Source: Siphonodentalium dalli
Taxonomy: Eukaryota > Mollusca > Scaphopoda > Gadilida > Siphonodentaliidae
Length of the DNA: 64,000 bases
Assembly (NCBI GenBank): GCA_032622095.1
Contig: CP136066.1
Span: 100,027,319 to 100,091,318, forward strand
Direction of reading: 5' to 3'
Positions 1 to 64,000 of the stretch are shown here, piece after piece (within the stretch, counting starts at the first letter, position 1; each line of letters begins with the position of its first letter). Made by a program: the position numbers and the translations under genes. Under the pieces are notes generated by a model. That model searched no databases and was not told the DNA's origin. It saw nothing but the letters and a program-made list of their open reading frames with translations.

Positions 1-845
1 CATCTCCAGTTGGGGGGGATTGGCCAAAACTTGGCCATATGAAATTACTTTTGGCCATTTTCAAAAAATGAACCCTGGCTGTCTCAGAGGAAAATTGGAG
101 CGATTTGTGCTAGAAAGAATAAATATAGAAAATTATTGTATTGATCCCCTTATATATTGTTATCGTTGACAATGAACTATCTTCTCAAGAGATTTGATCT
201 CTTGAGAATGACAGCATATTTCAGGGCTTAAAATCTGCTGTGAATCGGAATCATGATTCTAAGTTTAATTCTCATAAAAGCAGCTGATTCGCTGTTGACA
301 TGCTATACCAGTATTTTGATTCTCACAAAATTTTATACATTTCTTTCCAGCAACTTGGTCACCACCAAACTTTATGTAGTACCGTGGCTCAAAATACAGG
401 TTGAGTTATATTTGGGGTTTGGTCAAATTCTTGATCACTTGGATCACCAGTGACTTTTAGCTGAAAATTTGAGTTCTCTTGGCATTACAAAATTAGGACT
501 GGCCTCTTGCCAACCAAACAGACAAACTATTAAATACATTGGCTAGCTATAATCGGATATTCGTAAGATCATTACAATTCACCAATAAATCTAATGGTAC
601 ATGTATGCCTATATTGCAACAAGTATTGTACATGTTATAGTTTAAGATTGGCTGTATCTTCCAAGTGGCAAACCGATTTCACAAACTGAGTTTGTTACTA
701 GGATTAGTTCATTCGCGTGCAGTGCATGGATTATGCTTTCAATTTGGAATCTTCTACCACTATTTTGGCAGTCAACTGCAAGCCAATCATTAACTATATA
801 ATATTGAATGGATTGGTTTCCCAATTTCAGCTAAATTTCACTCAC
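1..845. other. No gene recognised
   Basis: No convincing coding exon, RNA gene or repeat was found here. It lies 3' of the last visible exon of the minus-strand gene that follows, so it could be intron or 3' flank of that gene. Short open frames here lack splice context and any recognisable family pattern. Confidence 0.4.
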
Positions 846-3800
846 CGAATAACATCAGTAGCAGGAGAAGTCGGATGGAATATGGAGTGACTTGTGCTGG
901 AAAAGAAATATATGGTTATTGATAGCGTTGTTCCACTTTCATCATCTTCGAAAATGAATTGACCTCTTCTGAAGGACAGCACCTTTGTTTCTAGCAACTT
1001 CCCTTTCTTCAAGGTAAGATTAATAAAAACAATAAAACTAACATAAAAAATTAATAATGTATTTAGCTCAATTTTACTTTGTCATCCATGTGTGTCCATC
1101 AACAATTTCCTTTGGCACATCCTACAGGCCACATCCTTCATTCAATTGTCGCCAAAAATCTTTGGGATTTTCGGGAGCTTACCATTTATACCATTTTCAA
1201 CAATTAGCTTCTTTTTCCATTGAAGTTAACAATTTGTGCATTCAGGATTATTTTGTTGCATATGATAGAATAAGGAATATGGTATCAATTGACATGGTTT
1301 AAACTTTTATAAGGCTGGCATCATAACTTCGACAAATATGTACATTTCTTGTAGGGGTGAGAGGGGCATGTTGGAACATTTTTTTCAATCACACATACAG
1401 GGAAATGTGAGCATGGGCCCCTTCCTTTTTGTACGCCCTTTTGAAAAAAGGTCGTATGATGTAAATGGGTTGTCCGTCCGTCCGCTTTTGGTTTCCGGAT
1501 GATAACTTTAGATTGAATCGAGTGAACTGATCCAACTTTGGTATGTTAGTTTACCAAACTAAAATACAGATCTAGAGGTGCCACGATTATTGATTTTGAT
1601 AATCGATAATCTGTCGTCAATAATCGACTATAATCGATTAATCGTACCTAATATTAATAACATCAGTGGAAGTATTCCGTAATATGTCCTATTGCCATAT
1701 TGGCTGGGTGCTGGTTATTAAACTGCTATCGCTGCTTGTTTGAGGCATCGGCTGATGTAATTTTTGGCATGATATAAATTGTGTTAGTATGAGATAGAAA
1801 GGACATTCATGTTACGTTCGTTCAACAATTTAATTTGTAACTTGGTGAGAGTTGTCAAAACATTGGTAACGTTTGAATCATGGTTCAGTCCAATGAACTT
1901 TTTTCAGTGTTATATTGTGTTAAAGCTTTATTCAATCAATCCGGCTTTAAAGGTATTTAAATGTATAATATAATTGCAGGTACCGCTTACTTTGGAAATA
2001 TTGGTGGTTTCGGTCTGGTAGATTTTTTCTTGCTGATCACCTCTGCTTCTTCGTCATCTGATGAAATGTCATACCGTTTGTTAGCACTAGAATAAATGAA
2101 AGATATTGACTCAATTTATTAATTAATTAATCTGCCCTTTAGCACTTAACCAATTTACGTTAAATCCATAAACATAGTCACAAGTTAAAAGGACAAGCTC
2201 TGAATGATCTTTTGATCCAAATCTCAAAGTAACATCTCGCTACTGGATCTGGGCGTAAAATCTGCTATAGAAAGTTATATACATGAACTTAGACAAAATA
2301 AGATTATCACAACCGATTTCACTAAAGGAAACTTGGACAATCTGATTTAAAAGGTGCCGACTCAGAGCTGGCCGACTGAGCAACGTTACCCATGCATGAA
2401 ATAAGTGCATGTAGTGCACAATACTTGCAATGGCGATGATTATTAACTAAATTTAGATTGATGGATAATAATTGCTGTCATAGCTTGGGAGTATACTGAG
2501 CCATGGTGATTTTTGCATGGTGTCATCGCTGACTGACAGTCTGACATGCTTCAGCAATGCAATACCCCCTCACTGTTGGTCGTTATTGAAAATTGTTCTG
2601 ATTGGCACTACTAATTCATTCAGTGTGGGCTTAAAATTATTGACACAGTATATGAGGTACATGCTCAACAGGAAACTACTACAATGTAGTAAGGTCAGCT
2701 GTGCACAGGTTTCTTTTGAGTCTGTTTCGTCTCCACAAGATAATTGAACAAATAACTCCATATTAATGCATGGCATATGTGCCGGGTACATGGAGGTGTA
2801 TTGTATCTATAATATCAGACTGTTTGGCCAATGTCAATATCCTTTTTTTAGACTGGTTGCAATTGTTTAATTCTAGAGTCAATGCAATGGTTGTATTGCG
2901 TACATTTATTAAAATGCTTAGATACTATAACAGATTTTTTGTTTGTTTTGGCAATCGGTAAAATTCAACTGCGAAGTACAATTAATATCCAATCCGATTC
3001 CGATTATCGCAACATCACTAATAGTAACAAACCTTCTCTGCCTTTTTTTTGGTGGCTCGTCTTGGCAGCTTGATAACTCGCTTGTTTCGACAGACTGAGG
3101 CAGTTTTTGCCTTGCCTTCTCATAGTCTCCTGCAGGTTGAGAGATAATAAACATGGGAAGAGTTGTCTATGAGTTCTTATTGAGGTTAAAAAAAAAAAAA
3201 ATCATAAACAATCTTTATAAACAATCTTCATAAACAATCTTTAGTAGTATGGACAAGTACTACTAAATAATAACTCTATTCACTACCGGTACTAAATAAT
3301 GTATAGTCTACAGTATAGATATAAATTTTTCCACATCACTCATTTGAAAAGTTGTCGATTTTCCACTGTTAGGCGACACCAATTTTTAAGTCTGGTTTAC
3401 GAACATGTGGGGAGAAAAAATGTAGATGCAGGAGGGAAAAAAATAAAAATAAAAAAAGTTGTCCCCCCAATTTATATCAAGTAAATCAGGAGTAAATCGT
3501 GGAATTTTACATAAATTTTCCAAAAATTGTAAAAAAATGTTTTTGAATGAAATTCTGAACAAAACAAGACATTTCTTGTCATGAAATACATGAAAATATG
3601 GATCTGTAAATGATCATAAGCAGAACCGGATGCGACAGAACATGAAGATCAGTACGGTATGCGTGTAAAACATTTTGGGAGAAAAACGTTTTATTTTTTT
3701 TCATGAAATGGAAAAAAAGTTGTAGGAGGTGTTCGTAAACCAGACTTAAAAATTGGTGTCGCCTTACTAAGAGGAAATCTACATTTAATTAATAAATAGG

Positions 3801-5404
3801 GTAATACTTGGTTGGTTCGAAATTAAAGGCCTTCTGTTTCAGACTGATGTGGTTACCTTGGGCTGATATCAGGCCTAATTTCAAACCAACCACTTAATAT
3901 CTAAGTGTTTACTCATTATAATCATGGAATCTTTTATGCATATTCGATCATACATGTAGCAGGTTGATGTGTTGGTGTGTTTAGCTCTAGACATTATGAA
4001 TTCAAGGGACCCAGTGGGCGATCCATAAAACGAACCCATTATTTTTTTGGTGCCAAAAATAAATGGGACGTAATTCCATATAAAGAGTTGTTTTGTACAA
4101 ATCCAGTGATATGTGATTTCTGATTGCCAGACACCAATGCCTCAAAGTGCAACAAATCGCAGGAAAGCGGAATTCTGTTTTACAGTTGATTATTCCAATT
4201 TCATCCAAAACAAATTCAGAGTCATTTCATAAAATCATGGAAACCATACATGCAAAAATATGTCAGGGTTTTCGAAGCACAGAATTCCTGTATGATGCAC
4301 ATTGCAGGCTGTTTGATATGAGTTTCTGTTGCCAACTATGGCAACTTTGTGCTATTTTGTGATGGAATATCTGAACCGCTGACCGATTTGGTGTCGATCT
4401 CAAATGAAATCTTAAATATTCACAGGTCATATTTTTAGGCATAAAAACTAAATATATGTTTACAGTATCAGAGGCAAAAAAATAGGAGCAGGGGATTTAT
4501 TATTATTTTTATTTCCCCCCCCCCAAAACTGGTATTTACATATGGTGGTTGCTTCTGGTGGGTATTTTCGGGGAGAATGCTTTATTCAATCAAACAAAGC
4601 CTGAACATAACACATTGATGTAAATATACGCCACACCATGTAAGTATACTCACCACCTCGCCATGTAAGTAAACAGACCACCCCATGTAAGTACTAGTAG
4701 ACTCACCACACCATGTAAATAGACACATCACCCCATCTAAGTAGACAGTAGACACACCACCCATGTAAGTTCATGCCTATAGGCATCTGAACATCAAAGA
4801 TGTAAACATGTAGTTATCCATCAGATCTCCGATTGAGATCTCTTTTTCCAGTTCAAATTTAGAGTTAATATTTTTTTAACAGACTAAGAGTTATTACTTC
4901 AAGCTAAAAAAAAATAATGTAATATTTTAGACCACACTACAAAGGGTTAATTCAGTTGCCAATGGCTATTTTACCGATGGGGAAATCATATAGAAGAGGG
5001 GTGATGTATATTTTACAGCCCTCATAATTGGCTATGGCAATCAGCAATGCTGAAGCAAACTGGGCCATGGCAAAGGGTTGCTTAAAAACAGGGAGGGGGA
5101 TTAGTTAGTAGTACAGGCGGGTAGTTTTTGGAGGGGGGGATATACCGTAAAGACACTTATTTCTGTTATGCCTCACTGTATATACATACCTGTAATATAC
5201 ATAATCTTTATTTCTAATAATTCCCAGCTGGTTGTCGGCTGGACATGACCCAATACTGTTTTAACACAGCTGTATGTATTCGGCGGCCAGAAGCATTTGC
5301 ACTCTTTTTTTCCATCCTCTTGGTCCAAAAACCATTCAGTAGAAACTACTGCTGTGGAATTGTTGTTCAAAAATTCCACGATTGCCAATTTTGGTGAGGT
5401 TGAG
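846..5404 (-). CDS. DUF4806-associated-family-like gene, four minus-strand exons (partial)
   Basis: Four exons on the minus strand, in transcript order 5404-5190, 3129-3033, 2086-1991 and 896-846, each with AG acceptor and GT donor, join in one open frame (phases 1, 2, 2). The first encodes a small beta-rich domain with an AIVEF-type strand, a VSTEWF strand and a CFWPP motif. The second has DYEKARQKL followed by a TSELSS segment and a KKRQRR basic run. The third carries an acidic SSDDEEAE stretch, then a KSTRPKPP segment. This order matches the N-terminal half of many animal proteins that end in a DUF4806 domain and are presumed nuclear; that C-terminal domain is not visible here. The initiator ATG upstream of 5404 and the exons beyond 846 were not found. 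The introns hold MITEs. Splice sites and frame are seen directly; family assignment is from memory of the pattern; function is unknown. Confidence 0.55.
1428..1800. repeat. Dispersed repeats: CCGTCCGT-type fragment plus ATCGAT-rich element copy
   Basis: Bases 1428-1520 (GTACGCCCTTTTGAAAAAAGG, then TCCGTCCGTCCG) match in reverse a segment near 22620-22710. Bases about 1573-1800 begin GAGGTGCCACGATTATTGAT and match both ends of the inverted-repeat element at 5752-7213. This is a solo end or a truncated copy of that element inside an intron of the minus-strand gene. Confidence 0.6.
3372..3763. mobile_element. PIF/Harbinger-like MITE with TTA duplication
   Basis: A 392-bp unit has near-perfect 34-bp inverted ends (GGCGACACCAATTTTTAAG and its complement). 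It is flanked by TTA at 3369-3371 and 3764-3766. A 3-bp TTA duplication and GG-starting ends are typical of PIF/Harbinger elements. It has no coding capacity, so it is non-autonomous. Confidence 0.75.
4615..4770. repeat. Short minisatellite, CCATGTAAGT units
   Basis: About six degenerate units of 25-30 bp, each containing CACCCCATGTAAGTA or a close variant. The short reverse-strand open frame across it is an artefact of the repeat. Confidence 0.7.
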
Positions 5405-5751
5405 CTATGAGAAAACATTATATATGAGCATTAAATTAAATATATCTATGTACAAGTGTATGTTTTCATTTCAGACAATATGACTATACACATCAAAAGA
5501 GGAATAAAATAGAGACAAATTTGTGAAATAGGAGTACAAGTATAATAAGTCTTTGCACCATTTATTATATTTAGACTTCTTTTTTCAGGACAGGAATAAG
5601 GAGTGTTCAGACAAGTCCATTGCGGATGTCACATTGCAATTAGATTAGAGGGCAATAACACTTTAATAAAGATATAAGAAGCTGTGATGCATCCATTAAG
5701 TTGTATCCATTAACACACCCAAACTTGCTTATTGTTGTAGCCAATTTCGAG

Positions 5752-7213
5752 TGGAGGTGGCACAATTACTGATTTTGGTAATCGGTAATCGGTCGTCAAA
5801 ATTTGACTGTAATCGATTTATTCGTACCTAATATTAATAATGTTAGTGGAAGTATTCCGTAATATGGTCTATTGACAGGGTGCTGTTTAACTGCTCTCGC
5901 TGTTTTTTTCAGGCATCTGCTCACATAATTGTTACACTAATGAAGTGGATTATAAAACACCGGTAATGATAATGAGATATAAGAGATTTGTCATGATGTT
6001 TCTTATAGGGGTGCCGTGATTAATCGTATAATCGATGAACCGTTGATAAAGCCGATAATCAATTACAATTTCTGTCGTCTATTAATGTGCGTTTATTTAT
6101 TTCGGACATTGGAAAATGCCGGTTATTGTTGAATAGCCTGATTATTTTACACAGTTTAATCTACAGCTGAGAATGTAACAAACTTTGATTATTTATCAAA
6201 GAGATTCTGACCACATGAGACTACAATATATATGTTGTAAGCAGTCAACAGTTCATTTGATGATGCGACATGGTTACTCTTCGGGTCGTTGTATATTCTT
6301 CAAATTGGTGGCACTGCAGCTTTGAACTTATGCCGATGTCGTTGTATATTTCTACAAGTATGGGGCACTGTCTTTGAAATGGGATGCCTGTCAATGAACT
6401 CAATGCACTTGCCCTTGAATCTCATTTGAACAAAGGAGAGTTGATTAACATTCACTCGAAACCAGGGAACCTACATGTGCAGCATTTTAATCAGCGATAT
6501 TCTCCGCTGTTACTAGTACAGGCTATCGCTTATTGTGTGGTGACTGCTGAATGAAATTGACTATTACCAGATACTGAACTTGTTCTGAGTCCTGAAATTA
6601 GCGGGTGGGTCCCAACTTTGCTGGAATCACGAAATTGAGGTCAATAAAATAGATCTGACATTTTAAGGCCTCATGAATTTGATTTTTGTTATATACATGC
6701 TGATACATGATTTGACCAAATTTCCCCCATTTTTGGCGCCAAGTCTGAGGGTCAAGTATAGGTCACACAGATTGACAGGCACCCGGAATGAATTCATGAC
6801 ACTCAATATAGGTTAAAAATATTCAGTTTATCGCATATTTTCGACCAAACTATTAGGAACCACCGTCTTTCATTCCTAATTTTATATTGCTTGTTTGTTT
6901 GGCTATTAAATTAATCGCTACGTTCGTTCCAATGAACTCGCACATATTATAACCATGACATCACCGAGAACTACGCTCTTATTGAATACATCATTAGTCA
7001 TTACCGGTGGTTTTTGACACACTTTATTAACATAAACATTACATCAACTGATGTCTCAAACAAGCAGCAATAGCAGTTAACCAGCACCCAGCGAATACGG
7101 CAATAGGCCATATTACAGATTACTTCCAATCATGTCATTAATATTAGTACGATTAATCGATTATAGTCGATTATTGCCGACCGATTATCAAAAATCAATA
7201 ATCGTGGCACCTC
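5752..7213. mobile_element. Inverted-repeat non-autonomous DNA element (ATCGAT-rich ends)
   Basis: Inverted ends of about 250 bp face each other. The left end starts GGAGGTGGCACAATTACTGA; the right end finishes AATCGTGGCACCTC. Both arms continue through TAATCGATT, ACCTAATATTAATAA and a CACCGGTAATGA segment. A second, shorter ATCGAT-type motif at 6010 (GGTGCCGTGATTAATCG) suggests nesting or rearrangement. I saw no clear target-site duplication and no transposase, so the superfamily is unassigned. A related solo end lies at 1573-1800. Confidence 0.6.
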
Positions 7214-9357
7214 TTGTTTCATATCTTCGAAGTGAAGTGAATTCCACCTAATAGTACTATTAGTATGCTCACAGGCTGAACAGACTATTTGTTGCAGAAA
7301 CCTGTATATGTCAAAATATTAGTTTTTTAGGTACCACTCTTTCTAGTCGAGTCTCTGGAGGAGGAAGAAAATAGAATAAATGTACATACTGAAATAAGCA
7401 AAGTGCAGGGTGGAAATTCACAAGTTGAATAGACACGCATGCATTTATTTGGAACATGAGAGAAGCAGGTATGCTATCAGGAAAAACAAATTCTGACCAA
7501 ACAACCCTAAATTAATGTTTATGGATACTTTTTATCATTTGGTTTTTAGTATGTTGAATATAAAGGGTTAATATACTTTTTCCTGATGAGAAATGTGTTG
7601 AATTTAATTTGAGGTTTTGAAAACTATTTTTCAGAAATGCACTGGACTAATATTAGGCCATTTAAATAAAAAGGATTGATTCTCAGCAATTTAAAAAAAT
7701 TAAATCAGTGAGGGATTTTATTATTTTTTATTTATTTGTTGCGATGCAAGCTCCATGCAGAGTTCAGTCCCCTACATAGGACTTACCACTGCCAGCACCT
7801 ACATTGTGCATTTATTTATTTCAGATTGTAGCTTGCAATTAATTTAGTCTAAGTCTGCGAGGTGCTAGATTTATTACTAGAACGGGCAGCTTAATTATTG
7901 CGATCTTTACGCCAAGGTTGGTGGCGATATTTACTTGATTTTACCTAACAAATCAAAATCTGATATATATATCCAAAACCTCGATAAAACATACTTAGAT
8001 CAACAAATGTGATGCAAAACTAACATTGGCTTGTATGCGATAACGTTTTTCTTAACTATACATTGTTGGCCTGTGTAAAGAAATAGTCCCTGATAAATAA
8101 TGACTCGTTGGCATACTTAATGGTATATATTTATATTTCTGAGAAAACTCAAAATGCGTTCTCTCACTTTATGTTGAAAATGATTGTTCTTCGACCCAGT
8201 GAAGGTCATATTTCAACCTTTAACACCACATCATCAATGAACTTCATTAAAGCTACAGTCATTTATATGATTTTACTATGATGCTGTCTTGTCACCTATT
8301 TTCATTTAGGTAATTCTAAAATTTCAATTCCATGGTGGGAATAAAAGTGTTCAATGTAGACTATTTTATTCACTGCTCTGGTGCCTGAGAATCAATTATT
8401 TTCTTCTTTTTTTTATTGCCTTACTGTTCCTTTTTTACTTTTAGTTATCATCAAACCAGCTGGTAGGACAAATTCCTCACCAAAGATAGTAAATCAGTGG
8501 ACTAGAGTAATATAATGATAAGTTTTAGAGCCATTCTAAGGCGAGACCAAGGTTTTTAACTTGTTAACTGCGTTGCACTCAAAGTTTCCTTTGACATAAA
8601 CAAGCTAGTGAAATTGGTTAGGATAAGGTTTTAATGTTAAAATATATATTTCACATTACATTACTACTGTCAGTTGACAACACTTGTGGAGTTCAGAACA
8701 ATATCATTTTCAATTAATCCAGTCACAATTGTGAGATTAAAAGGGACGTACAGCCTTTGCTGTAGGGTATAATTTAGAAATAACATCAAATTATGATAAT
8801 TTCCTCAAGACTATACCAATAGTATGGCATAATGATGATATGAGGGTAATATTATTCACAAAAACACTTTGTCTGAGAAAATACAGATCGACTGTTGTTT
8901 AGTTTCTTGAAAAAAGCACAGTGAACGATACAGAAATTCAAAGTGGTCTATAAACAATGAGTTTCATAACGTTTTGATGTTTGTTTACATAAAGAATGGT
9001 ACAAATGTGACAATAACATGCAATGTACGCGATATTTATGATTTTGGTATAAGAACAACATCTGTCTTATCATATAATATTCTGTCTTTTTATGGTGGTT
9101 TTAGTTGGACAAATAAAATAATAGTTGACTGTTTTAAGAGCAATAGCCACTGCGAATTAAATTTAATTACAGATATAGGGGATTTTAAATGAGCAGTCAA
9201 CACTAAAACCCTGATATAGAAATACATATACACATGACTTTGACATAAAACAGCATTATCCCAACTGATTTCACTAGCTAGTTTACATGGAAGGAAACTT
9301 GGACTAACACTCTTACAGTAATTGTCCCATAATAGCAATCTAACAGAGTATACTTCC
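7214..9357. other. No gene recognised
   Basis: AT-rich DNA with no exon, RNA or clear repeat that I could support. Open frames around 8974-9338 occur on both strands but lack recognisable motifs or conserved splice structure. Confidence 0.4.
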
Positions 9358-10211
9358 CAGTCTAATAAAAACCAGACCGTGTTTCATTTCAATCAACTTA
9401 CGGTCTGAAGACACTCATGGTTAAAATTATTTCAAACGAAAGAAATCTAGCCAATTCGCAGCAAGCGATGCGTTGGTTGACCAATGAATAGCTTCTTGCA
9501 AATCAATTAACATACACTTATGAATATAAGCCACACCCGCGGCATTGGACTGCAATCTCACGAAGTTATCATATAAACGACATGTTAGTGTTGTGTATCT
9601 TAACTGACCACACGTTGTATGTTCAAAATCACAACTAACGTATGTTTATTCATATTGGGAATGTTCAGACAGACCAAGTAAACATAACAGAATTGTATTT
9701 GCAAAGATATTTTTTTTAAATATTATTTTCTCCTAACGGATATTACGTCACGTGCCAAATAAGGATAAATTTACAACTTACGTAGTAAACACTGGTAAAT
9801 TCCAAGGCCGTATTGTAAACAAAGAGATGACGCAACATGACCGCGGTACAGGTACAGCTCAATAAAATTTCTAAAGAGCGTGCTTATCGCTATGTTGTCA
9901 TTACATTGTGCTTTATTTATAATATAGCATCTGAATTGCTAAATTTGTATTCTGCATGTATAGTGAAGCCATTAACATTGAGAGCATTTTATTGCACAGA
10001 AGAAGAGTGACAACTCTTAAATGCTTACATGACCTCGGGCGCACGTGTGTAGATATATGTGTGTATGCAATGATAAAACACTGCCTTATGAATATAAATG
10101 AGTTTCACAAAAAAGGGAATTCCCCCTTCATCTCTGAAATCAGATTCCATGCGAGTGTTGTCAGACCGTAAGTTGATTGAAATGAAACACGGTCTGGTTT
10201 TTATTAGACTG
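9358..10211. mobile_element. MITE-like element with 50-bp perfect inverted ends
   Basis: Bases 9358-9407 (CAGTCTAATAAAAACCAGAC onward) are repeated as the reverse complement at 10162-10211 with essentially no mismatch, which implies recent activity. The 850-bp body carries no recognisable transposase. The right flank has a short CATGCATACTTC direct repeat and the left flank ends in ATACTTCC, but no clean duplication could be fixed. Confidence 0.7.
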
Positions 10212-11839
10212 CATGCATACTTCCATGCATACTTCCATGCATGTGAACAATATATATTTAACTGATTAACTGTTTGGAACAGTTGAAAATGCCTAGTACT
10301 GAGTATTCTGTATTCGTATTTACACTTTTTCAATCAGGCCATACAAAAAACAAATTGATTCTCAGGTATTTTTATTTAATCTGAGTGAGGAAGGATTTTT
10401 TCTTTATTTATATTTATGTCTTGTGATATATATGAAAAACAGGGTCCATTTTATTCAATGCCATTGTTCCTGAGAATCTATTCTTTTTTATGTTTGGTCT
10501 GAGGATAACTACATGTCTTGAATGGGCTGAAATGTCAATGAAGTTGACAAAAATATACCTTTGATCAGTAATTGTCACGGGAGCAGATTTTGTTCCCACT
10601 CTATATACTCTTGAGTGCCTAATAAAAGTACAGGGTGGAATAATAGTACAGGTTGGAAAATGTCGCGTAACTGAATAATAGTACAGGGCGGAATAAACGT
10701 ACAGACTGGAAATATTAGTACCATACATCCCAACAAAACGCACCATCTGACTGGTTTACTGATGCCATCATTAAGTTATTCACCTAAGCCATATGGTTTT
10801 CGTTCTATTCCTATACCTAACTTAATTAATGAACTCGTGTTGGAACATGATATTGTCATTTTGACACCAATGCAATGATATAATTTATTATATGACTATT
10901 CTTCCTTAAATACCACTATCATTTGACAATCTAATCTAAATTATCGGATCACATTGAGTGAGTCGAGAGCTTTCCGATGAATGGCAACAAGCCATATTTC
11001 CAACTAAATCCTGAAAAGTTGCCCATAATTCTGCTTTGGTTAAGAGGTTGATTACTTTGGGCATTACTGTACGTCCAGTTACGCTTTCACATGCCAATAA
11101 TTTAACTTGAGATAGGAAAGGTTTTAATTATACCTTCAAATAGTTCAATATTGAAATGACTACAGTGACTGTGATTGAGTCACTATCAGGTTATTACATT
11201 TCGGTGAACCAAGGGAAGGACCAGTCTGTTCAACACGGGGAAATTGTGTGCACCCAAATAAACAGACATAACAGTCACATAAACGATGCCAGACAACCAC
11301 TATATTGCAATTATCATTTACTAAATAATATCAACTTCAAGACTGACCACAATCTGTTATTAAAAATACTAAATTTCGCTTCCGCGAGTTTTACCGTCAA
11401 ATTTCGCGCATTAGACTGGTCCTTGATTTGGTTCACCAGAAACTTGAAAACATAACAACCTGACCCTTTCTGCTGCAGTGATCATAAACATTTTGACAAG
11501 AGAGACAAGTGCAGATTTTAACACCCGAAGAATTAAGAATGGCGAATGCTTTGGCCTACATGTGCGAAAGCAAAAGCTCTTGTCTCCTGGTATTACAGGA
11601 CAGTGCCTTGTGATAATGACCCCATCGTGCTTTAATCAGGGGACAGTAAAAGTTGGGGCATGTAGATAATATTTCATACCAGGCAGTCCTTCCCATGAGG
11701 AAAACCCAGCGAGAGCATTTATTTGCTCTCGTAATTCAGAAGACGGGTGTAATATTGCACCCATACTATAATTGTATAGTTGGGTTTTTCTCAAACAAAA
11801 AGTCATTGTGGAATAGACAATTCACAGTTATACTTTAGT
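10212..11839. other. No gene recognised
   Basis: Several open frames of up to 110 codons exist on either strand (for example 10414-10746 minus and 11156-11455 plus), but none shows a known domain, splice context or plausible composition. I see nothing else to annotate. Confidence 0.35.
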
Positions 11840-12150
11840 ATGGCTTTAGGGGTTACTCTCACCAAAAAAAAGTGCTGAAGGGTACACAGGGTTTGTGATC
11901 GGCACGAACGCCATTACTTAAATTGCGTTTATGAAAATCTGGCGCCCATTAGCAGTTTGTTTTCAGTACATTTTAATATGCATTGGAACATAAACAATTA
12001 TTCCCTAACAGAAATCATGGCAGATACGAAGACTGAATGTCCTTTAGAATGACATTTCAAACCCTGTGTACCCTTCAGCACATTTTGAAAATCCTGTGTA
12101 CCCTTCAGCACTTTTTTTGGTGAGAGTGACCCCTTCAGCTTTAGTATGCC
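11840..12150. mobile_element. Small MITE with GTGCTGAAGGGTACACAGG inverted ends
   Basis: The left arm (about 11845-11901) reads GGGTTACTCTCACC, an A-run, then the 19-base motif in the name. The right arm (about 12050-12144) carries the reverse complement, with the motif duplicated. CTTTAGTATG flanks both sides and may mark the target duplication. No coding capacity. Confidence 0.6.
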
Positions 12151-12399
12151 ATAGTTGTATACTTTAGTATGCCATAGTTGAACTGAGATGGTAAAGGATC
12201 TAAATAAACCTTAAAATAGTTCAATATTGAACTAATTCTCCATTAGTATTTTGAGAAGAAGGACGGGTGCGAATTTTAGCACCCGTGAATTGAAAATTAC
12301 GGGTGCGAGAGCAATCACTCCAGTCTCCTGAGAAGGACTGATACCAGCAGGAACATTGTTTGGAATGGAAAACGACTTTTCAGTGATAACAAATGTAAA

Positions 12400-12549
12400 T
12401 AGAATTTTAATGGTAACAGCCTGAATTGTACAAAACCAACTGCAACAATTCAACAAACCAAAATTAAAAAGTTGTTTGTTTTGCAGTTTGAGCAGAACAG
12501 TTTCCAATTTAGCGGCATTCAGTTCTGATCCGCCAGTCGACGCCATCAT
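12400..12549 (-). CDS. Possible first coding exon, unidentified gene
   Basis: A minus-strand ATG-ATG-GCG start at 12549 opens a frame whose first 30 or so residues (MMASTGGSELNAAKLETVLL onward) look like a real, helix-forming N-terminus. A GT donor such as the one in TTTTGGTTTGTTG could end the exon near 12455. No second exon or family was recognised, and the frame simply runs on to 12232 without the donor. It could be chance. Confidence 0.2.
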
Positions 12550-12599
12550 AAATTGATCAAGTCACATCTCGCATGACTAAATCAGAATGTGAATTAATT

Positions 12600-14320
12600 G
12601 TACTATATAATAGCTTTAAGCTTTGAATGTTATATTGTGTGGTTCAATGAGACAATGACACTTGGTGAATGTTTTTCTTTTCTTTTTGCACATAAAATTG
12701 TTTTCAACTTCACTGTCTTCAGCCTTCAGGATAAATCACATTCTGTCACCAGGAATATATAGTCCGGCACAGTGTTTTACTTTGTATTTTTTACTGATAC
12801 TCCAATGTTTTAATTCGCTCGTATTTTCAGTAGTATTGTATAATATGTCCTAATAATACTATCATCCGGTGAGCCACGATTGTGAATCAGAAGTAGCATC
12901 AATGTCACAGCAAAAACCAATCCAGGGCGGTGTTGGTCCGTTTTTATTCATTTTTTCTTTGCTCTCAGTTGGAAATAATCGTGACATTAAACTAATAACA
13001 ATTCTATCAATCATGTCCAATGAATTGAAACAATATCATCTCGAAATGTGGGGTAATTGTTTTGTTTTTGTTTGTTTAACTTCAAGTAGGCTCTGCACAA
13101 CAAAATCTGTTGCCAGTGTTTATTCACGTGACAATGACGATCTTAGTAGAACGCACTTCCGGTTATATAAGTTAAGGAAGAATGACTTTGACCAATTGTG
13201 AATGGAATTTTTCATGCAATCCAGAGTGAACACGGGACGATTTGATAACGTTACACATTGAATAACAGTTATAATTATTTCCAGATTCTGGCGGATGGGA
13301 TGAGGAATGTTTATTTTAAAATTTTCAAGATATTTCGTGGAAAACCATCACTGTGTCGTGACTCGTGTGTTGTAATTCAGGGGGGGGGGCGGCTAATTAA
13401 AATTATAAGATACAAGTAAACATTGATTTAATCGATCGGCGGGTTCAAATTAAAGTGATTGTTGCCATTTATTGGTCATCAAATGATCAATGAGTTTTAC
13501 GATGAGGGCTAAATTCTAATTCACATAGATTACAAGTAACTTTCATTCCATTCAAAATAGGTCACTTGACATCCACCTTAATTTGGCTTAAAATAATACG
13601 ATGACGAAACTGGCGGTTGATTTGAAAATTTAAATACATGTGCTGCTTGTGCAGTTTCACGTGGTCGAGTGTGAAGAGTGTATTTTATAAATCAATGATA
13701 ATATAACTATATAAGTACTAACAGTAACAACAGCTCAACGAATAGAGCAATGCATGCAGGAGCTTAAATTAGAACATTAAATTAAAAACATCCACATCGA
13801 TGATAAATCGGGCCTAAAGAAAATGTTTAATATTCATAATTTAATTTTTTCACCCGAGCCCAAGGCATAATTTGGCATAAATTTTGCGACTTGACAAAGT
13901 TGAAACTGAGCTGTGTTCGCCCGTAATTTGCATATAAACAATGACGATTAAGACAAGACCCACGCACGGGTTTCTGTGATTCCATGGTTCATATTATTGT
14001 GTAATATTGAATTTTTCACTCAGAAATGTTAAAATAAGCAAAGTTCTCAAAGTCGAAGAAAAAGTCCATGTGCATCAGGGCATGCCCACCACGAATTCGT
14101 GAATGAATCACGTACACATCTGTCTTCTTCCTGAAATAAAACAACGTACCTTTTATCTCCATTAACATTACTATCCCTTTTTAAATTAGATTCCATTCTA
14201 AAAACAATTATTGTTATTAAAATAACACAATCAGAATATAAATAGTGAAGGACAACAAGAATGGCGTCTCATTTATAATAACACGTGCTGGACATGACGC
14301 CAACATTTTGACGTCACTTT
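12600..14320. other. No gene recognised
   Basis: Gene-free as far as I can see. The only features are a G homopolymer near 13380 and AT-rich unique-looking sequence. Confidence 0.35.
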
Positions 14321-15140
14321 ACGTTGGTGCCCGTCGCCGTTGGCTGACCGTCGGCCACCCAACGTTGGGTCAACGTCGGGTTTCCAACGTTGAGGCGACG
14401 TTGGCAGTCAGTATGTTTGAAACGCGCAAAATCGTACGCATGTCGACGTTGCGCCATCGTTGTACCAACCACAAAAGCGGACGTTGCACCAACGTAATTA
14501 TTCCAACGCAAGTCGACGTTGGGCCATCGTCGTACCAACCACAAAAGCCGACGTTGGGCCAACGTAATTATTCCAACGGAAGTCGACGTCGGGCCATCGT
14601 CATACCAACCACAAAAGCCGACGTTGGGCCAACGTAACTATTCCAACGCAAGTCGACGTCGGGCCATCGTCGTACCAACCACAAAAACCGACGTTGGGGC
14701 CAACGTAATTATTCCAACGGTGCCCGTCACCGTTGGCTGATCGTCGGCCACCCAACGTTGGGTCAACGTCGGGTTTCCAACGTTGAGGCGACGTTGGCAG
14801 TCGGTATGTTTGAAGTCGGTATGTTGAAACGCGCAAAATCGGACGCATGTCGACGTTGGGCCATCGTCGTACCAACCACAAAAGCCGACGTTGGGCCAAC
14901 GTAATTTTTCCAACGCAAGTCGACGTCGGGCCATCGTCGTACCAACCACAAAAGCCGACGTTGGGCCAACGTAATTATTCCAACGCAAGTCGACGTCGGG
15001 CCATCGTCGTACCAACCACAAACGCCGACGTTGGGCCAACGTAACTATTTCAACGCAAGTCGACGTCGGGCCATCGTCGGACCAACCACAAAAACCGACG
15101 TTGGGCCAACGTAATTATTCCAACGTTGGCCCAACGTACG
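14321..15140. repeat. ACGTTGG-type minisatellite, 70-bp period with higher-order structure
   Basis: Units of 70 bp (starts at 14511, 14581, 14651 and again from about 14845) contain GTCGACGTCGGGCCATCGTC, an ACCAACCACAAAAGCC segment and GACGTTGGGCCAACGTAA. A distinct CGTTGGCTGACCGTCGGCCA spacer occurs at 14338 and again at about 14731, giving a higher-order repeat of about 395 bp. Long open frames on both strands here are products of the 70-bp period with few stops and should not be called genes. The array ends at ACGTGTGCTATCTGGGA. Confidence 0.85.
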
Positions 15141-15249
15141 TGTGCTATCTGGGAATAACGCATGAGGTATTTCACTGTTCGTGCAGAAAATTGTGCTATC
15201 TTTGCGCATTTGCACTCACATGGTAAACTGACGACAGGAACACACATAA

Positions 15250-18135
15250 TCAGTTGTGTGTACATATTGCATACCAACGTTTCATATTGATATACCGGTA
15301 GTGGCACATGCGTCCATATGCTTGCGATATACACGATGGCAAGAGTCTGCTAATTTGGTCATTTCTATTCTTAACAATGTGTTCCAGACTCGTGATGTTT
15401 CAATATTTTGGGAGGTGTGTCCATACGGTTGTGACGTTGATGAACACGTCCTGGCATATGGACTGAAATATCCTTTATTGATGCAGTAGTGCTGTGGAAA
15501 ATGATTGACGTATTTACTCAGTATAACCAAAATAAAACTACAGCTTTAGCATCGTGGCAGTCTAGTAATAACTAGACCAAGGTTTCCTTACAGTCAACTC
15601 TCCACGTAAGTTGAAAGTAATGAAAGTTAGGTCTAGTTTTAATAAGACTGGCATCGTGGTATAGCAGTAATTGATAGCAGTGTTCTCAGCTCTACTTGGT
15701 ATGATTGTGATTTGATATTGACGGTTTGTGGTGTCAGTTACATGTATATTTAAGCAGGTGCCTGTAGCTACAAACAATTGCATTAAAATCCGAAAAAAAA
15801 TCAGTTTCAAACTGGCAATTTCACGATTCCATTGCACATGCAGGAACAGACACATTGCAAAGATGTTAAGATGCGGCGTGGACTTTCGGAATATTTATGA
15901 AATTCTGTACGATCGTGGAAGTGTATTTGACAGGTCAAGCTATCATTACGTCATTGCACTTGTCAGATAAACTGACGACACGAGCACACACATGCGGTTT
16001 TGTTTATTTCATACCAAGCGAGTGATATTGATATGGTGGCAAGTGCTTTCATATGCTTGCGACATACAATATGGAAATAGTCTGTCTAGCCATTAGTGGT
16101 AGGAAGTTCAATGGTGGCTATTACTTAATTTCACAATGCGTTCCATAGTTGGGTATGTCGATATTCCAGAAGGGACGCCCATATGGTTGCGACATTGATC
16201 AACTCATACTAGAATCTAGACTGAAAATCCTTTATTGGTGTACCAGCGCAGTGTGAAAATGGGTGATGTGAGAGCGCATTAAAATATATAATACGGCCTT
16301 AGACTTGTGACATAACCAGTAATTTGTGTACATTGTTCTCAACGCTACCTGCTATTAGAGTTTTGATGCTGATAGTGCATGGTGTCTATTAAATTTTACA
16401 ATTTCATGACTTGAGTTTCCGGAAATATTACGAAAAACCCTGTGCCAACGCATTCTCTTACATATACGAGGCTTCCTATATAAGAGAAGGCACCGGAACA
16501 TGGTCTTTAATACCACAACAGTGCAGCTCCCAGCATTAAAAGGATAAACAAATATTGCAGGAAAAATACAATCAGTCACTAAAATACTTAAAATTTCCAG
16601 GTTGTGTGATTAAATCTATGAGTTTAAATCGTTATATGTATTTGACACTTTCATGGAAGAAACCGTGTTGAGCAACATCGATAATGCAGGGATGTAGAGA
16701 CACTTGTGGGGAAGGGTCAGTTAGAATATGCCGTTCCAATGTGTGATTAACAGCCGCATATGTGTGTTATTTCCCCCTGGTATATGACATACTTGCATAC
16801 GTCGCGTAAGGATAACAGTTTGTATTTGACTGATCGTGCGATCATTACGCCACTGCACTCGTCCGATATACGACAACAGTAACTCGCGCATGCGATTTTG
16901 TGTATATATTCCGTACCAAGCGTGCGATATTGATGTCGTGTCAAGTGCGTCCATATGCGTGCGACATACAGTATATGGCAATAGTTTGACAATCCGTTAG
17001 TGGTATAACTGTGGTTAATTCTTAATTTCACATTGCATGCGTTCTAGAGTTGGGACACGTCGATAATCCGGAAGGGGCGCTCACATGGTTGCGACATCGA
17101 TTAATGGATCCTGGCATATGGACTGAACATTGCTTTATTGACGTAGTAGCGCAGTGTACACAAAATAAAGCCTTAATTTTTTTACACAACCAGTAATTGG
17201 TACAGTATTCTCGACTACGTGTATGACTGAATGTTGGTGCTGATGGTGTTTGGTGTCCGTATTATTTTGAAGCAGATATGACAATTATCACAAGAAAAAT
17301 ACAAATGAAGTTACTAAAATGCCGGTTTTATGGTTAAATCTATGCGGTGTTTTTTTACCTGAAATTGAGCACTTTCACTCAAGAAACAGTGTTAGGCAAC
17401 ATCTATCTTGAAGGGATATAGAGACATCGGTGGGGAAGAGTCAGTTAGAATATATCGAACGAGCGTGTGGTAAACAGACCCAGTTGCATAATGATAATCA
17501 TGCATGCATGCGTCTTTTAATGAGAACAATAGGAGGCCTAATGTGTTTTGGCAGATTGTGCCATCCTACGACATTGAACTCGTCCGATATACTGACAACA
17601 GTAACACACACGCTTAGTTTTGTGTATATATTCCATACCAAGCATGCGACATTGTGCCATAAGTGCATCCACATGCTTGCGACATACACTAGTTATGGCA
17701 ATAGTCTGTCCAGCCGGTAGTGGGACATTGTATTTAATCGTGGATACTTCTTAATTTTACATTGCGGTCCGAAGTTGATCAACATATCCTGGTATATATT
17801 GACTGAAAATTGCTTTATTGACGTAGTAGCAGTGTACACATTATTGATGTAGGAACGCTTTACACACAAACAAATAACGATTATATAACGGTGTGACATA
17901 ACCTGTATTTGGGTACAATATTTTGGACTCTGGTATGACTGAATTTTGGGAATTAGGTACATGCCTGCGTCGCGTAAGGATGACACTTAGGGTTGCAATC
18001 GTTCGATATACTGATACCAGTAACATACGCGTGCAATCGTGCCGGTTAGTTCTTAATGTCACACCTGTGTTCTTTAGTTGGGATATGGGACGAGCACCCA
18101 TATGCTTGCGACATGACTGTGACAGGACTTGTTTC
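15250..18135. repeat. Old array of 0.7-0.9-kb repeat units
   Basis: At least four diverged copies share, in order, a CATACCAAGCG motif (about 15270, 16011, 16911 and 17631), a CATATGCTTGCGACATACA motif, a segment like CCAGCCGTTAGTGG, a CATATGGTTGCGACATTGAT motif and a CTTTATTGACGTAGTAG end. A partial fifth copy lies at about 17960-18120. Spacing is 720-900 bp because of indels. No intact coding frame is shared between copies, so this is a decayed tandem array or several insertions of one element. Confidence 0.65.
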
Positions 18136-18139
18136 TTCG

Positions 18140-18986
18140 GATTGTGAACTGTACTATACTGTATGACGTCACCATGTGCTCACACAATTCCCTCCAACTT
18201 ATGCAAATAAGCATTTCTATCTCAGATTTGAATAGACGTTGGATATTTTCGGACTACATGACTTAGCTGTGTAGCAACACACCATGAGCTATACAGCACC
18301 CCCTGTAATCGCTCCACATGTAGTGCAGAATTTCAACACACAACTTGGAGCATTTTGTAATGTAATTTTATTATATTTCCACGCCGTCAAGCAGACCAGA
18401 TCTTCGGTGTTACCAGTAATCGAGTAAAAAATGTTGTGAAAATGTGAACAGTGTCGCACAAAAGAACACCTCTTCGAAAGTTCTATTTGAGCACACGAAG
18501 AAATGTCATTATTTCCCTTTATCTTTGTGACATCAATTTCGTCGACTAATTTCGATACCGGTATAATTCAAAAGCGGTAATTATTATAAATGTATTTCGT
18601 ATTGCAAACTGCCAGATTTAATCTACGTGGGCTTTATTACGTTTACGTATGGTCATATTAAATATGATGATTAATATTAATGACATGGATCTATTAAAAC
18701 GCTCTTTAATAATACGCTCGCGTCGATTCTATTTTAAGCGACATGACCCAGTTTTCATCCAACTATCTAAAACTGGGTTATAAAATGAAATATAAAGTAT
18801 GATCGAACATTTATTTCTAAATTATTGGCTATTAAACATACAGAGCTAGTAATTATGTGTGTAAAAACAATGAGTTTGAACCCAGCCTCGATAACAAAAC
18901 GTAAACAATTCATGCCGTCTGCCTCGTGGTTGCGAACTGTCAAAATAAAGCGCACGCCGATTTCAAGTTTTTACGAATTTGTAAAC
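18140..18986. other. No gene recognised
   Basis: Nothing supportable except that the last 150 bases lead into the Crypton copy that follows and may be part of that element. Confidence 0.35.
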
Positions 18987-19880
18987 ATGGCAGAATCAAC
19001 GGGATATACAGATCCGATTTTCAAAATCAGACTCCTCGATGAAATGTCTGAAGAAGAATTAGAAAGAATGTTCCTAGCTCCGTATCCCGAGTCGGAGGAT
19101 AATAGTGATCAGATTGCAGAAAATTCCAACAACAACAATCAAAATGTCACACCTGTTCTACTTGAAACTGTTGATCTACCGGTAACAAGTAATAACATTA
19201 TTGAAATTGAACCAGTTTTGAATGTAACTGAGCCTTCTAGATAGCCTAGCAGACCTGCTGTGCCACTGCCAGATATGAACATTTCTGAACAATTTGATAA
19301 TCCCACACTCCAAAGATTTAGTGATGTCACCGATCAAAATCTGAATGACTTCATTGAGCAGGAAAACAGAAATACACTAAAAAAAATAAAAATGATTTGA
19401 ACATCCTTGAACAGTACTTGACAAGAACCGGTGAATATAGAAAAAATCCCATCGTCGGAATTGGATATGGTCCTGGGTAAATTCCTCCTGAGTGTTCGCA
19501 AGAGGAACGGGGATGAATTTGAACCATCATCTCTTCGCTCTATCATCTCAAGTGTGGATCGGTACATACAAAGACACAAATACGGAACAACGATAATGAA
19601 TTCGAAAGATGACTGCTTTGATATTACCAGACGGGCACTTTTAGCAAAGCAGAAGCAGCTTAAGAAATCCGGCCGTGGCAATAGGCCACATAAGGCAGAT
19701 CGACTGACCGATTCGGAAATAAATCAATTATTTCAAAGTGAGCAGTTGGGAATTTCAAGCCCCGATGCAGTACTAAACACCCTGTTGTTCAATAACACTT
19801 TACATCTCGGACTTCGTGGGAAAACAGAACACAGAAATTTGGCACGGGGTGACGCTAAAGCTCGGTCCCCCATTTGCTAA
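18987..19880 (+). pseudogene. Crypton-type tyrosine recombinase (DUF3504 family), truncated copy
   Basis: Starts at ATG 18987 with an acidic N-terminus (MAESTGYTDPIFKIRLLDEM), as in the second copy at 47123. An in-frame TAG at 19242 and frameshifts around 19390-19430 separate it from the core-binding part (19431-19880: NGDEFEPSSLRSI, KKSGRGNRPHKADRLTDSEI, NTLHLGLRGKTEHRN). The family is known from Cryptons and from domesticated proteins such as KIAA1958, QRICH1 and ZMYM proteins. The frame stops just after the first catalytic Arg region (LRGKTEHRNL); the His-x-x-Arg and Tyr blocks are absent. It therefore cannot be an active recombinase. Confidence 0.75.
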
Positions 19881-22270
19881 ATCATGCTCGCGATAAACCT
19901 AGTATCTCGTCAAACTATACAGATATTATATATACATGATCACATATGATAAAAATAATCATTCTGATATTTAAATAGTATGGACATTGTTGAAATGAAC
20001 TCGAAGGAATTAAAACCACACCACGTCATCTTAAGCTCAAAAGTCCGTCTGTTCAACATTTATTTATGCAGCTAATCAAAATATTTTCATAGCTTATGAG
20101 ATAAATTTCCCAATTTATGTTCCCTGTAGCTTCCTGTAAATTTATTATTTTACAAAAAAATTGACATTTTTGCAATGCATAAATTCGATTAAATAGAAAT
20201 TTATTGGCAAATGTGTCGAAAAGAAAACTCTAATTGAGGTGGAGCACTCCATATATGGGAGGTGATCAAGATCTGATGTTTTACCCGCCAACAGTATATG
20301 TATAATAGACATGTCTGATAACCTCATACAATTTGTGACAAACGCAGTTAATTTAAGTCAGCAATTGTATGACACATTTTACAAATTCTCAACTCAACTG
20401 GTATCACAGATTGTGAGTTTTTTTTCAATAACACGACTTGACACTATATATACCAGCAGAAAATAACTGCTTATACACTACTTATAATTTGTACAAACGC
20501 GGTGGCAGGATTCGTCATCTCGGTTTAAACCTCTACATTGGCGGTCCAGCCAACCGGGGACGTTTTTGTCATTCATTGAAAACTCTCTATTCAGTGATAT
20601 GACTGAGCATGCAGTCAAACTAACTGCTTACCAATCGGACCAACAGAGGCCGATATAATGATTATGGACACGCCATAAATTATCGCGAAAGCGGTAACGC
20701 TCATTGGATTTATTCATTGAGAAACAAGTATCGCTGGTGGACCACTTATCCGATCTCATTCTGGGTTTAAATCAATATGACAAAGGGCAAGTCTCTCAAC
20801 GCGGCGCTTTACATCACTTTCTGGTAGATTTTCTGCAAATTGCTTTACCCGAAAAGACCAAATTTTATGTATTTACATGTATAACTATATAAAAGAGTTT
20901 AGGATCTGTCGATCTATTCGCAATGTTTCTCCCAGACTCCCGGACCGATTTCAACCAAATTAGGTGTGACTCGGTGTAACCAGGCGGTTGGTATAACGGC
21001 TTTAGGTTTTCAAAATTTTGATTTAAACAAGAAAAATTTCGTTCAAAAAAAATTGAAAAAATTGTGTTGATAAATTGAGTAAGGAGTTGAATCTAAGAAT
21101 AAACAAAATTTTAAATTGAAATTATTTTTTAATATAAATTTAATTATTTAAAAAAAAAATTGAACTGTTCAAAATGTGCTCAAAGGTGTCGTCGCATGCT
21201 CGCAGCGCACCGCAGGGCTCTCTGACGCTGAATAAAGGCAATTTGCTTACGAGTTCACACCAGAAGTGGCATCTGAACTGTTGGAAGTGGGCAACCAGAG
21301 GGACAGGTTTTAATAAAGAAACATTACATGCATTGCTTTTTTTTTGCTCAATATTGTGCAATGTTCTAAATTTCTCGTGCAGAAAATAAAAAAGTTCCCA
21401 GGTTTTAAACTGGTAGAAAATTATGGGCGTAGCCAGAGTAGAGCTTTGTGGTATGATCTACATCCAAATAAGTTATGTTAGGATTGCAAACTGTGTATAG
21501 CATATCTGGTCATGGAGCAACATCGTTAGGTGAAAATTAAAACATTGAACCCTTCAAATGAATTCGTATAAAACTCCAGTATTTATGATTGCCACAAGCC
21601 AAATGAAAAAAGCCACACAATATTTGTAAAAATAATATCAGAACGCTCGCATTTGAATGAATCAACTGTGACTTGATAACATCAATCGCCACTCCCTCAC
21701 TGGAGATTATTTACAGCTCCACCCTTTCATCTGATTCTTTGACAATTCTAAACCGCGATCTAGAAAGGCGGATTCGTCATCTCAGGTTTAGCCTCGACAA
21801 AACTGGTTTAGCTTGACCGCCGAATTATAGGTCTAGTTGCCGGTTTAAGCTTATAAAACGAAAAAATATAAATCGAAATTGACAAAAACTTATAGGTGTG
21901 GGTGCTTCTCGCTTATAAATTTCCAATCAAAATGTGCTCGCTGTCGTAATTATTGATTTTCGCGCAATCATTAAATGCGGCGGTCCGCATCAGGAAAGTA
22001 TGATTAATTATCTCGACGATACTGAGACACTACTGTTAAACCGCTGGTCTGGCTGGACCAGGTATAAGGGTCTATTCATATTGCACATGCGCGTGCGATT
22101 AATCGCCTCGTTTTTAAGGTGCCTGTTAACACAACGCAGATATATTCGTGACCAATTATTACCTTCCTCAAAAATCCACGTCCTATTCTTGACCAATCAT
22201 CTTCTGCAATCAACCTCGTCATCGAGATAGCCGTTACAGCGAATTACATGGCTCACTCGGTCAGCAAATA
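19881..22270. other. No gene recognised; two dispersed end motifs
   Basis: No gene found. Two sites, about 20505 (GGATTCGTCATCTCGGTTTA) and 21773 (CGGATTCGTCATCTCAGG), resemble the termini of the element at 25187-45409 (GGTCCGAATCGGCATCTC) and are likewise followed by GGTTTA-type repeats. They may be relics of the same family. Both face the same way, so they do not bound one element. Confidence 0.4.
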
Positions 22271-22271
22271 C

Positions 22272-22470
22272 TAGCCAGACTGATCTCTGGCTACCACACA
22301 ATGGAAAACTGATTTTCGCTTTTCAATTATTTTGTTTTGGTGCCTGGCTCTTGTCTTTGTTTAAGAAGATGTCTGTATTTATCCATCTGGAATATGGACA
22401 AGAATATTTTAGATAAAACCGTTACATATATCTATCAATAATTAGTAACTTTGCAACTGAGGGAAGAAAA
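22272..22470 (+). repeat. Dispersed repeat (GACTGATCTCTGGCTACCAC family), copy 1
   Basis: Shares CTAGCCAGACTGATCTCTGG, a CTACCACACAATG motif, a GCCTGGCTCTTGT segment and a CAATAATTAGTAACTTTGCA tail with copies at about 56285-56470 and 56715-57020. It has the length of a SINE or a MITE fragment. No RNA polymerase III box could be assigned with confidence. Confidence 0.6.
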
Positions 22471-23300
22471 ATTGTCTACACTTACTGGTATAACATGAGA
22501 ACCACTGCCACCAACAGTCTTCATACCACTGCAGAATGCCCTCCATTGGCTCAATGTTTGAAGTCAGTATAATACACATGTATTCCAACTTTGGTTCATA
22601 TCAAATAATCCAAACTGGCGGAAACCAAAACTGTTAATGGGCGGACGGAGACAGACGAACGGACTGATTACATAATACCTTTTTTGTATAAGGGCGCATA
22701 AAAAACCTTACCCACCTCCTACCCCTCTCTACTATACACATAAAGCCCATCAGATAAACCGACTCTATCCATCTACTAGACAGATAAACTTAATAATATG
22801 CGAGGTAGAAAGGTCATAAGATCTTGGACCAGTTGACCTCCAGCAGTTCGTGAGTGACGTCACTGGGTCGTAACAACGATATGGTTCATCATTAGAACAG
22901 ACCATGCTGGTTTCCGTTGTTAGCGAGAACGTCCTTAGAAATGTCAACAACCCCAACGTATTTTCGTGCAATCGGTGGCATCACCTTTCTAAAGGATCAA
23001 ACCATGCACCACAAAACGCACTTAATATAATTTTTCAATGTTCAGTTGGTGAAGTCTATAACTTGGCAGTTTGTTACTATAAAGTATACGATATTCATTC
23101 CATGAGCTGGTGCATTTGCACTGCCGATCTTGGTGATAGTGGCAGTAGTGCTACTGCTAAAGTTCAGAATTTCAATTTATTAATAAGCTTCAAGCACAAA
23201 CATCCAAATTTACAAGACTGCTGTACTCGTACATTTCATATATACACCATGCTATGATATTTTTCCGGCATAATTTAGAAATTATAAAGCGGACAATTTC
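22471..23300. other. No gene recognised
   Basis: Holds a CCGTCCG-type repeat fragment in reverse (about 22620-22710; relative at 1428). A 117-codon plus-strand frame at 22904-23257 has no recognisable motif and is not called. Confidence 0.35.
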
Positions 23301-23309
23301 GCAGTGCAT

Positions 23310-23690
23310 ATCAGCTCATAAGGTGATTATGGACTGACATTCGCTCTATCATGGTTAGCTATGTGAACGAAGACCGCCAATTTCGGCCAAAAAAAAGAAG
23401 GTTAAAATGAAGATTTTTCAAAATCAGTCTAGGAGATAGTCTAGGAGATAATTCAACTTCTGATGAGACAATTCCTGCCAAAAGACAGACGAATTATACT
23501 CTGACCATTTCTGTATCTTGTAACCAAGCACTCGTGTGCTGTTTTATCAATGGCCATGGCGCAGCAGAAGGTTGTAGTACAGTACCCCCTCAAAATGGTG
23601 AAAATGGCCAGAAATCGTGTATTGCTACCTTAAAGAAGCATGTCAAATTACCAATTCATCGTTCCTATTTTCGTGTCAACACTGGATGAA
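23310..23690 (+). repeat. Coding-looking repeat copy related to 50281-50580
   Basis: About 330 bp match 50281-50580 closely, with small indels. In this copy one frame, beginning near 23440 (DNSTSDETIPAKRQTNYTLT) and running past a NGHGAAEGCSTV segment to a stop near 23690, reads without interruption. In the other copy the corresponding frame is shifted. It looks like a fragment of a repeated protein gene, but I do not recognise the family. Confidence 0.5.
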
Positions 23691-24067
23691 TTGCATATTC
23701 TTTACAAAACACCCTTTCCCTTTCTCAGACATCACATTCATCGCCAAAAATCAAATTTGAAGCGAAAACATGTGTAAACAGGTGTATGTTACTAAATATA
23801 GTGAACTATTCCACCTGCAAAAACCTGTTATGAGTTTGAACGTTGAAGATTGTGTGCCAGCACATCGCAAGTATGATGAATTGTATATTCTTTACAAAAC
23901 ACCCTTTCCCTTTCTCAGACATCACATTCATCGCCAAAAATCAAATTTGAAGCGAAAACATGTGTAAACAGGTGTATGTTACTAAATATAGTGAACTATT
24001 CCACCTGCAAAAACCTGTTATGAGTTTGAACGTTGAAGATTGTGTGCCAGCACATCGCAAGTATCGG
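23688..24067 (+). repeat. Two-copy tandem duplication, 190-bp period
   Basis: The block beginning TGAATTGCATATTCTTTACA at 23688 recurs at 23878 with one or two changes, and the second copy ends near 24067. The near identity means the duplication is young, or an assembly artefact. Confidence 0.8.
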
Positions 24068-24377
24068 GGGACACTAGCCATTGTTACTATCAAAATACTA
24101 GTATATGCAAGATGTTATTGATGACCTGAATTATGTGATTTAAATTTATGATAAACAATCACAGGAGAGTGAATTGGGGAGGGAGTTGCAGCCATTATAT
24201 TTGTTATAGGCATACAAGGGAAAAGCCAACAAAAGGGGAGGCTGGGTCTGCTTAGCATCACTGTTTGTCTTTTTTTAATCGAGAGACTTCATAAAATTAA
24301 CATCGATAGGATCAAGCATACACAAATTAATGTTTTCGATGATGCAAAAGCATGTATGTGTTTTTTTCTTGTTACAG

Positions 24378-24763
24378 GTAATATGTCACAGATATTTAAC
24401 TCTGTCCCGAGCGAGTGAAAGCTGGCCTAATTACAGCAGTCAATTACGCGTAACAGCCGAAGAAGTTCATCTGGTTGCCATTTGTGGACCGCTCAGATGC
24501 GAGATGGATATGGGAAGTTTAGTATGGGATGGCAAAGTACAGTCTGTTGCAGCACATCGACTCGCCTACTTTGTTCATCACCGAGTGACATTGACATCAG
24601 AGCATGCGTCTCATATATACCACAACAAGGACTGTGTCAACCCAACTCATATATCGCTGAAGCCGGACAAAATAAATAAAGACTGCAGAGACTGCCTGTG
24701 TACAACAAGGGAATTGATGGTCATAGAGGGTATCGTTCGTGCATGTTATGGTTATATCGGCAG
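24378..24763 (+). CDS. Exon with His-Me finger endonuclease-like zinc loop
   Basis: A 386-base open exon has a polypyrimidine AG acceptor (TTTTTTTCTTGTTACAG ending at 24377) and a GTAAGA donor at 24764. The distinctive part is SHIYHNKDCVNPTHISLKP followed by N-K-D-C-R-D-C. It matches the zinc-binding loop of I-PpoI-type His-Me finger homing endonucleases: catalytic His in SH, Cys and His ligands in DCVNPTH, and the later metal-binding Asn. The first expected Cys ligand (CHN) is Tyr here (YHN), a single-base difference, so this copy may be damaged. Start codon and other exons were not found. Such domains occur in mobile and host genes. It lies just outside the split transposase, on the opposite strand. 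Confidence 0.5.
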
Positions 24764-24943
24764 GTAAGATACATATATAATTCTGTGATAAACATAAATG
24801 ACAACAAAAAAGCAGCGATTTTGTCGAGTTTTTAATCTTTGATACGGTGAGTGAGCATTCAATCCATTGTAAAAATAGTAATTTTTTTCCCCAAATTGAA
24901 ATATTTATGTTTTTATTTCAGGATTACATTTCCTTTTTCGACT

Positions 24944-25186
24944 TTATTCTTTTTGCTGTTTATAGTGATTCTGCGACTGGCGTCGTGAATGATAAAGAGC
25001 TAATTTGTCTCTTTTTCTCAATTGCACCGTCATTGGATCTTTGTCATGGCAAGTGACGCCAACAGATTTCGCCAATAAAATTAGCGATTTTCCTGCGCCG
25101 TGGGTTGTCGAATGTACCACAGAATGGCAAAGTCCTTGAAAATTTCCGCTCCAGAGTGTGCTCATTGGGGCATACGTAAACACACT
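24944..25186 (-). pseudogene. DDE (Mutator-like) transposase, C-terminal part, split by insertion
   Basis: On the minus strand from 25186 to the stop at 24944 an open frame carries NFQGLCHSVVHSTTHGAGKS followed by a basic KRDKLALYHSRRQ tail. This pattern resembles the C-terminal region of a transposase family common in marine invertebrates. Its upstream portion is at 45412-46790 on the same strand. The AGT codon at the break is present on both sides of the 20.2-kb insertion as the target duplication, so removing the insert joins the two parts in frame at that point. Confidence 0.55.
25184..25186 (+). repeat. Target-site duplication ACT, left
   Basis: ACT at 25184-25186 matches ACT at 45410-45412. 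Between them the element starts GGTCCGAATCGGCATCTC and ends with the inverse GAGATGCCGATTCGGACC. The duplication lies within a transposase codon on the minus strand. Confidence 0.7.
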
Positions 25187-25204
25187 GGTCCGAATCGGCA
25201 TCTC

Positions 25205-25400
25205 TGGTTTAGACTAGGTTTTATTCTAGACCAGGTTTAACTCCAGTTTAAACTAGGTTTAAGTAGGGTTTAAACTTGGTTTTACAGTAGTTAAACCAGG
25301 TTTATGGGAGTAAAACTGGGTTTTAGCGTACTTAAACCAAGTTTTGTGATAAACTCAGTTTAAGTTGAAACTAAGTTTTATTAACGTGATAAAGTTATGG
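25205..25400 (+). repeat. Left subterminal GGTTTAAAC-like repeats
   Basis: At least ten imperfect copies of (A/G)GTTTAAAC(T/C)(A/G)GG or its complement occur in 200 bp. The right end (45340-45400) has a shorter matching cluster. In many DNA transposons subterminal repeats bind the transposase; that role is inferred here. Confidence 0.65.
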
Positions 25401-25929
25401 TAATATTACTAATTGTTTGTGGTGAATTGGCTATATAATCATCAGTATAAGCTTAGGTATATATGATTTATACGTACCATACGTCTCGCCCCGAACATAC
25501 ACCTTTAAATATACTTTGAAAAAAATTCAAAGTTAAACCACCCTACCCCAGGTTTGACTAAAACCTAGTTTTTTGGGTTTAATTATTCGGCCGATATTTT
25601 TCGCCCAATATTGATGTTGTTTCTTCGTGAATATGGGAGTGTTTATTTTGAATTGGGGGAGGCGTTTATGCGCGGGCGTTTGTCACTCAATGTAGATGCA
25701 GGAGAGTCTTAGTGGAATTCGGAGAGGCGATGTCGGTACTTATGAGATAAATTCTAACAAAATATGTGCCAGTGTGATGGATGATTTCTTGCTATATATG
25801 TCTGTTTGCAATTCGCTCGTTCGGATGTCGATTTGGCGGCTGAGAGCATGGCGGGATCGGACTGATCAGAGTGACACGTTAGACACGAACATGACTTTTG
25901 AAACTGATTTCTTATTCACAAAAAGGTCT

Positions 25930-26476
25930 CTTTCGGTCAATTTGACGCATGGGTTGGTGGCCCGCCCAAATACCCACCAGCCTTCACCCGGGGGAGGGTA
26001 ACGGCCACCCTGAGGGGGTGGAGTATGGACTATTTTGGAGAACTGTAAGGATTTCGGCCAATTTGATAGTATGGGTGGGTGGCTCGCCCCAAATAGCCCA
26101 TATAAACACCCCACCCCTCACATCTGGGGGGGGGGGGGGGTACCACCGAGGGGGTGAACGTGGGATATGGACCATTTTCGAGACTGGTAAGGATTTCGGC
26201 CAATTGACGGCATGGATGGATGGCCCGCTCAAATGTCCCATAGAAACAGCCCACACCTGAACGCTGGGGGAACCACCCCAGGAGGTTAAAACGGGGTATG
26301 GACCATTTTCGAGAACGGTAAGGATTTCGGTCAATTTGACGTCAGCAGTGTGGGTAGCCCGCTCCAACTACCCCCTAGAAACACCCTCACCCGGAGGTAC
26401 CACCCCGAGGGGGTGAAATGGGGTATGGACCATTTTCGAGAACGGTGGGTGGCACATCCCAAATGCCCCCCATAGA
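25930..26476 (+). repeat. GC-rich minisatellite, left of the Polinton
   Basis: About four units of 120-140 bp, each with GGTATGGACCATTTTCGAGA, ACGGTAAGGATTTCGGCCAA, a TGGGTGGCCCGC segment, and CATAGAAACACC. The same unit appears in reverse orientation right of the Polinton (41663-42510). Open frames here are repeat artefacts. Confidence 0.8.
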
Positions 26477-26482
26477 AACACC
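26477..26482 (+). repeat. Polinton target-site duplication AACACC, left
   Basis: AACACC at 26477-26482 is repeated at 41657-41662, directly outside AGTAGTAATGG and its complement. A 6-bp duplication is the Polinton/Maverick hallmark. Confidence 0.9.
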
Positions 26483-26782
26483 AGTAGTAATGGTGGGCAC
26501 TATGGCCCAGTACCCCCCCAGACATGGGCACTATGGCCCAGTACCCCCCAGACATGGGCACTATGGCCCAGTACCCCCCAGACATGGGCACTATGGCCCA
26601 TGGGCCATAGTGCCCATGTCTGGGGGGGTACTGGGCCATAGTGCCCATGTCTGGGGGGTACTGGGCCATAGTGCCCATGTCTGGGGGTACTGGGCCATAG
26701 TTCCCACCCTGAGGATAGATGTTCCTGTCATTGATGTGACATTTCTGATCGAAAAAATGGACTTAGAATTATTTTTTTCAAA
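26483..26782 (+). repeat. Polinton left terminal inverted repeat with internal palindrome
   Basis: About 300 bp. Three units of a 30-bp module (CACTATGGCCCAGTACCCCC then CAGACATGGG) run to a perfect palindrome GGGCACTATGGCCCAT/ATGGGCCATAGTGCCC near 26585-26616, then three modules follow in reverse orientation. After these comes the non-repetitive part, CACCCTGAGGATAGATGTTC through CATTTCTGATCGAAAAAATG, shared with the right end. Open frames across it are artefacts. Confidence 0.9.
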
Positions 26783-26844
26783 AGGAAAATCTCACTTTGG
26801 AAAATATCAATTAGCTATCAAGAGTATCTTTTCGATCATTTGGT

Positions 26845-26860
26845 GGCCCTGAAAAGGGCC
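26845..26860 (-). promoter_or_regulatory. Histone-type 3' stem-loop of the OTU-like gene
   Basis: On the minus strand: GGCCCTTTTCAGGGCC, a six-pair stem with TTTC loop, preceded by an A-rich AATAAAAC and followed by ACCA. This equals the animal replication-dependent histone mRNA 3' signal (GGYYCTTTTCAGRRCC, ACCA flank). It lies about 130 bases beyond the stop of the minus-strand gene ending at 26991. A downstream GAAAAGATACTCTTGATAGC resembles the segment after the plus-strand copy and could be the histone downstream element. The structure is seen directly; processing by SLBP/U7 is inferred. Confidence 0.75.
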
Positions 26861-26990
26861 GTTTTATTTTTGTTATAGTTTAGAATCCGCCACATTGAAC
26901 TTCTTTGTTCGCCAAAACTTCAATTGATTTGTCTCCTCGCCTCATCCATATTTCGCATTCACAATAATGCTCGTGGCAAACGTGGGGAAT

Positions 26991-27344
26991 CTACACTAGA
27001 GGTATTGATGACTTGAATCTTGGTGTTGATTTGTAGCCGCCTTTGGTAGCATCAAACATGACGATAGGTCGCTGTATAACAGTCGCCGCTAATTCAACCA
27101 TCAATCTTGATTCGGCCAAAAGTGGTGTGCGCCGTAAATCTTGTGCCGACGCACCAAGTTCGTCACTCTCTGCGTAGTACAGGTCAACTGCCGCATCTCT
27201 CAGAATCATCCATCCATCGGTCGTCCCGTAAATCCCGAGGCTGAGTGCCCTCCAAAATAGCGATATTTCTTCACCGTACACTGCTTTACAGTATACCCCA
27301 CCGCCCATTATCTCGTCAAGATCTGTTATGTTTACAGCAGTCAT
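26991..27344 (-). CDS. OTU-like protein, catalytic Cys apparently lost
   Basis: 117 residues from ATG 27344. FWRALSLGIYGTTDG (residues 30-44), LRDAAVDLYY (49-57) and the C-terminal MVELAATVIQRPIVMFDAT (82-100) follow the order of the OTU deubiquitinase fold, where a DGNC-L-F-R-AL motif normally precedes LYGT. Here the DGNC position reads EEIS (25-28), so the nucleophile Cys would be Ser and the Asp Glu. No C-terminal His was identified. It may be a non-catalytic ubiquitin-binding relic or a distant homologue. It is transcribed divergently from the next gene, through a shared mirror-image promoter, and ends in a histone-type stem-loop. Fold assignment is by motif only. Confidence 0.45.
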   Translation of the reverse strand: MTAVNITDLDEIMGGGVYCKAVYGEEISLFWRALSLGIYGTTDGWMILRDAAVDLYYAESDELGASAQDLRRTPLLAESRLMVELAATVIQRPIVMFDATKGGYKSTPRFKSSIPLV

Positions 27345-27957
27345 CTTTGAATGTAGAATAAGTCTGAAGATCCGTCTTGAACATATATCACGATTGCGCG
27401 GGCGGTAGAGAAAGCATATAATACTTTGACGTTAAAAATGACAAATGTTCCCTGACGTTGTGTTTCTTTTCAGTGCATTATCTGTTAGTTTCACCATTTC
27501 GATATGTTATAGATTAAATTCATGATAGTATATACAATTAATTAAGATGTTTTAACATATGAATTCATCTTCGTTCATAAACGATGACCAAGTAAAGTTA
27601 TCAAATGCAATGATCAAGAAAAATGTTCAGTATGTTTCTTGTGTTCAGTTTTTATGTATAAAATATGTACAATTCCAAAACCAAAAACTAGAAAAACATT
27701 CCATATTTGCCTAACGAGGTAATAAATATATCAATCATGTGTACCAAATAATAGATAATGATCTAACGAAATTAAAAACATTTGTTTGATCGCTATGCAA
27801 TAATGATCAAGAAAAATATGCATGTTGATCCGGTTCTGAAAAAACACAACGTCAGGAAATATTTGTCAATTTTAACGCCAACGTGACATGTGATTTCATT
27901 GTCGCCCGTGTCAAATGTATACAAATATTTTCACTTTTTCAGTGAACTTCATTCATT
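27345..27957. promoter_or_regulatory. Mirror-image bidirectional promoter region
   Basis: Bases 27429-27473 and 27836-27881 are inverted copies of a 45-bp block: GACGTTAAAAATGACAAATG, then TTCCCTGACGTTGTGTTT. One copy lies 85 bp upstream of the minus-strand ATG at 27344 and the other 77 bp upstream of the plus-strand ATG at 27958, at matching distance. A ATGATCAAGAAAAAT motif also recurs (about 27610, 27803). The two genes, both with histone-type 3' ends, therefore seem co-regulated. Confidence 0.65.
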
Positions 27958-28323
27958 ATGCCGTCTTTAAAGAAATTTATCAAGAAGTTGTGGAGGAAGA
28001 GAGATTCGTCAGAGGAGACGGAGATAAAAAGATATAGGAAATGGCAGGATTCTCCTGAACAAAAGATAGTTCAGAAGCAGATGCTAAGAGATTTTCTGGC
28101 TCGGCGACGACCATCGCCTGAAGTATGTGATCAAGAATCAAGCAATCAAGAATCAAGCAATCTTGATCTCGTGGAGATCTTGTCACAGATCAAGAAGAAA
28201 GATCTGTGCAATGCAGCAATTGACAGCTTCGCTCAGGCTGCTGCGGCGCACATATCAAATCCTACTTGGTCTGTGACAATTAATCCCAACGGGATATATC
28301 CTGATTTGGCAGAATTTTTATGA
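27958..28323 (+). CDS. Small basic N-terminus protein, unidentified, with histone-type 3' end
   Basis: 121 residues from ATG 27958. Residues 1-56 are highly basic with an amphipathic look (MPSLKKFIKKLWRKRDSS). Next comes a short direct repeat (QESSN twice), then a helix around NLDLVEILSQIKKKDLCNAA, an Ala-rich stretch and an ITINPNG-like end. I do not recognise a family; it is not a histone fold. The stop is 18 bases before a histone-type stem-loop, the spacing seen in real histone mRNAs. It shares a mirrored promoter with the OTU-like gene. The basic N-terminus would suit nucleic acid binding; that is inference. Confidence 0.6.
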   Translation: MPSLKKFIKKLWRKRDSSEETEIKRYRKWQDSPEQKIVQKQMLRDFLARRRPSPEVCDQESSNQESSNLDLVEILSQIKKKDLCNAAIDSFAQAAAAHISNPTWSVTINPNGIYPDLAEFL

Positions 28324-28341
28324 ATTCTGGAAAGAAAAAAC

Positions 28342-28357
28342 GGCCCTTTTCAGGGCC
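28342..28357 (+). promoter_or_regulatory. Histone-type 3' stem-loop of the small basic protein gene
   Basis: GGCCCTTTTCAGGGCC with A-rich 5' flank (AAAGAAAAAAC) and ACCCACA 3' flank matches the animal histone mRNA consensus at every conserved position. AAAAGGTTACTCTTTCATAGC follows about 17 bases later, similar to the segment after the minus-strand copy. No AATAAA lies between the stop and the stem-loop. Confidence 0.8.
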
Positions 28358-28425
28358 ACCCACATTTCCCAAAAGGTTACTCTTTCATAGCTGAAAAAAA
28401 CAAAACACGATTGTTCAATTCATAA

Positions 28426-28431
28426 TTTATT
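28426..28431 (-). terminator. Poly(A) signal of the CCHC gene
   Basis: AATAAA on the minus strand, 16 bases downstream of the CCHC gene stop at 28447. This gene uses ordinary polyadenylation, unlike its neighbour with the histone-type end. Confidence 0.5.
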
Positions 28432-28446
28432 CACACAACATAATTT

Positions 28447-29049
28447 TCAAATGTTTGTATCGATTCGTTTATCTGTTTTTGGAATGTAGAATGGTCTCAG
28501 CTTCTTTTTCTTGGAAGTTTTCTTGGAATTTTCAAAATCTGGATGTTTATCTTCAGATTTGTTCTGTGAATCATTCTTAGGATCAACAGGTCGGGTTTGT
28601 TTGAAAACATCTGATGTTGTAGACATCTCTTCAGTTTTGATATCTGCATTTTGTTCTTGTATTGTTACTGCTTGTAGACATTTTTGCATAGTTTTCACAT
28701 TTTTTTTGTCGCCGAAATCTGTTTTACAATGGAAGGACCAATGGGATTCTTGTCCGCATTTGTAACAGTAACCATATGGCGGTTTCCAATTTTTATTAGC
28801 TTTGTTTTTCTCTTGTTTCTCTTGCCATTGCATTTTGTTACAAAGTTTAAACAAATTGGCAGAGATCTGTCTCAATTCGACAAGATTATCTTGAATTTTT
28901 CTAGTCTGTGGCTGTGTAGATTTTTTTGAATCTTCTTTATGTAGCTCAATATAGCTCTCTTCAATAACTGCAGGCCTTGGTCTTTTTCTAACAATATCTT
29001 CTTCGCTGGTGGCGTCATCTGAAACAGGTCTTTTAATTCTCTTAAACAT
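28447..29049 (-). CDS. CCHC zinc-knuckle protein
   Basis: 200 residues from ATG 29049; the frame extends eight codons further but only to a TTG. A basic/acidic N-terminus (MFKRIKRPVSDD, then an EEDIVRKRPRP segment) leads to a helical region and a single zinc knuckle, C95-x2-C98-x4-H103-x4-C108 (CYKCGQESHWSFHC), followed by a Lys/Ser-rich tail. Zinc knuckles bind single-stranded nucleic acid; a role in packaging or polymerase function is possible but inferred. The first 40 or so codons and the leader are present as an inverted copy at the start of the polymerase gene (29254 onward). Confidence 0.75.
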   Translation of the reverse strand: MFKRIKRPVSDDATSEEDIVRKRPRPAVIEESYIELHKEDSKKSTQPQTRKIQDNLVELRQISANLFKLCNKMQWQEKQEKNKANKNWKPPYGYCYKCGQESHWSFHCKTDFGDKKNVKTMQKCLQAVTIQEQNADIKTEEMSTTSDVFKQTRPVDPKNDSQNKSEDKHPDFENSKKTSKKKKLRPFYIPKTDKRIDTNI

Positions 29050-29253
29050 TTTTGTCTTGAGTTTTGTCAGCAAAAACTATTGCGACTGGCTTCTTCGGAG
29101 TTGAAGTGTAAAGTGTAGAATTACATCTGCTTTTATAGCATTTTCATCGCGAATGCTATAAAAGCTATAAAAGCAGGTGTAATTCTACACTTTACACTTC
29201 AACTCCGAAGAAGCCAGTCGCAATATTTTTTGCTGACAAAACTCAAGACAAAA
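29050..29253. promoter_or_regulatory. Divergent TATA promoter inside a large inverted duplication
   Basis: Centre near 29147. A TATA box GCTATAAAAGC faces left at 29139-29129 and two face right at 29155-29165 and 29164-29174. Leaders on both sides are mirror copies (AGGTGTAATTCTACACTTTA, then CACTTCAACTCCGAAGAAGC) and the identity runs on into both coding starts. This drives the CCHC gene leftward and the polymerase rightward. Confidence 0.8.
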
Positions 29254-32200
29254 ATGTTTTAGAGAATTAAAAGACCTGTTTCAGACGACGCCACCTGGAA
29301 GAAGATATTGTTAGAAAAAGACCAAGGCCTGCAGTTATTGAAGAGAGCGATATGGAGACTGATGAGGCAGAAAGTGAAGAGAGCGATATGGAAACTGAAT
29401 AGAGAAATTGGTGGGAAGAGAAAGAGAAGTCTGGCTAGAGAGCGTGTTGTGTTAAATCCAACAAAATATTTCAAATTGGAGCTGAACTCGGAGAAATTTT
29501 CCAGAAAATTTAAATCAGCATCACGACAATTTGGTGTGAAATTCGAGAAATTTACAGATCCAATCGAAAACATTCCAGAGATATTTGAGAAGTTGACAGA
29601 AGAATTGAAACAGAAATGTTCAGCAAATGAGAAGACAAGAATCAGAGTTACGATAAATCATCCAGGACTTGATATGAGCATTTTCATTCCATTCACAAAA
29701 GCCAGTGAATTGAATGGTGGGACACTCATGGATAATATTCAAAATGTGGTTCAATCAAATGCAGACTTTACAATTCATGACGGTGCACTCAATTTCGAAA
29801 TCTTCGTTACAGATATTCCGGAAGGTGGTACACGACACTCACTACATTATGGACCATTTGCAGACAAGAACAAGCTGACAAAAGTAAAAAGAAGTATTGT
29901 CCGGATTGAAAATGCTGATGATGTTATGTGTATGGCAAGATCTATTGTCGTCGGAATGTGTAAGGCAGATAGTGATGGATCTGCGTGCTGGTCAAAGAAA
30001 TGGAAAAGAATAAGACAATCAATATACACAGCACAAACAGATGCAGCAAAAAATCTACTCAACCGTGCTGGCATTCCACACGATACAGTTTGCAGTATCA
30101 ATGAGTTCCACAAGATTCAATAAATATTGTATCCAGAATATGTTGTGAAAATTCACAATGAATTTGCTGGCGCTGGATTTCTATTTGAACCTGCAGAAAT
30201 GTGTTCGGAGAGCAAATGTGTACACATCTACTACAACAACAATCACTTCGACACCATAACATCAATCAAAGGATTTCTAGGCACCAGCTACTACTGCGAA
30301 TTCTGTGACATTGGATTCCATATGCGTGGCGATCATCGATGCAGATTTGTTTGTGCATGCTGGTCATTGACACAGTGTAATTTCACAAATTGGGTGAAGT
30401 GTAGAACGTGTCGACGATCATTCAGAAGTAAATCTTGTTTCGACAACCATTTGAAGACGGAAGGAAAACAGAAAAGAAAAATATGTGATTTGGTTCAACT
30501 ATGCAACAATTGTGATGAAGAAATTCTCATCAATAAATCAAGCAGACATATATGTGCGGGGTTGAAGAAATGCAAACATTGCAAAGAAATCGTTGAAGCA
30601 GATCACAGGTGCTATATTCCAAAATATGAATCACCGGAAAAGAAACCTGCAAAGATTCCATATGTATTCTTTGACTTTGAATGCAGACAAGACACAGGTG
30701 TTCATATTCCAAACTTCTGTGTTACACATACCGCTTGTGGAGATTGCATGTGCAAACCAATCGAAGAAAAATGTGAAACATGCGGACCGGATTCCAGAGA
30801 ATTTGTATTCAAGGGTGACAACGTTTTAACAGACTTCACAAACTGGTTATTCCACCAAGATCACAAAGGATGTGTTGCAATAGCACATAATGCTCAGGGA
30901 TACGATGCACAGTTTCTACTTCAAGCACTCATACAAAGTGGAATTCATAAACCAGATCTGATCATGAATGGAAACAAGATTCTCAGTTTAAAATGCAACA
31001 GCGTGAAAGTTATTGATTCTCTGAGTTTTCTGATGATGCCGCTTTCAAAGTTTCCACAAACTTTTCAGCTGAATGAGATGGCGAAAGGACACTTTCCACA
31101 TTGGGCGAATTCACCAAAGTTTCAAAATTGCATTGGACATTACTTGGCTTCTGATTACTACAAACCAGACATGATGAGCGTGGAAAATCGAGAGAAATTC
31201 TTTGAATGGTACAATGAGAAAAAATAGAAAATTACGTGATATTCAACTTCCAAGAAGAGATGGAGAAGTACTGCAAATCAGACGTGGATATTCTTCGCCG
31301 TGGATGTGGAAAATTCAGGAAATACATATTGGAAACAGAACAGATTGACCCGTTCATTGAGTCAATAACATTGGCGCAAGTTTGCAATTTGGCATGGAGG
31401 AAGAATTCAATGCCAGAGAAAACAATTGGAATCATTCCAGATGGTGGATACCCATGTGCTAAAAACTATTCCATGAAAGCGATACGTTGGCTTCAACATA
31501 TATCATTGTCACGTATGATAACAATCAAGCATGCTTTGAATGGAGGAGAAATCAAGATTGGTGGACACTACGTCGATGGATATGAGGAAGCCACAAGAAC
31601 AGTTTTTGAGATGAATGGATGTCTGTTTCATGGATGTCCAAAATGTTACAACAACAGACAATACAAGAATCCCTATACGATGCTCACCATGGAAGAATTA
31701 TATACAAGAACTCAACAGAAGAAAGATGAACTGGAAAGTCTTGGTTACAGAGTTGAATCAATTTGGGAGCATCAGATCGACGAAAGAATGAAATCGGATG
31801 TGAAATTCAAACAACAAATGGAATCTTTCTACAAACATCGAGACCCCATTTTGCCAAGAGAAGCATTGTTTGGTGGACGTACAAATGCCATCAAATTGTA
31901 CGAGGAAATTGATCAAGATTCCACAAAAGAAATCAAGTTCATCGATGTGTGTTCGTTGTATCCATTTTGCAACAAATATAAATTCTACCCTGTTGGACAT
32001 CCAGAAATTTTGATCCAAGAGCAGATCGATCAAGAACACATTAGAGACTATGCGGGGCTTGTTAAATGTACAATTTTACCACCATCGAAATTGTATATTC
32101 CAGTTCTACCGATTCATTGTAACAAGAAAATGGTTTTTACTCTGTGCAACACTTGTGCCATCAATGAGAACAAGGCATGTAACCATTCAGAAGAAGATCG

Positions 32201-33185
32201 AGCTATAACCGGAGTGTGGACCACGCCAGAATTATTCAAAGCAATGGATGTTGGCTACAAAATACTTGATGTGTACCAAATTTGGCATTGGACAGATTGG
32301 ACAGATGAAATATACAAATCCTATATCGACAAACATCTAAAGATCAAACAGGAATGTAGTGGTTATCCATTTGGTGTTGAGACAGAAGAACAGAAGCAAA
32401 AGTGTGTACAGGATTATTATGCAGCTGAGGGTATAAAATTGGAGAATCCAGGAAAACGCCAAATATCTAAAATTATGATTAATTGTATATGGGGTAAGAA
32501 TGCACAAAGAAATCTTATGTCAAAAACAGAGTATGTGGATAAGCCATCACGTTATTTTGAATTGCTTACTAGTAACAATATAATTGTTCAATATGTTACA
32601 CTTCTTGATGGTGACAAATTCATTCTGGTAAATTATGTTGATATTTTAGATAATATTGAACCTCATCATTCAGCAAATGTTGTTGTTGATTCTTTTGTTA
32701 CAGCGTATACAAGATTACAATTGTATAAAGTTTAAAAAAAACTTGGAGATAGAGTGCTGTATTTTGATACAGACAGCTGTATGTATGTCAGTGATCCATC
32801 AGAGAAGAACATCAAAACTATCGAAGGAAGATTGGGGAAATGGAGCGACGAACATCCAGATGCAAAGATTGTCAAATTTGTTGGACTTGGGCCAAAGAAC
32901 TACGGATATGAATACATCAAAGATGGGAGAAGATACACCAAATGTAAGGTAAAAGGTATCACTCTTGATTACAGCACAAGTCAAAAAGTTAATTTTGAAA
33001 CAATGGTACAATGTGTTAATGATCGTGAAAATTTCAAAACTATTGTTGAGTATCCTTCCAGAATTAAAAGACAAAAGAACCATCAACTAATTAGTGAGTG
33101 TCAAACCAAAACTTTCAGATCGGTGTACACAAAACGAAAACTCGTCAATGGTATTCACACATATCCATACGGATGGAGATGTTGA
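29254..33185 (+). pseudogene. polB: Polinton DNA polymerase B, disrupted
   Basis: Protein-primed family B polymerase. Parts seen: N-terminal region (29308-30120), Cys/His-rich zinc-finger segment (about 30280-30610), exonuclease motifs DFEC (near 30670) and HNAQGYD (near 30890), YCKSDVDIL (near 31270), polymerase motif A with CSLYP (near 31950), motif B KIMINCIWGKN (near 32475), motif C YFDTDS (near 32762) and the family-typical C-terminal YPYGW at 33170-33185. Breaks: TAG as third codon after ATG 29254 plus an indel in the 5' region, in-frame TAA at 30121, a one-base loss in an A-run at 31219-31226 and in-frame TAA at 32733. The replication gene is thus dead as assembled, while its motifs remain conserved, so inactivation is recent. 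Confidence 0.9.
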
Positions 33186-33201
33186 GTCATTTCATGTCAA
33201 G

Positions 33202-33789
33202 ATGTTGACAGGAGTAGTACCTCCAGAAATTGCTGAGAAGATTTATGGATATTTGGTGGCACAGTCAACACTTATTCCAGAGATAAAGAAGGAATTACAA
33301 GAAGTCTGGTTTGAAAGAGAAAAGAAAGCAATACTACGATGCTGTGATGCCGACGAATGTTTACAGAGATTGGACTATCTTGAGACAAGTATATTTTCTC
33401 ATTTCTCTCAAAACTATATTAAATCATTTATTAAATTCAAAACATTTTTTCTCATTGAAAGAATATCTGATTTTTGGCTATTTGGTGGTGATCAACACCA
33501 TTTAGATTTAGAAACTTTTGATGAACATGACTATATTCATTATACAAAGTATGAAGATCATTATCCTCTTGCTAGTGGAACCTTTAAATCAGTTCCTAGG
33601 ATCTATGGGTATTTGTTAACAAAAAAAATGTCAACATATGCAAAAATTCAAAACATTATAGGGGATGATTTTTTTATTTACAGAACAAACAGAAGAATAG
33701 AAGACTATAATAATTGGATTATTGAAATGTATGGAAATATTTACAGCTTTGGAGATTTCTCTTTAAAAACTAAATTCACACGTCGTTAA
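33202..33789 (+). CDS. Unidentified 195-residue Polinton protein, F-box-like start
   Basis: ATG 33202 lies 16 bases after the polymerase stop; an earlier ATG at 33094 would overlap the polymerase and is less likely. The N-terminus has the order PPEIAEKIYGYL, about 20 residues, then a Trp, which resembles an F-box. It continues with Cys pair RCCDADEC, and an aromatic, Tyr/Phe/Ile-rich C-terminal half. I do not recognise the full family. If the F-box reading is right it could recruit a ubiquitin ligase; that is speculative. Confidence 0.5.
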   Translation: MLTGVVPPEIAEKIYGYLVAQSTLIPEIKKELQEVWFEREKKAILRCCDADECLQRLDYLETSIFSHFSQNYIKSFIKFKTFFLIERISDFWLFGGDQHHLDLETFDEHDYIHYTKYEDHYPLASGTFKSVPRIYGYLLTKKMSTYAKIQNIIGDDFFIYRTNRRIEDYNNWIIEMYGNIYSFGDFSLKTKFTRR

Positions 33790-33822
33790 GTTCACTCTCT
33801 GATTAGGCATCAAAGTGACAAC

Positions 33823-34473
33823 ATGGAAGAATCTTTACTTTTCCAACATCCGTGTAATTTCTTTATCAGCGGACCTAGTGGATCAGGTAAAACAGAATTT
33901 GTTAAAAAAGTTATTGAATTTAAACACGATTTATTCCAAACACCACCAAATAAAATAGTTTGGTGTTACAAAGAATGGCAAGACACATACAATCGTATAA
34001 AAGAAATTGATAACGTTGAGTTTATCGATGGCATTCCAGACGATGATGAGGAAATTGTATCAGATAAATCATTTCCTCATCTTGTTGTTTTCGATGACAT
34101 GATGGGGGAACAAGATGAAGACAAAATAATGCTTTGGTTTACTAGAAAAGGTCATCATCGAAATGCTTCAATAATTTACATTACTCAAAACATGTTCCAA
34201 AAATCAAAAAGTAGCAGAACTATAAGTTTGAATGCACACTACATGGTTTTATTTCAAAGCGTTCGAGATAAAAATCAAATAAAAGTTTTGGCTCATCAAA
34301 TGCAAACCAATCATTTGAAACAAGCATACGAAGATGCAACTTCAATAAATCATGGATATATTTTAGTAGATTTTCATCCTAGAACAGAAAATTATTTGCG
34401 AATTAGAACTGATATTTTCCATAAATGGTTGACAGCTAATGACCGAGGTCCTGTCATTTATTCAAAAGTATAA
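33823..34473 (+). CDS. Packaging ATPase (FtsK/HerA-A32 type)
   Basis: 216 residues, intact. Walker A GPSGSGKT at residues 17-24, Walker B HLVVFDDMM at 86-94 with adjacent acidic residues D91/D92, and a sensor-like IYITQNMF at 118-125. This is the genome-packaging ATPase universal in Polintons, related to poxvirus A32-type and adenovirus-like packaging motors. It starts 33 bases after the preceding stop and is followed 34 bases later by the next gene, suggesting shared transcription. Confidence 0.9.
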   Translation: MEESLLFQHPCNFFISGPSGSGKTEFVKKVIEFKHDLFQTPPNKIVWCYKEWQDTYNRIKEIDNVEFIDGIPDDDEEIVSDKSFPHLVVFDDMMGEQDEDKIMLWFTRKGHHRNASIIYITQNMFQKSKSSRTISLNAHYMVLFQSVRDKNQIKVLAHQMQTNHLKQAYEDATSINHGYILVDFHPRTENYLRIRTDIFHKWLTANDRGPVIYSKV

Positions 34474-34507
34474 ATTCAGTTGTTGTTACTTTTTTCATTT
34501 TAGAACC

Positions 34508-35096
34508 ATGTCGTCCACCGAGATGTTTAGTCATGATGAACTGTCACAAATTATAAATTTCTTCACTTTTGCAGCTGAATTATTTCTTGAAAATGATTGG
34601 AAATTACCATCACAGACAAAAAAGTTTTTTCAGAGAAATAAAAATGTTCTTAAAAAAATCTCTGATCGATCAACTGATATGGAAACAAAACGCAAATTAA
34701 TTTTACAACGAGGTGGTAGTGGGTTCCTTGGGGGAGTTTTAATTAGAAGTCTTTTGAAAAATTCATTTGAACAAACTGGTAGACAATCTAAAAGTAAATC
34801 AAAGGTTTCTCCAAAACGTTCAAAGATTACACTGATGCAAACACAACAAAGGGGTAATCAAAAAGAATCTAAACGTAAAACAAAGCTTTCTCTAAATCAT
34901 TCAAAGTTTACACCGATGCAAACTCAACAAAATCAACATTCTAAATTTACACCTATACCTTCTCAGCAGAACCCTCAACATCAACCGTTACAAAAAAAAA
35001 CCAGTTATTGATCTTGAATTTTCTAAATTTATGCCGTTGTCTGATGCATCGAAATCGGCATTCGAAGCTTTAGAATGGTTCAATCAGAAAAGATAA
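34508..35096 (+). pseudogene. Polinton accessory protein with hydrophobic GGSGFLGG segment, one-base shift near the end
   Basis: From ATG 34508 the frame encodes an N-terminal helical domain (SHDELSQIINFF), a Gly-rich hydrophobic stretch QRGGSGFLGGVLIRSLL, then a Lys/Ser/Gln-rich tail with a near-repeated HSKFTPMQTQQ motif. It stops at 35011 just after a run of nine A (34992-35000). In the frame one base away the sequence continues as plausible coding to TAA 35094-35096 with a conserved-looking FMPLSDASKSAFEALEWF end. So the run has probably gained an A, in the genome or in the assembly; ribosomal slippage is an alternative. Function is unknown; the hydrophobic Gly stretch resembles that in the next gene. 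Confidence 0.65.
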
Positions 35097-35152
35097 AAGA
35101 TGAAACATATAATTTTTCTGCTCATTTTGAGACAACTACTTAGACTGTGAAG

Positions 35153-35515
35153 ATGCCTTCAAAAACTAAGAGCCGGAAAGTACCGCTGATAAAAAAATAT
35201 GGGGAGTTGATTGTTGCAATGAGTAAAGTTCCATCTGCATATAAAAAGAAAATGATCAACGATGCTCCGAAACAAGTGATGGATTGCATTTCAGAATGTT
35301 GTCAAAATCTTTTAAAAGGTAATGTAAAACTGAATGAAGCTCAGAACCGCAAGTTACATTCGAAGCATAAACATATCAGATATCTTGCAGACAAGAACAA
35401 ACCTTTGCAACAAAAGAAGAAATTTTTGAATCAAAAAGGTGGCTTTTTACCATTATTATTTCTTGCTCCATTGATTAGCAAAACATTAGGTGCAGTTGTT
35501 AAAAATATTTTGTAA
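35153..35515 (+). CDS. Small basic Polinton protein with C-terminal GGFLPLLF segment
   Basis: 120 residues from ATG 35153. Lys/Arg-rich body with a helical CISECCQNLLKGN segment and a LADKNKPLQQKK stretch, ending in NQKGGFLPLLFLAPLIS and a short amphipathic tail. This RGG/KGG-FLP-LL-PLI ending is common in small Polinton proteins and looks membrane-active or virion-associated. No known enzyme motif. Confidence 0.7.
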   Translation: MPSKTKSRKVPLIKKYGELIVAMSKVPSAYKKKMINDAPKQVMDCISECCQNLLKGNVKLNEAQNRKLHSKHKHIRYLADKNKPLQQKKKFLNQKGGFLPLLFLAPLISKTLGAVVKNIL

Positions 35516-35535
35516 AAACTAAATCTCAAATAAAT

Positions 35536-36243
35536 ATGAAGAAAATGGTTATTGTACCATTCAGAATGTTGGAAGATTTCAAACAATGGAAAATGTCAGA
35601 AATGAATAAACCTCAATTACCTCCTGATCCTGCAATTTCAAATGTTTCAGATTCTTACAAAGAATTGAAATCAGTTTATGATAAAAATATTTCTGAATCA
35701 GAAAAGTCAGTTATTTGGAGAAAATTTGTACAAATTGAAAACTTCACAAAAATCTTTAAATTCAAAATTCAGTTTACCTGAACAAAAGTTATCTGAAAAC
35801 TTTGGGAAAATGAGTGACCATATATTGGAAAGTGTACCATCTAAACTTCGTGGTAAAGCACAACAAATTTTAACATTGTTGTCAACTAATCCTAAACTTA
35901 GATGGGATGATCGTGGACAATTAATTTATGGAACAGAAACAGTTACTGGATCAAATATAATTGATTTGATAAACGATGTTGTTCGTCACCGAAAAGGTTT
36001 TAACCCAGTTGGTTATGAAACATTCCTACGTGGATTGGGGAACTTAATGTACCACAAGATTATGTAGGTAACAGGAATCGATGGTTGTGGATACAAAGAC
36101 ATTTAAAAGAAGGTCACACTGGTGATGAGTTTCATACACCTCATGCAACTCCTAGCAGTGGCAAGTCAAGAAAACGTTCAGTTGATATTTTCACACCAGA
36201 AACCAGAAAATCTATTTTGAAAGGATGGTCCCCACTTACATAA
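35536..36243 (+). pseudogene. Conserved Polinton accessory protein, two frameshifts
   Basis: Starts at ATG 35536. The first frame closes at 35781; the continuation is one base over from about 35750 (after an A5 run) to 36067, and the last part is shifted again near 36046 and ends at TAA 36241. The middle has a distinctive conserved block, SKLRGKAQQILTLL, WDDRGQLIYG, SNIIDLINDVVRHRKGFNP, which I associate with a widespread Polinton protein of unknown function. The first break fits one extra base and the second one missing A. The end overlaps the integrase start by 19 bases. Confidence 0.75.
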
Positions 36244-37319
36244 AATTTGACAAACTTCTAACTGAAATTTACTACAATCCAAAAGAAGTTGGTGGTTTCA
36301 GTGGAGCAAATCAACTTTTTAAAAATGCGAAAGAAACAAATAACAAAATTAAACTTTCAGATGTTAAAAAATGGTTACAATGGCAAAAAACATACACTTT
36401 GCACAAACCAATTGTTCGGAAATTTCGCAGACGTAAAACTATTGTTGCAGGAATTGATATTCAGTGGCAAGCTGATTTGGCAGATTTGCAAACTTTGCAA
36501 AAGCACAATGACAATTACAGATATTTACTTTGTGTTATTGATGTGTTCTCAAAATGTGCATGGGTTGAAAAAATTAAAGATAAAACTGGTAAAACTTTAG
36601 TTAAAACATTTCAGAAAATTCTCAAATCATCAAAACGAAAACCAGTTTCATTTCAATCTGACAAAGGTTCAGAATTCAAAAATAAATTATTTTTACAATT
36701 TTTGAAATCTAAGAAAATTCATTTTTTCACAACAGAGAATCCAGAGACAAAAGCAAGTATAGTTGAACGTTTTCAACGGACATTGAAAACAAAGATGTGG
36801 AAATATTTTACACATAATCAAACTTTGAAATACAATGATGTTTTGCACGATTTTGTGAATTCTTACAACAAAAGTTTTCATAGAAGTATTAAGATGGCAC
36901 CAGTTTTAGTAACTCGAGAAAATGAAATTGAAGTTTCCAGAAATCTTTATGGAAAGTTAAAAACGAAAAAAGATAAGATCTTGAAAGTTGGAGATTTTGT
37001 TAGAATAAATAAAACAAAGAGAACTTTTGATAAAGGATATCTTCCAAATTGGACAAAAGAAATTTTCAAAATTAGTAGAGTTTGTAAAAGTACACCATTA
37101 ACTTACAAATTAGTAGATTTAGATGGTGAAAACATCGCAGGATCATTTTATGGTAAAGAAATTCAACATATAAAAGATAATAAAGTTTACGAAATTGAAT
37201 CAGTTGTTGGTAAACGTTCAAGAAAAGTTTCTGGTAAATCAGTTAGAGAAATTAAAGTTCATTGGGCTGGTTATCCTAAAAAATTTGACAGTTGGATTCC
37301 TGCCACAAATTTGGTATAA
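36225..37319 (+). CDS. Retroviral-type integrase with chromodomain
   Basis: 364 residues, intact. A DDE core follows an N-terminal helical region: D84 in WQADL, D146 in SDKGSEF and E181 in SIVERFQRTL, with D-to-E spacing of 35. An SH3-like stretch (KVGDFVRI near 255-261) precedes a C-terminal chromodomain (322-364: YEIESVVG, IKVHWAGYPKKFDSW). Catalyses insertion of the element with 6-bp staggered cuts, consistent with the AACACC duplication. The chromodomain may guide insertion to marked chromatin. Codon use and AT content match the neighbouring genes. Confidence 0.95.
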   Translation: MVPTYIKFDKLLTEIYYNPKEVGGFSGANQLFKNAKETNNKIKLSDVKKWLQWQKTYTLHKPIVRKFRRRKTIVAGIDIQWQADLADLQTLQKHNDNYRYLLCVIDVFSKCAWVEKIKDKTGKTLVKTFQKILKSSKRKPVSFQSDKGSEFKNKLFLQFLKSKKIHFFTTENPETKASIVERFQRTLKTKMWKYFTHNQTLKYNDVLHDFVNSYNKSFHRSIKMAPVLVTRENEIEVSRNLYGKLKTKKDKILKVGDFVRINKTKRTFDKGYLPNWTKEIFKISRVCKSTPLTYKLVDLDGENIAGSFYGKEIQHIKDNKVYEIESVVGKRSRKVSGKSVREIKVHWAGYPKKFDSWIPATNLV

Positions 37320-37329
37320 AACTTTTAAC

Positions 37330-37593
37330 ATGGCTCAAAATGGTTCAGTTGATCTGGATGCTCCATCACAATTTCAAATCTGTGGAGAAAAAATTGCAAA
37401 AAATCAAGTAACATATTTTACACAAATTATTATAATTGTTGGTATAATCGCTACAGCAATTGTTCATTTAAGTTTACAAAGTGAAAATAACGAACTGTGG
37501 TTAATTTTACTCAGTAGTTCTTTGGGATACATTTTACCAACACCGCGTTTGAAATATTTGAAAAATCAGTCGACAGAAATTTTGAAAGTATGA
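37330..37593 (+). CDS. Small two-helix membrane protein
   Basis: 87 residues from ATG 37330, ten bases after the integrase stop. Two hydrophobic segments, FTQIIIIVGIIATAIVHL (about 30-47) and LWLILLSSSLGYILP (about 56-70), would form a membrane hairpin. No family recognised. Its stop overlaps the next start as ATGA. Confidence 0.7.
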   Translation: MAQNGSVDLDAPSQFQICGEKIAKNQVTYFTQIIIIVGIIATAIVHLSLQSENNELWLILLSSSLGYILPTPRLKYLKNQSTEILKV

Positions 37594-38441
37594 ATTCTTT
37601 CTACATTACAATTCCGAGCGACAGTTCAATGGTAATGTATCCAAACAATTCTCAATGTTGTTTTACTGTACAATTACCAAAACCAATTCAAATTGATAAA
37701 GAAAAATGGGAAGTTGCATTAGTCGAACTGATAACACCTTCAGAAACATACAATGTTACAGGGGATTCGTGTAAATTCAATTTGATTACAACTGATGCAA
37801 TAATACTGTCTGTTCTTCAAAATCGTTTTGAAGAAAAGATATTTACGAGACCTGATGGCGTTCGTGCAATTGAAATACAGATACGAGAAGGTTCGTATAC
37901 CTCTGCGACAGATTTACTTGATACAATGCAAGATGTAATTGATGAAACACTTGGAGAAGCAATGCAAAACGAATACGGATTTCACATCAAGTACTCAAAA
38001 GTTACAAAACGTGTGAAAATTATTCGCAAGAGTTTAAGTATCCCAAAACTAGGAATTGAATTACCACAATGTCTTTTGCACAAGTTGGGTTACAAAACTG
38101 AAAACGCTTCTGAAGATTTTTATTCAAATAGTAGATTTCCGTTTGGTGTAGATTTGTTTGTTGGTCATAATCAAATGTTTGTTTATTCTGATATTGCCGA
38201 TTTCACAATTGTTGGAAATGTTGAAGTACAAATTTTACGAGTTGTTTCTTTCAGAATTAAAAGAGATATCGACGGATTACATGTAAAACATGAATTTTTA
38301 AATTTACATTATGTTCCAGTTTCAAAGTCATACTTTGACAAAATTAGTGTAAATATAAGTGGCGACACAGGAAAATCAATTCAGTTTATTGGTGGTAAGT
38401 CTTTGGCGAAGCTGCATTTCAGAAAACGAGAGGAGTTCTAA
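37590..38441 (+). CDS. Minor capsid (penton-like) protein
   Basis: 283 residues, intact. The start FYITIPSDSSMVMYPNN and the WEVALVELITPSE segment (about 40-52) fit the Polinton minor capsid protein (PX), a single-jelly-roll penton homologue. Position immediately upstream of the major-capsid-like gene and its length agree. Assignment is by pattern and gene order; a structure prediction would settle it. Confidence 0.75.
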   Translation: MNSFYITIPSDSSMVMYPNNSQCCFTVQLPKPIQIDKEKWEVALVELITPSETYNVTGDSCKFNLITTDAIILSVLQNRFEEKIFTRPDGVRAIEIQIREGSYTSATDLLDTMQDVIDETLGEAMQNEYGFHIKYSKVTKRVKIIRKSLSIPKLGIELPQCLLHKLGYKTENASEDFYSNSRFPFGVDLFVGHNQMFVYSDIADFTIVGNVEVQILRVVSFRIKRDIDGLHVKHEFLNLHYVPVSKSYFDKISVNISGDTGKSIQFIGGKSLAKLHFRKREEF

Positions 38442-38446
38442 AAACA

Positions 38447-38821
38447 ATGTTCCCCGTGTATAGAGGTGTACCACGGCAATATGGTAACGGTATTGGATCA
38501 ATTTTCAAATCACTTATGAGATCTGCTGGACCATTTCTAAAACCGATTGGTCGGACAGCTTTACAACTTGCGAAAAAACACACTTTTGGTGTTGCAGAAG
38601 AAATTATTAATCAAGGTAAAAGTCCGAAAGAAGCGTTGATGTCTGAAGGTAAAAAAGCTTTAAAATCTTTTGGCACACAAGCTAAAAATCAAATTTTGAA
38701 CTCGAGACAAAAACCTAGAAAAAGAGTAGCGAATTCAAAAATGAATCATTCAGCTGTCAAACGCCGAAAAAGTCAGTCGAAAAAACATCCTAGCAGTCGA
38801 GCTCTTGATATTTTTGATTAA
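38447..38821 (+). CDS. Small basic virion-type protein with amphipathic N-terminus
   Basis: 124 residues. RQYGNGIGSIFKSLMRSAGP (10-29) is Gly/Phe-rich and amphipathic, followed by Lys-rich helices (EALMSEGKKALKS) and a strongly basic tail (KRRKSQSKKHPSS). Similar small proteins sit between the capsid genes of many Polintons and adintoviruses and are thought to be core or membrane-active virion proteins. It starts 5 bases after the preceding stop. Confidence 0.7.
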   Translation: MFPVYRGVPRQYGNGIGSIFKSLMRSAGPFLKPIGRTALQLAKKHTFGVAEEIINQGKSPKEALMSEGKKALKSFGTQAKNQILNSRQKPRKRVANSKMNHSAVKRRKSQSKKHPSSRALDIFD

Positions 38822-38823
38822 TC

Positions 38824-40128
38824 ATGGCACAAATGGTAAATGGATCATGCGAATGCAATAAATCGGAACTTGATATAACACATGTTCCACCAACGGTGGC
38901 TACAATGTCAGAATCGCAGTGGATCGAAAATCATCCGATTGCACCGCTGAATAATTCTGCTCCGATAGAGTTTGTCATACCATCTCAAACCGAAAAGTGG
39001 ACAGATATTAATCAATCTTTTCTTTATGTGAAATTCAAAATTACAAAAAAAGATGGAACTAATTTGCTAGCTGGTACGGAATTAGCACCTGTTAACAATT
39101 TCTTTCATAGCATGTTCAGCAGTATCGATGTTTACTTGAACAACAAATTGATAACTTCGAATTCTGACACTTACCCATACCGAGCATATTTCGAAAATCT
39201 GTTGGGATACTCTCCAGAATATAAAGATAATCAATTAGCAAATTTAGAAATGTGGTATGGCGATACAGCAGAACAATTTGAAGAGAATAACAAAGGTGGT
39301 GGCAATGCTGGATTAACTTCTAGAGCAAGTTTGATCGGTGGTAGTAAAATTGTTGAACTATGTGGACGCTTACACACTGATCTGTTTCTTCAAGAAAAAT
39401 ATTTACCAAATGGAATTGAAATTCGTATCAGATTAAACAGATCACCATCAAAATTTTGCCTCATTGGCGCCGAGGATGGACAAATTGTTTTCGAATCAGC
39501 AGTGTTCCATGTCAGAACAGTTAGTCTCTTTCCAGTGGTCTCAAATAAATTAAATCAAGAAATTGTCCAGTCAAAAATGAAACTACCTATCAGACGAGTA
39601 GAAATAAAAACTTTCACAATTAGTACTGGACTTAGATCAAAAATTGAAGACCACTTATTTCAAGGACAATTACCAAAGAGAATTTTTATTGCATTGGTCG
39701 AAAATAAAGATATGAATGGAGATTTGGGTACCAATCCATTCCACTTCAAACATTTCAGTTTGAATAAATTGGAAGTTAGTCAAGACGGTCATACAATACA
39801 TAACCGTCCATTTGAACCAAACTTCGCAACAAAACAATGTCTCAGATCATATTTATCTTTGTATCAATCTTTAGGAATGTTTGGTGTCAACAAATCAATT
39901 GGCATTAATTTAAAAGAATATATGAATGGTTATTGTTTGTGGGGTTTCGACTTGACACCGGACCAAGGAAGCGACGAGGGACATCTACATCCTATAAAGA
40001 CAGGGAACCTGCGTTTGGAGCTTCAGTTCTTGACAGCTCTCACTACAGCCGTCAACGTTTTGGTGTATGCTGAATTCGACAGTGAAATAGAGATCACAGC
40101 TTTGAGAGAAGTGCTTACTGACTATTAG
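38824..40128 (+). CDS. Major capsid protein (double-jelly-roll type)
   Basis: 434 residues, intact. It has the Polinton PY/major capsid length and context, and resembles the uncharacterised F54H12.2-like proteins spread through invertebrate genomes by Polintons. Seen motifs: SQTEKWTDINQSFLYVKFKI (59-78), LAPVNNFFHSMFSSIDVYLN (about 90-109) and YPYRAYFENLLGYS (about 120-133). The family was predicted to form the hexon-like capsomer of a virion. Starts two bases after the previous stop codon. Confidence 0.8.
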   Translation: MAQMVNGSCECNKSELDITHVPPTVATMSESQWIENHPIAPLNNSAPIEFVIPSQTEKWTDINQSFLYVKFKITKKDGTNLLAGTELAPVNNFFHSMFSSIDVYLNNKLITSNSDTYPYRAYFENLLGYSPEYKDNQLANLEMWYGDTAEQFEENNKGGGNAGLTSRASLIGGSKIVELCGRLHTDLFLQEKYLPNGIEIRIRLNRSPSKFCLIGAEDGQIVFESAVFHVRTVSLFPVVSNKLNQEIVQSKMKLPIRRVEIKTFTISTGLRSKIEDHLFQGQLPKRIFIALVENKDMNGDLGTNPFHFKHFSLNKLEVSQDGHTIHNRPFEPNFATKQCLRSYLSLYQSLGMFGVNKSIGINLKEYMNGYCLWGFDLTPDQGSDEGHLHPIKTGNLRLELQFLTALTTAVNVLVYAEFDSEIEITALREVLTDY

Positions 40129-40129
40129 G

Positions 40130-40588
40130 ATGGAGTTCACAACACAGCTATGGAACTACTATGAAGAATACCGACGTTCACAACACGTTGCTCCGAGATT
40201 AAAACTGATCTTGGACACACTCAACAACGCTACGATTGAAGAACTACAAGAAATTATTCGCAAGGAAGTGTCAGCAAACTGTGAAGGATGTTAAATAGAA
40301 CATCCTAGTCAACGTGAACATGTTCTGTGTTTGTTCTCTACAACTGATGATTGGACAAACCAGTTTATCGACTTAGCACTGATTAAACTTGACATATACA
40401 ATGTTATGGAAAGATGGTTCCCGAAGCTGATGGAGTTAAACCCACACTGCAAGGAGAAGTTCGAAGCATACCTTATGTGGGATCATCTGAGAAACAGTTT
40501 GGAGCTCAACCGCAAAAAATTCGATGCAGAGTGGACTCTGATGTGGTCACAGCGAGTCAAAGAGAATTACAACGATGCAGACAGCTGA
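40130..40588 (+). pseudogene. Unidentified Polinton frame interrupted by one in-frame stop
   Basis: ATG 40130 starts one base after the capsid stop and gives 54 residues (MEFTTQLWNYYEEYRRSQHV, then a helical NATIEELQEIIRKEV segment) to TAA 40292. The same frame continues without further stops to 40588 with Trp-rich helices (DDWTNQF, EAYLMWDHLRN), and no ATG stands near the start of that second stretch. One 150-codon gene broken by a single stop is the simplest reading. Two short genes, the second with a non-ATG start, is the alternative. No family recognised. Confidence 0.5.
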
Positions 40589-41048
40589 ACTTCAATATAT
40601 TCTAGACAATTCCTGGTTTTGTAAACTTAACACATATGTTTGTGCTAGAGATCTGTTACCAGAGAAGAAACCACAACATATTCAAGCATATATTGTGAAC
40701 ACGCACTCATCGGATCAGCCAGGAGAACACTGGACCTTGATGTTATTCAAGGGAAGATCAGCTGTATACTTCGACTCATTTGGACTACCACCACCGAGAC
40801 GATATATGTTACCATTCATAAAAAGGAACTCATCAGCATGGACTATTAATACAACACGATATCAACATCGTGCGACAAATGTGTGTGGATTATATTGTAT
40901 ATTCGCACTCCACCACATGATGAAAGGAAAGAGGATGAAAAGATTATTCAATTCTCGGGATTTCTTCAAGAATGACAGAACAATAGTTCGATGGTTTGGA
41001 AAACACTATGGTCGATTATACAGAAAAGCAAATTTGCTGTTGAATTAA
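40575..41048 (+). CDS. Adenain-like cysteine protease
   Basis: 157 residues, intact. Catalytic triad order of the adenovirus protease family (C5/Ulp-like): H52 in PGEHWTLM, D67 in YFDSFG, C104 in NVCGLYC, with Q97 placed for the oxyanion hole. In Polintons it is expected to mature capsid proteins. It overlaps the preceding frame by 14 bases and is the last gene before the right terminal repeat; AATAAA at 41304-41309 could end the transcript. Confidence 0.9.
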   Translation: MQTAELQYILDNSWFCKLNTYVCARDLLPEKKPQHIQAYIVNTHSSDQPGEHWTLMLFKGRSAVYFDSFGLPPPRRYMLPFIKRNSSAWTINTTRYQHRATNVCGLYCIFALHHMMKGKRMKRLFNSRDFFKNDRTIVRWFGKHYGRLYRKANLLLN

Positions 41049-41429
41049 ACTTCACCAGCACATCGACGGCTGATATACATACAACGCAAAGAAGCCGACG
41101 ACCAGATAACAACGAATGTGTCAACAACTCCACAAAATAGACTCTTTTGTTATTGATTCAGCGTAGGATGTTGTAGGATGTTGTAGGATGTTCAATTAAG
41201 TTTCTTCAAATCTGAGACCTTGTTTTGTACATAAATTATTGTTCTTTGTTAATATTATTGATGTATAATAATATATTATTGTTCATTGTTCTTGTTTTTG
41301 AAAAATAAATGATAAATTTCAACAAAATCGTTTTCACTGTAGGATCCCCACCAATTGATTCTGTTCGTGTCGATGTGTCATCTCTGGTCAGAATTATACA
41401 AACTTTAAATTAGTAATGAAAAAATGTCT
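41049..41429. other. 3' region of the Polinton plus-strand genes
   Basis: Non-coding. Contains a triplicated GTAGGATGTT (41162-41192), AT-rich sequence, and a poly(A) signal AATAAA at 41304-41309 for the plus-strand transcript. Confidence 0.5.
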
Positions 41430-41656
41430 AAGTCCATTTTCATTTTTTCGATCAGAAATGTCACATCAATGACAGGAACATCTATCCTCAGGGTGGGAAC
41501 TATGGCCCAGTACCCCCCAGACATGGGCACTATGGCCCAGTACCCCCCAGACATGGGCACTATGGCCCAGTACCCCCCAGACATGGGCACTATGGCCCAT
41601 GGGCCATAGTGCCCATGTCTGGGGGGTACTGGGCCATAGTGCCCACCATTACTACT
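41430..41656 (-). repeat. Polinton right terminal inverted repeat
   Basis: Inverse of the left end. It shares the CATTTCTGATCGAAAAAATG block with a 6-bp indel, the 30-bp CACTATGGCCCAGTACCCCC modules and the GGGCACTATGGCCCAT palindrome. Counting outward it has three modules, the palindrome and only one reversed module, against three and three on the left. The arms therefore differ in module number but hardly in sequence. Confidence 0.9.
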
Positions 41657-41662
41657 AACACC

Positions 41663-42510
41663 CCACCCCCACCCGGACCCCATTTTCACCCGCTCGGGTA
41701 GAACCACCCGCGGTAAGGGTGGGGTTGTTTCTATGACTATATTTGAGGGTGGGCCGCCCACCAATGACGTCATATTGGCCGAAATCCTTACCGTTCTCGA
41801 TAACGGTCCATACCCGATTCTATGTGGTATTTGGGGCGGGCCACCTACACATGCCGTAATATTGACCAACAGAGACATGTTTTTGATAATAATGAATAAA
41901 ATGCTCCATACCCCATTTCACCCCAGCAGGGTGGTACCCTCCAGGGATGAGGGTATGGTGTCTATATGGGATATTTGGAGCGGACCACACACCCCTGTCG
42001 TCAAATTGGCCGAAATCCTTACCGTTCTCGAACATGGTTCATATCCCATCTTCACCCCTCGGGTGGTAACCCACCCCACCCCGCCAGGATGTGAGGGGTG
42101 GGGTGTTTATATGCGTTATTTGAGGTACCCTTCCCCGGGGGTGAGGGTTGTGGTGTTTCTATTCGGTATATGGGCGTACCCGATTTCCACCTCCTCTGGT
42201 GGGACCCCCCCCCCCGAGTGAGGGGTGGTTCTATGGTCTATTTTGATCGTGCCACCCACTCCTGCTGCCAAATTAATTAGCCTAAATCCTTACCGTCCAT
42301 AACCCTGTTATCCCGGGTGAGGGGTGATGTTTCTATCGGGTATTTATGGGCGAGCCACCCATTCATGCCGTCAAATTCGCCGAAATCCTTCCCGTTCTCA
42401 AAAATGGTCCATACCCCATTTTCACCCGTCCGGATGGTACCACCGGGGTGGTGGTGTTTCTATGGGGTACTTGTGGCGGGCCCCCACCCATGCCCTCAAG
42501 TGATATTTTT
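41663..42510 (-). repeat. GC-rich minisatellite, right of the Polinton, inverted
   Basis: Same unit as 25930-26476 but on the opposite strand (GGCCGAAATCCTTACCGTTC, then AATGGTCCATACCCCATTTT). About six degenerate units. The orientation switch lies within the first 40 bases after the Polinton, so before insertion the two blocks formed one large palindrome. Confidence 0.8.
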
Positions 42511-42792
42511 GAGTTCCAAAAGTCACGTTCGTCCATGATATTAGATAATATCTAACCGTTATACAACAGACCGTGCATTCGTCGTGATTTCTCAAAGCGC
42601 ACGGGTTATTCCCCTGATTAGGAGATTATATAGCGACAACAGGTCGCGTGACCGGACAATGAATTGACAAGAAGCGATAATAAACAGACAGACCACGCCT
42701 CCTATTCTTGCAATTGGACAAGTGTGGCCCACAGGTAACGCAATCGACCAAATCTATGTCGTCCCAGCGGTGGAGAAAAACTTGGTTTTACT

Positions 42793-43225
42793 CACAGTTG
42801 TTGGCCATTATATATAAGTAGTAGCCCTAGAGTAAGAATAATATAGAAAGTTGGGAAACAACATGCAAAATTTTTTTTTTAAACCCACCCACCTCCCATG
42901 TTGCACTCGAAATCTCATCAAAACAAATACGCTTCGGACATGCATAACTACGTATGCAAAACTATCGAATATCGATAATCACACTTACCGTACATTTCTT
43001 GAGAGGTATATCCAGAAAAACAACTTTTATCAGGTGAAAATAATCAAAATCACGATAAAAATTTTCTCGACACAACATCATTAGCACGGAATTGTTAGGA
43101 TCGATAACTCTTCCAAAAAGTCGGTTGAACTCTGTTCGGTCAAAAAGGCAAAATACTTTTAAGCGGGCCAACATTTGACTTGTCCCCGGAGTATAAACCT
43201 TGCCATCGCTCTATCGTTGACGTCG
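42793..43225 (+). repeat. Left arm of 430-bp inverted repeat
   Basis: Inverse of 44910-45338, with few differences. Contains, on the minus strand, a coding-looking stretch (FDRTEFNRLFGRVIDPNNS through VVFLDIPLKKC) ending at a GTAAGT donor, matching the one in the right arm. Confidence 0.85.
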
Positions 43226-43557
43226 TCGTTGTATGGGTGGGGTGGGGGCACGCCACAAGGCGATGGTGTCGCGAAATATGCATTGTTATATGTTTTGATG
43301 ATCAACTCTTTTCAAAAGTAAATGTAATCGAAGATCTACTTGACTAAATATGGGTGAGTGTGTGGGCAAACCGTGCATTTAATAGCTGGATGTGGAGTGA
43401 GCGCTCAAATCTTCGCCGGCTTTCCAGCACACACTGTCGAGACACATGTGCTGAACTTGTTCAATGGAAGCTGACGCTTTTCGTGCGTGAACTGTTGTCT
43501 GTCGACAACCGTATACGTCTCCAGTACAACTGAAATATTTTAGCAAATGCATTGACC

Positions 43558-43661
43558 ATGGCCTTAAATCGAGAGCAATTGAGAAGTCTGACGATTGCAA
43601 AAGATGGACACAACCTCATAATCACTGGCCAATGTGGTACAGGGAAAACTCATCTTTTAAG
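43558..43661 (+). CDS. PIF1-like helicase first exon (P-loop)
   Basis: ATG in a strong ACCATGG context begins ALNREQLRSLTIAKDGHNLI, followed by a Walker A GQCGTGKT and HLLR, then the donor GTAAGTT at 43662. The pattern LNxEQ, about 15 residues, hydrophobic strand, GxxGTGKT is that of PIF1-family helicases. Later exons with the other helicase motifs were not seen before the next frame at 43878, so it may be a truncated remnant or an exon of a gene with distant exons. Confidence 0.5.
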
Positions 43662-43877
43662 GTAAGTTATTGATACGTTTCGGTCATTAAGGGGGATCTC
43701 AAGTGAAAGATTGTGAATGGGGATTTCCATGCAAATCTGCGGAGCCATTGATATATAAAATGCGATATAAAATTTTGCAATAATTGTATTTTTGAGAATT
43801 TTATTCTGGATTTACATGACTTGACGTACATTTGAAAAAATCAACATAAATTAAAAATTAAATACACCAACATCATA

Positions 43878-44924
43878 ATGGAACAAGTTCCAAACAGACC
43901 TGACCCGCCAGATACATATCTCTTGTTTCCAGTACCACATCAAGTCACACTCGGAAGTATTTGCAACGCATGTCCGCAGATTAGCATGGAAATCCTCGTT
44001 CCAAATTGGTCAATTGGTCTCCCAATTAACGACCTTTCCCGTGCAAGGCAGGCCGTGTGAACTTTTTCCGTGTTGTTTATCCACACAACTACAGCGCAGA
44101 GCTTTCGGTCCTGACAATTGGCTGCCTCACCAAGCGTGGGTCGTGTCGGTTTGGAAACTGCTGGACAATTTATTTTTCGCTTGTAACTCCAACCGTGCAG
44201 TATCTCAACCGTTCTGATATGGAGAAACTCGCAAAGGAAATCTGCAAAATTGAGCGCAATGAATCAAAAAATGGCATTGGTATATCACAGAGGCCCTTTG
44301 TTGTTGTTACAGACAGCAAAGGGCGATACCTGGATAAACAAAAAGAGATATATGACACAAGAAACGTAGAATTTATTTGGAAGGTGGGCGTTAGTACACG
44401 GAGAGTTCTGAATTTACAGGTAGACAGGCGAATTTGTGAAGCGGAGGACCCTGTAGTTATTCTGTGGTTAGGCACCTGCGATTTTACTAATAAGTTTGGA
44501 AAGATTGTATATTTGAAAAAAAACATTAGGATGCAAATCGCGAGAGCCATTGCTAATCTAAAGGATATAGAGAGTAAGATCATGTCCGAAAAATTCCTCA
44601 GCGACTGTCGTCTTTCTGGAATGCCCAGTCGTATCGGTGGCAAATTGGAACAAGCGGAAGGGGCATCCGCGTTGGGGCCTCTTCCGACAGCAGGATAGAC
44701 AGCTTTGTAGAGCCATCAAAGACTTCAACATTCAACTGAACGCGCTCAACTTACAAGAGCACACCATGCCGAAAATTAATCAGGACTTGCTTGTTGCTCA
44801 CAAATATAAGAAACAGTCCTGCACCAAATACAGGTACCAGCTTAAACTCCTGGTTGACGGGATCCACCCAATCGATCAGCTTGCGAGGTTGTGGCTCTTG
44901 AGGATGATTCGACGTCAACGATAG
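43878..44924 (+). pseudogene. SGNH-hydrolase-like protein of a mobile element, frameshifted
   Basis: Begins at ATG 43878 (MEQVPNRPDPPDTYLLFPVP). Coding continues in the +2 frame from about 44050 and in a third frame from about 44600, so there are at least two shifts. SGNH blocks are visible: VVVTDSKGRYL (nucleophile Ser block), LWLGTCDFT (third block) and VDGIHPIDQLARL (Asp-x-x-His block). SGNH domains are found in proteins of several animal transposons, where their substrate is unknown. It ends at a stop exactly where the right inverted-repeat arm begins. Confidence 0.6.
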
Positions 44925-45338
44925 AGCGATGGCAAGGTTTATACTCCGGGGACAAGTCAAAGGTTGGCCCGCTTAAAGTATTTCGCCTTTTTGACCGAAC
45001 CGAGTTCAACCGACATTTTGGAAGAGTTATCGATCCTAACAATTCCGTGCTAATGATGTTGTGTCGAGACAAATTTTATCGTGATTTTGATTATTTTCAC
45101 CTGATAAAAGTTGTTTTTCTGGATATAACTCTCAAGAAATGTACGGTAAGTGTGATTATCGATATTCGATAGTTTTGCATACGTAGTTATGCATGTCCGA
45201 AGCGTATTTGTTTTGATGAGATTTCGATTGCAACATGGGAGGTGGGTGGGTTTAAATTTTTTTTACATGTTGTTTCCCAACTTTCTATATTATTCTTACT
45301 CTAGGGCTACTACTTATATATAATGGCCAACAACTGTG
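44910..45338 (-). repeat. Right arm of 430-bp inverted repeat, with exon-like frame
   Basis: Inverse of 42793-43225. On the plus strand a frame from about 44930 to 45145 (SGDKSKVGPL, FDRTEFNRHFGRVIDPNNS, VVFLDITLKKCT) ends at a GTAAGT donor. The other arm keeps the same protein with few amino-acid changes. The family is not recognised. Confidence 0.8.
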
Positions 45339-45339
45339 G

Positions 45340-45409
45340 TTTTACTACTAAAACCCAGTTTAAACTGGTAGTTTAAACTAGGTCTAAACTGGAGATGCCG
45401 ATTCGGACC
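45340..45409 (-). repeat. Right subterminal repeats and inverted end of the 20-kb element
   Basis: AAACCCAGTTTAAACTGG and AGTTTAAACTAGG precede the terminal GAGATGCCGATTCGGACC, the inverse of the left end at 25187. Confidence 0.7.
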
Positions 45410-45411
45410 AC

Positions 45412-46790
45412 TATGGTTGATGCTTTCATTCTTGTTCGTATCAAATAAGCGGCTCAGCTTCTGACGCGAAAATGGAAGATGTTTTGTGCTATAGGACTTC
45501 AGATGCGCCTTGCAGACCAGTGAAACTGCTTGACATTTCTTGTGTTTGTTAGTAAAACAAGGAGTTATGTTCTGAATGGCATTAAATGCTTTTTTAAACA
45601 AATTTGTCCTTGTCTCGGAACAATTTCCTGATGCGAACAAGCTCCATTCGGACACGGTTGCGTACACTTGACGAAAGTTTCTTCATGAAAGATGATTTGT
45701 CTCCCCCTAAAACTGCAGGTTTGGTATTTAATTTTAGTTTCTGTATTCTCTTTTGCAGGGTTCGTAGTGAATGGATAAAACATTTAAAGTGTGCTATCGG
45801 CGCTGATGTCGTTGAATTGTCTCGGACAGTTTTCTGGAGTTGGGAGCTGGCGTCAGTTGTAACAAATTGGACGCGCACAAGACCGGCATCATTTATAGAA
45901 TTCAATGACACTTTTGCCATTAAGGACTCAGTCGACGCAAATCGCAATTGAGTTTTCAAGTGCGACGTTCCTGTTGCATAAAGAGCGTTCAGTGTGTTTA
46001 CACAATCTCTTTGTGCATAACTTGTTGCAAACTGAAATTGCGAGCGGTAACTTTCGTGTATTTTGCTCTGTGACGACAGATACCGACTGTGGAGCAGCTT
46101 CGCAGCCAGCTTGTAGACGATTATTATAAGCTGTGTCAACAGAAACATCAATGTTATGGTTATCATTCAGAAGATTTCGTGCAGTTTGAAGGAATATCTG
46201 ATTCTTTTACAAGGAATTAGTGTTTATTTCAACAGTTTTGTTACAGAACTTACTGAGACGATTGGACAGCAGTGAACGGGATGGAGGTTGAATGTTCAGA
46301 CAACTCAAAATAAGACCAATGTCCGATGGTCCGACTTTGCTTTTGAGCATGGATAAGCATAACAGATCATTAAGTCCACCCGCAGGTAATCCCCTTGAAG
46401 ATTTAGCCGACGTGTCAGACAAAACACTGCAGACTCTTTCGAACCGGCAGGACAAGTACATAATTATCTCATACACACACATTCCTAGAATTGGCCGCTG
46501 ACATTTCCCATTATTGTGAACATCAAAGAATGAAGCATAAGCTGAATTGATTTTGTTGAGATTCACAATATAATTTTCATATTTGCTCTCAATTTCACAT
46601 TGGGTCACATCAGGTGGCGAATTAATGGCCCGAAGTTTTCCGGGTAGAATCCCATCACTCGCCATGTTGCATGCTTCTAAATATTCATCGGTGCGCTTCG
46701 GTCTAAGAATCGTATTTTTTTCCCCACTTCGATCTTTATCCTGAGAATTAGAATCAGTACTATCTTCATGTTGCTCATTAGATGGTGTAT
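45412..46790 (-). pseudogene. DDE (Mutator-like) transposase, N-terminal and core part, broken and split
   Basis: Minus strand. An acidic, Ser-rich segment (46790-46700) leads into RPKRTDEYLEACNMASDGIL. The core has SVDTAYNN (a plausible first catalytic Asp), VQFVTTDASSQLQ (possible second Asp), HFKCFIHSLRTLQKRI, LGGDKSSF and VRNRVRMEL. Pieces lie in three frames: an in-frame TAA near 46208, then shifts near 45970 and 45655. The pattern resembles large Mutator-like transposase-domain proteins common in cnidarians and molluscs. The C-terminus is at 24944-25186, beyond the 20-kb insertion. Start is uncertain; an AG acceptor may lie just above 46800. Confidence 0.5.
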
Positions 46791-47122
46791 TACACCATCT
46801 AACTACAACGTGCCAACTTTGAAACCTTGATTTCTTTTATTTTTATTTTTCATTGTGTTGGAGATAAACAAATCATTTTTCGAGTTTGTATGTAAAGAAT
46901 TGGAACACCATAAATCAAAACAATAACAAAGAATGATGGCATTTTATTACACACTTAGTCGTGATTTATAAGGATTTCTCGTTGAATTAAAAGTGATAAT
47001 GTCACACCTGTGAATTACGTCACCGGCGAGAGCACGCGATTTTTGACAGTTCCCGTAGCCCCGCCCTAAGCCGGAACTATTTTTGTTTACGTAAACAGGA
47101 AGCGCGTGTTTGAGCTGTCAAA
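46791..47122. other. Region between divergent transposase and Crypton genes
   Basis: A GATGGTGTATTACACCATC palindrome at about 46782-46800, then AT-rich sequence. It would be a shared promoter region if the two genes belong together; no element ends were identified. Confidence 0.3.
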
Positions 47123-48919
47123 ATGTCTGACAATACAGACATCGACGATTTCACGAGATATTTCATTTTATCAGAATTTGAAGAGCTTCCACCTCCAAAT
47201 AGACCACTTGCAAGCAACAGTGATGAAATTACAGAATTATCTGATATTATGCCAGTATTGGCCGGCTCGAACTCTGAAAGTGAAACTGGTACATTTCGAC
47301 TTCGTACCGAAATGAACAGTCAACAAACAAGGTGAAGGTGTTTTGAGCTCAGGCGTTAGGCCTACTAACAGTCGGTTTGGGCTGATAGATCAGGGAGCCA
47401 TTTCAGACTTTATTGCTGATCAAGAAAATTTGAACACACGTAAAAAAAACTGAAAGTGACATGCGTCTGTTTAGTTATTCTGTAGTGAGCAGGGAGTAGA
47501 TACCAAGCCAGATTTGATGGAAACTAAAACATTGGACTTGTTATTTGGGAATTTCCTCAGTGTTGTCAAAAAACCAATGGGGACGATTATGAACCTTCGA
47601 CTATTCGAGGATTTGTGTCCAGTTTGGAGCGTTATTTACGTTCACAGCACTATCCCCACACTGTCAATAAGAACCCTCTCTTTCCACACTGTAACAAGGC
47701 TGTTGTTGCAAAGATGAAATATCTAAAATCTCGTGGTCGTGGTAATAAACCGAATGAAGCAGATGAATTGACTGATGAAGACATTGAAAACTTCTTCAAG
47801 ACAGGTCAGATGGGAATCGACACACCCAACCAGATAGTGAATTTCCTTCATGTAACATTCTCAATGGTTCTTGGAATGCGCGGTGGCAGAGAACAACGTA
47901 GCCTAACATGGGGTGACATAAGCCTTTCTACAGATGAGGATAGTGATGAATATTTGGAGCATGTACGTGAGTGGCAAACTAAAACTCGAACAGGCACAGA
48001 TCCAACAAATATTAGGAAATTTAAACCAAAGGCATGGCACTATATGGAAGATATGCAACGCTGTCCAGTACGGGCTTACAAAATATATAGAGACAAAAGA
48101 ACTCCTGCCATGTGTACACCTGACTCGCCATTCTTCCTTGAGATAAACTATACGAAAAATCCCAATCTACCTTGGTTAAAAAATTGTCCTATGGGAGTGA
48201 ACCATATTTATGGTCTTGTAAAGAAAATGAAATCAAAATGTGATGAAATAATGCAGAAAGAAGATACAAGGAAAATAACAAACCACAGTGTACGCAAACA
48301 TATGATGCAGAAATGTAACGATATGGGACTGCCTGCTAATTGTACTATCCAAATAAGTGGACACAGGAATGTAGGCAGTGCAAACAGTTACAGTAAGTTG
48401 AATGAAAAGCAACAGTAATCAATATCAACTTCTCTAATGCGCCCCCTGGAGTCAGCCAGTTCTGCTGTTGTTCCGTATCGACATTCAATGGCACCAAAAC
48501 CAGTACCTCAGAACCATGCTTCTGCATCATGTTCTACTGTTACTAGTATGAATCATCAACTTGATCAAGCTCAACATGAAATGAATTATGATTCCACATG
48601 TATTTCAACATCATCGGTGTCAACAAATAACCAAAACTTTGAACTGGACACAAACTTTGTCGCCTCTTCCCAAAAGTCAATGACAGTAACAAAATCAGGC
48701 ATGGACTCTAACAAGAGAGTCGTGATAAGAGATAACAGGGACTGCACATTCCACTTCAATTTCTACGGATCAAACATGACTGAAGTCGATCAACAAAAGG
48801 GACTTTCCAACGATTATGCGGAAGGAGTTATAAATACACCCGTAAAACGAAGAAGAATATTACCAATTATCGAATCAGATGATGAGGATGACGGCAAATT
48901 CCAGTCGAATGAGCTTTGA
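47123..48919 (+). pseudogene. Crypton-type tyrosine recombinase (DUF3504 family), full-length but broken
   Basis: ATG 47123 (MSDNTDIDDFTRYFILSEFE) starts an acidic N-terminus that stops at 47335; frameshifts follow to about 47640. From there the core is open to 48418: SRGRGNKPNEADELTDEDIE, the first Arg block GMRGGREQRSLTWGD, NHSVRKHMM (His-x-x-Arg), SGHRNVGSANSYSKL (second His and nucleophile Tyr). An in-frame TAA at 48416 separates a C-terminal part (48422-48919) with CTFHFNFYGS and KRRRILPIIESDDEDD, typical of KIAA1958-like proteins. All catalytic residues are present, yet the gene is interrupted several times. Related copy at 18987. Confidence 0.75.
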
Positions 48920-49398
48920 AAATTCCATGTGAACAGTAAATAATGAACTTCCACGTGTCCCACTCCAGGTGTTTATTTACGATGATTAAATTATATCGTC
49001 ACTTCGAAATTAAGTTTTCTACTTTTAGAACGATTTCCAAACATTTCCTGTATGAACCAACACTATTTACACATACCAAAAGAATCTTGACAACATTCCG
49101 TTCCAAGTGTCATGCTTTTTTGATGAGAATAAACACAATTGTGACTGAAAATATCCTGTAATTTCCGAAACTTTAAAAAATGAATTGCGCCGAAGTGAAT
49201 GAAAATAATAAGGTCAATCGATATCGTTACGTCACAATTATTTAAATTATGTATCCATCCGCGGAACAGCACGCGCAACTGAACGTTACGTTGGGGTTCA
49301 AAATGGGAGAATCAGCTGATCTGGGCTTATTTTGTCACATCTACTCTTTAAAATTAGCGACTTTTAGTGGTTGAAAGTGTGTAATAAACAGAATAATC

Positions 49399-49539
49399 AA
49401 TTGGTTTCGATGATTACGTGACATAATTCACTCGGGTAGCCGGTCCTATTGGTAAAACCCTCGTTCGCTCTGCTCACTCGGGTTTTACCAGGCCCGGCTC
49501 CCCTCGTGAATTATGTCACGTAATCATCGAAACCAATTG
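49399..49539. mobile_element. Hairpin element with 34-bp perfect inverted arms
   Basis: CAATTGGTTTCGATGATTAC, then GTGACATAATTCAC is mirrored exactly at 49506-49539, with a GGTTTTACC-containing inner hairpin. A MITE or a hairpin-forming repeat. Confidence 0.75.
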
Positions 49540-50280
49540 AGTATTCTCTATACAATACGTCGCCATGGATGCAACAAATGGAATTAAATTTTGACATTTC
49601 CCGGCACCTAGCCTGTTGATTACTTCCCTTGGAAGGAGGGGTGGTGTTCCAGAATTGAAAATAAAGCATGGAATCTACAATATTAATAGCTAACTTGTAA
49701 CACTGAGTGATGGAATTCTACTTGAAATAGATGCATTACATGTCTAGAATGAATTGACCCCATGGTCTTACCTATAAGTAGTAAATCTATGGGATATCCA
49801 GGTCATGGTGAACTGCGGGCTGGAAATGGCTGAAATGACTATTTGGCAAGGCATGTTCTGTTGTGAATAAAATTTATTTCAACAATAGTTCCTATACATG
49901 TCATATCAAATTAATCGGCATAACCCAAGGAATTCGAAAAATGAGCTATCGCTCAGGGGGGGGGGGGGGGTAAACTGAAAAAATGTGATTTTAAGCATAT
50001 AAGGGCTATAACTGTCAGTTTGGCCTCTGTTATGCCTGGGAGTAGTAGTTTGGTGGTTTGATTATTGTATACAGGTACCATAGTATACAAAATGGGATGA
50101 TGTTTGAATACGAAGTATGTTTTTGGAATCAGATGTCGGCCAGCTCGGTGTGGTACTCCACCGGAAAAGAGCTCGATTTCTCTCCCTTGAAAACAGTCGT
50201 CTGCACTTGGAAGAAAATATTTCAAAATTGATACGATAACTTTTTTAATATATCTGACATATATCTATGCTCTATGATAG
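49540..50280. other. No gene recognised
   Basis: Includes a G homopolymer near 49958. A minus-strand frame at 49953-50225 is not supported by any motif. Confidence 0.35.
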
Positions 50281-50580
50281 TTCATAAGGTGATTATCGAC
50301 TGACATTCGCTCTGTCATGGTTAGCTATGCGAACGAAGACGGCCAATTTCGGCAAAAAAATTGTTAAAATGAAGATTGTTCAAAGTCAGTCTAAAGATAA
50401 TTCAACTTGTGATGAGACAATTCCTGCCAAAAGACAGACGAATTATACTCTGACCATTTCTGTATCTTGTAACCAAGCAATCATGTGGTGTTTATCAATG
50501 ACCAGGGCACAACAGAAGGTTGTAGTACAGTACCCCCTCAAAATGGTGAAAATGGCCAGAAATCGTGTATTGCTACCATA
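50281..50580 (+). repeat. Coding-looking repeat copy related to 23310-23640
   Basis: Matches the copy left of the nest in the same orientation (ACTGACATTCGCTCTGTCAT through GGCCAGAAATCGTGTATTGC), with small indels. Here the frame KRQTNYTLTISVSCNQA is kept but shifts afterwards. Confidence 0.6.
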
Positions 50581-50665
50581 GTGTAGCTGAATAGAGAATT
50601 TAATTTTGCTCGTATTTGGGCATCTATTTGGCTCGCCAAATAAATTCTTTATTCAGCTACACTAT
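50579..50665. repeat. Hairpin repeat, TAGTGTAGCTGAATAGAGAA arms
   Basis: The arm at 50579-50601 is mirrored at 50642-50665 (TAAATTCTTTATTCAGCTAC). It abuts the preceding coding-like repeat. Confidence 0.6.
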
Positions 50666-50765
50666 GCGGATATTCTCTATTTAAATGTTCCTTTACTCTA
50701 CTAGTGATGAAGAATTTGAAAATATGTTCTAGTTATGATACATAGGCGCTCGTTAAATTGATGTA

Positions 50766-51020
50766 TGGAAATCATGCAATGTTTTGTGGAGAAATTATCA
50801 ATATTATTCAGGGGGGGGGAGGGCCTGAAAAAAAACTGCAGACACAGGGTGGAAAAAACTGTTTTCTTCGGTTTGGGTTGATTAGTAAATAAACGCTCTT
50901 TGTCATGCAATGTTTTGTGGAGAAATTATCAATATTATTCAGGCCCCCCCCCCAAACAGCAAAAACTGCAGTTTTTTTTCCACTGACCATTTGCCCCCCC
51001 CCCCCCCCCCCCAGAAAAAA
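50766..51020. repeat. Local duplication with C/G homopolymers
   Basis: CATGCAATGTTTTGTGGAGA with AATTATCAATATTATTCAGG occurs at 50774 and 50905. Each copy is followed by a G- or C-run; a C-run of 19 lies near 50994. Confidence 0.7.
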
Positions 51021-51545
51021 AAAATCAAATCTACCCCAGCCGGACAACAACTCGGTATGACCGGAAACCGAAAAAAACACCGGAGCATACAATTCACGAG
51101 AAGGTGCTTGGTAACTTAGTTTAGATTATTATGACTAAAATGGTCATTGTCTACCAGTAGAACGCAGATTTGTACCTCGTGATGTCATGACATGTACAAA
51201 CATGTATATTGGTGATCGCAACGCTTTGTATGCACTTTAAAAAATGACAACTAGTCATTACCACGACTTTGAAAAAGATGCAAATGAGATGAGTGAGATA
51301 CCAGCATATAACTGTTTTATGATACCATTGGAGGAGAAATTGTTTAATACATGGGATAGTTCTACAGTAAAAATTTGACAGATAAGCGATCGCAGGGTAG
51401 AATTCTGCATTCGACTGGTAGACACTGACATAGTCGGCATTATTAAGAGGGTTAATGGGGTCACTATCACATGTAAACCAAGACAGTGGTCATCCAAAAT
51501 TGTTTTAGGTGGATTGTACAACTCATGTATATATGATTTGGATAT

Positions 51546-52144
51546 TAAAGGGGTACTGTACGCCATTTTCAATAAATTCCCGGTGATAACAACGATCTAT
51601 TATCGATACTATATAGAAATATAAGTAATTTGAGTCGAAGATGTATTCTGTAAACGCTCAGGTTAATAGGCTATCTTAAAATTTAATAATTTAAAAGTTA
51701 ATAATTTAATATAAATTGATTTTATGGCTCCAGCCATAAAATGGCGTCTCTTAAAATTGGAATTTCCGTGTACAAAACGTAATCAAATTATAATTGAGGG
51801 ATACTGGATTAATAAAACAATTGCACACACGATCGTTTGAAACATTATGCTTATACGGGGAGAAAACCCAAACCACTCATTGACTAGTGACCATACACTA
51901 ACTTAAATGAGTATATGGGACTGCTAAGCATATAATATAATGTTTATTTGATTCATTTGGTTGAAAACTGTACAAAAATTACTCGACAACGACAATTTGT
52001 ATTTTTGCATTCCGGTAAATTTGCCATCCGTAACAATACTTCGTACTCAACAGACTTTCAAAAAATGGAAAAGTTGTTACCTTATTCTCCGACTCGGGGA
52101 TTATAGAAACCAACAACAACATCTTGGGTACAGTACCCCTTTAA
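51546..52144. mobile_element. MITE with TTAAAGGGGTACTGTAC ends
   Basis: ATTAAAGGGGTACTGTAC at about 51545 faces GTACAGTACCCCTTTAA ending at about 52144. The 600-bp body is AT-rich and carries no gene. The superfamily is not fixed; a TA or TTAA duplication is possible. Confidence 0.65.
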
Positions 52145-52399
52145 GGTTAATCCATATTCTATAAAATGAGAGAAAATTGAAGTTGTGAGTCTGAAAATAC
52201 ATATTTGGACAAAAATTACATGCAAATTTTTTCCGACAACCCCTCCCCTAAATGAATAAGGAAAAAATTTACGTGCAAATTTGTTACGCCTATGTACCCC
52301 CCCCCGGTACGTTGTGTCCCGCAGTTTTTTTTTTCGCCCCCTCCCCCCTGTATTATTCACTAATTAAACTCCGCATTTTATTTTGAGCTAATCAGCTTT

Positions 52400-55300
52400 T
52401 GAGAAACGCTCTTTATCTTAGCCATATTTGGGTTGATTAGTAAATAAACGCTCTTTATACAATTTGCCGTTGAGATCCGGAACGCCGTTGAGATCCGGAA
52501 CTATCTGAACGGGTAGACAATCGGAGCTACACCCAAAGACAATCATTATTTTTTTTAAATTGTGCATTGAAGACGTTTTCCTAGGAAAATATACTCTTGA
52601 CTGAACCACTTGTTTCGATGAGTAAATCACTAGATTAGCGCTACGTGCATTTAAAGTATTAACGCACACTGCCTAGTTAGCATTTTAAACACAAAGACAC
52701 TCGTACTCCTAGTCTATTCTGAGTTTGACGTGGATATATTAAAAACGCTCGATATGTTTACCATACCAAGCCCGTAGCCAAGGGGGTTCGTACCCTTCGA
52801 ACGAACGGCCCTTCTGCCTACATGTGCCCGGTGGTGGTAATTGCCGTTCGCCGTTCGGGTGGACGTGTCATGTGCAGCAGTTGACCAAACGGCAAAATTT
52901 TGCTGAGCGGGACCTCCCTTCGAACAAACGACGTATGTACGTATATGGATATTGTCTGAATAGAGACTGGGAATCCGCTATTCAACACATATAGACCGCC
53001 AACACATGTCTGTATAAAGCTGCTTTCACTGACAGGCTGCTGATGCATGCGGCTATCGGATTAAATAGGTACAACGTTTCAAACCATACATATATTACTG
53101 GGGTTGCGGTGGACGCAGTTAAGCGCAACGTTTTGAAATCGGATGCGTCTAACTGCATCAGCCGCATGTATGTGAAATCAGCTTAAGGCTCCGGAATTCG
53201 ACCTGCATGTGGTTTATCAACATAACCAACTAAAAGTAGCCTGCCAGAATCACTGGATATAAAGACCCATACATACAGCGAAAGGGTGTCGTGTAAAGCA
53301 CATAGCCGGGGCAGAGGCAGGTACACGAAAATACTACATAGTGCCAATTAAGCTATGTGCATCAACCTTGGTCCAAATTTTCAACTGTTCGAAATATCAT
53401 GCCCGACATAACAATAGTTGGAAATGTCACACGAAACAATAGGTTAAAATCTATTTCGTAGATCCATTTTCCAACAATCCATTGGTGGGGAACATTTTGT
53501 TTTAGACCATCATTTACATATTTTCCTACTTTTGGTCCAAATTTTTGACTAAAATGGCCATCAATTGGAAATTTTGCAACCTTATAGGGGGTGTCAGGTT
53601 TAAAGTTTCTAACATTTGGAAACACTGGGGCTACTCAATAGATACTAGGATTTTGTAATTTGTATGTTCAGATTAAAAAAATTATCACACATGCAGGGCC
53701 GATCCATGGTCGGCCCAGTGTGTCCTGGTCCATCCCATATGGTCAGTTAAAAACTTATAAATAACTTAAGAAAAACAAATCGGGGGGGAAGTGATATCCC
53801 CTGCAGATAGACTACTATAGATGTTAGGATTTAGCTCACAGGTCACAAACTTATCTGATACTGGTTCGATCCATGGTCAGGCCCAGTGGATTATGTTACT
53901 CCCCCATGCAGAAGACAATTGGTTCATTTAGAATAGCTAGGCTATATAAATACCGGTCAGATCCAGGCCTGTGAGAGAAATCTTGGGAAAATCAAAGCTC
54001 AACTTTTATGTTTCAGGGCGGATCTAAAGTACGCCGCTTGCATCGTATTTTTCAACATTTTTCCCCGGAGGAGAAACCCCGGACCCCCCTCAATGCGATA
54101 GGGGACAGCCCCCGCTCGTCGCTTCACAGTTCGTGTCCAATGCCCTCATAATATATGTCGAACTGTCTTTGCTAGTGGCTGGCTACAGACTTGCATACTA
54201 TTGGAAGGTTTTATGGGGAAATTCTCATTATTGGTCACCGTAATTTAACCAGCAGCCTGTTTAACTGTTGTTTCCACCTGCTTTATATTTTTTACTACTA
54301 CTTTTGATAAACGCTCTTTATATTTATCATATTTGGAAAGTTAATGAAGAAACGCTCTTTATTACATTATGTAGTTTGTCCTTCGTACCCGGTGCGATAT
54401 CAACGGCCAAACAATCGCAGCTATTTTACGGATGCGCGCCTGGTGGCGTTCTCTTTGGATGATGTACCATAATCTAATATAGTCAAATATAGTCTCGATG
54501 AATGATGACTAGATTAGCGCTCCATTATTTAAATAATCAGCGCAGATTATTATTCACCGTGGTTGAACTCACCATGGGCCAGGTCTAAATTTGTTGAATT
54601 GTTTTTTTTTCCGCCAGCTTCGTATTTTGACCAAACAACGACTTTTGAAAAACGCTCTTTATCTTTGCCATATTTGGGAAAGTTAATGAAGATACGCTCT
54701 TTATTCAATTATTGTTTGTCCTTCATATCCGGTTCAATCCCAACGACTGGACAATCGGAGCTATTTTATAAACTTGTGCAATTGAACTTTGAAGGCGTTC
54801 TCTGTGATAGATTATTTCTGAACAAACATTGGCTCTCGATGAGTGGATGACAAGTTTAGCGCTCCACGCATTAAAGCACATTGCGTAGTTACAATTTTAA
54901 CCCAAATGACAATCGTAGACTTCTTTGAATCTACTATTTTTTCGCTGGCTGTGTCACAGTGCGTGGTACTGCCCAATTTGACGTCGGACCAGTTGTGATA
55001 CATATAAATGAATGTTTACCATGTTTGAAGGTTTTGTGGAGACTCATTAATTCTGCGTATTTCAGCTCGTCGTTGACCAAGCGCCTAAAATATTATGCAT
55101 TATAAATTGTTTCTCTCCAACATGTTTTAAGTAATAATTGAGAAACGCTCTTTATCTTAACCATATTTGGGTAAGTTAGTAAATAAACGCTCTTTATATA
55201 ATTGGCCGTAGTTTGTTGTTGAGTTCAACGGCTGTAATCTCAACGGTTAGATCTAGGAAACCGAAGCTACAGAGAGCTGTTATTTTACAAATGTGCAATT

Positions 55301-55400
55301 GAAGGCGCTTTCCTCAAAATATGGTACCTTAATCTTGAGTAAGACTGTTGATGAGTTTACTAAATTAGCACTAAACGTATTTAAAGCATCCACTCATTTT
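52400..55400 (+). repeat. AACGCTCTTTAT repeat family, four copies
   Basis: Copies start near 52403, 54305, 54643 and 55140. Each has GAGAAACGCTCTTTATCTTA, CATATTTGGG(T/A)(A/T)A, AAATAAACGCTCTTTAT, then 80-100 bp later a GATGAGT(A/T)(A/G)A and TTAGCGCT or TTAGCACT region. No coding. The family also contributes a fragment near 50890. Between copies the sequence looks unique. Confidence 0.6.
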
Positions 55401-56280
55401 TGTATCGATTGGCAGGTTGCGTAATTTACTAGGCCTAATTATCATTTAACCAAATGACATTCGTACTCCTATTGTAAAGATGATAATGATTAAAATTATT
55501 GAGAATGAGATGGGTCTATTAAAACGCCTTTTAATATATGTATATGGTACCATACTGCCATTTAAATTCGCACAGTTCTCGTTATGAACAGACACAAATA
55601 TTTTCATAAATGCCTTGTAACTCATTTTCAGTTCTGGGGGATACCTCTGACTATATTAAAGATCACTACGACAGATATATACATCGAGTATATGCAAAAC
55701 ACGACTGCAATAAAGAGTGTTAATTATCATCTTTGACGATATGTGATTACTTAAAGTGGGACTAACCACTTTCGTCCAGTTAGCGAGGCAAACAACCGCG
55801 CCGTATTTAACCTGATGGTCCATTGTTATTAACCCTTGCCGATATATGATGACTTAAAGTGGGACTAATCAATTATATTAACACGATCAACAAAGAGCGT
55901 TTATTATCAGCTCAGAGGGTATCTGGGGGAAATTGACACAGATGTAATTTGATATGGGATAGGTGCTGTTGACATCAGGTGACTTAAAAGGAAATAAAAG
56001 ATTTTTTGTTATCAAATTAAAATATAGATAGCTTTATCTGGAGACTCGTGTATTAGGTGATGTTTACCTTCATGTATTAGGTGATGTTTACCTCCGGTGA
56101 TAAATAATTAATTTAAATGACTTGAAGAGGATATAATAATTTACTCATTCTTTACCCGAGCAACGCTGGGCACTCCAGCTAGACCAAGGTATTGGGGCAA
56201 TCATATCCATGCCTGAGCTATGTCAGGAGGTTGAAAGTTTAGACAGACGCACTGAACGGTTAACACAAACATACATGTAA
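55401..56280. other. No gene recognised
   Basis: Contains a short duplication, CTTAAAGTGGGACTAA at 55753 and 55854, and a GGTGATGTTTACCT direct repeat near 56056. Nothing else could be supported. Confidence 0.35.
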
Positions 56281-56284
56281 CTGT

Positions 56285-57020
56285 CTACAGCTAGACTGAT
56301 CTCTGGCTACCACACAATGCAAACCTTGTCTCATTAAAAAATATGTCTATTTGAGTTTATCCATTTGTAATATAAATCAAAACTTGTTTACTCGTGTGTG
56401 ATGCTGATTATTTGAGGCCAAACCGTTACATGTCTATCAATAATTAGTAACTTTGCAACTGTCATAATTATTTTAAAAAACAGGGTTTTAAGGGTTTAAG
56501 TATGGACCCAAGCAAACATAGTATTGATCAATCAGAAATTTTCCTTAACTTATTGCTTAACTGAAATAATGAGCTAAATTAATTTGTTAAATCGGGCTGG
56601 CCCAATGAATAAGGTGTTGCGGCAATCATATAAGGGATTTCTACGCCTGAGCTATGTCACGAGGTTGAACGTTTAGACAGACATATACAGAACAGTTAAA
56701 CGAAACATGTAATTGTCTATAGCTAGACTGATCTCTGGCTACCACACAATTCAACGCAAATCTAATTTCCGCTGTTCAATTACAGTGTCCTGTTGTCTGA
56801 CTATGATTGTATCCGGTGTGCCTGAATGGTGACTCGTGGATGTGCGGTCAAATATAATTTTCGCCGTTCACTTACTGTCTCCAGTTGCCTGGCTCTTGTA
56901 TGTTCCAAAAATTCATCTACACGTTTTAGATTATCCATCTGGAATATAAATCAGAAAAAAATATTCACTCCTTGTGTATCATAGAAAATATAATAATTAG
57001 TAACTTTGCAACTATCATAA
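56285..57020 (+). repeat. Dispersed repeat (GACTGATCTCTGGCTACCAC family), copies 2 and 3
   Basis: Two direct copies, about 56285-56470 and 56715-57020, of the repeat at 22272-22470. Each is preceded by a region like GCCTGAGCTATGTCA(G/C)GAGG. Confidence 0.6.
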
Positions 57021-57106
57021 TATTAAACAAAATAATGCTCCATATAAAATATGGACTGAATTTCAGTTTCTTCTAGTTGACAATAAACAGGGCTATCTTG
57101 TAATTA

Positions 57107-57902
57107 TACCCCCCGCAACGAAGTTAGGGGGGGTATACTGGAGTCAGCTTGTCCGTCCGTCGTCCGTCCGTCGTCCGTCGTCCGTCGTCCGTCCGTCCGT
57201 GGACACAAATTTGTCCGGAGTTTTTCTCAGTCATTTTTTGATCAATTTCCGTGAAACTTGGCACAGACATCAACCATCATGGGAACCTGTGCACCTGCGA
57301 TTATGACGTCTGTCGGACTTTTTTTTTTGGAGTTATTCCCCCTTTTTCGACTTAGAAAATTTTCGCAACATGTATACTTTTGTCCGAGCTTTTATTCCTA
57401 CATTTTTCAGTCAATTTTTTTAAAACTTGGCACAGATATTTAGTACCATTGGAACTTGTGCACCTGCGATTATGACATCTGTCCGACATTTTTTGGTGGA
57501 GTTATCCCCCTTTTTCAACTTAGAAACTTTTTTTGCAACATGCATAATTTTGTCCGAGCTTTTATTCCTACATTTTTCGGTCAATGTTTTTGAATCTTGG
57601 CACTGATATTTAGTACCATGGGAACCTGTGCCCCTGCGATTATGACGTCTGTCCGACATTTTTTGTGTGGAGATATTCCCCTTTTTCGACTTAGAAATTT
57701 TTTCGCAACATACATAATTTTGTCCAAGCTTTTATTCCTACAATTTTCGGTCAATAGGTTTAAGATTAGGGTTATGGTTGTACACCTGCAATGGGAACTG
57801 TTATTTTATTATTTTAACTAAATGTTTACTGACATGTGAAACATCTTAGTATTTCAAAAAGGGGGGTATCCGTAGTCCCATTGGGACAGTCACACCTCTA
57901 GT
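57107..57902 (+). repeat. GGGGGTATAC-type repeat with internal tandem units
   Basis: Starts TACCCCCCGCAACGAAGTTA, passes through a CCGTCCGTCGTCCGTC array and about three 165-bp units (GGCACAGATATTTAGTACCA, TGCGATTATGACGTCTGTC) and ends GGGGGGTATCCGTAG, CAGTCACACCTCTAGTT. The frames inside repeat the same peptide and are artefacts. This type of repeat is widespread in marine invertebrates. Confidence 0.75.
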
Positions 57903-58517
57903 TTTGAGTTACTCTGATTCTCAGGAGAATATGACAGGAAATAAGGTGTTACATAGCTATGAAAGAAACTCGGATATGATTGTTTTGAACAAGTAACTCA
58001 ACTGAAAAATATGCATTGCCATGATCAATTGCTTGCAAATTTCACAAGAGACCATTGTTGCATATCGGTCTATACTAAATACTCGTGAACAAAAGTGATT
58101 GGGGAAGGAAGGCGATTGTGTTCTTCAAAATTTGAAATAATCCACTGTTTATAATATTACAACAATTACAAGATAATGTGACAGGAAATAAGGTGTTCTG
58201 AAAAATATCCATTTTTATGTTGAATCGATTGCTTATTTCCCCAATAACAACGAGTAAGAATATAATGTTCCTATGTGGACGCATTGTCCAAATCATGCTG
58301 CGGAAACATCAAGTAATGCTGCACTGTACATCATGTATGTACAGAATTAATGAATTGTTAATATTTTAATTAGACATCTTATATAAAATGCGCACCTGTA
58401 ATATATTGAAGAAAAGGTTTTGCTTGAGATGGATGTTGTATTATGTGCTGCCTGGATAAATTACTATATGTCAGATGTAAATAACATGACCTTGCCAGTT
58501 ACCACCATAAATAACTT

Positions 58518-58710
58518 CACTGTTCAGAGTCAGCTGAAAAAAATACCCAAACAGACATCTGATCATACTGTTTGTCACAGAGAACACTTTCTTTGAATTT
58601 CCTCTCACAATAGTTTGGTTTATTGTTGTTTAAACCGTTAGGCATATGTATTACTCACATAAGAATAACATGATATTTCCAAGGGTGGTAGGGTTTATTG
58701 ACGACTGATT
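58518..58710 (+). repeat. Dispersed repeat, copy A (pair with 62448-62700)
   Basis: CTGTTCAGAGTCAGCT(G/A)AAA, TCACAGAGAACAC, GGCATATGTATTA(C/G)TCA and CCAAGGGTG(G/T)T occur in the same order in both copies. The copies are in direct orientation and flank the foldback element. Confidence 0.6.
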
Positions 58711-59586
58711 TGCTCACTGGTTGTTAATCATAGCGAGAGGGCAGTATGGTGTAAAAGTCATTATGTTGTAACAAGTTCGGCAATTTTGACCACCATCTTA
58801 AAAAAAATCATTTAACACAATTTATAAAATTACCGAAGGATTCTGCGGAAAGGGACAGTAGAATACCAGAATCCGCCGAGAAAAAATAGTTATACACGAA
58901 AACACGCATTAGCCAAAAAAAAACGAAGGAGTTTGGAAGCCGGACTACATGTAGTAGCATTGTTATATATTTAGACTATTTGCTCAATGCCCGCCTCTGT
59001 TAATGCATATGCTCTCTGTTAGGTGTTCACTTCTCTAAAATATTTAACCATCAGACTTATCGACAAATAATGGCCTCAAATTTACAGGAGTGATGATGGT
59101 GGGATTAATTAAAAGTACAATTATTTTTATCAAATTAATCATCTTCACCCTGGTTGGCTAATCTGAGCAATTCAAAAAAAGTTACTGTCGACATGAAACA
59201 TTCAAGAACATAATATATAACTATTTTAGTAATCACTGCTCTGGTTGAAACTATTGGAATAACATTCTTAATTATTCATGGTTACATGAACATTTTCAAC
59301 AACGAAAACATATATTATTAAACTAATTTTATAATGAATATATGTTTCATGTTCAGATTAGCCAAAGACCTCTATAATGAAAATTTAAGAACAAATATGG
59401 TACTTGTTATTAACATAATTTGGCCCTACCAACATCATAGTTAAATCAGCGAGACCCACCGCATCATAGCAAATTAGCAGAACCACTTGACCAGGGTAAA
59501 AATAATACACAACAATGAATCATTTACCTAGCAGGCACATCTAAACATAATATTCCACATATGTTCCTGTAATTAGGGTGATACAA
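58711..59586. other. No gene recognised
   Basis: AT-rich, unique-looking sequence; nothing supported. Confidence 0.4.
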
Positions 59587-61724
59587 ATCCACCCCGTGTA
59601 CGTGGTATCCCCAAACCCGAGGGTATCGCCAATCCAGAGAAAATGGGAAAGTCATTTTCACATATATGGTATGGGGTATGTGTGTTTCTCATCGTAAAGC
59701 AGACAATCAGTTTTCCCAGATCAAACCATTTAATATTTTTTTAACAGTGTTTTTGCTTTTGTTCACTCAAAATTTCGAGAACATCCACTCACTAGTATAG
59801 TTCCTGGACTTCCAAAACAAATGCCGGTATATAGTTGATTATGTCAATGAAGCATAGGATTGAACAGAAGTTAAAAACTCAGTGTCGTTCTCAATATCCA
59901 TGCGATATGGAGGGACTACTGTCGGCTCAGATATATGTCAACGTCGCAGACGAAAATGTCACCAGACGCGAATCTTCTGTGCAGTAAATATGCGTTGCAC
60001 TTAAGGTGATGAGTTTTCGAGTGTTTTTATTTGTATATGAGATTGGATCAATTGGACTGCGAATGCCATCTGAAATAGGAATTCATAACATATTAGAAAT
60101 ATTGTGTACATATCTATTATGAATGTACTAGTATTTCAATTGAAATTAATTGTACATCCATCTCAGCATTCAGATTTTCGATCTCAAAAGGTGAATGAAT
60201 GATAACGCGATGCCTTGATCACACGCACGTGAATGGTGTCGTTCGTATGCATGCAGCTAACTGGATATTCGTTTAGTATTAACTTGCTTGCAGTTTGTAT
60301 ATAGACCACACATGCAGGACTAAACGCTACGACGTATCAGCGATTTGTTATAATCATAATATTTTACCTACTTTATGACTCGTTCCCACTCGTGTAGTTC
60401 GTTACGCGACAATGAAACTGAATCATCTTATCGAATATACATATATCGTATAGCTTCAAATTATACAATTCTGGCTTTTTTAAGAGTCATCAGATAATAT
60501 TGTAACGATTCTATTTTAACCCAAACATCTGTACACTTATTATCACAATGTATTATGTGTAGCACACTTGTGTGCCTTCTAATCTGGATGTCGATGGTCC
60601 TGTCACCTCTTTATTGTGTCTATGTAGCACATGTAGTCAGCTTTCCAAGTTACAACACCATGTAGAAACAAAATCAGACTGAGCGTTTATTCTCCAATCG
60701 TCGGACATGTTCGGTATGGCACAGTCTAAATATTAGTACACAATACATACATGTGCATACATATATATTATCTGATGACTCCTAGAAAAGCCATTATTGT
60801 ATAAGTTGTAGCTATACGATATATGTATATTAGATAAGATGATTCATTTTCAATGTCGCGTAACGGTCTACTCGAGTTGGAACGAGTCATAAAGTTTGTA
60901 AAATAAACATGATTATAACAAATCGTTGATACGTCGTAAACGAATATCCGTTTAGCTGCATACATACGAACGACAGCATTCAAGTGCGTGTGATCAAGGC
61001 ATCGCGTTATCATTCATTCACCTTTTTGAGATCGCAAATCTGAATGCTGAGATGGATGTTCAATTAACTTCAATTGAAATGCATTCATAATATATATGTA
61101 CACAATATTTCGAATAAGTTATGGATTCATATTTCAGATAACATTCGCAGTCCAATTGATCAGTCTCAGATATACATAACACACTCGAAAACTCATCAGA
61201 ACTCCTTAAGTGCTACGCACATTTACTGCACAGAAGATCCGCGTTTGGTGACATCTTCGAAAAACAAAAAAATTCGTTTGCGACGTTGACATCTATCTGG
61301 GCCGACAGTTGTCCCTCCACATCGCGCGGATATTGAGAACGACGCTGATTTGTTTTTAAATTCTGTTCAATCCTATGCTTCATTGACAGATTCAACTATA
61401 TACCGGCATTTGTTTTGGCATCGCGGAAGTCCAGGAACTATACTACTGGGTAGATGTTCTCGAAAATTTGAGTGAGCAAAAGCAAAAACACTAATGAAAA
61501 AATTCGCAAAAAAATATTAAATGGTTTGATCTGGGAATCTGATTAACAGCGGGTGGATAAATACACCTGCTCCATCTGAACATATATACACATACGTTGT
61601 TCGTTGTCTGTTTTACGATGAGAAACAAATATATCCCTATGTCATATACATGAAAATGACTTTCCCATTTTCTCGTGTTTGGCGATACCCTCGGGTTTGG
61701 CGATACCACGTACACGGGGGTGAT
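59587..61724. mobile_element. Foldback element, arms over 900 bp
   Basis: The left arm (59587-60500) and right arm (60766-61724) are inverse copies, with a spacer of about 265 bp. Matching blocks include ACCCCGTGTACGTGGTATC, AATATCCATGCGATATGGAG, GGTGAATGAATGATAACGCG and CAGATAATATTGT. Arms differ by scattered changes and small indels. No open frame of note lies in the arms or the spacer. Confidence 0.8.
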
Positions 61725-62447
61725 ATCCATATGGAACACACGTCTGCAAACATACTGTGAAAAGTCACACGACGTTGATGACGTTCCCCTCAATCATGAA
61801 ACCGAAAATATAAAATAAAAGTATCATCACATATGACAAATCAAGCTATCTATGTGACTAAATTAACCATGTTAGTCTTCTTTTTTTTAATTCATGGATT
61901 CGATATACAGGATGTGTGACGTGTAATAAACACAGAAAGGCACGTTTGTTAATGGGGTTGTCGATAGGGCACTAGTGACATCGCGAAAGGATAGCACCGA
62001 ATGCTATCCTCCCGTGCTATCACTCGCGCCATATCAACAAAAAACATAAACACACGTGACTTTCTGTGTACAAAAATGTTCATTTAGTTACCAAGGAAGA
62101 TCATTTTGATGAAGATATATCATTATCATATCACAAATATTTAACGTACATTGACATATGGAGCTCGTATACGTGTACATTGCTGTAATAATAACATTAA
62201 CTGTATCTACAACTCAGTGACAATCAAACAAAATCAAGCATCGGTCTGTGATTAGTTTTCACCAATAATGCATGGATGGATGTAGATATAAGCCTTAAAT
62301 TGGAAGGGGTATATCCATCTTACCACGTCAGAATTATTTCCAACTATGTATTGGATAGATCATCTCAACGAGTGTCTTCATAATTAAGACGGCCGGCGTG
62401 TGTCTTGTTTGGGACTGATAAGCTCTACTCACGAGCGGAGCAACTCT
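61725..62447. other. No gene recognised
   Basis: Includes a short hairpin near 61985-62025 (AGGATAGCACCGAATGCTAT). No gene supported. Confidence 0.35.
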
Positions 62448-62553
62448 CTACTGTTCAGAGTCAGCTAAAAAATAAAAATTTAAATCTTATCTTACTATAT
62501 TATTGGTCACAGAGAACACATTCTTTCATTTAATTTCCTCATGCATGAATATT

Positions 62554-62595
<42 letters not shown>

Positions 62596-62700
62596 GGGTC
62601 TGGTTCAGGGGTTTATTATTGTTTCAGTCGCTAGGCATATGTATTAGTCATAGTAAGACTAGCATGATGTCCAAGGGTGTTGTGGTTTACCAATGGCACA
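62448..62700 (+). repeat. Dispersed repeat, copy B, with (TC)n microsatellite
   Basis: Pairs with 58518-58710. A TC dinucleotide run of about 34 bases sits at 62559-62592 inside it. Confidence 0.65.
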
Positions 62701-62879
62701 ACAGGAATTATTAACCCTATGCTCCCCATGCGGCTGATAGACCCAAAAGCATAGGAAGAGCGCAGTTAATTAACCATATGGTGTTATTAACATTATTATC
62801 ACTGACAGGGCGTCTAATTTTATTGGCCTGGTGTTTTATGACATTAGTCTAATTGGAATAGGACCCTGCGAATCGGATA

Positions 62880-63075
62880 ATCAGCATCGAATCAAATCTC
62901 GAATCAAATCGAATCGAATCAAATCAGGACCTGGGCCCAGTTTCATGAAGCAATGACATAAGATGATCTTATAAGATGGACTTAATCGAAGAATTAAGGT
63001 GGATCATATGATCTTTCTTTTTCGTTTCACCTACGCGTTTCATAAAACAATCTTAAGTCCATTTTAATTAAAAAG
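62880..63075. repeat. AATCGAATCAA microsatellite and CCCAGTTTCATGAAGC repeat
   Basis: GAATCAAATC and GAATCGAATC units (62888-62930), then GGCCCAGTTTCATGAAGCAA facing TGTTTTATGAAACGCG in reverse near 63032-63050. Similar inverted TTTCAT(A/G)AA sequences flank many invertebrate MITEs. Confidence 0.45.
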
Positions 63076-64000
63076 TCAAGTTCTCGTGTTTTTAGACTGG
63101 TCTCGATCTATTTATTACAGCTACGCGGAGTTAACGTGCTTGTTGAATGCCTATATTGGTTGGTGATTTATAATAGGGCGTGTCTAAGAATAATTAGGAA
63201 ATTATAATGAAAGGGCGAAAATCACTATAGTGGCCGGTACATATATACTGCATGGGTGCGCATTTTCACTACATGTGTTTTCGCGTAAGTTTCCACCCAC
63301 GTGTCCATAGCTACATGTTTAGAATGCCTATTACATGTTTATACAAACAGGACGAGCTCCAATGTGTTAACGGGACTTATACATGTACACCATCGTCAAA
63401 GGTGATCATTCACCTGCATAGCATGTTCCACTGAGTCAAGCGCCTATATATGTACGCTCCTTTTGGGTTGCTGTTATTAGATTCGAATACATTATACATC
63501 CCTTTTAAACATAGATCTGGTTCTAGGAACCGAATATTTCCCCAGTCCGGGTTCAAATATGTCATCACGGCGCAAAGGCAGTCAGTATTTACTTTATTTC
63601 AAGCAACTGCATGTATACTGTCACAATTAGCGAAGAATCACACGGCTTAATTTGCATTGGGTTTGCCAGCTGATTTACTGTCGTTCGAATGTGCACAATT
63701 TTACATTCCATTTGAATACCATGGACATACTGCAAAATTCGAAATTCTAGGAAAAGAATCTGTCCGGGATCAAATGCAGCCTTGGATTGCTATCTTAACA
63801 ATTTGGCTGATATAACGACTGTTATGTCAACGTGTGGTTGACGGGTGGAACGACATTTATGTCGTTACGGTAGTTCTTGGGTAATATCAGGTTACTGAGT
63901 AAATAACTTCGAAAAAACGTCTACCAAATTGGAACTTTTCATGCGGACGGATATTGTTTACATTGATTTGTGATTTATTTCTTACAATACGCCCATATTA
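63076..64000. other. No gene recognised
   Basis: Open frames at 63252-63434 and 63450-63650 show no domain or splice support. Confidence 0.35.

Follow-up and report, generated by a model that had tools for sequence, protein, structure and literature searches.

Two divergently oriented genes of a Polinton, here designated A and B, are each followed by a stem-loop of the type found in the 3′ UTRs of metazoan histone mRNAs, and we interpret them as a divergent two-gene module that is probably under the same kind of control as a replication-dependent histone gene pair of the host; we put the probability of this at roughly two in three. The coding regions of A and B are dissimilar and are flanked by two common DNA blocks, one upstream and one including the hairpin and downstream element, and it is this arrangement that is new here. 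On the best reading of the sequence, both synthesis and 3′-end formation of the A and B mRNAs would follow the pattern of replication-dependent histone mRNAs. Coordinates refer to the window, i.e. the whole 64-kb stretch of DNA that was analyzed, and those of the individual features are listed in Table 1.

Histone-type stem-loops downstream of genes A and B

The hairpin sequence GGCCCTTTTCAGGGCC is present in two exact copies in the window, in opposite orientations and each in sense with the ORF that precedes it, and there is no third copy in the window with three or fewer mismatches. Shuffled windows contain a mean of 0.11 copies, and none of 100 contains two or more. The hairpins are ~1.5 kb apart, and the one of B begins 18 nt past the stop codon and that of A 130 nt past it; the original prediction of one perfect stem-loop in each orientation, 18 and about 130 bases past the stops, is thus borne out. 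Both sense strands have a 6-bp stem and a 4-nt loop with single-stranded flanks, and in both the 5′ flank is A-rich and the 3′ flank contains ACC(C)A. The hairpin was also considered as a part of the terminal inverted repeat, and this was rejected as there is no right-hand counterpart with three or fewer mismatches and the repeat stops at ~26759–26771.

A search with the Rfam covariance model RF00032, which scores the stem, the loop, and both flanks jointly and has a gathering threshold of 34 bits, had been proposed along with the prediction. When run on the window the model places both hairpins above this threshold, with 40.8 bits for the B hairpin (E 1.4e-8) and 37.8 bits for the A hairpin (E 1.8e-7; both E values are per window), and there are no further matches in the 64-kb window at E≤1.

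Table 1. Features of the A/B module and of the Polinton that carries it, in order of position in the window.
Feature	Coordinates	Strand	Remarks
Left inverted-repeat region	26019..26771	.	Sub-repeats; edges ~25912 and ~26759 by gapped BLAST; ~73 nt between inner edge and hairpin A
Putative histone downstream element, gene A	26813..26832	(-)	AAAAG, TACTCTT, ATAGCT; begins 12 nt past hairpin
Histone-type 3′ stem-loop, gene A	26845..26860	(-)	GGCCCTTTTCAGGGCC in sense; RF00032 match 26820-26865
AATAAA, possible alternative poly(A) signal of gene A	26863..26868	(-)	+122 nt from stop; ends 2 nt before hairpin
ORF A	26991..27344	(-)	117 aa; GC 47.5%
Upstream block of A	27399..27468	(-)	ACACAACGTCAGG at 27451-27463, 106 nt before ATG; 79% inverted copy of B block
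Upstream block of B	27839..27908	(+)	ACACAACGTCAGG at 27844-27856, 101 nt before ATG
ORF B	27958..28323	(+)	121 aa; basic N-terminus; GC 42.1%
Histone-type 3′ stem-loop, gene B	28342..28357	(+)	GGCCCTTTTCAGGGCC in sense; RF00032 match 28337-28381
Putative histone downstream element, gene B	28371..28392	(+)	AAAAG, TACTCTT, ATAGCT; begins 13 nt past hairpin
Gene C	28447..29049	(-)	Convergent with B; AATAAA 28426-28431, 15 nt past stop
PolB region	30199..33185	(+)	ORFs 30199-31227 and 31260-32735 match PF03175 (E 1.9e-8, 1.1e-25); 32781-33185 without Pfam match
Packaging-type ATPase	33823..34473	(+)	PF04665 Pox_A32, E 1.3e-8
Integrase (rve) with chromodomain (INT)	36225..37319	(+)	PF00665 E 1.5e-11, Chromo E 1.1e-5
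Major capsid protein (MCP; putative)	38824..40128	(+)	Named eukaryotic relatives among the best 120 of 960 'F54H12.2-like'; no Pfam match
Adenovirus-type protease (putative)	40575..41048	(+)	PF00770 19.9 bits, weak match; cut-off 21.3
Right inverted-repeat region	41429..42457	.	Gapped BLAST extends to ~42499

Shared sequence blocks in the A and B units

BLAST alignment of the A unit (26701–27650) against the B unit (27651–28450) identifies two significant blocks of DNA similarity, which are at matching positions in the two units; the seven other matches are 9–16 nt long with E 3.4. The upstream match spans 48 nt at 87.5% (27426–27473 versus 27836–27881; E 2.6e-11) and the 3′ match 62 nt at 81% (26813–26871 versus 28331–28392; E 1.6e-8). 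Beyond the two upstream blocks ACACAACGTCAGG is not found in the window with fewer than three mismatches. The similarity between the upstream regions (27345–27475 and 27832–27957) runs on to a common CGCCCG core. In the 3′ block the order is AAAACGGCCCTTTTCAGGGCCACC, followed by AAAAG at 12 or 13 nt, and then TACTCTT and ATAGCT, and comparison of the two copies confirms the earlier claim that these three post-loop motifs are alike. This AAAAG/TACTCTT/ATAGCT block would occupy the expected place of a histone downstream element (HDE), and we refer to it as a putative HDE.

The A and B proteins do not align with each other at E≤100, and the idea that they are diverged copies of one protein is thus unsupported. 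Start and end signals that are common to such dissimilar genes would point to selection for co-regulation, regardless of whether the module originated by inverted duplication. Co-regulation under selection best explains the sharing of these signals, conservation here being that between the two signals of one element.

The Polinton carrying the module

The element had been described as a Polinton, and its PolB, rve-chromo integrase, A32-type ATPase, and inverted repeats agree with that assignment. It shares these features, and a putative capsid-type protein, with the Polinton/Maverick elements of bivalves, whose C5-type protease may have a counterpart in a weakly matching ORF of this element; unlike the bivalve elements it carries, in addition, the divergent A/B genes with their histone-type ends. 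Seventeen ORFs of the element, each 100 aa or longer, were taken as genes and compared with Pfam, and none matches a histone or an SLBP family.

The terminal inverted repeats (26019–26771 versus 41429–42457) are 94% identical over the inner 89 nt, and their outer ends are not sharp. The inner part of the repeats (26494–26706 and 41494–41647) consists of a 30-bp unit, TGGGCACTATGGCCCAGTACCCCCCAGACA, in palindromic arrays. Matches to microRNA families at 26543–26659 and 41572–41627 were discarded, as they are below gathering and fall on these palindromic 30-bp repeats. The PolB region is split into several ORFs, indicating that this copy of the Polinton is decayed rather than intact. Both hairpins are perfect although PolB is broken in the same copy.

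The capsid-type protein has 960 relatives, the best of which are 64% identical. Among the best 120 of the 960 there are 10 named eukaryotic proteins, all of them bivalve 'F54H12.2-like' proteins (from Mercenaria, Ostrea, Saccostrea, and Crassostrea), and one protein from a MAG labelled Candidatus Thiodiazotropha, which is a genus of clam symbionts. Judged from these relatives, the element would probably have a bivalve host. The name 'F54H12.2-like' presumably corresponds to the Polinton capsid protein, and this is the basis of the capsid label in Table 1. Scans of IMG/VR with confirmation by tblastn, using the capsid-type protein (alone and as two alignments), ORF A, the ATPase, and one PolB piece, identified no relative, and neither did a scan of GTDB contigs with a 24-row capsid-type alignment. 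The two alignments have 24 and 17 rows, including the window's own sequence, and the remaining rows were chosen from the best 120 of the 960 relatives. Outside of the Polinton, ORFs at 19467–19880 and 47714–48418 match DUF3504 (E 3.2e-9 and 1.3e-14, respectively), and the second of these also has a weak phage-integrase-type match.

Genes A and B and the origin of the module

A and B are short, divergently oriented ORFs. Neither matches a Pfam family at E≤10 (few matches above about 0.1 pass the HMMER filters), and by this search neither encodes a histone. In PHROGs there is no match to A and nothing better than E 0.18 for B, and the best PDB matches have E 1.4 (A) and E 2.7 (B). Protein-database searching gave no relative of A at E≤0.01 or of B at E≤0.001; such a search needs shared five-residue words, and the source assemblies may leave short ORFs unpredicted. 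A resemblance of A to OTU-type proteases noted by eye is without profile support and was not retained. Single-sequence folds, with mean pLDDT of 44 for A and 57 for B, are too poor for use.

Codon usage gives moderate support for A (z 2.5) and weak support for B (z 1.3), compared with 3.4–5.7 for four other element ORFs, and for B another frame has the higher codon score (0.128 versus 0.040). We regard B as a real gene because of its open frame, its upstream block, and its 3′ signal. A and B may be acquired or fast-evolving genes.

To the right of B there is a near-perfect inverted duplication (28945–29357) with arms of 136 nt (96%) and 60 nt (97%), by which gene C (-) and gene D (+) acquire similar TATA-bearing upstream regions. 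The N-terminal coding part of C is within the duplicated sequence, and the copied start on the D side soon meets an in-frame stop.

Divergent pairing, a shared upstream block, and a shared hairpin and HDE together are the layout of histone gene pairs, and the module could therefore be captured host DNA, derived from a divergent histone pair of the host with its coding parts replaced or diverged, in which case the inherited hairpins may or may not work. The GC contents of A and B are above those of INT (28.9%) and MCP (36.3%), which served for comparison, and the poorer fit of their codon usage to that of the core genes is also in keeping with such an origin. However, there is no match to a histone, or to any other Pfam family, for either protein, and the hairpin and HDE have been kept while the rest of the units, outside of the shared blocks, gives no significant alignment, which argues for continued use. 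We consider capture unlikely, and it would explain origin without excluding function.

Poly(A) signals

The ends of the 17 ORFs were scanned for A[AT]TAAA in an interval that begins 30 nt ahead of the stop and extends 300 nt past it. There is none in this interval at the end of ORF B; genes A and C each have an AATAAA, and among the 14 other ORFs nine have a signal and five, including two of the PolB pieces, do not. Since five of the 16 ORFs other than B are without a signal, the lack of one at B carries little weight. The AATAAA immediately before the A hairpin makes a second, polyadenylated form of the A transcript possible. In one study, a poly(A) signal is described upstream of the hairpin in human histone H4 pre-mRNA, and human H2AC18 is reported to make both 3′-end forms (PMC9756948). 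Gene A resembles the histone genes with alternative 3′ ends, such as human H4, in having AATAAA before the hairpin, and differs from human H2AC18 and H4 in that it encodes no histone.

The original prediction that these Polinton genes use the histone pathway stands in part. The Polinton hallmarks and the RF00032 signal in sense after two ORFs are in its favor, but A is the less clean case, with an AATAAA that abuts its hairpin. One alternative is that the hairpin serves translation or stability through SLBP only and that the 3′ ends are generated by ordinary cleavage and polyadenylation, as the position of the A signal at +122 from the stop and the human H4 and H2AC18 precedents (PMC9756948) would allow. 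Against it are gene B, without A[AT]TAAA within 300 nt, and the HDE-like blocks common to both units, and we think it quite improbable.

Specificity of the hairpin match

The element contains 14 perfect hairpins with 6-bp stems and 4-nt loops, and hairpin shape by itself is thus weaker evidence; three of the 14 have at least five G/C in the stem, namely the A and B hairpins and one at 42061. The 51-nt sense strands of A and B both fold to the 6-bp/4-nt hairpin, with z −2.85 for A (1 of 200 shuffles equally stable) and z −1.65 for B (16 of 200), such that folding energy taken singly gives modest support. A generic regular expression for metazoan histone hairpins matches twice in the window and not at all in 300 dinucleotide shuffles.

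Prokaryotic contigs serve as an outside yardstick, since the 19-mer GGCCCTTTTCAGGGCCACC can have no histone role there. In 257 Gb of these (GTDB) it occurs exactly in two places, with RF00032 scores of 30.5 and 29.8 bits against the threshold of 34. These bacterial places (L003:3474-3492 and L004:1762-1780) fall just below the cut-off and are a lesson on chance matches. Two looser DNA patterns are found at 2 and 8 places in IMG/VR (2.9 million viral contigs), none of which matches RF00032 at E≤0.1. The window hairpins thus outscore all 12 chance occurrences of the core hairpin sequence from IMG/VR and the prokaryotic contigs, none of which reaches gathering, indicating that the flanks (the A-rich 5′ side, ACC(C)A, and AAAAG) add to the RF00032 score.

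These comparisons bear on the suggestion that the hairpin acts at the DNA level or is a by-product of inverted duplication, i.e. a copied palindrome that happens to resemble the histone signal. The element does have other inverted duplications with arms at 96% and 97% (e.g. 28945–29357), in addition to its numerous 6-4-6 hairpins and the further GC-rich one at 42061. A DNA hairpin, however, needs neither the A-rich 5′ side, the ACC(C)A, and the AAAAG spacing, nor the sense orientation at both genes, and the 12 chance core copies are either below gathering or without a score; we view this suggestion as very unlikely. Chance resemblance is barely credible, for although the window was presumably picked from many, the two E values, the sense position of both matches after ORFs with a common upstream block, and the 0 of 300 shuffles all stand against it.

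Comparison with histone mRNA 3′ ends

The A and B hairpins have in common with the metazoan histone 3′ UTR stem-loop (RF00032) the 6-bp stem, the 4-nt loop, the A-rich 5′ flank, ACC(C)A, and a score above gathering. As in histone genes, an AAAAG-type element is located 12–13 nt downstream, and the hairpin is near the stop of short, divergently paired ORFs. Unlike in replication-dependent histone genes, the hairpins follow two ORFs that belong to a mobile element and do not match histones.

For the clam Lucina pectinata, a palindrome near the stop of histone mRNAs is reported (PMC6210712). Purine-rich elements are given only for H1_A, H2A_X, H3, and H4, and H1_B is said to be without these sequences (PMC6210712). 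The reverse complements of the H2A, H3, and H4 primers (three of the five pairs in its Table 1) are AACGGCCCTTTTT, AACGGCCCTTTTT, and AACGGCCCTTATT, respectively, and such a stretch is missing from the H1_A and H2B primer pairs of the same table (PMC6210712). The three primers appear to cover the 5′ arm of the hairpin, and bivalve histone hairpins would thus appear to use the same GGCCC arm as found here (PMC6210712), which makes the host side of the proposal plausible.

Histone 3′-end formation involves SLBP, U7 snRNP, and CPSF73 (background in PMC5011920 and PMC9756948). The original prediction held that use of this signal in animals is restricted to histones, and this agrees with a 2009 statement that histone RNAs are the only ones for which SLBP is known (PMC2781718). 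Among the matches listed for titles and abstract openings in open-licence PubMed Central, there is no report of Polintons, or of mobile elements of other kinds, with histone-type ends.

Discussion

We favor a divergent two-gene module controlled like a host histone gene pair because RF00032 is matched twice above gathering and in sense, because the shared blocks are at matching positions, and because C has an AATAAA but B does not. This reading is weakened by the AATAAA of A, the lack of relatives of A and B in our searches, their weaker codon support, the modest fold of the B hairpin, and the broken PolB. Its fullest form, in which two non-histone Polinton genes with a shared upstream block have SLBP/U7-dependent ends without a poly(A) tail and expression that is locked to the host S phase, we would rate slightly better than an even bet.

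On this module reading, host SLBP would bind the hairpin and U7 snRNP would pair with the downstream element, and CPSF73 would cleave ~5 nt past the hairpin to give two mRNAs without poly(A) tails. The A and B mRNAs would presumably be made, translated, and kept only during cellular DNA replication, so that the supply of the two proteins would coincide with the time at which the element can draw on S-phase nucleotides and replication factors to replicate itself. The arrangement of signals suggests that the element plugs the A and B genes into the DNA-replication timetable of the cell.

Metazoan histone 3′-end formation is regarded as private to the replication-dependent histones. If the reading is correct, A and B would be the first non-histone users of this pathway, and the Polinton the first mobile element to use it, among the open-licence literature found, and the ends of these Polinton genes would be a natural non-histone substrate for histone 3′-end formation. 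Transcripts of A and B would then escape RNA-seq of poly(A)-selected libraries, and the module would offer a hypothesis, open to testing, on the way in which an integrated virus-like element may time its genes to S phase.
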